DNA from: Phlegmacium glaucopus | Taxonomy: Eukaryota > Basidiomycota > Agaricomycetes > Agaricales > Cortinariaceae | Assembly (NCBI GenBank): GCA_015039465.1 | Contig: MU130043.1 | Span: 32,069-96,068, forward strand | DNA: 64,000 bases | Reading direction: 5' to 3' | Shown here: positions 1 through 64,000 of the stretch, piece after piece | How positions within the stretch are numbered: position 1 is the first letter of the stretch | Layout of the letters: every line of letters begins with the position of its first letter | Translations under genes and position numbers: made by a program | The notes under the pieces: model-generated | What the model was told of the DNA's origin: nothing | Databases searched by the model: none | Seen by the model: the letters and a program-made list of their open reading frames with translations, nothing else

Positions 1-431
1 GGATTATAAAGCTTGAGGAAAGATTTGGACCAAACCCTTGCACTAAACCCTGCTGGGGTTTCTTACCCTCCAACCCCTCAGAAACCCTTACCCTTACCTT
101 CCAAAACCCTTACCCTCACCCAAGGGTAAGGGTTTTGGAGGGTAAGGGTAAGGGTCAGCCTAATTCCACCCCGGGGTTACCCCTGCCCATCACTAGCGAT
201 GGCCGCTAAGGCTATGTTTGCTGGTCCACTGGTGCATGTGTCAAAAAAGCAAGTGCCGGTTACTTTGTAAGCCCCTCAAATCTTTAACAATTCCTCATGT
301 CTGACCGCTATGGCCGTTTTCATCCAGAAAACCCATTTCACCCCCTGCGCTTGCTCCCCCTCAGGTATGTTGACCATTTTCCAATTTTCCGGCATCGCTA
401 ATACATTCATCACATTAAAGTAACCATTTCG
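1..431. other. Non-coding edge, likely transposon debris
   Basis: No gene is visible. The first 180 bases are rich in CCCTTACC/GGGTAAGG tracts, which form a long hairpin listed separately. The stretch lies beyond the 3' end of the minus-strand gag ORF, so it may be the 3' part of a retroelement, but no LTR pair can be recognised. Confidence 0.5.
84..155. repeat. Long inverted repeat of telomere-like (GGGTAA) sequence
   Basis: Positions 84-116 and 123-155 are reverse complements over 33 bases with one mismatch, separated by a 6-base loop. The arms are built from GGGTAA and GGGTTTTGG blocks. This resembles, but is not, the fungal telomere repeat TTAGGG. It could be a transposon terminus or a fold-back element, or a scar of telomeric sequence inserted internally. 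Confidence 0.85.
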
Positions 432-1697
432 TTAGACAATGGTGCGCTTCGTGTCCAGCCAGTGGATCAGTTCGCCATTCAGCTCTTCGACAACCTCAGA
501 CCATCTCCAACTACCAATTCCACCTAGTTCAGTTCCAACTCTCCTTGTCCAAAACTCTCCCCACTCGCGAACTTCAACCTGTTCTTTGGCTCTCGCATCT
601 GGAGTGTCTTTTGCATCTGGAGTTTCTTTGAGGTTAACAGCATCTGGGATTTCTTTGAGGTTAACACAGTGATGTCGATGCTGAGATGTATGACTGGCAT
701 GTCTTGGGCCACAGAGCTCTTCAATTTCGCCGTTTACTCTTGGTTCCATCGCTGCGGAGGCATCTCTGGACTTGTTGCCAAAAAACTTGACGACCACCAG
801 ACTCTCCTCCTCTTTGCTCATCTCTTCCCTCGCCAATCCCTCCTCATCTGCTATCATTTCATCCACTGCCTCTTCTAACCAATCCCTTGCCTTCTCGACA
901 ACTTGAAAACAGCCACCACCAACAACCTTTTCCACTGCCGCACGGGATTCCTCGTCATCCAAGACCTTGGAATCTACCTCAACATTGCCCGTAAATTCAG
1001 TTGGTAGGTCTTTTTCTTTGATCATTTCGTCGATTGCATCCTGAAACCAGTCCCTAGGTTCCTCCTCGACGACCTCAACCTCTTCCTCGACACCCTCCGC
1101 TCCCTTGGCTTCCTCAGTCGCAGTTTCAGATGGCCCTTCAACCCTTCGGTTCGACCTTTCTTCTGCAGTATTCCGTGAGTCGTTTCTGGATTTCCTTGGA
1201 CTTGAACACCTCAACCTGACGTGCCCCATCTGTCCACAATCCCAACACTCAACCTGCTCCTGGTCTCTACCGCCTTTCCATCTTGGCTCATCCATCAACA
1301 CTTCGTCATCAACTCCTAACTTTGCCCTCCACTCCCTCTCTGCATACACCACCCCTGTGACCCCATACCCTTTCACCACAGCTTCCCACCTCTCTCGCAC
1401 CATTTCCTTGGAATAAACCTCCATCACGATCGAGTCCGGCAAACACTGGGTAAGTAATGTCTTCGCGAATCTCTCGTTTCCATCCCACTGACCCTTCACA
1501 GCGATCTCAGCTGCAGTAGGCTCAGTTGACAGTACCAGGACAGACAACGGCCCATCGAAATGGCTCCAAAAGCCTCTCGCCTCGACAGCACCTCGGAAAC
1601 AAACATAGAACGTCGCCCAGTTATTTCCGTCGGCTTCGAGCATATGCACAGAGGACGGTAGGATATCTGACAGTAAGGGAATAGTCACGTCGGGCAT
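432..1697 (-). CDS. Copia-type retrotransposon Gag-like protein
   Basis: A single uninterrupted ORF of 421 codons starting at an ATG. Near the N-terminus (about residues 21-30) it has the 'EADGNNWATF' signature of copia-type Gag proteins of mushroom fungi. At about residues 152-165 there is a CCHC zinc knuckle, CWDCGQMGHVRLRC (CX2CX4HX4C), which in Gag binds nucleic acid. The C-terminal half is acidic (Glu-rich) and low in complexity. No protease, integrase or reverse transcriptase ORF follows, so it is a lone gag: either the remnant of an element or a gag-derived cellular gene. That it has kept more than 400 codons without a stop argues that it is recent or under constraint. Gag assignment is confident; function is not. 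Confidence 0.8.
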   Translation of the reverse strand: MPDVTIPLLSDILPSSVHMLEADGNNWATFYVCFRGAVEARGFWSHFDGPLSVLVLSTEPTAAEIAVKGQWDGNERFAKTLLTQCLPDSIVMEVYSKEMVRERWEAVVKGYGVTGVVYAEREWRAKLGVDDEVLMDEPRWKGGRDQEQVECWDCGQMGHVRLRCSSPRKSRNDSRNTAEERSNRRVEGPSETATEEAKGAEGVEEEVEVVEEEPRDWFQDAIDEMIKEKDLPTEFTGNVEVDSKVLDDEESRAAVEKVVGGGCFQVVEKARDWLEEAVDEMIADEEGLAREEMSKEEESLVVVKFFGNKSRDASAAMEPRVNGEIEELCGPRHASHTSQHRHHCVNLKEIPDAVNLKETPDAKDTPDARAKEQVEVREWGEFWTRRVGTELGGIGSWRWSEVVEELNGELIHWLDTKRTIV

Positions 1698-1944
1698 CGT
1701 AGACAGTTATTAATGAGTATAGCAATAGTTTTAATGAAGCAGTGTAAGGACAGCGAGTTCAGTGATGAGTTTCTTCTAAGTGCAACGGTTGGGGCCCATA
1801 ACCTGTAAGAATGACAGCAAGAAATCTGATAATAAGCTACTGTAGTGTAGACTACATTTTATACATATCGGTAGTACTCTTTCTATAGTAAAGAAGTAAC
1901 TACAAGTGTCCAAGAAACAGTAAAACGAATGAGAAGATACTTAC

Positions 1945-2551
1945 TGGAACTCGGGCATAGCAACGCCGAGAGCGCTGAGCGCTTGATGGTGCCTATCGCG
2001 CGTGATACTGCTTGTGACCGTTTGCCCCACGGATAACATATTCCAACAGTGTCGTCTTCGGAAGTGGCTTCTTTTGCAGCCTTGGCTTTGGTAGTAGGGC
2101 TGCGCACCGTACCGTAACGGTAGTCGGCCGTAGACATACGGCCGTATTTTTTTGTATTTAAGCCCTCCACGATACGGGTACGGTTCGGTACCGAACCGTA
2201 CCATACACCGTAAAATACGGTTCAGCAGAGTATTTTTACCGATGCCGAGCAACAATAAACGGTCAAAAAAATAATTTGATGTTGGATTTAGCCTCTTTAG
2301 GCTAATCCGGCTCCCCCCAAGCCATTACATTATCGCCAACCCTAATATTTGGCTGACCCGTATGTCAGCCGTAGGTTTACAGCCGTATTTTTGATGTCCC
2401 AAACCCTTCACGGTACGGGTACCGTAGCCGTATCGGTTTGGCCGTATACCGTACCCTACGGTCACGGTGTGCAGCCCTATTTGGTAGTAGGCTTTCTGGC
2501 ACGAGAAGGAGGTTTTTTGGAAGCAGTTCCAGCCTTGCCAGTGGGAGGCAT
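1945..2551 (-). pseudogene. Lys/Ala-rich first exon interrupted by a MITE
   Basis: On the minus strand an ATG at 2551 opens a basic, Lys/Ala/Pro-rich frame (starts MPPTGKAGTASKKPPSRARK). The inserted MITE breaks it after 24 codons, because the element's terminal TAG is an in-frame stop. If the insertion and one target copy are removed, the frame continues into an acidic stretch (EATSEDDTV) and ends at a good 5' splice site (gtaagtatc) at 1944. The composition recalls the N-terminal tail of a chromatin-associated protein, but I do not recognise the family. Downstream exons were not identified with confidence. I infer a gene inactivated, or re-organised, by the transposon. Confidence 0.5.
2095..2479. 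mobile_element. hAT-type MITE with 8-bp target-site duplication
   Basis: The element is 385 bp. It starts TAGGGCTGCGCACCGT and ends ACGGTGTGCAGCCCTA, giving imperfect terminal inverted repeats that extend inward with GTACGG-rich sequence. It is flanked by a perfect 8-bp direct repeat, TTTGGTAG, at 2087-2094 and 2480-2487. Eight-bp duplications and YAGGG ends are typical of the hAT superfamily. It has no transposase and so is non-autonomous. The inside is full of CGGTACGG/CCGTACCG palindromes and could fold into an almost full-length hairpin. Confidence 0.9.
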
Positions 2552-2651
2552 CAAATCAGATTCGGTTTACAAGTTCTCGTTGATAGTTGAAATATGAAGT
2601 AGTATAGTTACTACAGTATGAAATGTATCATATTACAAAGACGAATTTAAT

Positions 2652-2820
2652 TAGGGGAGCGGATCGTCTATGAGTGAATCGTGATTCAAAAAGTTGAAGC
2701 GACTCCAGAGGCGATCCAACGATTCAAAAAAATGGGCGATTCAAGTCATGTTTCGGATTGTTGAATCCTCATCTGAATCTGCGCTGAATCCGCCATCTGA
2801 ATCATCCTTGAATCTTGATG
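2652..2820. repeat. Short element with inverted GATTCA/TGAATC subterminal repeats
   Basis: About nine copies of the hexamer GATTCA or its complement occur in 170 bp. They are mostly GATTCA in the left half and TGAATC in the right half, including a GATTCAAG...CTTGAATC pair. Clustered, oppositely oriented subterminal motifs are where transposases of hAT-like elements bind, so this may be a small non-autonomous element. I could not define terminal repeats or a target duplication. Confidence 0.4.
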
Positions 2821-2844
2821 TTTGACTGCTACTAATATTCAATG

Positions 2845-3290
2845 TTTATAGGGCAGTGTCAGCATAAAGAATATTTGAAGACGAGTTGCCCTTTGGGCAA
2901 TCGCAACAACTTGATGTGCAGCGTCCAAATCACTTGAGGGCTAGTAGCGCTCGACTTGACAAGTTGTCGTAAAGCCTCGAACACCAGGGAGTACTTCAAT
3001 TCGTAGATCGTATCATTTTCTATTGGCATCAAATTGGCGTAGAATATCTGAGCCCATATTCAATCTTCAATATCAGATTTGAGGGCAGGTGGGACGATTT
3101 CACCTACAATAAATATCCGTTCCAGATTAGGCAAGAAACTGTTGAAGAATAAGGTGCCTTCAATGCCCTTCTTATTCTAATACTTCATCGGTGCCTACTA
3201 CCACACCGTGTAAAGGTATGCTTGCTCAAGGATGAATTCCATCTTATCTCATTGATATATATTACTTACCATGATGACACAGACGCAGTT
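2845..3290. repeat. efm7 upstream segment, duplicated (inverted) at 27-28 kb
   Basis: Sequence from about 2845 up to and through the start of the efm7 gene is repeated in reverse orientation at about 27450-27980 and, in part, at 27034-27350. Shared landmarks are the stretch around 'ttgggcaatcgcaacaactt', the 'gtagatcgtatcattttcta' stretch, and the 'ccatcttatctcattgatat' sequence just upstream of the start codon. It presumably contains the promoter and 5' leader of the methyltransferase gene. Confidence 0.8.
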
Positions 3291-4382
3291 ATGACAACAG
3301 CTGATCTAGAAAATGAAGACATCCTCAGCGACTCGCTTGAATTTCTGGGAGGCAAGCCAGTTATTGATGACAGCAATATTTTATATGGTCCTTTGATTCT
3401 ATCACTCGCACCAAAGGTGTGGCTCATAATCTAGCCACTGTTTAAATCTCTTATGATGCTTGAACACTTTTTTTTAGGAAGGCAAAGTGCGCTGCCAGTA
3501 ACCTTGATGATTCAGATCGTCAGATAATAATAATTTAAAGGCGAACACGTTACTAGCAGATCATCTTTTTTCTCCGGCTTTGTTCCTTGCAGAGCGTATA
3601 GAAAGGGGCATGCTTACAGTTCGAGGGCGAACTGGCAAGTGACGATGTTTGAACAATTCCCAACAGACTGATAGTATTGATTTTATATCCAGTGATTGAG
3701 TTGGGTGCTGGCTGTGCTTTGCCTTCCCTTCTTTTAAGCACCCTATCGGAACCCCCATCTTTAATTGTCGTGACGGATTATCCTGACGAGGGAATCTTGG
3801 GAAATCTGAAAAGGAACGTTGAAGAAAACCACGATGTTGTGACAAAAGGTTGCTCAGTTCACTCATATGGGTATGAGTGGGGAACCGATGCTTCGCACCT
3901 TTTGTAACTTTGTTTCTCTGTCAATTTTTTCATTACCATCTCATGTTCCGCACCCCACAGGAATATTTTGGGCGCAGATAGCAATCTCGTGCTAGGTTAT
4001 GATATTATGATATTATCGGATCTATTGCACTTCTCTACCTCTCACGATGCCTTGATCACCTCACTTCAAATGCTTCTCGCAAAATCGGAAAGTGCTAGAA
4101 TTTATGTTGGGGTAAGTCATTTCGCCGGAATTCCAACTCTACTATGCAAACCGAAGGAAATCACATTTCTAGGCAGGTTCCTACACGCGGACTGAGGTCT
4201 GCGAAACTTTTATCAAAAAGGCCAAAGAAGTTGGGTTGATGTTCGCAGAAATCCTCGATGAAGGTCTCGAAAAGAAATGGTTAGGCAATATGACAGTGAA
4301 TAATCTGAACAAAGAGGCATTGGGAGTTCGGAAAGCTGCATGTCGATATTGGATTGGCTGCTGGTCCGCAGATAACATCTAG
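3291..4382 (+). CDS. efm7: Protein N-terminal/lysine methyltransferase, EFM7/NNT1 family
   Basis: A SAM-dependent methyltransferase of the nicotinamide-N-methyltransferase-like fold. The yeast relative Efm7 methylates the N-terminus and a nearby lysine of elongation factor eEF1A in the cytosol. Six exons close in frame to 266 aa: 3291-3416, 3478-3486, 3541-3634, 3693-3903, 3961-4111, 4173-4382. Motif I for SAM binding is VIELGAGCALPS, followed by VVTDYPDEGILGNL (acidic loop), the YGYEWGTD motif, LGYDIMILSDLLHF, and a final GSYTRTEVCETF. Two oddities: exon 2 is only 9 nt (Glu-Gly-Lys), and the intron at 3635-3692 has a GC donor (gcaagt) instead of GT. The start ATG is supported by the duplicate copy at 27.5 kb, which keeps the same ATG and first residues. 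Family identity is confident; substrate is by homology. Confidence 0.88.
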
Positions 4383-5536
4383 TAGGCAAATGGTTCTACG
4401 GATTTCCAACCTACCGCAGACGTTACCAGACGCTTCGATGCATTCTCCTTCCGAAATTCTTTTCAAGGAAATGCAAGCGCGCTTACCTATTCCTTATTCC
4501 ATCTGAGCTATAAAACTCTGCCAAAATCTCATCTGGTCATCTTCCATGTCACCAGAAGGACCCATGTCAACTTTGGTATTGTGTAAGCCATCTGCGCTAG
4601 CTAGTATGTCTACCCCAGCTACAAACTGTGATCTACCTACCAATTGGCAGTGAAATTTGGGGAGCTTACAAGGGCTCAAACCGAGTACCTTTATCACTGA
4701 TGTCGAATCTCAAGTCTTTCAATTCATGGACAGTCCCGAAAGCGCCTCAGCCTTGACGTCCTCCTTTCGTCCTCCTTTCGTTTGCTATATCAACTAATCA
4801 TTGTAAGCTGATTATACGAGCATCGCCCACGCGCTCCGCAGTTTCCGTCGGTGGCGGGCTATATAGCCCCTAACGTTCACCTTGGACAGCTACACAACTT
4901 GACATAATAGTCTATACTACACTCCTACCATGGACACCTTGCGTGCTCGGATCAAAGATCACGGTGGCTGACCACCTGGACTTGAAGTTGTTTAAGCTTC
5001 AGCTCGCCTTTCTTTTCCTCTCATATTAGTATTACTTCCACTTGGCTTGGACTCGGCGCACATTCAATTTGATCCTCGTCCGGTCCCTTTTCATGGCTTC
5101 ATCTGTCTTGAAACCCGACAGTCGGATACCTCAAGTCGTGATCAGCCCTCAAATGTCACCCGCAGAGGCTAGGATCCCCGCTCATTGGGGACCCTTTCAA
5201 CGGGGACAAGACTCTTGCGAAAGTACCGCTTTTCGATCCTGGCCTATTGAAGATGAAGGCCAAATGACTGCAATCCGAGTGTCGGCCAAGTCATGTAATA
5301 TATATATATCACGACAATAGTAAGTCCTTCTAAAGTCCTATCGTCAAAGGTTGATTTAGAACAACGACACCTGATAACAACCAATAATATTGGACACATG
5401 CCCAACGTTCATGGGGACAAGTTAAAGTAATCCATGTGAACATAGTCTGACAGAGAACAACAGCAACTTTTAGTTTCCCTAGAGTCAGCCGACCACAAAG
5501 CTTTGAATTTGTTCTCACCTCGCACTGTCAACGAAA
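4383..5536. other. Intergenic region, possible small minus-strand exon
   Basis: No convincing gene. A minus-strand open stretch at 4494-4697 ends in an acidic, protein-like sequence (GDMEDDQMRFWQSFIAQME) and has splice-like borders upstream, so it could be the last exon of a small unrecognised gene. A plus-strand stretch at 5042-5320 is open for 92 codons but matches nothing I know. A direct duplication of 'tcctcctttcg' lies near 4760-4780. The last few hundred bases should hold the promoter of the downstream acetyltransferase. Confidence 0.35.
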
Positions 5537-6211
5537 ATGGAATCCCCGAAACATCAACCAGGTCTCATCACTATCAGGTCCCATTTTCCAAGGTCACGAA
5601 TACTCCTCCGCTCACCTATAACAAGTGATGCCTATTCCTTCGTTGCCCGTGTACAAGACCCCTTATGCACGATTTATCTGCCGCATTTGCGATCACCAAA
5701 AGTGCCAATTACGTTGGCTTCCAACGAGAGCCAAATCGCAGCATGGCGTGCCGAATCATTGATCCAGTCGCTTATCCTGGCAGTCGTTTTACTTCCTGAT
5801 ACACGTGGAGTTGAAAAGGATGAAACCATAGAGAAAAACAGTGATACAGCAACCATCGGAGAAACTGGATTCGGGTCTATTGACTATGCCAATAAAACGG
5901 CAGACTGTGGGATTATGCTGAATAGCAGCCCAGAGATACGCGGCAAAGGTTATGCCATGGAGACGCTGGAGATGATGTTCGCGTATGGATTTGATCATTT
6001 GAATTTGGAGACCGTTGAATTTGGAACACATCGTGATAATATACCGATGCGAAGTCTGTTGGAAAAGAAATTTGAAATTCCGGCAAAGTGGAGGGAGGAT
6101 AGAAATGATTGGGTGTTCAATGCGACAAAAGACTGGTGGAACTCATATGAGTCATATCTAGATAGTTCGGGGGAGAAAATAAGCGTTGAGGTTGAAGAGA
6201 CCTGTGTGTAG
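5537..6211 (+). CDS. GNAT family N-acetyltransferase (RimJ/RimL-like)
   Basis: A single-exon gene of 224 aa that starts at ATG. The layout is that of RimJ/RimL-type GNAT enzymes, which transfer acetyl from acetyl-CoA to a protein N-terminus or a small amine. An N-terminal RLRSP-like strand ('ILLRSPITSDAYSFVARV') is followed by IGETGFGSIDYANKTADCGI (beta strands of the core). The acetyl-CoA pyrophosphate-binding loop is 'EIRGKGYAMETLEMMF', matching the Q/RxxGxG/A motif. Then come 'LNLETVEFGTHRDNIPMRSL' and a C-terminal tail. The acidic tail after residue 200 looks unstructured. The substrate cannot be told from sequence. It is one of few intronless genes in the window. Confidence 0.85.
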   Translation: MESPKHQPGLITIRSHFPRSRILLRSPITSDAYSFVARVQDPLCTIYLPHLRSPKVPITLASNESQIAAWRAESLIQSLILAVVLLPDTRGVEKDETIEKNSDTATIGETGFGSIDYANKTADCGIMLNSSPEIRGKGYAMETLEMMFAYGFDHLNLETVEFGTHRDNIPMRSLLEKKFEIPAKWREDRNDWVFNATKDWWNSYESYLDSSGEKISVEVEETCV

Positions 6212-8648
6212 TTTGGGGATTCCAGTTGTGCAGTATCTCTGGTTCTATTTGACCGAGCTTAAGACCGTGTTTAAGTGGACTATCCGTACTCTCAGAGGTT
6301 TCTATCCAAAGTATGCTATAACTGAGGTCACTGTCGACCCCTTTGACAGTTGTCCAAGAGAAGAGTCAAGCTAGTCAAGACCGATACCAGCAACAACGAT
6401 CGGCCCAAAGATTCATGAGGGTCGATGGTTTGACTTAGATCCTAGCTCGTATGTAGCTCTCGTTGCTGGGCCATCCACCAGACCAGTATCAAAGGTAGCA
6501 CTAGAATGAAGGATGAACGTGAGTCCGGAATTGTATACTATCAACCGATTTCAATGGTTCGGTTCCCCGACACCGACGCCGCTACTGGTAGTACTAATAG
6601 CGCGGCGGCCGCCTTCACTTTAGACAAGAGAAAGGAACAGGACCAGAATATTTGAAGCCGAAGGCTTGGATCCAAAATGCCAGTCGAAGAAACCATGAGA
6701 CAGGTCGGAAGTTCGAAATTATTGGAGCCACTGCTAGAATATCCCCGGCGGCCTTCAAATCTTGGACACGGTCTCTAACTCCTTCCAATACTTATTGTCA
6801 GGAGTTGCCAGGGGAGCATAAAAAGCCTGAGCGCTCGCTCCAAAGGTCCATATCCAGTATAACAACCCCTTTCATCATGAAAGCAATATTAACCTAACGT
6901 TAAACGTTAATCTCCCTACTACCTTCTATCACTTGTTAGTGGTCGTATAGAATTTCTTTTCTTACTAGAAGCCGTCTTAATGGCTTTCAATCAGAGGGTT
7001 GCTTTTAATATTAATATAACATTACTTCAGTAACATCTTCACTATACCCCAAAACTGCCATGTCAAACATGATATGATCGATTATCAAGTACCCCCTAAA
7101 ATCCGAACTTTTTTACGAGGGACTAAACGCCACAAAAGCGAGACTCAGGCTCAGAGAACCTAAGGGGGCTTGAAGTCAACTTGAATGGATTAAAAATCAC
7201 GCAAAAAAGCGAAAGAAAAAAGAAAAGAGAAAGTTACGCCCCTCTTAAACCAGCCCCTCCTCTTCTCCGAGGATAATTGATAGCCCAGAAAGAAGCCTCA
7301 AGTTAATCGATGTCAACTGAAAGGGATGTATTAATATTACGATCGAGCGCCAAGGAGCATTGAAATTACAGTAATAATGACAACTGTACTTACTAAGGTT
7401 AACAAAGACCGATTTTTTCCGGTAGGCGTCGGTCTACGGTCAACCATCCCCACTGCACGCACTGCCTCCCTTCATGATAGGGGGTCATGATAAAGGTCAC
7501 CAACTGGCAGTGGGATCAAAAGTGCCAGCACGAGACCCGGACAGTCGGTGAACTTCTTTCATTGAAGAAGTTGTGAAAGAACGCTATACCCATTTTGATA
7601 CCCATTACCATCACCCAAAGTTGTAATAATTTGTAAATCACACTTCTTGGCGTCATGTAAGGGTGTCAAACAAGTTTACTAAAATTAAATAAATGTTCTC
7701 TTCTTCTTTTCTAGTTCCCTTCTTTATTAAAATGCTTTTTCTACGTACACCATGCTAATCATAAAAGGGTTGGTCATTTATCAATGAGCTGATCAACGAG
7801 TTGCTCATAATTACAAGCATGATGTATATAAAGCTTGGAACTCTCTATGCACCGCGGGGTCATTCATCGCTACAGTCCAAGGTCGACCTGTCATGCCTGT
7901 CATGGGTAAGTGATATCATATGGCCGCTTCGCCCGGACAGAATTGTCGGGCAATATCAATCAACCGGTGCGCGACTCGGACTCGGACTGGCCCAATGAAG
8001 AATCAAGTATATAGCAAAACGAATTTTGGAAAGAAGACTGAGATCACATATGATGAATTGTTGTAATCATAAAGTACAAGCCCGAGACTCTATGTATGTA
8101 AACCGATGACAATAGTAATACAGAATTTTGATTTAGGTATGGTGGCGTGGTGGTGGAGTCGAATAATGAAATGAAAGTTTAAGAACCTATATACTTTGAC
8201 TCTTCGCTCCCCAACTTGACAGGCTAATAGTGCCCGGTCAATATCAGGGCGAAGAGAAGAAGAATGAGGATTAAAACGGTTTGGCCGGGGAGGACGGTTA
8301 CGGCATGTCGGGTAGGAGGGGGGAAAAGAGAATACGGCATAATGAAGGTAGCTCAACTCGACAACAAACCCTTGAAAGAGGCGAGCAAACAGAATTACGA
8401 TCTATCAAGTTCACAACGCCTAGAAAAGAGTCCATTGAAGAGTAATGACCGTGTGTTTTTCTGAAAGGATCACGCCGCGCATAAGACAACGATAATCTGC
8501 AAAAAAAGAAAACGAAAACGAAAAGAAGGTAAAATGGAACACTGTATGAGGATATCCATGAATCATTGGGCGTGGGGGACAAGGGATCGTGCAAAGGGTA
8601 TCTGCTAATTTTTCTCCGGAAGCCAGGGTGGGGTGTTGGCGATATTAT
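6212..8648. other. Long intergenic region without a recognisable gene
   Basis: Only short, stop-riddled frames are present and none resembles a protein family. Near 6890-6912 there is a small palindromic cluster (TAACGTTAAACGTTA). The part next to 8648 is the 3' flank of the minus-strand membrane-protein gene. An unannotated non-coding transcript cannot be excluded. Confidence 0.5.
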
Positions 8649-10395
8649 CTAGTATGGGGGTCGCTTGAAGTCTTGGCTAATAATCTGGGCCTCAGGATCG
8701 AAGTTGTCACCCGTGTTTATCTTGCCGGCCGCATCATACTCGACGTAGCTACTTTTGTCGGTAGGAGATTCAAAAGTTTCCATCTAGAGGAGTTGAAAAT
8801 AATTATAATCAATGACCGCTATATGACGTGATATCATATTGGAGCCTACATGGACATGAACACCATCCGTTTTCAAGTGGGCCAGTCCTGTAGAATGTTT
8901 GGGTCGGAGGCCGGAAATATCAGAGCGGAACGCAATCGTCGAACCTTGTGTGGTTAATCTGGAATAAAGTTAGTGCGGCGTAATACACCAATCCTGAGAA
9001 TACGCACGGGTATATTTCAGCACCACTAGACGTGAAGTTACTCAAACGCCGGACGACTCGGCCAGCAACAATCTGTTGAAGATTCCCATGTAAGCCAAAA
9101 CGAAAAAAAATGACAAATAAATATATATATACGAACAGTCGAAGCGATTGCAGCAGGAACGTTTGCGATAATTGACATAACAGGATTAAGGTCCAGAAGC
9201 ATGAAGACCTGTAAAGATGCTTTTAGTTTTTCGTAGATGGTTGTACACCTGAACACATACTGTTGCAATCAAGTTTACCAGGAAGCTAAGAAAATAATAG
9301 TCGATTAAAGGATGAAATTTCTGAGGATAAATAACACTTACGCAATGACAAAGAAAATGAGTCCGTCATTGAAGATCAGTTCGACAAGCCTCGAACGGCC
9401 AGTGGCAGGGTAAATGAGCTTGTAAGCGGTCAAAATCAAGACGACAAAGTCGAACGTCATTGAATATATGAAGGTGGCCGCTAGAAGCTTGCTATCCGTT
9501 TGAGTAATGACACAACCTTGGCCAGGGACCCAGGTAGCTTTCAAAAGGACACCTAACACCGAAAATTTTCAGAACGCGAGGTATACACAACAGTTGCTAT
9601 CTCCATACCGTGTAATAAGAGAGACCAATGACCGAGAATGATTACAACAAGGGGAACAACAATGTACCATCGTCGAGACCAAACAGCCATACTAAATAGC
9701 GATTATTAAGTTGAATATATGCGTCATTCCATTGATTAACATACGTTCGGAGGGAAAGGTTGATGCTTGCAAGACCAATGGCAGCATTTCCTAAGCACTA
9801 ATTCCCGAAATAAGCAATAGAATGAAAAAAGAGGCGCATATATATGCAGTACCTGATTGAAAGTGTAAAGCGCTTGACAGTCAACTTGACTGATTTGGCC
9901 TGAGATCATGGAAAACACTACAATGATGCGGTATAAACTCACTGCGTTACGTTCAGAGCGACAGCGCTATCAATGAAATGGTATGTTAGGTTGAATGTTG
10001 AGAGACTAAAGTGTAGATAGAGCATACGCACATTCCGATTAAGGCTGACAGGAGGCAATAACGATTGAGGAAATAGAAGGTCTGTAGATGACGAAATCAG
10101 GGATGGGTTTAAAGGGTATGTAAAGACGAATCGAACCATGGGCCAGCGGAATTTCTTTTGGCCCGAGATATACTGCCAGTCAAAGTCCAGCGATACCACC
10201 CATTCCCAGCTTTAAGGAAGAGAGTCGGTATAAGAAGAAAACGTTAGATGTTCAACGCACATATACAGGCCAAGAAGACAGTGGATGAGCCTGTCAAAGG
10301 CGGCTGGGCGACGTTAGTAGTTGGTTGAGCAACGATGAGGGGACGGGCTCACAGGCATCCCGAGTGATTTGATCTACTGAAGTCCAATTGACCAT
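8649..10395 (-). CDS. Seven-helix membrane protein, basidiomycete-specific family (copy A)
   Basis: About a dozen exons read on the minus strand join in frame to roughly 340 aa, starting MVNWTSVDQITRDA at 10395 and ending FKRPPY-stop at 8649. Conserved blocks in order: FDRLIHCLLGLYIWEW, SLDFDWQYISGQKKFRWPM, FNQ, GLASINLSLRT, VIILGHWSLLLHGV, LKATWVPGQGCVI, GRSRLVELIFNDGL, and NVPAAIASTIVAGRVVRRLS. Hydrophobic segments between them fit seven membrane helices with a cytoplasmic tail of about 80 residues. It is a close paralogue of the gene at 15.5-17.2 kb, with the same intron positions. The family is abundant in mushroom genomes, usually annotated as hypothetical; GPCR-like topology suggests signalling or sensing, but function is unknown. 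Confidence 0.82.
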
Positions 10396-13300
10396 GTTGG
10401 CAAGGGTAGAAATGAAGACGCTGGTAAAGCGGAGGACAAGTAATCCGGGGAAGATATTGAAGGAGACCTTTATATCAATTTGAGCGAGTGCTAGAAATAG
10501 TATAGGGCCTTCTGGACTGATCCGTAAAATTGCAACAGGGCAACGGCAGCCTTTCTCGTTCTTGCGTGTTCCCTTGTCTAGGAATATATATAGATGTCAT
10601 TGTCAATCAGATCATTTGGCATACTACACCTCATTTGGGGGGTACCTTGGATCATCCATGCAGATTTTCTTGGAATAATCGCTAGTACATACATTTTTAT
10701 TCCACTAGAGCCAAAATGTAAAACGAATAGATCGGAAAAGTAAGATCGTATAGATCGTCCCTTGAATTCGACTCTGGAAATCTGAGGGTTAACAGCACAA
10801 GTACGTATAGCAACGGGAAGCGGCCCGAAATAAACTGAGCCGTTGTGCCGCTGGCCTTTCTTCTTCTGCCCGACTACTCCACTATGAAGTCTGTCGACCT
10901 ACCATTTGGACATCGAGAATAATGCAGCGAACTCTTGTACAACGTAGATAAGATAAGTCTATTGGTTACCTTTCTTTCCTAACCACTCCACCGCCCAGTG
11001 GATCTTGGAGGCAGTGCCCCCCTTTTGAGCTTTCCCTTTCATGAAAAGGTTACCCTGGTCGAATACTCATTCGTCGATTTGTTTCTTCACTTCACTATTT
11101 TTGACATATGATACACAGATCGAAAACTATTCAATCACTTTTGGTTGTATTTTCCCGTCTCCAAGTAAGCTCGTCTATCAATAATTTGTTGTATTTCCAT
11201 CAAAACTTTCTCAGCTGATCTGATCAGGTTTCCTTTCTCATGTGTCTGTCGTAATCGTCATTATCGTAATCGTTATTATCTTATAGCGAGCAACTCCTCC
11301 CCAATCCGCTTTTGGTTGTAATTGTTCCTAACTGGTTCAAGGGAGAATCGTAGTGATTGTAAGAAATCATTTAATTTTGTATCGGTTGTTATATTTTATT
11401 GGTGGGCTACACGCTGCTTCTTTTGCCTATCTTCGGGCTTATCTTCGGAAGACAGAAACTTATATCCTGCTTCTGTCAATTATAGGTGGATTGATGTTAA
11501 GGATTATACGATGGTCACGGATCCTTGATGTCCTCTGGTCCTTGGTGAACGGTGTTTGTCATTTCTCTCACATGCTTCAGGATTGCCCCGCAGAGCCGGC
11601 GGCTGGACAGGCTTTTTTAATCAATATTCATGCACCAAACTCGTTGGGTACCCCAAACTTCAAAGTTCTGCCTTTACAAACCCTTCGTAAACTTTTTTGG
11701 ATATTTTTGCTTTCTCGTTACTAATGACGCACGAAAGTAAACTATTTCTTTGCTTCAGAAGACGATGCATCGATGACGCCTTTCCATTGATCTGATGAAC
11801 TGCTAATTTACGACATCGACCAAGTGAAAAAAGTTCTGGATTTTCAAGCTTCCCTACGGTACCGCCTTGGACGTCCAATTCGTTTACTCGGAGTAAAAAG
11901 CAAGGGACTCGCTATTTTCTAGATTCTCAAGGCTGATTAAGCTCGGAGAAATCAAGGTGATTTTTTTTTTTCCTCGACATGTTTTTTCACATCAGTTGCA
12001 ATCATCGGAGGTAACTTCCTCAAGCCCTGTTGTTGTAATAGGCACAGAAAACAAAAATTCAGGGGAAAGAATAAGCACATGTAGACGATATTAAATCGCG
12101 TATGTTTCCTCTTTTCCCTATCTTTATCTTATTTTTCATTCATTCGATAACTCTCACCACGATGTCATTCGGCTCGTGTGCAATTTGAGGTTGTCGAATA
12201 TTTCTATCATCGTGCTTCTAAGATGGCCATGTCATTTTTGAAATCCAGCCGCGATTAAAGTCTGTCAACACTAGAACCCCTGGAGACTTGGCAGATTAAA
12301 AGACTTATGCTCCCAATGACAGGAGAAGATGAATTCGGTTGTGGCATAATGAAATGTTTGAAGGATCGTTACTCAAAGGCGTACTAGTAACATTCCATTC
12401 AAATGTCATTGCAAGTCAATGGACATTCAAAAGTAACGTTGAAGCGAAGACTTTTAGATTCTATATTTTTAAAGTTCCTGGAACCATAGACCTGAGTACC
12501 AGACCCAGACTAATCAAAAACCTTCAAGAAATCTATACTCTTTGTTTACATACATAACGGAAGTGTAGAATATAGATAAGGTCAGTTTTGCCCGCCAGAA
12601 CAACCAGCTGATCAGAATCATCGGACAACATCGATATCGATAAGGCTTCATCAAGTCGGAAGCTGTTCCGAGTCGTAAGTATCATAGCTCAAGCCACCAA
12701 AAATAAAGCAGCAATGTAAGTTTTCAGAAATAATAGAGCGAGGATCGCACTACTGACTGTTCTATGTGACCATCGTTACCTGCATGCATGCAAATGTTGG
12801 AGGTAAAAGTTGTGCCCCGTTTTTTTGAAAGGTGTTTGGAGCCTCGACGCTGGACGTCAACTGGACGTCAAACTGGACGTTCGGCTGCCGCGGCACTGGC
12901 AGCATGATCATCAACTTGAACTTTCGAATCAGAATTCTTCTTAAACAACGCAAGCTGATAGTATTAAATAATATAGCATTCATTTCCAAACTTATGCTCA
13001 TTGTTGAGTCTAGCTTGATAATTACTTTCAAAAATGGTGGACCGTCAATGGACCTATGGCAGCCATGTGAGATCAAAACTGCCAGTCACAGTGTGTTAAC
13101 ACAGTAACGGTCTAAATTTAGACTCCGATTTTCATTTCCACTGGGAGAACTTGAATAAAATTAGTGTTGTGGGCAATAAATGGAGAATCCGGTCTAATTC
13201 GATATTTCATCCAATTTTGTCTGACCCAAGGCTGAGGTTTTTTTTCAAACTCAGGGCCATCACATCAGAGCAATTTTTTTAAAACAGCCGTGCGCACGTT

Positions 13301-15520
13301 AAAGCATAGGAGAAAGAGTATTGTGTATCCACCATGCACTTTTTTTTCCACCTTTCGCAGAAATATAAGTAACCGTTGTCAATGGAGATCACTTATTAAG
13401 GAACCGAATAAGTAGTACTAGTAGTATTATACCTGCCAAGATTTCGGAAGTTCCTGATAGATTAACAAAAAAATTTGGATCTCAACTCTAACTAAATACA
13501 AAGGGTCTGCTCGGCAACCAACTCCGATAGTTTGGACTTAGATTTGCTGTGGATCTATGCAAGGGGCAGGCCTATGACCCTGCATTATATGACTTGCGCC
13601 CGCTAACGTCGCTTGAAATTCCAGAACGCTTTTAGTAAGTTTATCCCATTCCAGCGCGATTTTATTTTTCAAATGGGCACCCACACATATGGCGCGCCGG
13701 TTGATTAACCTTTTTTTAGTTCTCTTCTTTGAATTTATTAGTCAATCGGAATTGAGTTGAAACTGGACTTCCTAGTCCACCGGGCTCCTCGGCGTATAAA
13801 AGATTGGTATTCTTTTTTTCTGTTGCTTGTAGAACACTGGCACTCAACTTATAGAAAATTGTTGCCTACAGGATGCTGACGCCGTTTTCATGATATCAAC
13901 AGATGTTCCTTATATTACTGTACAATTCCAACCAACTCTTTAAAGCTTCAAGCTTCACGGCTTGTGACACATGACGGCTTTCAAGAGACGGCACTGTTCA
14001 AAGTGGCCGAGGACTGTGAATCAGTGTGATGCGTGGCCTGTTGGAGTTCGAAGAATACGGAAATATAGTAAGAGATGAATGATTTGTGGAAAAAATTACA
14101 AGTGACAACAAGTTACAACAACACACACACAAACAAGTCCGTGATGGGCGTCGAATTGCACGTGAACCTGGCTCTGGACCGTAACGCGGTCTATTGGTCA
14201 CGCTCTTCATTGTGAGGCGTGACTGAAGTGTCCGTCCGTAATCATTCAAGTTAAATCAATTACTCATGATTTTCAGAAGCGATTACACTTCGAAGGCGGT
14301 CTCTTCACAAACAACGGTGGGTTCTACGTTCAATCACAGCCGATTAACGCGTCCGCCGAGGCTTCCAGAGATATCAAGAAAAGTTCCATCAAACATCCAA
14401 GCGAGTCTTGCAGATACTAAGTTAATTATGGACCAACGTTTGGATTGGCTATACTGATTACTATTAATCGTGAATGAGGCTAGGACGGCTTTCAACAAGG
14501 TTCAGCTTGGGTTTATGGAAGGATAACTGCTGCTTCGCAAACACTAAAGTATACCGAGTTTCTTCAGCACAAGCGATTAACGGTGCAAGTGGCCAAAAAA
14601 AACGAACGAACTTGAAGACAGCTTTGACTCTGATGGATTATAAAAATATCATGACAGAAGTGAAGGTGCGTGTGTACCCTGTTTCATCATTGAAATTGAA
14701 AAACTCTCAGTACCTGCGACGACTTTGGTGAGAAAGAAGAACCCAATATTTCGTACATGGTGGAAAGTATATGGCTTGTTTTGGACCACTGATGCCGTCA
14801 AGATCTATGTAATTGTGCGTTTTCTGGACCTCGCGGCCTTTCAGAGAATCATGTCGAAATAGTAAGTGTTTAGCACCAGAAGAATTTTGACGTGAGACGT
14901 GATAGAACCTGATAACAGCCAATCATAGTGGACTAGGGATGGAATAAGTATGGGCATAGAATACCTTCTTTTTCGTTCTATGATGATGATTACATCGTCT
15001 GGGAAACTGATAGCAAATTTATGGGGCCAAAGTTTTTCTTGGTGCTCCCCTCCGATGTTAACGCCTGTCAATACTTATGTCCGTAATACTTTTGTCCGTA
15101 ATACACAATTGTTATCCCAATGTTCGTCGTACATAAACATCCTCATTGCCAGTGAGAGACAGCGAACATGAGAAATGGGATTCATTTTGGAGAATCTTCT
15201 GAATCCGGGGTGGGGCCAACGAGGCTGCAGGTGACAGGGAACCTATTTGAATTTTAAACAGAAGAAACAAATCAGAGTCTGAGTTGCACATGCAAGTTAT
15301 CATCCACTAGGGGTATATTATTTTTCAAATTTGTTATTCAAAATTACAAGATAATTTAACGCCCTAGAGGGATGGAAGTAGAGCCCTCTGAAAGTCGTAG
15401 TGTAAAAGTCCGCATCTTTGGGAATCCATCCTGGGGGCATTTTTCTAAAGGAAATGGAGTAGCTGCTCCAACAAAGCCACCGCTAGCAACGGAAAAAGCA
15501 AACAAAACCCTCGAGATCTT
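10396..15520. other. 5-kb gene-poor spacer between the two membrane-protein paralogues
   Basis: I find no gene with a recognisable domain. The longest open frame is a hydrophobic 123-codon run at about 11353-11724 on the plus strand, with no family resemblance. Small tandem features include three TGGACGT(CAA) units near 12850 and paired 'tccgtaatac' at 15070-15100. The spacer probably arose or expanded after duplication of the flanking paralogues and may hold decayed transposons. Confidence 0.45.
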
Positions 15521-17151
15521 TCAAAGTTCTCCTTTAGCCTCTAAGTCAGTTTCGAGGTCTGTGTCACTTCCGCTTTTCGATTTTTCATAAACATCATCCA
15601 TGGGGCTTTCAGCATGGGTGAAGGTCTCCATCTAAAAGTTGGGTAATTATATCAATGGTTGAACATTACCTCTATTCATAAATCCACAGACCTGAACGTG
15701 CACACCTGATCGCGCATGGTTAATATAGTTCGCCGTCGGTACTGGGCGGCCATTGACAACTGATGCAGCTACGGGATTATGAGAAGAGCTTGGGCCACTG
15801 TCGTCTGTTAATGATGAAAAGCGGCGGAGAAAAGGATAAAACTTACAAGGACTCTACTGTGTTGTTAAAGTTTGTAAGGCGGCGAACGACTCGGCATGCC
15901 GCAACCTAAGTTATAATAATGTCAAGTTAGATGTCAGAAGCCTTTTTTCTTGGAAGGGACGCACCGTTGAGGCAATAGCAGCAGGTACGTTAAATATAAC
16001 GCTCATGATCTGATTCAGGTTTAGCATCATGAAGATAGTTGCAACAAGATTGGCCAAGAAACTATAGAGAAAAAACATATCAGTGAGACAGAATTGAAAG
16101 GTTGATGGAAATAAGGCGTACGCGATCAAGAAGTAGACGAGACCGTCGGCAACCATCATATGGACAAGGCGACTTCGGCCATACATTTGGGATGCTGGTG
16201 CGTGTGAATTAAGTCGAACAAGCTTGTATGTGTTCAATAACAACACAATGAGGTCGAAACACATGGAGTATATGAAGATAGCAGCGAGTACTGTGTTGTT
16301 TGTTTTTGTAATAACACATCCAACGCCATCAACCCACGTAGCTTTCAGCTGGACCCCTGAAATATATCGTTCAGAGGGTAAATTGGACTGTGCGCCATCA
16401 AGCCGTACCTTGGAGAATTAGGGACCAATGACCAAGGATAATGAGAACGAGTAGTCCGATGATGTATTTATTTTGTGCCCAGATCGCCGTCCTAACACAT
16501 TTTCGTTATTGAGGACATCAGGGAGGTGATTTAGTTTAAACCTACGTTCGTATCGAGAGGTTTATGCTTGCCAAACCGACAGCAGCATCTCCGGCTAACT
16601 AATTACATATGTGGGTAAGACGAACAACTGCGAGAGAAATTGGTAGAGAAATACCTGGTTAAATGTATACAGCGCTTGACAATTAATTCGTCTATGAATC
16701 GATGAGATTAAATCAAGGTAGGAGGACTAAAGGATCATACTTCGTGGTGTCCAGGGCTATGGCACTATACATTAAGTCATTGAGCACTCGCCGAAATTTG
16801 AAGTGGATCAAAAAACACTTACACTCCAATAAGAGCTACCAGAAGAAGATAGCGGTTGGCAAAATAAAAGATCTACAATGGAGGGTTAAATGGATGAGGA
16901 ATTGTTTGGGAAACAATGGTGAGGGCTAGTCACCAGTGGCCATCGAAAACGCTTCTTCCCCGACAAAAACTCCCAATCAAAATCCAAGGAAAGGAGGAAC
17001 TCATATCTGATGTTAGGTGTAATTGAGACACGAAACAAGAACCAAAGGAGGGATACGCGACATACGCATAGAGACCCAAGAGCGCATGCATAAACTTTGA
17101 GAAGATGGCTGCCTCTTGCTGGAGTTCAGTGGTCGACTTCCAATCAGGCAT
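15521..17151 (-). CDS. Seven-helix membrane protein, basidiomycete-specific family (copy B)
   Basis: Multi-exon gene on the minus strand giving about 340 aa, starting MPDWKSTTELQQEAA at 17151 and ending AKGEL-stop at 15521. It shares every conserved block with copy A: KFMHALLGLYAYE, SLDFDWEFLSGKKRFRWPL, RINCQALYTFNQ, GLASINLSIRT, LGHWSLILQGV, LKATWVDGVGCVI, GRSRLVHMMVADGLVYF, and NVPAAIASTVVACRVVRRLT, then a Ser-rich tail ending METFTHAESPMDD. I chose the ATG at 17151 because the family starts M-x-x-W a few residues before the first helix; the frame is open further upstream but without ATG. Seven hydrophobic segments. Receptor-like topology; function unknown. Same orientation as copy A, so probably an old tandem duplication. 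Confidence 0.83.
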
Positions 17152-19396
17152 TATAGTGATCCAGATACAAGACGCGACGTTGAAAAGAGGGTAATATAGG
17201 GAATCTTTCGACAGCCACAAGGGAAGGACAGTATGCGAACAAGAATGGATAATGCGGGGGAGTTGGCTTTTGAGCGGATGGACAACTAGGACTTATCTTT
17301 AAACTTCTCCGTAGGCTAATTCCGAGAGGTCTTTTTTCGCACCGTCGTCCGTAGGAGGGAGGTGAAATTTTCAGGAATTAATTTCGTAAGTAGGTAAGGT
17401 AAGTAAAGGATCTCGATATTACTTTCTCGTCAACCCCGATCATGGTGGCGTATTTGCAAATTTGGTCACAGGGTTTTAGCTGCTTTAAGCTGGCCATAGT
17501 TGGCCCACAGTCAAAGAGGTCGGGGGCGACGGCCTCATCAATAACTTGGAAACTGGCATTGCCGATCTGTGATAATCTGTGAAATGCCGAATATCAATGA
17601 ATATTCTGTTCCATCCGAAATATAAAGGTACATCCCGTTTTGATGGGATAATCTTGTATTTTCTTTCTTGTCCAAGATTGGTTGTCCACTTGTATGCACT
17701 GCTTTAGCCTCCTTGGAGGGAGATTTGAATTGCACTTTATACTTTTAGCTGTAGTAGTAATGATAAGCTCTTTGTCTGTTCAATCCAAGAAAGTGAAAAA
17801 GCTTGTAGACAGTCAATTTTGTTATACGTATCTGGAGCAGAGTATCGAGCGAGAAAAATTGCGTGAAGACGATGATCATGTTTGACAGGCCTGAGAGCGG
17901 TGACCGTCGACCCTAAATTTACTTACAAATGAAAGACCAAATTAGGCACCTTTCGAGATTCAAGTTTCCAGTTTCCAGCATCATGCTATAACGTTCATTG
18001 CCACTAGCACTTAGCGAAATGAGCAGTCTAGTCACTCAATGACAGGTCGAAGATTTACGGTGTATATATACTTTAGTTGCCACATGAAATGCTGACTCGA
18101 TCCGCTTTTCGTCAGCAGCTCTGTGCAACAATTGTGATATTCAACGCAGCTCTCTTTCAGTAAGTTAGTTATATATACTTTCAAAGTTTACATTTAATAT
18201 TTTATTAGGTACTCTCTGACGTGACTGCGGTGGTCACGGCTTGTACAAGCTACTAGTTAGCTGATCCGATTCCTTGGGAGAAGGTCTCAAAATTCTTTGA
18301 TAATAATGGCAATCTGTATGAATTTTATTTCCATCTGGGGCCAACTTATAAAGCTTTCCTGAGAACTGCAGGTTAAAAAATTTAGCCCTCGAGGTTTCCT
18401 ATACATTTGAAGATGCGGAAAAAATGGATGCGACACCTTACCCTACTTTGCTTTTCCCTCCTCCGAGTCATCAATCCAAGTTTTACACAAACATTTTTCC
18501 TGCCCAGTACCTGAAAGCTGTCTTCAAGAACTACATAATTGCCACTATGCGTACATCGGCCGTCAAGGGACAAAAATGCCCCTCTGGACGATGACCACGG
18601 TCCACGGCTGTCTTTCCGAACCTAAAAAAAGACCTTGTGTATCTTTGGACTCTCAATGTTAAACCCCATCAAGGCGATGATGAAATGGATTCAACCCTCA
18701 GGCCTCATTCTTAAATCCTCATTCTTAAATCCTAAATCTTTATTCCATGATCCAGCCACTTGTAACTTGGCTTCGAAAACGGAAACTTCGAGACAGAAAA
18801 TGACTGGAAACTCGTTCTGATGGAAGAAGAGGGAGGGGGGACTCGTGTTTTGACTCTTGCTCAGTTTAGAACGATATGGGATAAGCTCTTGATAGATAAA
18901 TAAAGGTATGCGTTAACATTTGCTTCAAGGTACTTATGTACAGAGCAACGAGAACTTTGCAACTTCGTGTCTTCGCAGTTGAACCTCAAGCTCTCGGAGT
19001 CTAGTCCTTAGAATTGTTGAAGCTTAACCAACCGCCCATGAGAAACGTAAACTATTTCAACCAAGTAAAGTCGTAGAGATAAATTATACAAAAGTCCATG
19101 AATTTTTTTGTTTTATCTTGCCTCGCCTGGAATATACTATGGTAAACTGGGTACGACAAGATGAGGTATGAAAAGAAAATTACAGTCACGAAAACGTCAA
19201 CAACGACCAATAGAAGAAGAGCAGTCCATAAAGTACACTAAAATTCTTTTCTTGCTGTCCATAAACCTTTCAAACTTTAACATTTTACCCTCATAACGTC
19301 TTGGAGGGAAGGAAAGGAAAGGGAAACGGGAAAAACTCTAGGTTCCAGATCCTATATTTCCTTCACCCTCGTCTCCTTGCTGAACCATCGCTTACC
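17152..19396. other. Intergenic region, nothing recognised
   Basis: Between the start of membrane-protein copy B and the 3' end of GFA1. Only short frames occur. It must contain the promoter of copy B (right end adjacent to 17151) and the GFA1 3' UTR (towards 19396). No repeats of note. Confidence 0.5.
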
Positions 19397-21947
<2,551 letters not shown>

Positions 21948-22864
21948 GATATATTCTAAACTAGAACGATGAGGTCAATACAGCTTCGCAATACGAGCAC
22001 TCGCGAGATCACCTTGGATCTAAAAGGAGTACGGAGAGAAAGACACGTTAAGGGGGGAACGGCGATGGTAACTGCTAAGATGACTTTTTTAAGCAGCTTT
22101 GGTATTGGCCACGGTGAACAAATATGTACAAATCTGGTCTCTTGATCTTCACCGCCTTCCTCCGAACGGACGCCAACAACTTGGGCGCTTGAGGCGCTGC
22201 CAACCCCATTGATTGCACAGGAAAATCACGATGCTCGTCCTCCGAAGCTCGCGAGTTCCACTAGGGCCCACTACTGTCCACCTGGTTCGTCCGCCCCAAA
22301 GGTGTCATGTCGCCTTGACGACACTCCAATAATTCAAGGTATTCTATATCCGTCAAACGTTCTGTTAAGACCGTTGAGGCTGCAAACATACTACACACAT
22401 ATGGCACGTTCTCGGCCGTCCTGAAATTTAAAAATGGAACATGTACTCTGATGATCGTGGTCGGGGTCGTAAAGTCAATATCTCTCCGACAATGTTACTT
22501 TATTGCTTGCGGCCAATATCCCGTGGACTGCTGAATTCTACTACCTTTCGATAAAGTACCCGAAAGACTAACGACGATCCCATGGTTGTGAATCTTGCGC
22601 TCTAATTATACTAAGAACAGCCTTCGCGCCATCTAACCGGGCTCAAGCTTAGTCTGTGATATTCATCCCGGTGACAGGTTGACAGTTTCAAACCTCAACG
22701 ATAGCTAAGTAAAGCTCAACCTTCTATTTTGCTGCATTGCATTTGAAATTCTGTCAGCCAATGTCTACGTGAAATATCTAAAAATATGATTACTACAAGT
22801 ACACTTGCTCAAATCGACCAGAAAGTTAGATGTTTCAAAACTCAATAGGAAGTTATTCCTGTCG
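21948..22864. other. GFA1 promoter side and intergenic DNA
   Basis: No gene is visible. The part adjacent to 21947 is the GFA1 5' flank; the part adjacent to 22865 is the 3' flank of the Egh16-like gene, which lies upstream on the same strand. Confidence 0.5.
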
Positions 22865-23859
22865 TTAAACCCAGATCCAATTTGAAGTATCTCGCGTCAT
22901 GATTTCCACCGCTTCCTCCCCACGATCTTCGAGGACTGCTAAGAAAGAACGTGCCATGCGGCTGCCCTAAGACCGAGATTGTAAATAGTTTGTTCCGAGA
23001 AGGATGGCGAAATCAACTTACAGCAGGCGCAGTGGCAGCAGTGGCGGCATCCTAATAACAAGATCAGAGAAAGTTCAATGCAAATTTGCGGGAGATCGGA
23101 AGGAAACAGACCATCTTGCCTGCTTTCTTCGCAGCACTTTTCGCAGAACAAGAACCTGAAGTCTTGCTGGTGGTGGAATCGCCTGTGCCAGTTGCAGTAG
23201 CTTGCGATACTACGACACAGTTACCAAAGCCAGCTCCTGAGACGAATTGCTACAAAAGCCGTTCAATCAGCAAATATACGACTCCTACATATGTCAATTG
23301 AAAACTTACCACAAGGCACTTATCACGAGACTTTCCTCCGGTACATTTCGTCCCAGAAGGGAGTGAAGCGATAACGGGTTGGGATTCAACTCCTTGAGGT
23401 GACTAGCGTTGGGGATCAAAGGTAAGTGATGTCTAACCTATTTCCTACGTTGTCCGTCACCCACATTATCACCGTTAGTGGTTATGTTCATAGCGACGAA
23501 TTTGGTACCAGTTCCACTGGCATCAACTTTGGCAGTAAACTTCAGGGAACCATCGACACCACTACATCGATCGTCAGAATTTTTTTTTTGTTGATTGGCA
23601 ATGAAAGGTCTCACCCATTAAAGCTGGTGGCGTTGACTTTGAACGATCCAGTCGCATCTGCAGCGACGGCCGTTGAAGAGTCAAATTCAGAGGAAATATT
23701 AACACCCGCTCCGCATGGATTTGCAGTATTAGGTCGCTTGACGTCTCCCCGTGAAGGTTTTCCTTGGACACCGAGAACAGGAGCAACGTTGGCATGAGCA
23801 CTGGCTTGGAGGCAGAGCGCCAAAACGAGAACACTTGAAGCCCAGATCTTTGACAACAT
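22865..23859 (-). CDS. Secreted Egh16/GAS1-like protein
   Basis: Six exons join in frame to about 235 aa. The N-terminus (MLSKIWASSVLVLALCLQA) is a clear secretion signal. The mature part begins SAHANVAPVLGVQGKPSRGD, followed by RPNTANPCGAGVNI, FNGVDGSLKFTAKVDASGTG, LPSGTKCTGG and the GAGFGNCVVV motif. After that come a Ser/Thr/Lys-rich stretch and a short C-terminal helix (GSRMARSFLAVLEDRG). This matches the extracellular family called Gas1-like or Egh16-like in basidiomycete annotations, named after appressorium proteins of plant-associated fungi. Conserved Cys pairs are present. Its role is probably at the cell surface, but the biochemical activity is unknown. Part of this gene (exons 3-5) was copied to 26.5 kb. 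Confidence 0.75.
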
Positions 23860-24858
23860 GATTTTTTTGGGGGGGTTGGTGAACGAGATCTAGCTCGGAG
23901 GTGAAAAAAAAAGGTTGAAAGAAGGTTGAAGGGGCGGCTGCTAGCAGCGCTTGAATCGAATAATCGGAAAGGAAGGGGAAGAAAATAGAACTAGTCCCAA
24001 GCCTGGGGACGACAAGAAGTGGTTTGGGAGGAAAGAGAACTGGGGAATGGATACGACTTCGACTTTGAGCATGGATACCTTTATGCATTCCGCGTTAGAT
24101 ACGCCTTTGTTCTTTTGAACGGAGATTATATCTTTGACGGCACAGTAGCCTTGCTTCTCGAAAGCTTGAACAATGGATGGGAGACCATGTGCTGTAACGC
24201 TAGGAACAAGAGGAAGCACATGTAAGCACAATGAGAAGTTGAAATCAACACTAGACATGGTAACCAGCAACGTACATGGCCTTCTCTTCAGCGTTCACCA
24301 TTTAAATTCCCCGAACTACCGGTCTCTCCAGTATACCTCAGCCTCTGCTGCTATCGCTGCGCTGCATCGGTGGTCTGGTGGCGACCCCTATCTCAAACTC
24401 CCAGTCTCGACAGGCGCGATAACAACTCCAACAAGCGCAGCTCGCGGCTCAGCATCCATACAGGTCATGGGATAGTAGGTCACCCTCGGACGATGTCACC
24501 TCCGGCAAAGGCAGGCAACTACTCCCCATAAGTACCACCCTTGCCAAAACTTTGACCACCCCCACCCGGGGCCACATAGTACAGACATAGACACCACCAG
24601 CACAAGCACAGCGAGAGGTTCAATCTAGTTCATGACGGGTGGTTGCAACTCTTGGTGGAGAGGAGGTAGTAGTATCGCCATTCATGTCTCATAATGGTAG
24701 ACAAATATGTGACACACTTGTTCCTCTTCCTCTTACACCCACTGGCATAGACGCGCACAAGTTCCTTGCTCTTCTACTTGCTCGCTTACTTGCTCGCTTA
24801 TTCCAGAATTTAATCACATATTCTGCATGCTTCATTGTCACGGTCTTTGCTTCTTACC
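23860..24858. other. Intergenic region, source of a duplicated fragment
   Basis: Holds the promoter of the Egh16-like gene (next to 23859) and the 5' flank of the HNH gene. The part at about 24515-24660 was copied to about 26860-27015. A short direct repeat (acttgctcgctt) lies near 24780. Overlapping frames at 23941-24270 show no family resemblance. Confidence 0.5.
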
Positions 24859-26118
24859 ATGGCTACAGCTGTGGAACTGTGGCTTTCTCTCAACGGTGCT
24901 AATGAACTTGCATTATCTATCCCCATTGGTAAATGCCAGGAGCTTGCTGTTTATCCCCTCAAGTGGCTACGTTTTCTTGGTTATGCTATATATGGGCAAC
25001 CAGGCTATCTCTCCATGTCAGCCACTGGTCCCATTGATGATTACACTGCAAATATAGTAGCTTGCCACTACTACTTTATCTCAGAAGGTACATTGGGACA
25101 CTGCTACATTACTAGTACACTTTTTGCTGATATTGTTTTCAGGTCAACCTCGCCTTGCCGATGTTGATTTAATAGATGATAGAACATCGAACGCCTCAAA
25201 CTTGTCCATCTGCCGTGCCGATTTCAGATCCAGAATTATTGAACGTGATGGTACTTGTGTCTGTACTGGTGAGCTGCCTCGGGACTGCAACGCTTGCCAC
25301 ATTATTCCCCACTCCAAAGGAAATGATGTACGTCATTAAGAGTTCTGAACATCATATAACAGCCTAACCCCTGATCAAGTACCTCGTGAATGCCCTGAGT
25401 TACCGAAGTGGACCAAACAATGTTGAAGAGCTTGATGGCATCGACGATATACGAAACGGATTTCTTCTGTCTACCTTCCTCCATCGCCCATTTGGGGATG
25501 GCTCGTTGGCGTTCTTAAAGGTCAGCCATCAATTATTTTGTTCCATTTTGTGTAATCTAACTATCTCAATAGACTCCTAATCTTTATTTGTCAGTCAATG
25601 ATATTCCTTACAACAAAAATCATGCAACCCCAACAAGCCGTACCACCTCACACTATATCGTTGACACTGGGCTTAGTTCCATGATGCCTGTGCTGGTCCC
25701 CAACAACAGTGACTTGCGAGAACCAACCGATATCAGCCAATGGCCACCTGCCGAGATTATCAACCTGTTTTACATCTCTGCGGCTATCCAGGCGTGGGCT
25801 CCACCATCCTTCAAACAAACTGTTCAGGAGTCGGTGCAAGATATTTATTATAACTCCTCGGATGACGCTACATCGGATGGTGAACCAAGTGACATTGGTC
25901 CATGTACCCACCCTGATGTAGCTCGGACACGACGTAACATTGCACGAAACAACAGGAAAGCTCATTCAGAAGAGACAGAGTTGGGTTCATTAATGCATGG
26001 TATTATGGGCTTGTGGATGCAATCAGCAGAGCAGCGCAAAGAAAATGAGGAAAGAATCATTGACTCGGATCTTGTTCACAGTAAAGTCAACATGTGGATG
26101 GATTCGCAAGGCGAATAA
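24859..26118 (+). CDS. HNH endonuclease-domain protein (PF13391-like)
   Basis: Four exons (24859-25087, 25143-25327, 25380-25520, 25573-26118) join in frame to 366 aa. The central domain has the HNH signature of this family: 'RDGTCVCTGELPRDCNACHI' followed by IPHSKGN, 'IDDIRNGFLLSTFLH' and the conserved AFLKTPN strand, in which intron 3 falls. His and Asn ligands of the beta-beta-alpha metal site are visible (ACHI, IRNG, FLH). The N-terminal 100 residues (MATAVELWLSLN...) and an acidic Ser/Asp-rich C-terminus are typical of the many mushroom members of this family. Its substrate is unknown; such genes are often copy-number variable and lie near mobile or immune-like genes, as here. Likely a DNA nuclease, by inference. 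Confidence 0.85.
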
Positions 26119-26261
26119 ATAACAGCATTATTCTTAGTATAGATTGCATCCTCAAAAATAATTGGTATCATGTTAATTCCAAGTTAATTCATATTCATTG
26201 TTCATCTTTACGTTACTACAATTATTAGTAGCCTAATAAAATAAAAGTAAGGGTGAAATGG

Positions 26262-26345
26262 TTCATTCATTTGTTGTCATTCATTTGTTGGTCGTCATTT
26301 GTTCATTTGTCATTTATCCATTTGTTGTCATTCATTTGTTGTCAA
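26262..26345. repeat. Minisatellite of TTCATTTGTTGTCA-type units
   Basis: Imperfect tandem units of about 14 bp (ATTCATTTGTTGTC and shortened variants) run for about 85 bp in the 3' flank of the HNH gene. Nearby is an AT palindrome (ATTTAAATTTAAATTTAAA) at about 26388-26404. Confidence 0.8.
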
Positions 26346-26524
26346 CATCGTTTTTGGTCGCCATTCGCCTCTTAGTCTACATTGGATTTAAATTTAAATT
26401 TAAAAACATACCTCCCTAGGGGGGTAGTGCCCATCACCGTAAACTAAGAAAAACATGAAATGGCGGGCGCATGAAAGACATCAAATTACGAGGCGCACCC
26501 TTATATATAAACACGAGAATATTC

Positions 26525-27020
26525 GTAAACAGTTTCTTCCGAGAAGGATGGCGAAATCAACTTACAGCAGGCGCAGTGGCAGCATCCTAATAACAAGATC
26601 AGAGAAAGTTCAATGCAAATTTGCGGGAGATCGGAAGGAAACAGACCATCTTGCCTGCTTTCTTCGCAGCACTTTTCGCAGAACAAGAACCTGAAGTCTT
26701 GCTGGTGGTGGAATTGCCTGTGCCAGTTGCAGTAGCCTCCTGCGATACTACGACACAGTTACCAAAGCCAGCTCCTGAGACGAATTGCTACAAAAGCCGT
26801 TCAATCAGCAAATATACGACTCCTACATATGTCAATTGAAAACTTACCACAAGGCAACTACGCTCCATAAGTAATGCCCTATCCAACCGCCTCACCTGGG
26901 CCACAGTACAGACATAGATGCCGACAGCACCAGCACACAGCACAGCGAGAGACTGAATCTAGGTCATGACGAGTGGTTGCAACTCTCTTCGTGGAGACGA
27001 GGGTGTCACAGTTGGAAACC
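26525..27020 (-). pseudogene. Rearranged partial copy of the Egh16-like locus
   Basis: About 26525-26856 repeats 22985-23318 almost base for base, including the internal exon/intron borders of the Egh16-like gene; one short GGCAGCAGT-type unit is missing. The sequence then jumps: 26857-27020 matches about 24515-24680 upstream of the same gene. The 1.2 kb between these, with the signal peptide exon and promoter, is absent. No start codon or signal peptide remains, so it cannot make the protein. The copy is in the same orientation as its source, 3.5 kb away. Confidence 0.85.
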
Positions 27021-27033
27021 ATAACCTCTACGT

Positions 27034-27350
27034 CGTATCATCATTGGTAAGTAGTATATATCAATCAAATAAGATGGAAAATAATTTCTTGCCTAATCTA
27101 GAACGGATATTGGAGATGATAAAATCGTCCCAACTGCTCTCAGATCTGAATATTGAATATTAGACATTCTATGCCAATAGGAAATGTAACAATCTACGAA
27201 TTGAAGTACTTCGTGGCGCCTGAGGTTTTACGACGATTTATCGAGTCAGAGCGCTAGCCCTCAAGTGATTTAGGCGCTGCCCATAAAGCTGTTGCAATTG
27301 CCCAAAAGGCAGCTCGTCTTTAAATGTTCTTCACATGTTCTTTCTGAAGA
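27034..27350. repeat. Repeat copy B of the efm7-upstream/NLR-leader segment
   Basis: Begins 'ggtaagtagtatatatcaat' and runs through 'ctacgaattgaagt' and 'caattgcccaaaaggcagc'. It is a diverged copy of the same sequence as at 27540-27980 (copy C) and, inverted, at 2845-3250 (copy A). Compared with C it lacks about 100 bp around the 'cttgagcaagcatacc' block. The following 27350-27450 resembles 27985-28085, so B and C form an imperfect tandem pair just upstream of the NLR gene. Confidence 0.75.
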
Positions 27351-27444
27351 CACTGCCCTATACATATTCTCCTGCAGCTTGTTGATCACGCACACCAGAT
27401 CCGGGTTAATCCTCTCAGGGACCTTGTTTTAACTTTTCGTATCG

Positions 27445-27545
27445 TCAGACTTCGCTGGCTTTCTTCCCAAAAATTCAAGCGAGTCGCTGAGGATGTCTTC
27501 ATTTTCTAGATCAGTTGTCATATCCGCGTCTGTGTCATCATGGTA
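27445..27545 (-). pseudogene. Fragment of efm7 first exon
   Basis: Reverse-complement copy of the first coding exon of the efm7 gene at 3.3 kb, starting with its ATG (MTTDLENEDILSDSLEFLG) and ending within the exon. Codon differences are few (for example GGK to RKP near the end). The exon is joined at its 5' side to the copied efm7 upstream sequence (copy C), so a promoter-plus-start-codon unit was duplicated. No downstream exons accompany it. Confidence 0.8.
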
Positions 27546-27985
27546 AGTAGTATATATCAATGAGATAAGATGGAATTCATCCTTGAGCAAGCATACCTTT
27601 ACACGGTGCCAGTGTGGTAGTAAGCACCGATGAAGTGTTAGAATAAGAAGGGCAAAAGGCTAAAGCGCTTTATTCTTCAATAATTTCTTTCCTAATCTGG
27701 AACGGTCATTGTATCAAAAATCGTCCCAACTGCCCTCAGATCTGAATATTGAATATTGAATATTGAATATTGAGCTCACATATTCTATGCCAATAGAAAA
27801 TGTAACAGTCTACGAATTGAAGTGCTTCCTGGCGCTCGAGGCTTTATGACAACTTGTCAAGTCAGAGCGCTACTAGCCCTCGAGTGATTTGGACGCTGCC
27901 CATCAAGGTGTTGCGATTGCCCAAAGGGCACATTCGTCTTCAAATGTTCTTTCTGAAGCTGACACTGCCCTATAAACACTGAATA
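27540..27985. repeat. Repeat copy C of the efm7-upstream segment
   Basis: Inverted copy of 2845-3290. It contains the 'cttgagcaagcatacctttac' block, four tandem GAATATT(GA) units near 27745, the 'ctacgaattgaagtgcttc' block and 'gttgcgattgcccaaagggc'. It lies directly upstream of the NLR leader, so the NLR may have taken over part of this sequence as promoter or 5' UTR. Confidence 0.75.
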
Positions 27986-28118
27986 TTGAGCTCCGGCAGC
28001 TTCTTGATCACGCACGCCAGATCCAGGTAAATCCTCTCAGAGCCCTTGTTTTTCGTATGCTGAGTTGTCAGGCTTCGCCGTGGGAACACCACGGAGCTCT
28101 CTCTTGACCATCATCATC

Positions 28119-31100
28119 ATGTCGAGTGAAAGACCATCTAAGAACAATCGTGTAACCAAAGCTATTCGATATGTCAAGGGGAAGTTCTCTTCTCCTGTTC
28201 CTTTGTCACACCCGGCCACACCATTGTCGATCGACGCGGATCCAACCTCTGATAACCGTATGGTAACGACAGATGCTGGAACAAGGCGAGCAGCAGAATT
28301 CCCTGGTTGCTTTATTATTTACTCAATCTCCTCGTTCTTTCAAGCCACTTGCCACTTAACATGGTCCCAGTGATCAGCGTCGATCACGCTGCTACAGCGG
28401 TCATGACCGCGGACGCAGACACAGTGTCCCTCCCAAATTCCGTACCAGTTCCAGCGTCGACACCTAGTGTGCCCAGGCAACTTGGTTCTGCTAGCAACCC
28501 AGGACCAGAAATTCCGTCTACGGTCAGCGTCCGTGTTGCGTTCACGACTGTCGTTATTAATGCTCCTCATTTAGGATGTGGCTCCAATGTCTGCCTTCCA
28601 AGGTGCTCACGATGTACGCCTGCATAATTCAACGATTAACATGGCCAACGCTGTAAGCATCATTCCTTCTGTTCAAAAACCAATATATGTACTGATGGTC
28701 CTATCGTCGTGTTGGATGACTCAGATTCACATCCATGTGCCGTCCAATGCCGATGGAGATGAACAATTGAACTCTCGAGTCATAGTGGGCAATACAATCT
28801 TTTGGAGTCAGATAATCCGCGCTGAATGCTAGTCCATAGGATGCACTACTACATGAGAAGCTCTTGCCACGCGCTCAGTTTGCAGAATACGACGCAGCAT
28901 GTCCACGCAACGCATGTACGGAGAACACTCGCAAGGCCATCCTCGATTCGCTACGAGTATGGGCCAGTGATGATACAACCACAGAGGTATACTGGCTCAA
29001 CGGGATGGCTGGAACAGGCAAAACGACAATTGCTTACTCTTTCAGTGAAATCCTCCATGAAATGGGTTCCCTTGGTGGTACCTTCTTCTCTTCTCATTTC
29101 CGGGCTGATACCAGTGATGTTCATTGCATCATCCCCACCATCTCCCTTCAGTTGGCCAAGTATCTCCCTTCTCTGCCCCAACTTATCTTGGATGTAGTAA
29201 AAACTGATCCAAGCACTGACTGCATATCTTGGAGGATTAGCAAGCAATTCCTGAATTTCATGGTCAGACCACTGACTGCGTATAAGGATAGTATCAGAGG
29301 AGGAGTAGTTCCAGTTATTGTTCTTGATGCTCTGGATGAGTGCTCTGACCAGTCCCTTGTGGCTGAGTTACTTTCTGTGATCTCAAAGTATAGTAAATCT
29401 CTTCCAGTCAAGTTCTTCATCACTAGTCGTCCAGAGATTGTGCTCAAGGAGACTTTTGATCATTCTTGGGATCATTCCAACTTCATCCTTCATGAGGTTG
29501 AGAAGGAGATTGTCAAGGCTGATATTGAGCTGTATATTAAAGCTTGCTTGCTTGGTGGCCAAGTAAAGTACAATAAGCATGATTGGCCTCCTCAGGCTGA
29601 ACTTGAAAGCCTTGTCAATATGTCTGGCACCTTGTTCATTTATGCAGCAACTGTCTGCAAGTATATTGCTCAGAAGGGTAGTTCCAGCATGCCTCAGCGT
29701 CTTTCAGATGTGGTTAATATGACATTGGAAGCAACATCTGATGTAACCCATCCACTGGATATTCTTTATGAAAGAATTTTGGATGCTGCCTATGCCTTTA
29801 CAAATAAAAAGGAGAGGGAAAAATTAGACATGGTTCTCACAGCTGTTGTATATGTCTATAATCCTCTTTCTATGACTGCCATCAGTGATTTGATGGAAAT
29901 GCCCATAGAACACATTGTGGCTGCCCTTTCTTCTCTTCACTCCTTGATATGTATCCCATCTCAAGACCATGATATGCCCATTTCAACATTTCATGCTTCC
30001 TTCTATGATTTCATCAGTAATCAAATTGTTTCCTCAAAGCACTACCTTGACCCATGTATTTCACATAGGCATTTGGCACTTCAGTGTCTGTCCTTGATGG
30101 AGAAAGAATGGTCAGAGGAAGAAAGAGTATCTTACTTGGCAGAGAGGAGATGTGGAGATATTTCTGAATCTCTTGCATATGCTTGTGGTAGCTGGGTTTC
30201 ACATTTCACATATGCAGACAACAACAATGAAATTGATGAATTGAAGCATTTTTTCCAAAGACATCTTCTGCGATGGATGGATTGTTTGAGTATTTTAGGA
30301 AGGTTGGGAATGGCAATGCATTCATTGCATGAGCTAGAAAGTTGCACAAATGTAAGTCAGCACATTGCTAAAGATGAATTACACTTATAACAGGAATTAG
30401 GCTGAGAAGCTGTTGAAGGTGACAGTGATTGATGCAGAAAGATTCCTGAAGGAAAATTATGATTTTATTAAGAATAACAGCCTTGAAGGATGTCCTTCAG
30501 CATTGGTTTGGCTGCCAGAAAAATCAGATATTTGGAAAACATATGGAAGTGGGATGGATTGTCCATGGAAGCTCTGCTTTGGAAGGAGAAAGGCATGGAG
30601 CCTGACTGAAGCAGTTCTAAGGCATTCAGCAAAAGTCAAATCTGCTGTCTTCTCTCCTGATGGTATACATATTGTGTCTGCATCTTGGGATAGCACTGCA
30701 CAGATCTGGAATACAGCCACAGGAGAGCATGAGGCAGAGCTGAAACATTCAGAATTGGTGAACTCTGCTGTCTTCTCTCCTGATGGTATGCATATTGTGT
30801 CTGCATCTTATGATAACAGTGCACAGATCTGGAATGCAGCCACAGGAGAGTGTGAAGCAGAGCTGAAAGGACATTCAGGAAGGGTCAACTCTGCTGTCTT
30901 CTCTCCTAATGGTATGCATATTGTGTCTGCATCTTTTGATAATACAGCACGGATCTGGAATACAGCGACAGGAGAGTGTGAGGCAGAGCTGAAAGGACAT
31001 TCAGGATGGGTGAACTCTGCTGTCTTCTCTCCTGATAGTAGACAGGTTGTATCTGCATCTTTTGATAAGACTGCACGGATCTGGAATACAGCCACAGGAG

Positions 31101-32607
31101 AGTGTAAGGCAGAGCTGAAAGGACATTCCAAAAGGGTTAACTCTGCTGTCTTCTCTGCTAATGGTATGCATATTGTGTCTGCATCTTATGATAACACTGC
31201 ACGGATCTGGAATACAGCCACAGGAGATTGTGAGGCAGAGCTGAAAGGACATTCAGGATGGGTGAACTCTGCTGTCTTCTCTCCTGATGGTATACATATT
31301 GTGTCTGCATCTAATGATAACACTGTGTGGATCTGGAATACAGCCACAGGAGAGTGTGAAGCAGAGCTGAAAGGACATTCAGGAAGGGTCAACTCTGCTG
31401 TATTCTCTCCTGATGGTAAATATATTATGTCTGCATCTGAGGATAGCACTGTACAGATCTGGAATATAGGCACCAGAAAGTGTAAGGCAGAGCTGAAAGG
31501 ACATTCAAGAAGGGTTAACTCTGCTGTCTTCTCTCCTGATGGTATGCATATTGTGTCTGCATCTGAGGATAACACTGCACGGATCTGGAATACAGCCATA
31601 GGGGAGTGTGAGGCAGAGCCTGCAGGACATTCCAAAAGGGTTAACTCTGCTGTCTTCTCTCCTGATGGCATGCATATTGTGTCTGCATCTAATGATAACA
31701 CTGCATCGATCTGGAATACAGTCACAGGACAGTGTGAGGCAGAGTTGGAAGGACATTCAGGATGGGTTGAATCTGCTGTCTTCTCTCCTGATGGTATGCA
31801 TATTGTGTCTGCATCTAGGGATAACACTGCACGGATCTGGAATACAGCCACCAGAAAGTGTGAGGCAGAGCTAAGAGGACATTCAGGATGGGTGAACTCT
31901 GCTGTCTTCTCTCCTGATGGCATGCATATTGTGTCTGCATCTAGGGATGGCACTGCACGGATCTGGAATACAGCCACAGGGGAGTGTGAAGCAGAGTTGG
32001 AAGGGCATTCAGGATGCGTCAACTCTGCTGTATTCTCTTCTGATGGCATGCATATTGTGTCTGCGTCCAATGATACCACTGTATGGATCTGGAATACAGC
32101 CACAGGAGTGTGTGAGGCAGAGCTGAAAGGGCATTTAGAATGTGTTAACTCTGCTATCTTCTCTCCTGATGGTATGCATATTGTATCTACATCTGATGAT
32201 AACAAGGTATGGATCTGGAATACAGCCACAGGAGAGTGTGAGGCAGAGCTGAATGGACATATGTATATTCCATCTATATCTGACAACAGTCAATTACCTG
32301 GTTCATCATCAATTCCTGATGGTATTTATATCCACCATCATGCTCATGGCCAACTTCATGCCTCAATACAGTTGTCATTCCTTGATATATATCAAGACAC
32401 AATATTCCACACCCTGAACCACAGTAAAATCTGGATTGCATCACCTTTCCATCAGCCAACATCTGTCAGCTATCACTTGTCCAAAATTTGCCTTGGATAT
32501 GCAACAGGAAAAATTTTGCTTCTAGAAGTATGTATTGACTTTATACTGTATTCCACATTTTTATTTCATTGCTCAATGTTTTCTCTCAAATATAGTTTCA
32601 ATGCTAG
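28119..32607 (+). CDS. NLR-type receptor: NACHT NTPase with 13 WD40 repeats
   Basis: STAND-class innate-immunity/allorecognition receptor, cytoplasmic. Seven exons (28119-28305, 28371-28528, 28575-28652, 28725-28784, 28840-30351, 30401-32527, 32596-32607) join in frame to 1377 aa. The N-terminal 140 residues are disordered; then comes the SAFQGAHDVRLHNSTIN motif common before mushroom NACHT domains. The NACHT domain follows: Walker A GMAGTGKTTIA, Walker B VIVLDALDECSD, sensor FITSRPE. A winged-helix/helical linker carries FHASFYDFI and LKENYDFIKNNSLEGCPSAL. Then 13 WD40 units of 42 aa, consensus GHSxxVNSAVFSPDGMHIVS, and a tail ending LLLEFQC. No effector domain (HET, lipase, HeLo) is evident at the N-terminus. 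Repeat units are nearly identical, and the variable sites fall where known hypervariable ligand-contact sites lie. Complete and apparently functional. Confidence 0.93.
30605..32265 (+). repeat. 13 near-identical 126-bp WD40-coding repeats
   Basis: Direct tandem repeats of about 126 bp (42 codons) with very high DNA identity; the first two units are slightly shorter (GHS reduced to HS). Positions right after GHS (GW, GR, KR, RR, GC), the residue after SAS (W, Y, F, N, E, R, D) and two to four residues after the following Asp vary between units, while the rest is almost fixed. This is the pattern of concerted evolution plus diversification described for Podospora het-d/het-e/het-r. Confidence 0.92.
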
Positions 32608-33139
32608 TTTCTTAAGCTTGTGGCAGGGCATGCCAGTTATGGTTCCTTTTCACAAGTTTTCACAAGAACACAATGTTGTGCAAATGACTGGAAAAAGATT
32701 GTTTTGTAACAAAATATATAGACCATAAGACAAATATATATCTATTTAGTTGTCAGCAAAATAAAGTATGAAAGCATTGTGATGAAATATACTGGTAACT
32801 GTTAGGGGACTGTTAGAGAACACTATATATTTACTTGACCTATTATGGACACTCTCCATCTCTCTCTCCTCTTCTCATATGCATCAACCTGCCATAGATT
32901 CTTATCACATGAAATTTACCGTCGTCAGCAATTGGTGATAACTCTAGGGCATAATGATACACGCATGAGTGGCCAGGCACAGCACGCCAGTTGATGCGCT
33001 ATTATTCACAATGACAAGGACAGTGGAGCAGCGTTTTCTGGGCAGATAGGGTAAGAAGACGGAGTTGTGAACGTTGGAAGGATGTAACTTACCTCTGATG
33101 ATAATTTCCGCCGCAGACCTTTCTTTTCTCATAATCAAG
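32608..33139. other. 3' flank of the NLR gene
   Basis: AT-rich downstream region with no gene recognised. The frame that continues after the last splice site is intronic read-through, not coding. Confidence 0.5.
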
Positions 33140-33648
33140 ACCGAAAACGCCAAAATAACATTGATGAAAGGTAACGTCGGAAGATCATCTTAGTTCCCAC
33201 ACCCGCACTGTTCCTCTAGGAGCACGTACAACCCCCGCTCCGCACATTTACGGAGGCACGTATTACCAAGTGGTGGGTGTAGATGGCTCTGGGCCAGTGT
33301 CTGGTGAAAGATCTATTAGCACAAATCACAGAAGTTAGGATAAATCAAATGATATACCTATGCCAAGAATAATTGTATGGGCATTTGGTAGTTAAATGAT
33401 CGCCTTTACAAAGCCGGCAAGAGACCTGATTGCTTTCCATGACTTCAAAGTATTATTCAACTTCCGGTACTTGTCATAAAATATATAAGTCGAATTTGTT
33501 TCAAAAAAATAGAAAAATTCGCACTTTATTACCGACGCGAAACTTCGAGGTAACTCTCTACACTCTGTCCACCCGTGATTGTTGCTCGATTGGGCCCTGT
33601 CTTTATTTCTACTATCAAAACTTTGTTAGTTGCTGACTTTCTTTGACC
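33140..33648 (-). pseudogene. eIF3g (TIF35) pseudogene fragment, copy 2
   Basis: Read on the minus strand it matches the plus-strand fragment at about 39300-39815 over about 500 bp, including a retained intron. Recognisable pieces are GPNRATITGG (eIF3g has GPxxATTTVGE), the zinc-binding CRLCKGDHLTTKCPY and CGAGVVRAPRGTVRVWE. Stops and frameshifts interrupt it and the RRM is missing. It lies in inverted orientation to copy 1, 6 kb away. In the GPNRATIT block it is the better preserved copy, suggesting both descend separately from the parent gene or that copy 1 decayed faster. Confidence 0.82.
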
Positions 33649-33816
33649 ATATACCCCGCTAGTTCATCGACTTTGATACGATACACCATGTCCACTCGAG
33701 AGACGTTGACTTGTGCTCAACGACAATAGATCGTCCCTGTCCTTTCCAATTGCGTTGTATCTCCAAGCGCTTCCGACCTGAGATTGTATCAGCATGATCA
33801 TGTATAGATCGCTCAT

Positions 33817-34327
33817 TTAGATTGGATACATACTCAAATCTTTCCAAGTCTTACCTTCCAGAGTTCTCTGTGAATATAAGGAGCCGAGCTCATTCAACAT
33901 GGTTGTTGGGCAATGGGCATAGAACATACCCGTGAAGACATGTTGCATTACGGGAGATAGTGCTTTCGTATAAATTGCGGAATTCATTCCAAGATTTGCA
34001 TACGCTTTTAATCGACTCAGAGAAACGAACGGCAGATAAGAGAGAATATATTTGAAAGTGAAGTGATTAAGAATTTCGAGGTGAAACTTGATGTTTATTG
34101 TTTTTCCAAGACGTCGGATACCAAACCAAACAACTTTATTGTTGCACCGCCACTGCACTCTCGAAAATCGAAACCTTTTTATCTGTTGCCATAGTCATCG
34201 TTGACTTAACCTGCTCAATCGGAGGCAACCATGTGTGACAGTTGACGATCATGAGAGGACAAGAAATTTGTATTTGATCGTCGGGACTTGCATACAATTG
34301 GGACAAGCCAACTTTTTGTGTGGGCAT
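33817..34327 (-). CDS. Possible F-box-like protein, uncertain model
   Basis: Two open stretches on the minus strand: one at 34136-34327, starting at an ATG (MPTQKVGLSQLYASPDDQIQ), and one at 33817-34158. They overlap in different frames, so a splice or a frameshift joins them. The second contains 'HFTFKYILSYLPFVSLSRLK', which has the spacing of an F-box (LPxxILxYLPxxSLxRL), followed by NLGMNSAIYTKALSPV. The F-box would link a target to Skp1-Cullin ubiquitin ligases. I could not fix the exon borders; it may be a pseudogene. Confidence 0.4.
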
Positions 34328-34456
34328 TCCGAGTCCGATACTTTTACTTTTTGTTCATTGAAGACGAAGGACTAATGTGGTTACCAGAATCCTTGAGGTA
34401 TATAGGTCGTTTTCTTTCTTACAAGCATCATACACTTGCCATCGCTAAATCCTAAT

Positions 34457-36917
34457 ATGCAGTTCAAATGGCCAGCAGCTTTCTCAGTTTTGAATGGTCC
34501 CCGATTTTCTCAACCATCGAATGTCCCTCTTCGGAACGATAAACTGCATTGCCATAAAACTCTATGGGGGCTATCCGGTCATAGACTTACAACTCGTAAT
34601 GTTAGACGCGATGCGTTCTCAAACACGACGTACAGTGCTCCGTTATCGACCTCTACGCACATACTTCAGACTGGACTGAACAAGATATGGAGAAAATTTC
34701 AGCCGTCCAAAAATAAACCATCAACACAAGCTTATCCCTCCTATTCGTCTGGATCTCGAGCTTCATTCTTCTCCGCCAGCGATAAACAGCCCGAACAGGA
34801 TGTCGTTGACTATTCAAAACCAATGGAAGCGTTTACACCTCGGCTTGCCGAATCTCAACCCGATCCGCCCACACCAGCCTGTCACCAGTACTCGCCTGCA
34901 TCACCGGTTCTCTCGTCCTCTCTTCTAGATACACCAACAGAAAGGCAGGCCGAACAGGATGTTGTTCACCATTCAAAGCCAGTGGAAGCGTTTGGACCTC
35001 AGCTTGCCGAACCTAAACCTGATTTGCCTACACCAGCCTGTCACCAGCACTCACCTGCATCACCAGCTCTCTCGTGCTCTCTTCCAGCAGAAATGCAGCC
35101 CGAAGTGGAAGCGTTTAGAGCTCAGCTTGCCGAACCTAAACCTGATTCGCCTACACCAACCTGTCACCAGCACTCGCCTGCATCACCAGCTCTGTCGTCC
35201 TTTCTTCTAGGTGCTCCAACAGAAAAGCAGCCCGAGGGGCCTATTGCCCGCCATCTAAAGTGAGTTAGAGCTTTAAACCTTTCTCACAACTCAGTTTCTC
35301 ACTCTTTATCCGTCTCTTAGAACTGGGGTTGCTCCCGATCAAGTTACTCCCAGACATGACGTTACCTCTATCTTCGACATGGAGGACTTGAACCCTGTCC
35401 CGACATGGAGGTCTGCGCGCATAGTAGAAACCGACTTTGACCGAATTTTGAACAACTTGGGTTCTCGATCATCCGAATTCACGTTAACAATACAACCATC
35501 CTGGCCCGCAACCGCATTGTTCGCTATTCAAAACATCGCAACCCCACGACAGAAGCAGATTGTCATCTATCAGCCAAAGCCTATTAGAGCTTTCAATCCC
35601 GTCCCACAGCTTGCGCTAGCTGCTCTGAATGCTCTGAAGCTCACCCCTTCTCCGTCTGTAGATAACCTCTATCCGTTTCCCTCTGGCCAACATACCGTTT
35701 TTCAACCTCTGACCGAATACACAATGTCCACTGAACCAAACTCTGGGATCAATCCTCTTTCTCTTGCTATGGTCTCGTCTTCTAGAGTCGCTCAGAATCA
35801 ATATTCGCATCAACAGTCTACGCCTTTCGTTCCATCTCCGAAACAAGCTAAACGAAAGCTTTCTTTCAGACCTTTTTCTCCCGAAGAGGACACCATCTCG
35901 CTTCCTCCGTCTCAATCAAATTACCTTGGTATCGCGGATTCTATTTGGAGTCTTGATCACGATTTCTCTGTTAACACAGGGTCCAGTCTGCTGTTGTCCC
36001 CGATCTTCTTAGGCCTTCCTCAACCATTTGAAGTTCGCCCTTCTGTACAAGCAGGGACCCTAGCGCCGCCTTCTAACCAGCTTAAGATCACAATCACAGT
36101 TCCGGAGGGATATTTCAATGCTGACGATTGCAGGGATCGCGTCGCCCGTTTCCTATTTGCTAGAGCTGGTCAACTTGAAAACTCTCTCGTCGTTGTATGG
36201 CAAGAATCCTTTGTTGATAGCGCGGGTACTGAGGGATTCAACTTTCTCAAGACTCTCTTCGTTCATCTAGACAAGGCCATGCTCAATTCGAGTCGGACGG
36301 CGCTTTCTAGCTTCAGTAGGCTTGCAATTACTATCCCGGACTGTGTCAAGCCTGTTACTTCATGCTACGGTCTTGGGCAGTGTGGTGAGGACGACGGTAT
36401 CGATTTGGCGAATGCTTCGGGTTTACTTGAATTTTCTTGGCATGGCGATTTTAATATCTTTGCGAAGAACTTCATAAATTTTCCATGTGCAAACTTGACT
36501 GTTCTTGATGTGACGAGTTCCCATATCAGCCTTGACGATGCAGCAACTCTTCTGCATTCCTTCCCAGAACTTGAAGAAATCAGTATCGGGACTATCCAAG
36601 ATAACAATACCGGTGACGGCGTTCTGTTCAAACCTAGCAGCATTTACCAAAAAGCACTTCCCAATGTTGCTCGTCTAAGTCTCGATTCTGTCGTTGCTCT
36701 CCATTCTCTCTTAGCCAGAGTTGCCTGGACGCCCGGGCCACCGGTCGAACTTTCTTTCACCCTTAGAGAGAATGCGATACTCGATGTAATGGACTTTCCT
36801 CTTCCTTGGCAAATGTTTTCGGACATCACCTTCAACTGTCACTTCACGCAGCAAGACCTATCTCAGCTGAGAGATCTATTTCCGCGCGTAAAATACAATG
36901 ATATTGGACCAGACTAA
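34457..36917 (+). CDS. Hypothetical protein with three ~50-aa Pro-rich repeats and an LRR-like C-terminus
   Basis: Two exons (34457-35259, 35321-36917) join in frame to 799 aa. Residues about 120-265 are three tandem units with the core EAFxxxLAExxPDxPTPACHQ followed by SPASPxLSSSLLxTPTE, low in complexity and probably disordered. Residues about 270-530 are also low-complexity. The C-terminal 270 residues look folded: 'LKITITVPEGYF' then leucine-rich segments (NLTVLDVTSSHISLDDAATL, FPELEEISIG, LPNVARLSL) of the sort seen in mushroom F-box/LRR proteins, but I see no F-box. The neighbouring minus-strand gene ends 22 bp away (convergent). The function is unknown. The ATG at 34457 is the first in frame. 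Confidence 0.7.
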
Positions 36918-36939
36918 GTTTATCGCAGTATCATGACCG

Positions 36940-38481
36940 TCAAGACTTCCAGCCCTGTAACCCATTCTCGAACATTTCTGGTAAAGCCTTGTTGTCCATA
37001 TTACCATATTCTCCAACTTTTCGCAATATCACCCTTTTAAGTGGTTTCCGAACATTTAGTGCATTGGACCATCGAGAGGAGACCATCTGGGAAAGCAATC
37101 CATCGTGCGTTGTGCATTTTCGGAGCTTTATTTCTTCCAGAGACGGCATGATTTTATGGTAGCCATCATCACATTGGCGAGTAAGGGATGAAATGATTAG
37201 GTCCGATATTGATCCTTGTACTTCCAGGTATTTGACACTGCGGAGACATGGTGATGTTAAGTAGTCATTGAGCGTGATCTCGTCAATGGTGTGATCACAG
37301 AAAATGAACCTTTCGAGAGAGCAGCTTGAGCGAGCGAGAAGGCTCTGAAACTCTGAATAGTCGCGAGGAAAGTGTTCGTCGACATATCGATGGTGAATCC
37401 TGAGTGATCGTAGAGAAGGAAGGGTGAGCCTATGGAATAATGGGCCCGTTTCGACCTCGGCATCTAAAGTAAATGCATGAAGCTTGTTGAGTACGAGAGT
37501 TTTGACAGATTTGTGAACGTCGGTGGTTGGGATTGATAACCGGAAGACGGATATATCTTGGATCTGAGGGCAGAGCGATAAGAGATCAATCAAAGTCTCA
37601 ACCCCGAATTCATGCTCAAGTAGGATGTGAGTGATTGTTGCCCAAGGTGCATGATTGGGTATTTCTCCACTATAAACCCCCCACCAAGTCACACGACGTA
37701 GCACTGGCGACGAATGGAAGACTCTCCAAATCGCGTCGATTGATAATTTAGTCGACGCCTGATCTTGTCGCCTTTTGGTACTCAGATGGAGTGACGCTGA
37801 TTCCAACTTCTGACATTTCATCGGGTGATGAACAATAACCCCCAGCGATCCAAGAGCGTCCGCTGGAAGCAAAAATTCGACTGTTTTCCATAGTTCCAGC
37901 CGGGAGATGAACGCCGAAAGGATTTGGTGCAAGGCGGTAGCATCATGCGTGCCTCTCTTCCTCGGCTCTTCAATGGCAAGATTCAAGGGATTATTTGCTG
38001 CTCGTTGAAGCCAGAGATGGATGCGGGGAATCTGCGACATGGACGGTTGCGAAAGAAAGATATTCGACCATAACGCTGGAGTCGATAACGCAACTTTCCT
38101 CCACCAGGAACAAACCTGACCCAATATCGTAGGGTCGGCTCGGCTATAAAACGATACCAAAGGGCCTGGCGCGGGCGTATAATCGGGGTGTTCACGGTCG
38201 TCTTCGAGGAACTTGGAGAAAATATCGCATAGCAGTTCAATAGGAAGTTGGTTGATAGGAAGGGACGCGTTATGCTGTGATAGACTTTGAGAGGTCTTGT
38301 GGAACAATTTGTATCCCAGGGAAGCACGTAACGCGGAGAGGTTAAACCCAATATCGTCGATGTTTTCTGTGGTTCAGTCTATTTAGTCTTGGTCTGAATG
38401 GTGTGACAAGAGGAACAAACCCGAGGCTGATTGAGAAACAGATTTAGATCGAGAGATATTATATCTCGACACACTAAACAT
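36940..38481 (-). CDS. F-box protein with leucine-rich C-terminus
   Basis: Two exons: 38481-38421 (MFSVSRYNISRSKSVSQSAS) and 38366-36940, giving 495 aa in frame. The F-box is 'LPINQLPIELLCDIFSKFLE' near residues 54-74, with the following ILGQVCSWWRKVALSTPALW, a hallmark of the large mushroom F-box family (LGxVCxxWRxxAxxTPxLW). The remainder is leucine-rich, with irregular LRR-like strands (SVKTLVLNKLHAFTLDAE, LPSLRSLRIH, PSLEEIKLRKC). Such proteins act as substrate receptors of SCF ubiquitin ligases; the target is unknown. The first exon was recovered by splicing, because the main exon lacks an ATG. It converges with the gene on its left. Confidence 0.85.
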
Positions 38482-39150
38482 GCCCAAAACTACAGCACCT
38501 TGATTCATGTCAAGAAATCATCAGCATAGTAATAGTAAGGTTTTGCTTACCGGTTCGTTCGTCGCGATGAGTTGCAGGAAACGGGTTGGGGTGGAAGATT
38601 GGTCCGTTCTTCAGCGTGCTTATAGGTGATTTTACAAGGTATCCATGCGCGCTTGACGCACATTTGGATCGATGCGTGTGTGTTGTTGCAGCAGCTTGTT
38701 CCGGATTTGGCGCTCCCTTTATTTTGTATGTTCTTGCTTGTGACCGCGCGTAACAAAAACAACCTGACCCCACTGTACATATTTCAAATCTATTCCTCAA
38801 TGTAAGTATGCTGGGGACATCATAACCTTCACATTGACTGTAGTGGACTGAAATTCTGTGACAGGAAGGATAGACGACACAGAATCCAGACTCATCTACT
38901 GTTGGCAGCGCTGAATACAATGGGTCTCTGCCAGTGACCAGTCAATTGAATCCCCATCATTTTCTTCAAGTTCCTCGAGGATGACCGCGACTCTGAATAC
39001 ACGGATTATGATCTAGTCAGCCTAGCAAATGAGTCTTTGGCGTCATGTCGACGCAGTGATATGCAAGTTGTCCTGTCGCAAACAATCACAACGTCGAAAA
39101 AGGACAGAAACGACTACATATATATGTCTTTCCATATGATCACTTGAACC
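38482..39150. other. Intergenic region
   Basis: A minus-strand frame at 38510-38920 is open for 136 codons but lacks an ATG at its head and resembles nothing. It holds the promoter of the F-box gene (next to 38481). Confidence 0.5.
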
Positions 39151-39879
39151 ATGGAATTTGGACAACCATTAGATGAAGAGGACAAGAAGGTCGAGGTATG
39201 GCTGCAGGACGGTTAAAGTTTTACTTGCTGACGATATGATGTGGACAGATTACCCATCGCATCAAGGGACCGTTACCAAAATCCGTCGTCCATGATGTCG
39301 AAGGAAGTCAGCAACGAACAAAGTTTGATAGTAGAAATAAAGGCAGGGCCCAACAACTACGGGTGGAGAGCTGTGGAGAGACAGTTACCTCAAAGTTTGG
39401 TGTCAATAATAAAGTGCGCATTTTTCTTTTTTTTGAAATAAATTCAATTTATTTATTTTATGACAAGTAGTGGACGTTACGTAATACTTTGAAGCCATGG
39501 GAAGCAATCAGGTCTCTTGCCGGCTTTGTAAAGGCGATCATTTGAGTACCAAATGCCCATACAATTATTCTTGGCATGGGTATATCATTCGGTTTATTCT
39601 AACCTCTGTGATTTGCTCTAATGGATCTTTCACCAGACACTGGCTCAGAGCCATCCACACCCCCGCTGCCCCAGGCGGCAAATACATGCCTCCGTCAATG
39701 TGCGGAGCGCGGGTTGACCATGCTCCTGGAGAAACAGTGCGAGTGTCGGAACCAAGAGGATCCGACGCTACCTTTCATCAATATCTTAGAGACCTATTTT
39801 GGCGTTTTGGCGTGACTGCACGAATAGCAATCGGCAAGGCGAATGGAAGGCGTTATGATAATGTGATCCTGTCGTAAGT
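39151..39879 (+). pseudogene. eIF3g (TIF35) pseudogene, copy 1
   Basis: Decayed copy of the translation initiation factor eIF3 subunit G. In order: DEEDKKVE, then an intron, then ITHRIKGPLPKSVVHDV (family: KITRRIKRxLxKSVV), a frameshift, KAGPNN, a further shift, CRLCKGDHLSTKCPY (the zinc-binding knuckle, intact), a second intron, then GGKYMPPSMCGARV and a much shortened RRM (YLRDLFWRFG ... NVILS). The N-terminal half of the protein is missing. Introns are kept, so it came from a DNA duplication and not from retroposition. Homology to eIF3g is confident from the knuckle plus KYxPPSM. Confidence 0.85.
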
Positions 39880-40020
39880 TTAACGTTCGCGTTCAACCAT
39901 CATGCAACCAATTCTCATCGAAGCTTGTTGTAAAGAATCCCTCCGATTTGCCGTCAGTCGTCCTTGGAAAGTGTAATTAGACATTCTCCGAACAAAACAT
40001 TATATATATGGACTGTTTAT

Positions 40021-40560
40021 TTAACAAACGCAGTCTTTTAACTGACTGTGGCTTAACTGACTGGCCCACGCTGGCACGGGAAGGCTCAATAACTCTACCG
40101 TTGTTATCCACAGGCCTGGAAAGCCGCAAGGTCGCCACAACACTAGCCAAAGAGTCGCGAAGGCTATGTGGCTACCAGGGCACGATTTATATCTCCCTTT
40201 GATCAGTTCTTCGACCTCATAAATAGAACTATTCATTCCCACCTTTGTCCAAATCCAAAAGCTATCGCGGCATGATCACGGATCTTTGGATCGAGTTGTC
40301 CGCCCTTGAGAAATCTTTCGGGTTTGAAAGCGGATGGGTCGGGATAATCAGCTTCATTGTAAAGCATTGCCATGTATCATCAGGATGAAGCGTCTGACAT
40401 AGTTATGGTGGAAATATCATCCATACCAAGAATTGAAGATCACAATAGACCCTTTGGGAATGTGGTATCCTTCGTAGACGTCATCTTCCGTGGTGCGATG
40501 GGGGACACCTGAGGCAGGATTATTGCCATTGCAAACACCAGCAACATCCCGGACCCTGAG
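40021..40560 (-). pseudogene. Cytochrome P450 pseudogene, C-terminal part
   Basis: Only the last third of a mushroom P450 is present. On the minus strand: GVPHRTTEDDVYEGYHIPKG and SIVIFNSW, an intron, then YNEADYPDPSAFKPERFLKG (the PERF motif), IAFGFGQ, an intron-like gap, and the haem loop YKSCPGSHIAFATLW, then VDNNGRVIEP. The reading frame changes at least twice and the start, I-helix and ExxR region are absent. The sequence before Cys (FGFGxRxCPG) cannot be joined in frame by the visible splice sites. A non-functional relic; the haem-ligating Cys codon is still there. Confidence 0.85.
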
Positions 40561-40599
40561 CTTTTAGTAGTTTGAGTTCAAAAGCGGTAATAAAGTAAC

Positions 40600-40960
40600 G
40601 TCATGTTCTGTTACTGACCGTTACTGAGGTACGAGGTCACGTGTCTATTGTGTTGCGATAAGTACTCGCCACGTGTGGGTTTTGTTAGCACGTGCAGGTT
40701 GAGTGCTACATCCGCTGGATACCAGCTCCTATCTTATTGAATAGGGTATACGAGTATATAATGTTTCGTCCCCCCCGTTCTTTCCCTCAGTTGATTCACC
40801 GAACGTATCAACTGAGGTATGTCTTATTTTATTCCTATATTGTTTTTTCCTACTTTACTTATGTACCTTACTAGAGTTCTGGACTATTATAGGTACTGTA
40901 CAAATAGAGTTGATTCACCGAACGTATCAACTGAGAGTTCTGGACTATTATATATTGTCG
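40600..40960. repeat. LTR-like promoter sequence with duplicated blocks
   Basis: Contains three CACGT(G) boxes (near 40639, 40671, 40691), a TATA-like box (gagtatataatg near 40751), and then a 28-bp block (AGTTGATTCACCGAACGTAT and on) that recurs at about 40909. It is followed in both places by a shared 'gagttctggactattata'. The 28-bp block has a 7-bp inverted repeat (AGTTGAT...ATCAACT). The arrangement suggests a solo LTR or a partly duplicated promoter. I found no clear target duplication. Confidence 0.4.
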
Positions 40961-41013
40961 CAAAGGACTGTAGCACGAGTTGGTGTGGTAAAGAACATAT
41001 TGTGATCCATAAT

Positions 41014-41960
41014 TCATATCACATCACATATATTGAAGTCTGTCTGGGAGAGACTAGATAAAAACCCAATCAACTCAAAATCAATCCAATATTGCTCTCC
41101 CACACCACAGTGATTCAGAATATCCCATATATAATGATATATTTCCCTTGCACTCTTCCTACTTGAGATGAAGCTGGAAAGGCACAGGTCAGACAGATCA
41201 AATTCACCAATGCAAAGTGGAACAATACATACACAGTTCTCCAAAGCAATCTGTGTGAGTTTCTGAGCAAAAGTGGACTTGCTAGAATTCTCAATGCCTT
41301 CAACTTCCACAAAGAGCCTTTTTTCTTCTTCAAAAATCTTCTCTACAGCTGCAGTGACAGTTACATGCTTGCTGGATGACTTGTAAACATCGATTGCAGA
41401 GGCCAAGTACTTGATACTGGATGATGGTGCTGGGTCCCACAAGTGAAATGAATACTCTAGAATGATAGAAAATGCTGTATTGAAATGAAAATAGAATAAA
41501 ATACAAGTCATGGATAATCACAGACCAATACCAAACACAGCAATTTGTTGTGTTGCAGGAGAAGGACTGATCTAAGGATAGATAATATTATGAGACTGCA
41601 AAAATCAGCTATGATTAACAACACTCACAAATAAGAATTGGATGTCCAGTTTGTGTAGATCATTTGGCTACATAGACACATAAATTCATTGCCATAAAAC
41701 TGTAGAAAAGGAATATTATGAATGTTACATTCTGAAGGAAATTACAAAGTACATACCAACAATTTTCAATAGTCCTTGCACTCACATCCTGGTAAATAGA
41801 TATATGAAGAAATGCAAAGGAAACATGAACACAATAAACATGCCTGGTATTTATCAAATCCATTGCATTCAAACATTCCGAGGGGTAAACAAATAAAATT
41901 GAAATAATTACAATCTAAAAAGGAAAGTTGGAAATTACGAGTCCAGAAAAAGAATCAATG
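41014..41960 (-). CDS. P-loop NTPase domain, thymidylate-kinase-like, probably 3' part of a longer gene
   Basis: The largest exon starts near 41460. It reads EYSFHLWDPAPSSSIKYLAS, then 'RLFVEVEGIENSSKSTFAQK' followed by LTQIALENC. The latter resembles the Walker A of nucleoside monophosphate kinases (VxEGxDGxGKST), but with Ser-Ser-Lys instead of Gly-Lys. A later SSRKSAREIYHYIWDI fits the family's arginine-containing segment. Upstream, short exons with good splice sites can be read (ISPSPATQQIAVFGI; a block with NEFMCLCSQMIYTNW), connecting towards the micro-exon array. The altered P-loop suggests a degenerate or non-catalytic kinase. Ends at a stop at 41014. Whether it is joined to the GTPase upstream on this strand is open. 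Confidence 0.5.
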
Positions 41961-41961
41961 A

Positions 41962-42600
41962 CTTACAAACTGTCATGACCAGAGAACACAAATTCATGAT
42001 GAATGGACAGAAAGTTGCAGGATAGAAAACAATGACTTACTTGCTGTTGAGGCACCAGACAAGGCAAACTCATGATGAGTGGTCAGAATGTTCCAGGACA
42101 GGAATCAATGACTTACAAACTGTTGAGGCACCAGAGAAATCAAACTCATGATGAGTGGTCAGAATGTTCCAGGGCAGGAATTGATGACTTACTTGCTGTT
42201 GAGGCACCAGAGAAAGCAAACTCATGATGAGTGGTCAGAATGTTCCAGGACAGGAATCAATGACTTACTTGCTGTTGAGGCACCAGAGAAATCAAACTCA
42301 TGATGAGTGGTCAGAATGTTCCAGGACAGGAATCAATGACTTACTCCCTGTTGAGGCACCAGAGAAATCAAACTCATGATGAGTGGTCAGAATGTTCCAG
42401 GGCAGGAATCAATGACTTACTCCCTGTTGAGGCACCAGAGAAACAAACTCATGATGAGTAGACAGAATGTTCCAGAACAGGGATTAATGACTTACTCCCT
42501 GTTGAGGCACCAGAGAAAGCAAATTCATGATGAGTGGGGAGTGTGTCCTGAGACAGAAAATCATGGATGGGTGGGATAGAAATTAGATGCTTACCACCTG
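41962..42600 (-). repeat. Tandem array of 76-bp units, each an intron plus a 3-nt exon-like triplet
   Basis: About eight head-to-tail units; the six central ones are 75-76 bp and nearly identical. On the minus strand each unit reads gtaagtcattgattcctg... with a branch-point-like CTGAC and ends ...ggtgcctcaacag. After the AG come exactly three bases and then the next gtaag. The triplets, in transcription order, are GTG, GGA, GGA, GGA, CAA, CAA, TTT, CAA, TTT (at 42597, 42498, 42423, 42347, 42271, 42195, 42119, 42043, 41969). The intron part (73 nt) is of typical length for this organism. If all are spliced, the array would add nine codons' worth of sequence in 3-nt steps without changing frame. 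Confidence 0.85.
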
Positions 42601-42864
42601 CAAAGATTGCAGTTAGTGATGATATTTTACAATGGTTCTTAATAGCTACTCTGTGTTGTAAATGTTAGTATTCTGTTCATGATAATTAAGGGGTAGTATT
42701 CACCACAAAATGTGGAAACCACAGCACCATGTTTTCCAGCAATGCAATAGGTTCAAGAACACTTGGTTGTTCCTGATGCCCAGTCTTAAAAATTATGGGG
42801 ATCAATTCACTGGGGAATGGTTTGTTGAATGCACAACATGTGGAATAAATTCAGTGGAATAACA

Positions 42865-44172
42865 TCACCTGTTCACTGCATACGTGATGGATAGCTCTAG
42901 ATTGTTTCGCTGTGTAGATACAAACAACCGCTTTAAATTAGTGTTGTTTAGCACCGCTGCTACAGTGTCCGCCAGTTGACGACAATCCGCTCCCGGTTTG
43001 TTCATATCTAGAACTTGTGTATTAACTTGTGTCACCATAAACACAGGCAACAGAATGCTTGCATTACCTCGCAAGTATACATGACCTTTTGGAGGAAAGT
43101 CTAGCTCGTGAAAGATAGGTAAATATTCCTTTTCAAAGTCGGCCACCGCGCGATCAGCAGTCTGATTGACTGCATCAGCCGGAGGAATACCCTCCTTTAT
43201 CAGCTTGCCGTACGCTACATCTTCTAAAGCATCAAATTTTGTGAACATGGCGACTACTGGAACTGCGAAAAATGTCCTTCAAACAATGATTTCCACAAAC
43301 AACCAACAATCTAATACTCACCACTCCCTGTACCGCACTCTCCAAAGAAACTCCGCTCTGCTGCTGTGAATGGCCTTTCGTCATCCATCGGGATGCAGTA
43401 CCTATAGAGGCAAGAAATGGATTGGACGAAATTCCAAACTGACGATAACCCACCATATGACATGTAATTGTTCACTTAGGTCGAGCATCTCCGATCTCTG
43501 TGTTATGAACTGTTTTACTTTGTTAAGTTCCTCGACAGCCCCAGCCTCAAAACCACGGGAATCGTGGAAAACGAATCGAGGGTTGCTCTTGAATATCAGC
43601 TCATTCTCGATATTGTGCATCCCGCGCTGAGATAATAAAAGCTCATCGTCGATGCAAAATACGAAGTCATACATACCTTCACAGAAGGCTTGAGTATCGA
43701 GTTTTTAATCTGATGATCCATATTTCATCAACATCATTACCTCTATATCGACCTTTTTTCAGTGCGATTGCGTACCTTCTTCCCTTTGGTATTGAATATC
43801 TCTGGTTGCTCTGCCGTGTTGCAGACCTTTTGAAGGATGGTAGTCTTTCCTGCATTTGCTCGGCCTATGACGAGAACGCGAAAGCGATGGGCCATCGCTC
43901 GAATTTCCTTGGCTCGATCATCGGGCAAGGCAGTTGATGTTGATTCAGATTGTGATGTTGCACCTACAAGACAACTGAATTATGAATATATTCTATTGGA
44001 AAACAATCCGACCTGTGGAGGTATGAAACTGTCCAAACGCATCCTGAGTCTGGCTTGCAGCAGATGGTTGCCGATTCGAACCTGATAGGATAGTTCTGAG
44101 AAAGTGAACAACTTGCTTTGGCAGCGGAATCTGACTTATGAGCCGACCAAACTTTTCCTGCAATTTTTGCAT
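42865..44172 (-). CDS. P-loop GTPase (mushroom AIG1/septin-like G-domain family)
   Basis: Seven exons on the minus strand give about 330 aa, starting MQKLQEKFGRLISQIPLPKQ at 44172. The G domain has FRVLVIGRANAGKTTILQKV (G1/Walker A), 'RGMHNIENELIFKSNP', FVFHDSRGFEAG (G3, DSRG), LHVIWYCIPMDDERPFTAAE, VPVVAMFTKFDAL (G4, TKFD) and GHVYLRDMNKPGADC, then STQRNNLELSITYAVNR. This family is expanded in mushrooms and often annotated just as P-loop NTPase; its cellular role is unknown. The frame meets a TGA right after AVNR at 42865, but a GT donor overlaps that point (AACAG|gtgatg), so the gene may instead continue into the micro-exon array and the kinase-like domain. Confidence 0.85.
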
Positions 44173-45622
44173 CGAATGTATATCTGAAGTGGGCTGGAAG
44201 GTCAAGTGGTGGTTCGAAGAGAGCGGGGGTGCGTAAGTTTGATAGAAGATGAAGATTGATGTATCGTCAACCAATGACGGGTGCCGTTTACAGCACGTTC
44301 AGGGGTTTCCAAGATCCAGATCATGTGTGAGTAATTTACCTAAGTAACTCAGGTAAGATGGAAGCAAACCATACTCACATGATAAAGAGTGACAAAACGA
44401 AAGAGATCTATACTACATTTACAAAAACACTGTTGTTAATGTGGCTCCGAGAAAATCTTCCGAACCGCACCTGTTAAATTATCTCAGAAACAGAACTTTG
44501 ATATATGAGCTGTGCTAGTTTAGATTAAAACAATCGTGGGCACGTGATCCATGGAACGGCACGACACGCACATCAGACTGAGAGTGAACGTCAGCGTGCT
44601 ACTTCACGCGATCACGACTGGCTAGCGAGGCAAAAAGGACTGTATAATGCTGTTGTTAAAGGTGAGTGTTTTGATGTATGGTTATAAGTATGCCAGCTTA
44701 AGTGCGAAACGTGAACGACGGGCCGTGGTTCCTTTCGAATGAACCTCTCTTTTGTGAAAGCCTATCAATGGGATAAGAGTCGGACTTTGGGCGTGTCATA
44801 TAACTTCATTGGTCCTTGTAGGCATCCGAAACACTTTTTTTTGAAAGAGCGTCCAGAGTTGGCGCGATTTTCGATCCACAGGACGTAGACCTTTACGAAG
44901 TGCCATCGACTCGAATTGGCAGGGTTTTTCCGTTATCACCGGTCTATGTTTAAGAAGTCGAGAATCGGAGTCTCTTTGATTAATGCCTCGAGTAATGGCC
45001 CGGGTAATGAGTTTTGCACAGGGGGGTGTATCCAGTCGGCGGCCGTTGACAGGAAACTGGCCTTTTAATACCAACCTATTCAATTATCGACATATTGGGC
45101 ATCAATTTCCGGCTTGGGAACGAAGGTCTTGGCACTCAGCTAAAAACTAATTCACTTGACTAAATCTGCGCCCCTCCCTGGGAAACCAAAGTCAGTATTG
45201 GGATCATCGTCTGGATTTTTTAACCATTAATGCCACTAAATAGTGTGAGCGCTTCCGAGTCAAAAATCACCTGTGAGCTGTACGCTAGCTTCATCAACGA
45301 TTGAGTTGACTTTCCATCCTTCTGACGGCGCTCTAGTACGCCTGGAATTTTGAATTTACGTCAATACTGCAGCATTTAGACTAGCACGCATAATGCACAT
45401 TGCACAGAAGCTTAACAGCAGATACCTTTTCCCTCTCCACGTGATTATATTGGAATGGGGAAAAGCCAAATCAGAAAAATTGAAAAGGTATCTCTGACCC
45501 TATGGGAACGATTGTCTTCCTGCCGCATTTAGGTCTATCTAGGGGAGACTACTTTAACCCCATCGATATAACCAATATGAACGACGAAATATAACTGGTG
45601 GACTTTCTCACCACTTCTGTTT
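44173..45622. other. Intergenic region between divergent GTPase and F-box genes
   Basis: No gene is recognised. A minus-strand stretch at 44796-45083 is open for 95 codons but has no ATG at its start and no family resemblance. Promoters of both neighbours lie here. Confidence 0.5.
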
Positions 45623-46564
45623 ATGTCAACCATAGAGCCATTATTCCTTTTCAATGAACTCCCTCTCGAGCTCCAGCGAGAAATTTTTTCGGTCGCTGCG
45701 AATGCCGACATGGCCACTGCACTTCGATTGGTGCTCGTCGCGCGTCGGGTGAAGGAATGGTGAAGAAATTAGCAGTTTTTTTTTTCTTTTCCAAATATTG
45801 ACTACCATTACATTAGGATTCAACCGTACATCTATGATATGGTTACTCTAGGAAACACCGACACAGAGTTGTTTTTACGGACGATGGAATCCATGCCACC
45901 CAATTTTGTTGCCATTAATGTGAAGCGGTTGTGTCTGTCCGTATCAGTGGGAGGAGGCGACGCCGCTCGTATCCTACGCGCCTGCACCGGTGTTGTCGAC
46001 CTCGCTTTTTGGGTGGATTATCTACAGGGCTTTCCAGAGCACTCACTGTTACCCTTAATCTCCCCGCTTCCCCTTCGCCGTTTGTCTATTGAGCTCGCTC
46101 ATTATCGCAGCCTTTTCCGTGAACCACCAGCCTGGTGCGAGACTCTCACACATCTGGACGTCATTTTTTGGTCTCGGGTGACTTCGCCAGTAGTCCCATA
46201 CCTTGACCAGTTACCTTCCTTGTCGCACCTTCTCCTGCGTCTCCGGCATAACCGAGCCAAGAAAGACTCACTCCTCACGATACTATCGGCTTGCAAGGCT
46301 CTCAAGATACTGGTTATCTATGACGAATCGGACAGAACCGAGGATGCTGTGCTAGCTGTAGACCCTCGTGTTGTCAAAATACGTTACCCTGCGAATGTGG
46401 TCCACGACTGGGAAGCTCGTGCCAAACTAGATTTGAATGGCACCTGGTCGAGAGCGGAAGAATTAGTCCAAAAACAAAGACATGCTGCGGCACAACGTCA
46501 ACGTTGGTTTTTTTATTTTAAAAACACGCCGTCGGCAGTAGTATCCAAAACTGACCATCCTTAA
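45623..46564 (+). CDS. F-box-like protein of the mushroom LPxELxxEIF...W family
   Basis: Two exons (45623-45759, 45817-46564) give 294 aa in frame. Exon 1 holds the F-box, FNELPLELQREIFSVAANAD, followed by LRLVLVARRVKEWIQPYIYD, a conserved continuation of this family (LxLVxRxVxxWIxPxLY). The rest is leucine-rich with LSIELAHY, LTHLDVIFW, LPSLSHLLLRL and LKILVIYDES strands. It probably acts as an SCF substrate receptor; the target is unknown. It differs in family from the F-box gene at 37-38 kb. Confidence 0.8.
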
Positions 46565-47512
46565 CCAGGTTCAACGTCAGCGGTTGAGAATGTTTAGAGC
46601 TATCCACGAGTCCACGAGTGTCTTTCGACAACTGTGAGTCATGTATGCCCTAAGATGTTCTGTAAACCCTCGACACATTCTTTCTCGTGTCTCCACAATG
46701 AAAACTAACCCCTGTCTAATTGATTCTAGGGGTATAAAAACCGCGCCGTTGCTGTAGATATACAGTCGGAGTTCTTTCTTTCCGGCTTGCACCGGCATGC
46801 AAGCAGCCCACTTTTACGTCACCATAATAATGTGGTCATAGGTGTGAAGAAGACTTATCTTCCCGAACATATGGATGGAACAAAATTATTCCGCCCAACG
46901 GGCTGACAAGGTCCATTGGCCAACCTTATTTGTTTCGATTTTCCCTTGATTTCTCTGTGGTGATGAATTGCTGTGTTCTTTTTCTCCTGATTTGAGTCAA
47001 CCTGAACGAAAGGTTTAGGAATCAGAACGACCGCTGTCGAAATCACAGCCATTCGCTGACAGCCGGCGACGCCGCGTGTGAGTGAAATGAAGTGTTATGA
47101 AGGGTTGGCACCAAAATTCATTTCATCATACAGGTGAAACTGCATGTCGATCAATGTCCTTGATTATCAATTTTCAATTTACCAAATGGTTTCTGCTTCC
47201 AGATGACCCTCTTTTTTTTTGCCTTGGTATTTTCCGTGCCGACTTGCCTAATTAATGAAAATCGCATGCTCAAAGGTTCACAAGACTAGCAACTGCACCC
47301 ACGCGACGGGAAAACTTTACATGTAATTTGCCCTGATCATACGCGCGAAAAGTTTACGCCGTGGAGTCCTCGTATGGGCTATTAACTTTTGTGGCATCGA
47401 ATTGTGTGGTGAGTAGGTTATTTCATACACGCTTTCAAAATTTTTTAAGATACTTTATGGGTTAATTCATCAGTATCACTAACCATCGATTAGGGATCTT
47501 TCCACAGAATTT
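46565..47512. other. Intergenic region
   Basis: 3' flanks of two convergent genes (F-box to the left, lipase to the right). Nothing recognised beyond short frames. Confidence 0.5.
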
Positions 47513-48782
47513 TTATTTGACTTTTGAAACGATAGCCGTATAGCGGTCCTCCCACCCTTCCTCCATTGGCTTTGCTTGAATCAACCAGTTGATTCTACGA
47601 GCAAACCTCTCCAACTCTCGACCATTATAATAGTTATGACCGCCGAGTGGAAACAACGGTGCAGAGCCTTCGCGATTGTTACCCTCGTCCATCACATGGA
47701 ACAGACTATGTTCCGATTCGGTGGCGGGAATATTATACAAGACACCGCCTACTGTGTACAAAGGCTCCTTACAAAAATGACGATAGCCCAAACGTGCTGG
47801 TGGAAGTGCTGGTACGCCTGTTCAAGAGAGATTCAACAGTGTCATCACTCATCGAGAAGCCGGACCAATACCATCATTATACCCTTTCAGGGAATATTCT
47901 TTTAAGGCATCTTGACCATGTGCTTTCTGATATGAAGTAGACAACTCCTGGAAATATTCGACCAAAGCAGTGTCGCCAGTCCTCGGAGCCCCGAATACGG
48001 CCACTTTGATGTTTACATTCAGATTTTTTAACCATATCTGGTGTTCAGTGAGTAAATCCAAGCATAAAAGATACGCCATACTTCCACCCATGCTGTGTCC
48101 GGTCAAAACTATTTCTCTAACCGAATAATCAGCAACTCCTTTCTGAATTCCTGTTATAGCTTGCGACTTTATGTCTTGATACAGGGTCCAGAATCCGGTA
48201 TGGACAGTACCGCGACCAGAAGGATGTGAACATCTCCAGACGCGTAGATCCTGTAGGGCTTGTTTTACCGATGAAGTGCCGGACACTGCCACAACTAATT
48301 GACCTAGGAGAGGACGGTAGGCGATGAAGATGGGAATATTGGCGGATGCGCCGCGGAATGAATCCACGAGGACAGCGTCATGTAATGCGTCGTAGGTTTC
48401 CAGTGGATATCCAGGTTGCCTCAGTAGTGTGAAGTACTCGAATAAGAATTCGATTGGAACTGCGCTGTAAGCGACTTCTGCAAATTGTCCTGCAATAAAT
48501 AAACAAGAAAGTAGTGGGCAGCGTTTCAGAAGCAAATGATTAGGCAATATGACTAGGAGCCACAGGTTAATGATGCTCACCTAGATCAGCAAGCGTTTGG
48601 TGCAATGACACAGGCGCACGATCAGCAATCGTAAGAGTGTATGGTGAAAAGGTTGCGACAACTTTTGATATCCACCGAAAATTGTCAAGCTTTTCTGTAG
48701 CATACATTCGACGCTGTTCCTCTGTCAACGTGACATCCTGCTGTTCCGTGGAAGGTGATGTCGACGAGAGAAATATGCCCAT
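47513..48782 (-). CDS. Class 3 (fungal triacylglycerol) lipase-like alpha/beta hydrolase
   Basis: Three exons (48782-48581, 48489-47872, 47817-47513) join in frame to 374 aa, starting MGIFLSSTSPSTEQQDVTLT. Landmarks of the lipase_3 fold: 'LGQLVVAVSGTSSVKQALQD' (oxyanion strand), VHTGFWTLYQDI, and the nucleophile elbow REIVLTGHSMGGSMAYLL (GxSxG, catalytic Ser). Then VAVFGAPRTGD (catalytic Asp nearby), a second block FCKEPLYTVGGVLYNIP, and a late His in PLGGHNYYNG. No clear signal peptide, so probably intracellular. It would hydrolyse acyl esters; the substrate is unknown. Divergently arranged with the Sds23-type gene. Confidence 0.87.
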
Positions 48783-49086
48783 CTTTGATAGTCCAAACTA
48801 CTTGATCGTCAAGCAGCCTCAGCAAGTATTCAGGTTAGATACTAAATCCAGTAGTCAGCATCGCCTCCGAATCGAAGTGTATTCACCAAAAAAACTAAAA
48901 GTTCACCTAAGACTGGGCAAGGAAGATTTCAAGGAGCCAACTCCTGCCAAGGCCAGTATGAGCAGTCACGCGCGCACGACGGAGCCAAATATTCAATGAA
49001 GTGATGGCTTTCGGCTTGGCCTGTGCACATGTCATGAACCCCGACCCAAAGGGATATCATTACAATATATCCTACGAAAGCCCAAG
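48783..49086. promoter_or_regulatory. Shared promoter region of divergent lipase and sds23 genes
   Basis: About 300 bp separate two start codons that point away from each other, so both promoters must be here. No TATA box or known operator could be assigned. Confidence 0.5.
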
Positions 49087-51085
49087 ATGTGTTCAGAAGG
49101 TTCGACATTGATAAGATCCATGTCTCAAAACAAGAGACTCTCGCAATCGTTGACTGGTAGCTGGAGGGAGCCAAGTTGCCTTCCAATAACGTTCGTCAAT
49201 GTCTCCGACGATGATGCACAAGAATGGTTGACGACCTGGGAAACAGTATATGCTCGAGGTATGCAAAGACCGTTTTTCATGCCAACCTTGTAAACGATGC
49301 TCATACCGATGACTAGATCTCATTGATTCTCGGGTTATATCAGTGGATGCAGATACCAGTGTGGAGGAGGCTTGCGATGTAGGTCCATGATCACTCTTCG
49401 TCCTCATAGTTAGCTCACGGATGGTATAGGTTCTATTATCTGAGGGTTTAACTTGTCTGGCTGTTAAAGTCAATAGCGACGACCCTGCTACAGGCCACCC
49501 TTACCATGGATTGTTCGATGTATGTATGAGATAGATCGGATTCCCCGCCTGCCCTGACCTTTCCTCAGTATGCTGATGTGAATGCCTTCTTGACACTGGC
49601 AGCTACAAGACATACATTCGTCGCAGATGATCTTCGTAGCAACTCCAAAGTCAACGATATCGTTGCTGCTGCAAAGGCCGGACGAGTTCCTGTACACCTT
49701 GTTAGCAGTGCGTTCAAATCGCTTCTCCTTTTCTTATAAGTGTCTCACGAAACATTGGACTAGATTTATCCGAGAAGAATATCATTGAGATTCTACCTCA
49801 CAATGCCACTCTAGTTTCTCTCCTTGGAGTGTTCGCTCGAGGGTTGCACAGAAGTATGTCTCCCTCCTTTTCTATATACAATGATCGATAATTTATTCTT
49901 CTCAGCACTCATTCAATCTTCTGATAATCCTCGAGAGTTCATTGGCATGGTATCCGATCATCGACTTTTGAAATGGTTTGCTCTGTATGCTCGAGAGACA
50001 CCATCGTTTCAAAAGTACCTTTCTAACCCAATCCAGTCGCTCTCACTCCCCTCACTGAATCTCCATGATGCCGTCGTCTCTGCCACCGCTTCTAAGACAA
50101 TTCTAGATGCCATGAAATTAATGAGTGAAGAAGGCGTCAGCAGCATTGCTGTTGTAGAAGACAGTAGTGGTACCTTGTTGAGCGCAGTCAGCGTTACCGA
50201 CATTGGAAAGGTTTGATGTTTGAAACGATGTTTTTTTGCTCGAAGTAACACTGAACTATTTAGATCGTCGTTCCATCTCAAAGCAATCAAATCTTGACGA
50301 CAACTTTACATCATTTCATAGGTCATATCAAGGTGATTCATGGCCACTGCGATACGATGAGACGCCTGACATGATGTTTGTATGCAGGACTCCGACGGTA
50401 TTACAGATGGTGCCGATAAATATCCAGGTTCATATTACAAGTTGCCGCAATTTCATGTTGTTCACATCCCCTTTTTTCAGTTTATTCAGTGTTTCCTTCA
50501 AGCTTATTATCTTTTACCATGGAAAAAATCCTTGCCAGTGAGCGACTTTCTACCTATTCGATCGCTGGAAATTCTCATTTTATTATTAAATTAGCCAACG
50601 CTCACCGAGTATTTGTCACGAAAGAATCAGGCACAGCGTCCCCTATTCTGTCGCCATCACTTCATAATAATCTTACAGGCATTGTCTCCATAGTCGATAG
50701 TGCGTATCACTTTCTCTGTTCAAAAAGAAAAAACATTTGGCCTCCTATTCTCACCTTTTTATTTTGGTGAATAGTACTCTCCCTCTTTGCTCGAGTAGCG
50801 AAAGTTCCGAATATCGATCCAACTCAGATGCAACGGCACCGTCGTGCATCCTCTGCCTCCTCGCAGTCTTCCATCTCCGATAGAGATTTCTTCCATCGAT
50901 CCAGATCTAGTAGCAGGACCAGCATTCGACAGAGTCCAAAAACCAGTATAGCTTCAAGTCCTCCTGGTATTCCAGCACTTGACAGCGCACGAAATTGTGT
51001 TCCGGCTTTTGCACTTGATCCGCTTGGGACTCAGAGAAAGGAAAAAAGGAGAAGTGTAGTAAACCCGAAGAAAGAAAGTGGATAA
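49087..51085 (+). CDS. sds23: Sds23/Moc1-type CBS-domain protein
   Basis: Eleven short exons join in frame to 479 aa. Sds23 homologues in yeasts carry four CBS domains, resemble the AMPK gamma subunit, and inhibit PP2A/PP6-type phosphatases, linking nutrient state to mitosis and mating. Seen here: SLTGSWREPSC (conserved N-terminal motif), DLIDSRVISVDADTSVEEAC, VLLSEGLTCLAVKVNS, YADVNAFLTLAA, VPVHLVSNLSEKNIIEILPH, EFIGMVSDHRLLKWFALYA, EGVSSIAVVED, LLSAVSVTDIGK, LATNAHRVFVTKESG and GIVSIVDILSLFARVA. The C-terminus is a Ser/Arg-rich tail (SSASSQSSISDRDFFHRSRS), likely phosphorylated. The start could also be the ATG at 49120. Intron phases all close, so the gene is intact. Confidence 0.92.
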
Positions 51086-51354
51086 AGAAAGGATCTTATT
51101 CTCAGAGACTCTGTTTCAGTCAAATGTATTTTTATGGAATTAATTCTGTACGAACATGAAGCAATTCTACCTTTGTATTTATGGCAATTTATGGTGCATT
51201 CCTTGACGCTATTGACAATTCAGAGTGTCATTCAACTTGACAACTTGAATGTAGAGTACTACAAATATCATGTGACTAGGGATCGTTCAGGCTGAGCAAA
51301 TTTTTGTACAACTGTTATTCTCCCTCGCATCTTCAACAGATAGTCTGGAGGGAA

Positions 51355-53434
51355 ATGGATGTTGCTTTGGGACTTTCACTCCCTCCACATACCCCACATG
51401 CGATCTCAGTCTCTTTACCCACTTGGCGTGATAATGTTGGATATGAAGAAGGCGAAAAAAGAGTTGTGGATTCAATGGTATCCGGTTACCCAAGGTTTTT
51501 TATCCATCTGAGCATTAGAAAAGTGAGTTATGAAATATATTATCTCAAGTGTTTAGCATGATCTCTCATGATCTTGATCCTATCAATAGCTGGCCTCACT
51601 TTGTGAACAGAAGCATGCTACTGGAAACGAGAAAGCTATGCTCTTTCCAAAGCAAAGAATTGCAGAACAATGTCGATCTTTCATCCAGGGCAGGTCGTCT
51701 TCCCAAGGTACACCTGTCAATGCACGTCTGCTACATCTTTTTATTTGCCCGGAAAACAAACTGAAGGACGGAAATAACGACATGATCAACTATGACAGCG
51801 TCATGCGATCAAGTGCCGATCTTCACATTGTCTTATTCCCAGCTGATTCTTTCCCAATTGCGAAGGAATTCTGGCAACACACGGGCCAAGGGATCTCTAG
51901 CCGTCTGGCGGAAAAATGCCTTTCACTATGGCCAATTGATAGTCCTACTGTCCAACGACCCACCCAAGCGTTTCCATCTAAAGGCCATAACAGGCACTAT
52001 TCGGCCGTTAAATCCCCATGTATACTTCCTCAGAAATCTGATCCCCCAATCGTCGAGGACTTTGGCAAGGACCATTCGGTTTATCTTGAGGAGCGTTATG
52101 GCCGGAACCTCCCTCTAGCTGCCGCTGCATTCGCTAAACGCGCACTCCGATCTAGAGTAGCGGGTGTACTAAAGGAAAACGCTTCTGATTGTCAGGGCGA
52201 GCCTTGTACAGAGAAGGAGGATTTGCTAGTGGGACCAAGCACGCGGGGTGTTACTGAGGTGGCTATCGATGATGTTTATCTCTATCCGACGGGCATGGCT
52301 GCCATCTGGAATGCCCACAACATGGCGTTGGCTGTTCTTCCACCTGCAAAAAGCGTTTGTTTTGGGTTAGTCCCTTGCTGTAATCTCCTTTGAGCAGTCC
52401 TTGACTGTTTCTTTCCTTTCCTGATAGATTTCCCTACATCGATACCCTGAAAGTTCTAGAGAAATGGGGACCTGGTTGTCATTTCCTAGGCTTTGGACTA
52501 GATACCGATGTCGATCGACTCGAAATTCTTTTGGAAGAAGAATTCAATCGTAATCCAGCAGATCCCCCTATTTTGGCCCTGTTCACCGAGTTTCCCTCAA
52601 ATCCGCTGTTACGATCAGCCAATCTACCTCGTCTTCGTGCTTTGGCAGACAAGTACGACTTTCTCATCATCATTGATGAGACTGTAGGAAACTTTGTGAA
52701 CGTTGAGGTCTTGCCCTATGCCGATGTAGTGGTTAGTAGCTTGACCAAAGTTTTCAGCGGAGCTTCTAATGTTATGGGAGGAAGGTACATATTTTCTCTT
52801 TCTTCTCTTTCTTTTATGTTGGACTGATTGATTCTTTGACAGTCTTGTTCTGAACCCTCAAGGCCGCCACTACCAAGCTCTCAAAAAATATATGGACGGT
52901 ACCTTTGAGGATTTCTACTTTGACGAAGACGCGATTTATATGGAGCGAAATTCTCGTGATTTCAAACAACGTATACGCGTCATCGACTCCAACGCTGAAG
53001 CCGTCTGCGATTTCTTACGACAGAGTTCTCTTGCGGGAGGAGCATCATCAGCCGCGATTAAAGAAGTTTTCTATCCAAAATATATCACTCCAGAGAACTA
53101 CAACCATTGTCGGATTAAGGGCCTTGATGGAAAAGGGGGTGGCGGTTACGGAGGCTTGTTCTCATTGACATTCACTTCAATCGCAGCTTCAACGGCGTTT
53201 TTCGATGCTTTGCCTAGTTATAAAGGTCCAAGTTTGGGAACGAACTTTACCCTTGCTTGTCCGTTTACCATTCTAGCACATTTCACGGAGCTGGAATGGG
53301 CAGCCCAATTTGGTGTTGAAGAAGGATTGGTTAGGATTAGTGTTGGGATGGAAGATAGTGATGTTTTACTCCGTTCTTTTGAGACGGCCTTGGCGGCTGC
53401 TGAGGCTGTTGTCAGACATATAACCAGTTCCTAA
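51355..53434 (+). CDS. Cystathionine gamma-synthase (PLP-dependent)
   Basis: Transsulfuration/methionine pathway enzyme that makes cystathionine from an activated homoserine and cysteine. Four exons (51355-51522, 51590-52365, 52428-52784, 52843-53434) give 630 aa, the length of fungal Str2/Met-7-type enzymes, which have a long N-terminal extension. N-terminus: [20 protein letters not shown]. Catalytic domain: [16 protein letters not shown] (the family's Y..GMaAI), [36 protein letters not shown] (PLP-binding Asp), [18 protein letters not shown] (Lys that forms the PLP Schiff base), and a C-terminal domain ending [19 protein letters not shown]. All key residues are present. Its 5' end lies 270 bp after the sds23 stop. 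Confidence 0.93.
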
Positions 53435-53870
53435 CCGGACGTTCACATCTTTTCTCATCTACGTCTTACTTAGAACAGCTCTTTTTTTTCCTTCACATTT
53501 AACATTCTGATTTTTCCTCCAACAGGAGTCAGGACTAACCGCATACATCTGTATTCATATCCCTTGTATCCAACTACAAACATAATGTATCATTTGCATA
53601 AGAGACTGTTGATATCGACGTAGCAAGTGCTGATTGATATACATTCGAAGGATGACCGTTAGGATGAAATTGTTGAGAATTACACCGGTCCATGATGCAT
53701 GAGTGCATGAGCCCCTATCTTATGTGATTGGTCCAAAAATCCGAAAGTATTGTTGGTCATCCTTCAAAGCTTCAAGCTTCATCGATCATCGGTCGCCTCT
53801 TGGCTGGACAATTATCCTTTGAATTTGTGACAATCTTGGAAGTATGTGCATCTTGTACCGCTGAACGTTT
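53435..53870. other. 3' flank of cystathionine gamma-synthase
   Basis: Contains a pyrimidine-rich stretch and no gene. The next repeat array starts near 53870 with a degenerate copy of its 35-bp element. Confidence 0.5.
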
Positions 53871-53984
53871 TTGACATTCATTGAGCACCAAAAACGCAAG
53901 TTTGCGCGGATAGGAATCCACGACAAGAGAAAATGGTAATGAAACATATGATCCGACATGCCTAAAAGTAAGTTGAGGTTATTA

Positions 53985-56696
53985 GGCATGGGACTACTGT
54001 GAAATAAAACACACCTTTCTCTGTTCCGGATCCTATCCCAGGCGCTGAGGTGAACCCCAGCGCAATCTTCTACACAACAAGCACGCGGTTCAGGCTCTCT
54101 CGCCATCAGTCACCAACATTCTTTAGAATCATAAGGAGTCCGCATCAAATGACTGGTTGATGGGTTTCACCAAAGATAACGTACAAGAGCCATACGACTT
54201 CGGTTTAAAAAGAAATAATAGAACTGCCTCCTTCACGATTACGATTCATGAGAAATGTGGTCCTTCAGGCGATCATTGCGATCGTCCCAATAATCCGAGT
54301 GATCAAGAATAATATATCCTGATCATCGAAATAATGAAGGGTGATAAGCGTCGAATCGCAAGGAGCAACCGATAGGGACGGTCAACCACAGATATGAATA
54401 CATTCATAGTGCATCATCATTTATCTCTGCTCGTTGCCATGAAGGTATCCAACTTTGCTTTTCCAGAAGGATACTGTCAACGATTATCTATAGGAAATGA
54501 GTATATGCTCGTGAGTAACAGTGAATATTTGAATATTGAAGACTGAGTTACTCTGCAGGAACGCGATGCGGAAGCGTGAGCTTGAAATCTAAACGTTTTA
54601 CCAGGCCATGATCTGCGATATAGGAAGGTGGATTAGAGGCTGTTTTGCCATACGATTAAGAATATGAAATGATTAAACAAAATTGTTGCTAGCCGTCCTG
54701 GAACCAACCCCCTCGTATGCTGGCTCCAAGAACTTTCCTCAGCCTGTCATACAAACAGGCTACCAGTACATTATACAGGTATTGATCTCGTTGACATTTC
54801 TCGTACCATTGGTTGATGAATACACCAAAATGAACTTGAGGTTACAGGACCTCCGTTCATTGAATCCAACTGATCTGGGAACTGATAACGTGATCAACTA
54901 TTTTCATCAAGCTGGCCGAGCAAACTCGTCAGAAAAGTTCATGGAGTATATTTATCACTGAGGACTACAGTGATAAGCGCCGAAACGCAAGAAACACCGA
55001 TAGGGGGGGGCGAAGACAACAGCAACATAGGAAGCTTAGCGCATCATGGATATACCAATACCTCACCATATTTTATTCACCATAGATATCGCGCAGAGAT
55101 TTTGAATAAAAACAACCAGATCTGTAGCGTAGAAATATTAATCAGAAAAAATCCATCTGCTTTCAATTTGAAGTGAAGAAGATAAAATGGTATATCTTCG
55201 AGGTCTTCCTCGTATGCTGTCTCCCCAAATTGGTCAACAACTAGTCATCTCAGTTGCCAAATTCTATCGAAACTAGAGAAGGTTGACCAATACAAAGTAT
55301 TGGTCGATGAGCACAGGAAATTGAAGTGAGAATCGTATCTTCTTTCTGTGCGCAATGCGGCTCGAGTCCCAAATCTGATTTCGTGGGTCACATCAGTTGA
55401 AACGTTTCAATACAGGTAGATCGATTCTTTTGCGACGCACAGTCAACAAAAGAACCGTCCCAGCAATCGTGAAATAGCATTGTCAAGGACATGACAATGA
55501 CAAGCGTCAAAACGCAGTGGCACCAATAGGGACATCAAAGATAAATGAATACGTTTATGGTGTATTATCATTCTCGGAAATTAATTTGAAGGCACTTACT
55601 GGACCGCTTGTTTGAGCGTCTCTCTGCCCTTGAAGAAAGGGAAGCGTTTGGAAACAATGCTCACTCCGAGCCCATTGCCTGCTCCTGCAGAAGAAGAGCG
55701 TCATTGATCTTGTTATGATAAAGAGTCAAGTGAAAAAGAAGATATCAACGACCCTGGGTGGTGTCCCCCTCGTATGTTGACCTCATGATCTTTCCTCGTT
55801 GTTGAACACACTATACTCGTAGCAACGTGCTAACCGAGCATATTCACATGTGCCGAACAACATGCTAACCAAGCATGGGTACAAGAACAAATTGCTCTAC
55901 AGGTATCCCGGACCACTGACTGATAGATACACCAGAATGAGCTTGAGGCCATATAACGACCTCCGCCCACTGAACCCAGCTGATCGCTTTGTCCCATTGA
56001 ACTATTACTTGTCCTTGGTGTATACCTGGCTTTGCAGAGTACAATCATGGGGTATCTTTATCACTGAGAGATACAATGATAAGCGCTTACGCGCCAGTAA
56101 CACCGATAGGGGCCCGAAGGATGTCAAAAAGTTGGTAGTCATCACCACATTCAATGAAAATCCAGAAAGAGACCGTGGAAACAATGTGAGTGAACACACC
56201 TTTTTTCGTCTGCTAAACCACCTCCGAAGGTGCATTATTTGATGTTTCAGAGTAAACAGGATGTTAGAACATATAGAGAGCATTGACCCATCGAGTGTCT
56301 TCTCTGAGGTCCCCTCGAATGCTGGCCCGCCATATCCTTTTGATTCCCAGACCATGTCAAATGATTGGTCAGTGAATCCACCAAAAAGAACGAATGTGAA
56401 GGGCCACGTGTATAAGCGCCGAAACGCAAGTAGCACCGAATGGGGACTTGCAATGACTGAAGGTGACGATGCGATCCCATTCATATTTGAACGCAAACAT
56501 GTGTTCTGGGGATCCCGTACCTCGTTATTCGTACTTGAGTATTTGAATAAGTATATAGTTCGTGGATAAGTCAAAGGAGTAGGTTATAGTTTCAGCTTCT
56601 TCAAACAACAAACATTCCCACGCCATCCACGCTAAATATATCCTACACTCACGACCATGATTATATTTAATATCACATACATTCGCAACTAGAGGC
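53985..56696. repeat. Tandem block copy 1 of a multi-unit array
   Basis: Starts with 'catgggactactgtgaaata' and is repeated, diverged, from 56697. Inside are five occurrences of an element of about 35 bp (consensus GATAAGCGCCGAAACGCAAG, a short variable stretch, then CACCGATAGGGG) near 54341, 54971, 55493, 56079 and 56413. A degenerate one lies outside at about 53885. Each unit of 330-630 bp also tends to have a CTCGTATGCTGGCTCC block; a fainter 'ttgaggttacaggacctccg' block and intron-like GTGAGT...CAG borders recur in some. No long ORF spans a unit and I recognise no protein. It could be a decayed gene family, an array of structured RNAs, or a complex satellite. Confidence 0.8.
54950..55010 (+). 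other. Example of the hairpin plus 35-bp element
   Basis: TTATCACTG, a 7-nt loop (aggacta) and CAGTGATAA form a perfect 9-bp hairpin whose 3' arm runs into the 35-bp element (GATAAGCGCCGAAACGCAAG...CACCGATAGGGG). The same layout recurs at 55479 with a different but still perfect stem (CATTGTCA/TGACAATG, loop aggaca), and at 57203 (TATCACC/GGTGATA). Confidence 0.7.
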
Positions 56697-59600
56697 ATGA
56701 GACTATTGTGAATAAAACACATCTTTCTGTTCGCTAAACGTAGCGCAAAGAAGATTTTCCTTTTTACATCTGTGGGCAGGAATCTTTGGCATTTTGCGAT
56801 GAAGGATGAAAAAATGCATCAAAAGACTGTCTTCGATGTCTCCTCAGTATGCTGACCAGCAGCTGGTAGCTGGCTCCTGATCCAACTCCGATAAAGGGAG
56901 GCAGGGAGGCAGAAGGCTCTCAAATATTCTGAACCAGATCCTATCGTCAGGCGTTGAGATCACTCCCAGCACAATCTTCTATACACCAAGCACGCGGTTC
57001 AGGCTCTCGCTATCTGTCGCCAACATTCTGTAGAATCATAAGGAGGCCGCATCAAATGACCGGTTCATCAACGATAAAATACAACAGTCATACGACCCTC
57101 GGTTTAAAAAGTAATTATAGACTGCTTCCTTCACGATTACGATTCATGAGAAATGCGGTCATTTTGATCGTCCCATCGAGTGATCAGGAGTAATATATCC
57201 TTATCACCAAAACAATGAAGGTGATAGGCGTCGAAACGCAAGGAGCAACCGATAGGGATGGTCAACAACAGATATAATACATTCATGGTGCATCATCTTT
57301 TCCAGAAATTTATCTCGGCTCGTTGCCATTGATATGAAGGTATCCAACTTTGCTTTTCCAGAAGGATACTCTCAAGAGTTATCTATAGGAAATGAGTATA
57401 TGCTCGTGAGTAACAGTGAATATTTAAATATTGAAGACTGGACTTACTCTGCAGCAATGGGATGTGGGAGCGTGAGCTTGAAATCTGAATGTTTAACCAG
57501 GCCATGATCTGCGATAGAGGAAGGTGGATTAGAGGTTGGTTTTGCCACGCGATTAAGAATATGAAATGATTAACAAAATTGCTGTTAGCTGTCCTGGAAT
57601 CAACCCCCCTCGTATGCTGGCTCCAAGAACTTTCCTCAGCCTTTTATGGTACGGCCACTTAGCGGGCCAGCGCAATATACAAGATCGATCTCAACAAATT
57701 TCTCGCACCATTGGTTGATAGTACACCAAAATAAACTTGAGGTTACAGGACCTCCATTCATTGAATCCAACTGATCTGATAATCGATGAATGACCAAGCT
57801 ATTAACACTGGCCGAGCCAAAGTTTACCCGTCAGAACGCTCATGGAGTATATTTATCACCGAGGACTGCAGTGATAAGCGCTGAAGCGCAAGAAGCACCG
57901 ATAGGGGGGGCTGAAGACAGCAACAACATAGCAATCATGGGTATATCAATACCTCACCATATTGTATTCAGCATAGATATCGCGCAAAGAGGTTTGCATA
58001 AAAATAGCCAGATCTATAGCGTAGAAATGTTGGTCAGAAAATTCCATCTGTTTTGATGTGAAGAAGGTAAAAGATGTGTCTTCGAGGTCTTCCTCATATG
58101 CCGGCTCCCCGATTACTCGACAACTAGTCATCTCAGTTGCCAAATTCTATCGAAACTAGAAAAAGTCATTGACGGATGCAAATCATTGGTTGATGAGCAT
58201 ACAAAATTGGAGCGAGGATCGCATCTTCTTTCCGTGCGCAATGCGGCTCGAGTCCCAAATTTTGATTTTGTAGGGTCACATCAACTGACATGTTTCAATA
58301 CAAATAGGGCGATTCTTTGCGATGCAGAGTCAGCAAAAGAATCGACCCAGCCATCGTGAAATGGCGTTATCAAGGACATGACAGTGATGAGCGTCAAAAC
58401 GCAGTGGCACTGATAGGGACATCAAACATAAATGGATACGTTTATGGTGTATTATCATTCCTGGAAACTAGTTTGAAGGCACTTACTGGACCGCTTGTCT
58501 CTCTTGTCCTTGAATGACGGGAAGCATCTGGAAACAATACTCACTCCGAGCGCATTACCTGCTCCTGCAGGAAAACAAAAAAGGGTGTCATTGATCTTGT
58601 TATGATAAAGAGTCAAATGAAAAAGAAGATATCAACGACCCTAGGTGGTCCCCCTCGTATGTTGACCTCACGATCTTTCCTCGTTGTTCAATACAGCACA
58701 TGCGTGTAGGAATATACGCGTAGCGACCTGCCAACCGAGCATATTCACATATGCCGAACAACATGCTATATCCAAGCATATATACATGGACCATTTGCTC
58801 CAATTGGTACCCAGGACCACTGGCTGATAGATACACCAGAATGAGCTTGAGGCCGAATACAACGACCTCCACCCACTGAACCCAGCTGATCGCTCTAGGG
58901 CTAATTGGAACTGTGTCCATGCTATATAGTTGGCGGCAGAGTAGAACCATGGGGTATCTTTATCACTGAGAGGTACAGCGATAAGCGCATACGCGCCAAT
59001 AACACCGATAGGGGGCCCGAAGGATGTGGAATGATTGGTAGTTACCACCAAGTTCGATGAAAATCCAGAGAGGCCATGCGAACGTGAATGAACACACCTT
59101 TTTTCGTCTGCTAAACCACCTGCCAAGGATTAGGGTCGGAAAGGTGCTTTCTGTGGAACTGAATTCTGATCAGCAAAATGATGTTTCAGAGCAAGCAGCA
59201 AGTTATAAAATATAGAGAACATCGACCCATCGAGTGTCTTCTCTGAGGTCCCTTCGTATGCTGGCTCCACGACCCGCCATATCCTTTTGATTTCCAGACA
59301 ATGTCAAATAATTGGTCAGTGAATCCTGAATGTGAAGGGCCACGTGTGCGTAGCAGTTGATCTCAGCTCAAATCCAACCCTTTGAAGTTACAGTCCCTCA
59401 GTAATGATTTTAATCACTGAATAGGATGAATGACGCTTCCTGACCACTGCTTTATCTTTTTAACGATAAGCGCCAAAACGCAAGTAGCACCCAATGGGGA
59501 CTTGGCAAGACTGGAGGTGAGGATGCGATCCGGTTTGAAATCGCCAGATATCTCTAGATTTGAACGCAGACATGTGTACTGGAGATCCCGTACCTCGTTA

Positions 59601-59790
59601 TTCGTACTTGAGTATTCAAATAAGTATATAGTTCGTGGATAAGTCAAAGGAGTAGGTTTATGTAAGGTTCAGCTTTTTTAAAGGACAGAACACATTCCCA
59701 CGCATCCACGCTGGTTAACTTACCCATCCAGTCCCATGATTCGTTATAAATTAAAATATATCCTACACTCACGACCATGATTATATTTAA
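56697..59790. repeat. Tandem block copy 2 of the multi-unit array
   Basis: Follows copy 1 directly in the same orientation and matches it along its length with many substitutions and small indels (for example 54460-54540 against 57336-57440, and 55640-55690 against 58515-58570). The five element copies are near 57222, 57873, 58385, 58980 and 59465. The end of the block (59690-59790) overlaps the presumed promoter of the downstream hydrolase gene. Divergence between the copies is moderate, so the duplication is not recent. Confidence 0.8.
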
Positions 59791-59822
59791 TATCCATTCT
59801 CTCCAGGATACACCCACCAGGG

Positions 59823-61046
59823 ATGTCGACCGAATCTACAGGAAAAATCGATTTTAAAGTCGGCTCGACCACCTACCAGACATGGTACAAAGTCTTTGGC
59901 GACCTTAAATCTAGTCAGCATCGCCCCATTGTGGCTTTGCATGGTGGTCCTGGCATGAGTCACCATTACATGCTGTATGTCTACTTTAAATTCACTCCGA
60001 ATCTGGAATATTTCCTCAAATGACGATCCGTAGGCCTCATAAGATTATCTATGCCCAGACTGGGTAGGCACATATGTATCCATAATCAATCCAGGAATTT
60101 GAACTTGAATCTCTCTTACTAGCATCCCAATTGTTTTTTATGACCAAATTGGAAATGGCGAATCGTCTCACTGCCCTGGCGTTCCTCCTGAATTCTGGAC
60201 TCCAGAGCTTTTCATGGACGAGCTGGACAATCTCTTAAAGAGTCTCGGGATATATGATGACTTTGACTTACTGGGCCAGTCGTGGGGAGGTACCTCACAA
60301 TATCCAATCCTCGCGTTCTGGATTAATCTACCTCTTTTTCATAGGAATGCTCGGTGCTCAATACGCCGCAACACGTCCTCCTAAAGGTTTGAAACGGCTG
60401 ATCATCGCAAACTCACTTGCATCAGTAGAATTGTCGTCTATCGGTGCTGACGCTTTACTCAAACGATTTCCCGAAGATTTCGTCAAGATGATACGCAGAC
60501 ATGAGGAAGATGGCACGACGGATTCTAAAGAATATCGAGATGGGATGATGAAATACTACAAGAGGCATACATGTACTCTGGACCCCTGGCCCAAAGAACT
60601 GCTTGCATCTTTTGAAACCAGCGACAAAAATCCTACCGTATCTCAAACCATGTAACGATCAATTCTTTTGGGTAAACCTCCCGAAACTCTTCTAATCATA
60701 AGATCACGGTAGGCTTGGACCGTCCGAATTCAACATCATCGGTACTCTGAAATCCTGGTCTATTGTCGATATTTTGCATAACATACCTTGCCCGACATTG
60801 CTTATCTCTGCACCTTTGGATTCAGTCCAGGAAATTGCTGTTCTCCCCTTTTTCTTGAATATTCCAAAAGTGAAATGGGTAGAACTGCAGAATAGCACGC
60901 ATCTCCCAGTATTTGAGGAACCGGAGAAGTAAGGTGTTCCACTATTTTCTCCGAGTGTCTTTTCTCTGATAATCGTTACACGTATGTACAGGTATTTCAG
61001 CGTAATTTTGGGATTCCTAGCAGGAACTCAAGCAGCTTTGGATTAA
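59823..61046 (+). CDS. Proline iminopeptidase-like alpha/beta hydrolase
   Basis: Six exons (59823-59974, 60034-60063, 60123-60289, 60345-60651, 60713-60928, 60992-61046) join in frame to 308 aa. Family S33 hydrolases of this type cleave N-terminal proline or amino-acid amides in the cytosol. Landmarks: TTYQTWYKVFGDL, IVALHGGPGMSHHYML (HGGPG oxyanion motif), IPIVFYDQIGNGESSHC (DQxGxG), FDLLGQSWGGMLGAQYA (GxSxGG, catalytic Ser), PTLLISAPLDSVQEIA (catalytic Asp region) and ELQNSTHLPVFEEPE (catalytic His). All three catalytic residues are visible. The promoter lies inside the end of the tandem repeat block. Confidence 0.9.
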
Positions 61047-61257
61047 TATTATGTAAAGGTGACAAGAGTGGTGGAGGGATCGCAACAGAGCCGTGTTGTA
61101 GATTAACCCCCCTAGTGTTGGAATATTACGAGTACGACTCGTTCATTCGTTAAGTAGATCTTTCTTTTATCTATATCTTGATCTTGTCATTCGCTTTTGT
61201 CCCTGAATCACATTACATAATCTAGTTAGTTTATTTGCTACATTTTATTATTTAGCA

Positions 61258-61411
61258 GTCTCAACTTCGAATTGAAGTTGAGACAGTGAGTAGAATATCA
61301 ACTACCATACTAAAACTCATTTACTAATACCATTTAGATAGACTTTCTTTTTAGGTATTTATTTTACCCTCAACTTCGAATTGAAGTTGAGACAATAGAC
61401 TTTCTTTTTAG
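61258..61411. repeat. Two copies of a 25-27-bp palindrome with linked direct repeats
   Basis: GTCTCAACTTC-GAATT-GAAGTTGAGAC at 61258-61284 recurs at 61369-61393 (first two bases differ). A 17-bp direct repeat (ATAGACTTTCTTTTTAG) lies at 61338-61354 and 61395-61411. Perfect palindromes at both ends of about 110 bp suggest a tiny fold-back element or a transposon footprint in the 3' flank of the hydrolase gene. Confidence 0.8.
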
Positions 61412-61745
61412 TTCAACTGCGAAATACTTCAATACCTAGCACTTTCCAATGTTTGTGAAATCTTGAATTGAAGACTTGGCTTTTCTCCATTGATATGTTG
61501 GGTGCAGTTGAGAATCTGGACAATTGGCGTCGAGCTTTGGTTTGAAGAGCAAGGTGTTACTACCAATTGTGGTGACCGTGACTGTTCTGACCACTTCGAC
61601 TTGTACAATTGCTACGAGTGCACAGTCCTACTAAACATGTCCTCAAGCCAAATTTTGCTACCAGATATTCCAGAAGATATATCTGTTCCTACGCTATCCA
61701 GTGATCCCCAAAATTTTTGAACTGGATTTCCAGGAGCTGATATAA

Positions 61746-62635
61746 ATGGCAGACTGTTTTCGTCTTCTTGTCTTGCCCCAAAGGTTCCAATATACGCCAT
61801 TCAACGAAAGCTATCGAACTAGGGGCTCAGAAAGGAGCCTTGGAAACCTGAAAGGATTTGTGGATCTGCCCATCAATATAGTTTTCGAGGTGAGCTTTAT
61901 GTACTATCAGATTCAAATATCCCAAGGTGGCTTGGAACTACTAATATCCCTGCCAGACTGCCATGTATCTTGGTCCCAAAGATCTCCTGCAACTTTCTCA
62001 GCTCTCGAAGCAATTTAAGTCCATTTTTGCATCTCGTTCTGCTCTTTTCGTCTGGTGCACTGCTTTTCACAACTTGAACATAGAGTGTCTTGCAGACATT
62101 AACGAACTTCAGTTTGCCAGTCTTCTTTATGACGAATGTTGCATGGTTCAACCTCTTTCCTTCTCATACCACATGACTTATAGGGCTCATGATCTTTTAC
62201 TAATCCTTTCAGGCATGTGGACGTATCATGATTTGCCAAGTATTCCCCATGCTGTGTCTGAGGTTATGTCCAGATTGCCAAACTGCAAAGTAAAATTGTT
62301 GATCCCAATCTATTTCCCTAAATCTTACAACCATGATTTGCCACAGCCTCGTCCCTACCCATGATTTACTGAATCAACATCAAAACACTTGGGATCTAAT
62401 TTACTGCTTGCCTGCTTCCTGTTTCAATGTTTCAAGCCAGAAGCCCAATTACTTATCCAAAAGTTCCTGTCTTTGAAAGGTGAAAATGCTCTCAAGTTTA
62501 TTGACAATGTGGGTCAGCATACCAGAGCCAAATATGAAGTTAGTATCATTTTTAAGTTGAGGACCACTAAATACTCTTTTGTCAACCCTCAAATGTTTCT
62601 TTCAGGACCTTATTTGTCGAAGGAAGACGCCCTAG
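61746..62635 (+). CDS. F-box protein of the mushroom DLLxLxxxxKxFR family, probably truncated
   Basis: Exon 61746-61889 ends in LKGFVDLPINIVFE; after an intron, exon 2 from 61957 gives TAMYLGPKDLLQLSQLSKQF, then KSIFASRSALFVWCTAFHN, the F-box of a family with the pattern LPLDIxFEIxxxLxPxDLLxLxxxxKxxRxxLxxRSAxxVW. A later exon (from about 62214) reads ACGRIMICQVFPMLCLRLCP followed by DC, corresponding to the family's CG...RLCxxC segment. Further open stretches follow (KFLSLKGENALKFIDNVGQH) to a splice into EDLICRRKTP-stop at 62635, earlier than expected for the family. Exon borders in the second half are tentative; the gene may be a pseudogene. Confidence 0.6.
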
Positions 62636-63830
62636 ACACTGAAGTTGTCAAGTACTTACAATGTAGCTCAAATGTACGTTATGGCAAATCAAATGCCAAA
62701 AAAAAAACCATCAAAAATGTAGTTGACCTCTTGCACAAACATGATGTTGTGATTGCAGACAAATAATGCTTTTAATCTCTTCTTCTTTTTACATTTCCCT
62801 CATCTAACTCCTATGATAGGCAAGCAATGCCGACAACCTCTTCAAGATGTGACTTCAAAATTCTCCCACCCTGTCTGTCACCTTGCTCTCAACTGGTCTC
62901 TTAATCAACCTTGTGTGCTATAATGCATCATATCTGTGGTGATCATGTCCAATAATGTGGTGATAATCATCAGGCTCTACATGCAAACACATCTACCAAA
63001 GTTCAGAAAGTTATGTACACGTCCATCAACTCTACTCACAAGTAATGTCATAGAAATGGAACTCAGAGAGCCGCTGGAGAATACAGTTAAATGAGCCATG
63101 CAGGGATGTGTCACTATGATGGGATTGTCATCAAAGTGATTAACCTCAATTGTGATGGCTTGGCAGAAATAGGGTGTTTGTAAGAAATTGTTATGAATAG
63201 CTAGTGGCCATATTTTTGCAACTGCCATGGGTAAGAGTGTTGAGATTAGTAAAAGGATGCTTAGTTTTGCCAAAAATTGGGAGGGGAGTGAAAGAGGACA
63301 TCTGCCAATACCACCTATGAGCTCACTGGAATAGATATCACATTATGAGTATATACCTAGAATAAAATTCTATGCAACTATTGGTAATGTTAATTGGCAT
63401 GTATAAATGTAGTACTCAAGTCTCTTGAAGTTGGGACTTGTAAATAAAAGATGTGACAGTAATGGAAAGTGACTATGTAGGAACTAAAGAATGAAAAATG
63501 ACAAGAAAAGAAACATATATCCACCAAATGATGCACGAGCTACACTCACAATATCTCAACATTTACCAAGTCCCAACCATATTTTTACCAGTAATTTACC
63601 TCCACACAAAATATTTTCAGAAATCTTACAAGTAAAAGAAGGAATGAAGATGAATTACAGGCATTTGCATAAAGGATGGCAGTAAATGAAACAAATAAGA
63701 TGAACATCCCTTTATTGTAGCTATTTATAGCTTCCACAATCACTTTCAGATCTCATTTTTTCTGAAGAACTTGTAGATAAATGGCATAATTATAGGCCCA
63801 TGATATATAAAGATGTTACATTCCGTCACA
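62636..63830. other. Intergenic region, no gene recognised
   Basis: AT-rich with short frames only. A minus-strand 98-codon stretch at 62977-63273 has a hydrophobic start but no recognisable family. Confidence 0.45.
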
Positions 63831-64000
63831 CGTTACTCCGGTCCGACTCCGACGGAGTTGTTTCCGGTAGTCCGTACTCCATTCCAGTACTTTCCCTTGT
63901 CTCCGACTCTACTCCTCCTACGTCCGACTCCGAGACTTCTCCGTATCATTCCGACTCTTCCGACGATATCCCAAACCCATTACCACACCTTCGTCATAAC
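63831..64000. repeat. Dense TCCGACTC/ACTCCG repeats at the window edge
   Basis: At least four TCCGACTC copies plus many ACTCC and TCCG variants in 170 bp. Clustered short motifs of this type are common in the subterminal regions of basidiomycete hAT-like or MITE elements. The element continues past the window, so its ends cannot be seen. Confidence 0.55.

Follow-up and report, generated by a model that had tools for sequence, protein, structure and literature searches.

A GTPase gene of Phlegmacium glaucopus, a basidiomycete of the family Cortinariaceae that we take to be ectomycorrhizal, harbors nine predicted exons of three nucleotides each. These are set between phase-0 introns and are probably spliced, one codon per exon, into a short variable peptide (probability about 0.77). 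The gene is located on the minus strand of the window, i.e. the whole stretch of 64,000 nucleotides from contig MU130043.1 that was analyzed. The array is bounded upstream by an exon ending in LWFPHFV and downstream by an exon starting with IVIISILFV. In the direction of the gene, its parts are:

42869 to 44172, minus strand: G-domain (GTPase) part, six predicted exons (44172-44013, 43963-43776, 43709-43677, 43626-43454, 43401-43322 and 43262-42869) that join to 342 codons without a stop
42810 to 42868, minus strand: short intron gtgatg...ccccag, 59 nt, phase 2, also in the annotated models P0011-P0013
42704 to 42809, minus strand: exon SELIPIIFKTGHQEQPSVLEPIALLENMVLWFPHFV, with a phase-0 end directly before the array, present in P0011
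42595 to 42597, minus strand: first one-codon exon, GTG (Val), in the context ctttgcag-GTG-gtaagc
41967 to 42498, minus strand: regular array of eight one-codon exons, GGA (42498-42496), GGA (42423-42421), GGA (42347-42345), CAA (42271-42269), CAA (42195-42193), TTT (42119-42117), CAA (42043-42041) and TTT (41969-41967), with introns of 71-73 nt
41915 to 41966, minus strand: last array intron, gtaagtcattgattc...ctttttag, 52 nt, with a different 3' half
41786 to 41914, minus strand: first post-array exon, IVIISILFVYPSECLNAMDLINTRHVYCVHVSFAFLHISIYQD, in phase with the whole-codon reading when the exons are joined
41014 to 41511, minus strand: open frame with the C-terminal domain (...FSIILEYSFHLWDPAPSSSIKYLASAIDVYKSSSKHVTVTAAVEKIFEEEKRLF...IALENC), contained in P0009

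The annotated protein P0011 represents a shorter choice of the same six G-domain exons, the last of which it interrupts by an additional intron, and scores above the Pfam cut-off for MMR_HSR1. It belongs to the MMR_HSR1-like GTPases, and its P-loop G domain shares homology with those of other agarics. The G domain has 1297 homologs at E <= 0.001, and the named ones among the 120 matches listed are from Agaricomycetes. The last predicted G-domain exon ends in AG before gtgatg and is followed by the 59-nt intron and the exon SELIPIIFKTGHQEQPSVLEPIALLENMVLWFPHFV; the counterpart of this exon ends in YFPQIV or YFPHIV in four loci of a second array family described below. Downstream of the array, the next exon opens with ATT GTA ATT ATT (IVII...), and the annotated protein P0009 starts at MDLIN in the same frame. 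The C-terminal domain of the window gene corresponds to CIATAIIAEHSYFIW...IALDNRL in Laccaria proteins, and a Pfam scan of the C-terminal exon gave nothing above the cut-off. The annotated models, themselves predictions, stop at the array or begin after it or within its last intron.

Tandem Repeats Finder places the array at 41952-42537, with a period of 76, 7.8 copies and 90% matches. On the minus strand the unit reads ...AG-NNN-GTAAGTCATT..., and the triplets follow each other as GTG, GGA, GGA, GGA, CAA, CAA, TTT, CAA, TTT, each between ...AG and GTAAG.... A previous sequence-only reading had listed these four triplets correctly. Its nearly constant intron of 73 nt holds for the regular array, where introns measure 71-73 nt; the intron after GTG is 96 nt long and different. 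The branch-like CTGAC that it described is present in five of the seven regular window introns, and CTGTC stands in most rows listed for other loci. The form of the last intron is similar in seven other loci where the array end was read (L009-L015). When joined, the exons of the window give ...LWFPHFV-V-GGGQQFQF-IVIISILFVYPSECLNAMDLIN... without a stop.

The array has relatives elsewhere in the genome. A DNA search with it returned 48 matches, comprising the window array and arrays at eight other places (L009 to L016) that are up to 6 kb long; the upstream part of L012 is masked, and only the array start is readable in L016. A second paralog family has a 56-nt period and introns of about 53 nt, again with 3-nt exons. 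Its introns are no more alike to those of the 76-nt family than shuffled letters, and the four paralogs read share 36-37% identity over the G-domain exon. When exon length was left free between 0 and 15 nt, the exons measured exactly 3 nt at 225 of 227 junctions in the 76-nt family (the others 2 and 7 nt) and at 154 of 155 in the 56-nt family (the other 1 nt). The earlier description of 3' and 5' splice sites exactly 3 nt apart thus extends from the window to both families. The four 56-nt loci hold 37, 40, 46 and 60 recognized one-codon exons, from a segmentation that missed some units and left one gap of 731 nt in L066. The regular part of these arrays is followed by five more 3-nt exons (E, N/D/H, H/Y, T, K/V/G), which are set between introns of unique sequence. 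In the 60.5-Mb genome, the strict 56-nt-family pattern ACAG-NNN-GTAAGT-N30..58-ACAG-NNN-GTAAGT occurs 753 times, versus 16 for the reversed pattern, far more often than chance would produce. With a gap of 50-78 the counts are 153 versus 38, the latter inflated, we think, by a mirror-image assembly artefact in the 76-nt repeat. The four 56-nt loci contribute 68 strict pattern pairs that accompany 156 units, and a rough extrapolation would put the 56-nt family at about 1,700 one-codon exons genome-wide, beside 226 counted in the 76-nt family.

The triplets were analyzed for their potential to be read as codons. In the regular part of the 56-nt family (156 triplets) the three frames contain 0, 6 and 33 stops, compared to 10.5, 10.0 and 22.0 expected from shuffling bases within each exon position. 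A fuller segmentation of the four loci gave 183 3-nt exons with 0 stops. All four loci harbor an in-phase exon before the array (RIVHKTTSSLLKNERDGVDVMANVLRYFPQIV in L064), and the exons behind it, DSISKIMGSI-LTGLPTNINLEETTYCAIAILGHLSFF..., are open in the phase of the array. In L064, three post-array exons join in phase to DSISKIMGSI-LTGLPTNINLEETTYCAI-AILGHLSFFLHKES..., and the predicted string comprises 60 residues (YVPLFADDDLGW...ENHTK). In the 76-nt family the whole-codon frame shows 1 stop with 226 triplets versus 18.9 expected, and 0 of 3000 shuffles were as low. A shifted frame, made up of the second and third base and the first base of the next triplet, is also poor in stops here (2 versus 13.8 expected), and the 76-nt family alone therefore does not fix the frame. 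This shifted frame, with the G-domain exon joined straight to the first triplet, was tried first and gave mostly open peptides in the 76-nt family, ending in L-stop. It is ruled out by the 56-nt family, where it contains 6 stops versus 0 in the whole-codon frame. It is also displaced by the short intron and the exon ending in FPHCV that the annotated models use, which place the array in phase 0.

The cleanest single codon test is the shortage of TAA. In the 76-nt family, none of 60 NAA triplets is TAA, versus 15 TAT among 42 NAT (P = 2.8e-7). Pooling both families gives P = 7e-6, with only 2 NAA in the 56-nt family. TGA is found in 0 of 22 NGA in the 56-nt family, versus 5 TGT or TGG among 13 NGT and NGG (P 0.004), and in 1 of 46 versus 2 of 9 in the 76-nt family (P 0.07). 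Taken together, a reading of the triplets as codons, one per exon and in frame with the exons on both sides, is well supported by the sequence. The suggestion that such an array would build a peptide one codon at a time has thus gained support from frame and stop avoidance. One triplet of L009 is TGA and one exon of L013 measures 2 nt, so that damage or the skipping of units is conceivable in some copies. The 80 triplets of L015, which is the most diverged 76-nt array, translate to EGPLGKNFGVLDATSRYIIDEGIRRKRQGTGARVLGIGSRLDLLQKGETLAEANRFSRQRFIREKLKDRDQQFDVLQDKQ with no stop, a string that seems to be of higher complexity than those of the other arrays.

Relatives of the gene carry a comparable stretch at the same place. 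In Laccaria proteins the G domain is followed by FPH or a like motif, a variable stretch and then the C-terminal domain; in LACBIDRAFT_325699 of Laccaria bicolor the variable stretch is DYLKRDFDADFDSDFDADAYDFDA. A homolog search with the Laccaria tail returned five proteins, query included. The strings after FPH in three relatives are YHNDFFNFDFFEFCDDFD (P0133), LEYHHREEEEYHHHHHYLEYEEYL (P0020) and ELRELERHNELFRNEEELNKHARARAREELREELERNNEEEKEEKELW (P0026, which is without the C-terminal domain), and all are of low complexity. These three sequences likely represent transcripts, judging from their unbroken frames on short contigs. Their strings resemble in kind those predicted from the arrays, such as DDDLGWAADWFGFDFD (L064), QHYSYQHYQEKHSLYQKYQKHYKHY (L013) and EYREEEQ (L012). 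Composition differs between paralog groups, with D/F/G/L in the 56-nt family and Q/H/Y or G/R/E in the 76-nt arrays.

Change between units is concentrated in the triplets. Across the 22 units of L009 the introns differ on average by 0.9% and the triplets by 65%, a 70-fold concentration of change in the triplet. In the other 76-nt arrays this ratio ranges from 55 down to 3.2 (L015), and it is about 3 in the 56-nt family because the introns of this older family diverged too. The claim that diversity sits in the exonic bases is accordingly almost literally true of the young arrays and has to be softened to a ratio of about 3 for the older ones. Among 1689 unit pairs with identical introns from six loci, the triplets differ in 94%. 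Variation is not spread along the unit, as would be typical for a neutral minisatellite. In 101 units of the six loci the three triplet positions reach entropies of 1.96, 1.77 and 1.12 bits, compared to 0.84 for the largest intron value and 0.47 for the next (these entropy and pair counts took only units with exact 76- or 56-nt spacing). The objection of the sequence-only reading to a neutral minisatellite is borne out by these values. The stretch of about 271 nt that leads up to the array is 98.2% identical between L009 and L013, yet their codon strings have different lengths and match no better than shuffled ones. Among seven 76-nt arrays (21 pairs), two pairs of codon strings matched better than shuffled at P below 0.05, which is about chance level. 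Neighboring codons are not more alike in the 76-nt family. In the 56-nt family they are identical in 16.4% versus 10.0% of cases (P 0.008), a weak trace of duplication.

These observations are consistent with the following model. Splicing would join the nine codons of the window gene to V-GGGQQFQF between the G domain and the small C-terminal domain. The introns would be GT-AG introns of ordinary size and, since they are in phase 0, every triplet would be a whole codon and units could be gained, lost or skipped in frame. Each unit of codon and intron could be duplicated, deleted or skipped with frame and splice sites intact, in line with the earlier proposal that alternative splicing could change the length of the peptide without breaking the frame. 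The arrays would grow by tandem duplication of these units, and diversifying selection, or a targeted process, would keep changing the codons while the introns are homogenized. Neither of the simpler processes provides a full mechanism, as exchange of units should homogenize the codons with the introns and point mutation would need very strong selection. Most tentatively, the peptide might serve an immune-like or self/nonself GTPase as its recognition surface, a function that has been proposed for the repeats of fungal NLRs; this recognition role is a guess by analogy.

The one-codon exons might also be spliced into a tail that acts as a disordered linker, which evolves fast and in which overall composition counts for much more than the individual residues. 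The biased composition, which differs by paralog group, and the low complexity in relatives fit such a linker, and we regard it as possible without favoring it. However, a tolerant linker needs no codon change that is tens of times faster than that of the introns, as observed in L009 to L012. Going beyond the preferred model of a variable peptide under diversifying selection, about fifty GTPase genes could act as a combinatorial peptide generator. Interchangeable one-codon cassettes, targeted rewriting of codons tens of times faster than introns and exon skipping would then yield many in-frame peptides and a somatically variable recognition repertoire. We consider this speculative and rather unlikely.

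The splice sites of the individual units bear on whether the exons are used. At the 81 junctions of L015, AG and G+1 are preserved without exception and T+2 in 99%, whereas the other 17 bases of the same motifs are kept at a mean of 85% (54 to 98, one 99%). Only 2 of 382 triplets end in C, versus 70 of 342 codons in the G-domain frame of the same gene (P = 2e-22). A TA end, by which a TAG acceptor would arise, is seen in 8 triplets versus 24.5 expected and in 3 versus 12.5 expected in the two families. A GT end, by which a second donor would arise, is seen in 8 versus 23.1 and in 7 versus 19.5. We read the retention of splice sites and the avoidance of TA, GT and C ends as a probable mark of splicing on each exon. 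The array could instead be removed as one long intron, or all microexons be skipped, joining ...FPHFV to IVIIS.... With all introns in phase 0 such skipping keeps the frame, and the annotated models leave out most of the array. But then the triplets would be free for stops or C-ends, and TAA, TGA and C-ending codons are rare; in L015 no other bases are preserved better than the internal splice sites, and the relatives that look spliced carry a peptide at this place. Removal of the whole array is thus improbable.

At least 51 array clusters were located in the genome, counting separately two neighbors on contig C220 that may be one long array. Of these, 48 have a same-strand G-domain exon within 9 kb upstream, in a comparison of 52 array places, partly drawn from the matches listed among 224, with 62 of 85 G-domain rows. 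For the other three clusters, the upstream sequence is masked as N in one, the nearest match lies just beyond 9 kb in another, and the third has no match among the rows used. Introner-like elements spread among genes, whereas the arrays stay in tandem within one gene family, and no dispersal of copies to unrelated genes was seen. Because 48 of 51 clusters adjoin a G-domain exon and not unrelated genes, tandem duplication of a unit of codon and intron within one gene family is preferred over the new route of intron multiplication that had been put forward. In young arrays, neighboring codons resemble each other no better than codons in shuffled order, and this speaks against simple duplication. 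Together with near-identical introns beside unrelated codons, it would fit an introner-like intron that was inserted repeatedly between the codons of a once continuous exon, the codons being old and the introns new. Such an element must strike every codon boundary and hardly anywhere else, given that 225 of 227 junctions are exactly 3 nt apart. Moreover, L009 and L013 combine 98% identical flanks with codon strings of unequal length that match no better than shuffled, and the copies have not spread to unrelated genes. We therefore give repeated insertion little credence. A neutral minisatellite with chance splice-like motifs, its triplets varying by drift or slippage, would account for a tandem repeat in which units are duplicated and vary in length, but is already contradicted by the 70-fold concentration of change in the L009 triplets, the stop avoidance, the location beside one gene family and the presence of the same 3-nt slot in two dissimilar repeat sequences, and is highly improbable.

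Building a peptide from codon-sized exons has a precedent. In PMC4986451 and PMC3689799, genes of Tuber melanosporum, named there as the expanded NACHT-ANK family, are described as diversified by alternative splicing of codon-sized (3-bp) microexons. PMC10197012 states the same for the codon-sized microexons of this species, and all three cite Iotti et al. 2012. The P. glaucopus arrays likewise consist of exons of exactly 3 nt, many in a row and in frame, in an expanded paralogous family. Going by these descriptions, both cases share tens of 3-bp exons, an expanded family, a mycorrhizal fungus as host and the diversification of sensor proteins. They differ in that the Tuber nank genes encode ascomycete NACHT-ANK proteins, whereas the basidiomycete genes encode GTPases and have two dissimilar introns and about 50 loci. 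The window gene lacks the NACHT and ankyrin domains of nank, P0011 being an MMR_HSR1 protein; four scanned pieces contained no ankyrin match, and NACHT matches there were all below the cut-off. Alternative splicing has been reported for Tuber nank, while the arrays of P. glaucopus are known here from DNA. The novelty of a micro-exon diversity generator, as first suggested, is thus partly lost. The kind is already known from Tuber, and the present data would add another phylum, a GTPase family, two dissimilar intron backbones, about 50 loci and a measured contrast between codons and introns. No report of codon-sized microexon arrays in agarics was found among the titles and abstract openings surveyed, which is weak evidence of absence.

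Other systems are similar in part. The WD40, ANK and TPR repeats of fungal NLRs (PMC4986451) also combine a concerted backbone with variation focused on few codons, but their backbone is translated protein, whereas here it would be removed as intron. Intron gain by tandem genomic duplication (PMC4974935) likewise yields new introns from a duplicated genomic segment, but in P. glaucopus the duplicated unit consists from the outset of one codon with a complete intron, and dozens of copies follow one another. Fungal introner-like elements and stwintrons (PMC4457414, PMC8469720) have in common with the arrays the multiplication of related introns.

If spliced as predicted, the exons would be near the lower limit of exon size, with dozens in a row, and would test how an intron-definition spliceosome finds 3-nt exons. 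After the NACHT-ANK genes of the truffle, the GTPases of this basidiomycete would then be another instance, seemingly of separate origin, in which a fungus keeps a variable peptide as single codons mounted on intron backbones, and this would suggest that a diversity system evolved convergently in mycorrhizal fungi. As the annotated models inspected miss the one-codon exons, similar tails could be concealed in further agaric genomes. That the codons of one array change while its introns do not raises the question of selection versus targeted mutation.

Stretches of about 2 kb in which the array unit is mirrored, i.e. reversed but not complemented, occur in L014 (about 3850-5735) and L016 (about 5085-7215, both in array sense). 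They are located on contigs C203 and C249 and adjoin runs of T or A. What might pass in these two loci for a second "76-nt satellite", and hence for new biology, was rejected, being the exact reverse, not the complement, of the main unit. We know of no biology that produces mirror-image DNA, and the stretches look like an assembly or gap-filling error. The counts exclude their 48 triplets, among which one TAA (L014) appears on backward reading, and their junctions include three more that deviate from 3 nt (1, 2 and 6 nt).

Two other repeat-bearing frames are present in the window. Tandem repeats of 159 and 123 nt at 34787-35207 lie inside a plus-strand open frame (34436-35263) that has no Pfam match. 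At 28864-32728 on the plus strand, about 9 kb from the GTPase array, a NACHT-like open frame scores above the cut-off for NPHP3_N and just below it for NACHT. It is followed by 13 WD40 matches on 126-nt repeats that are 86% alike, and thus represents a fungal NLR-like gene whose internal repeats are highly conserved.
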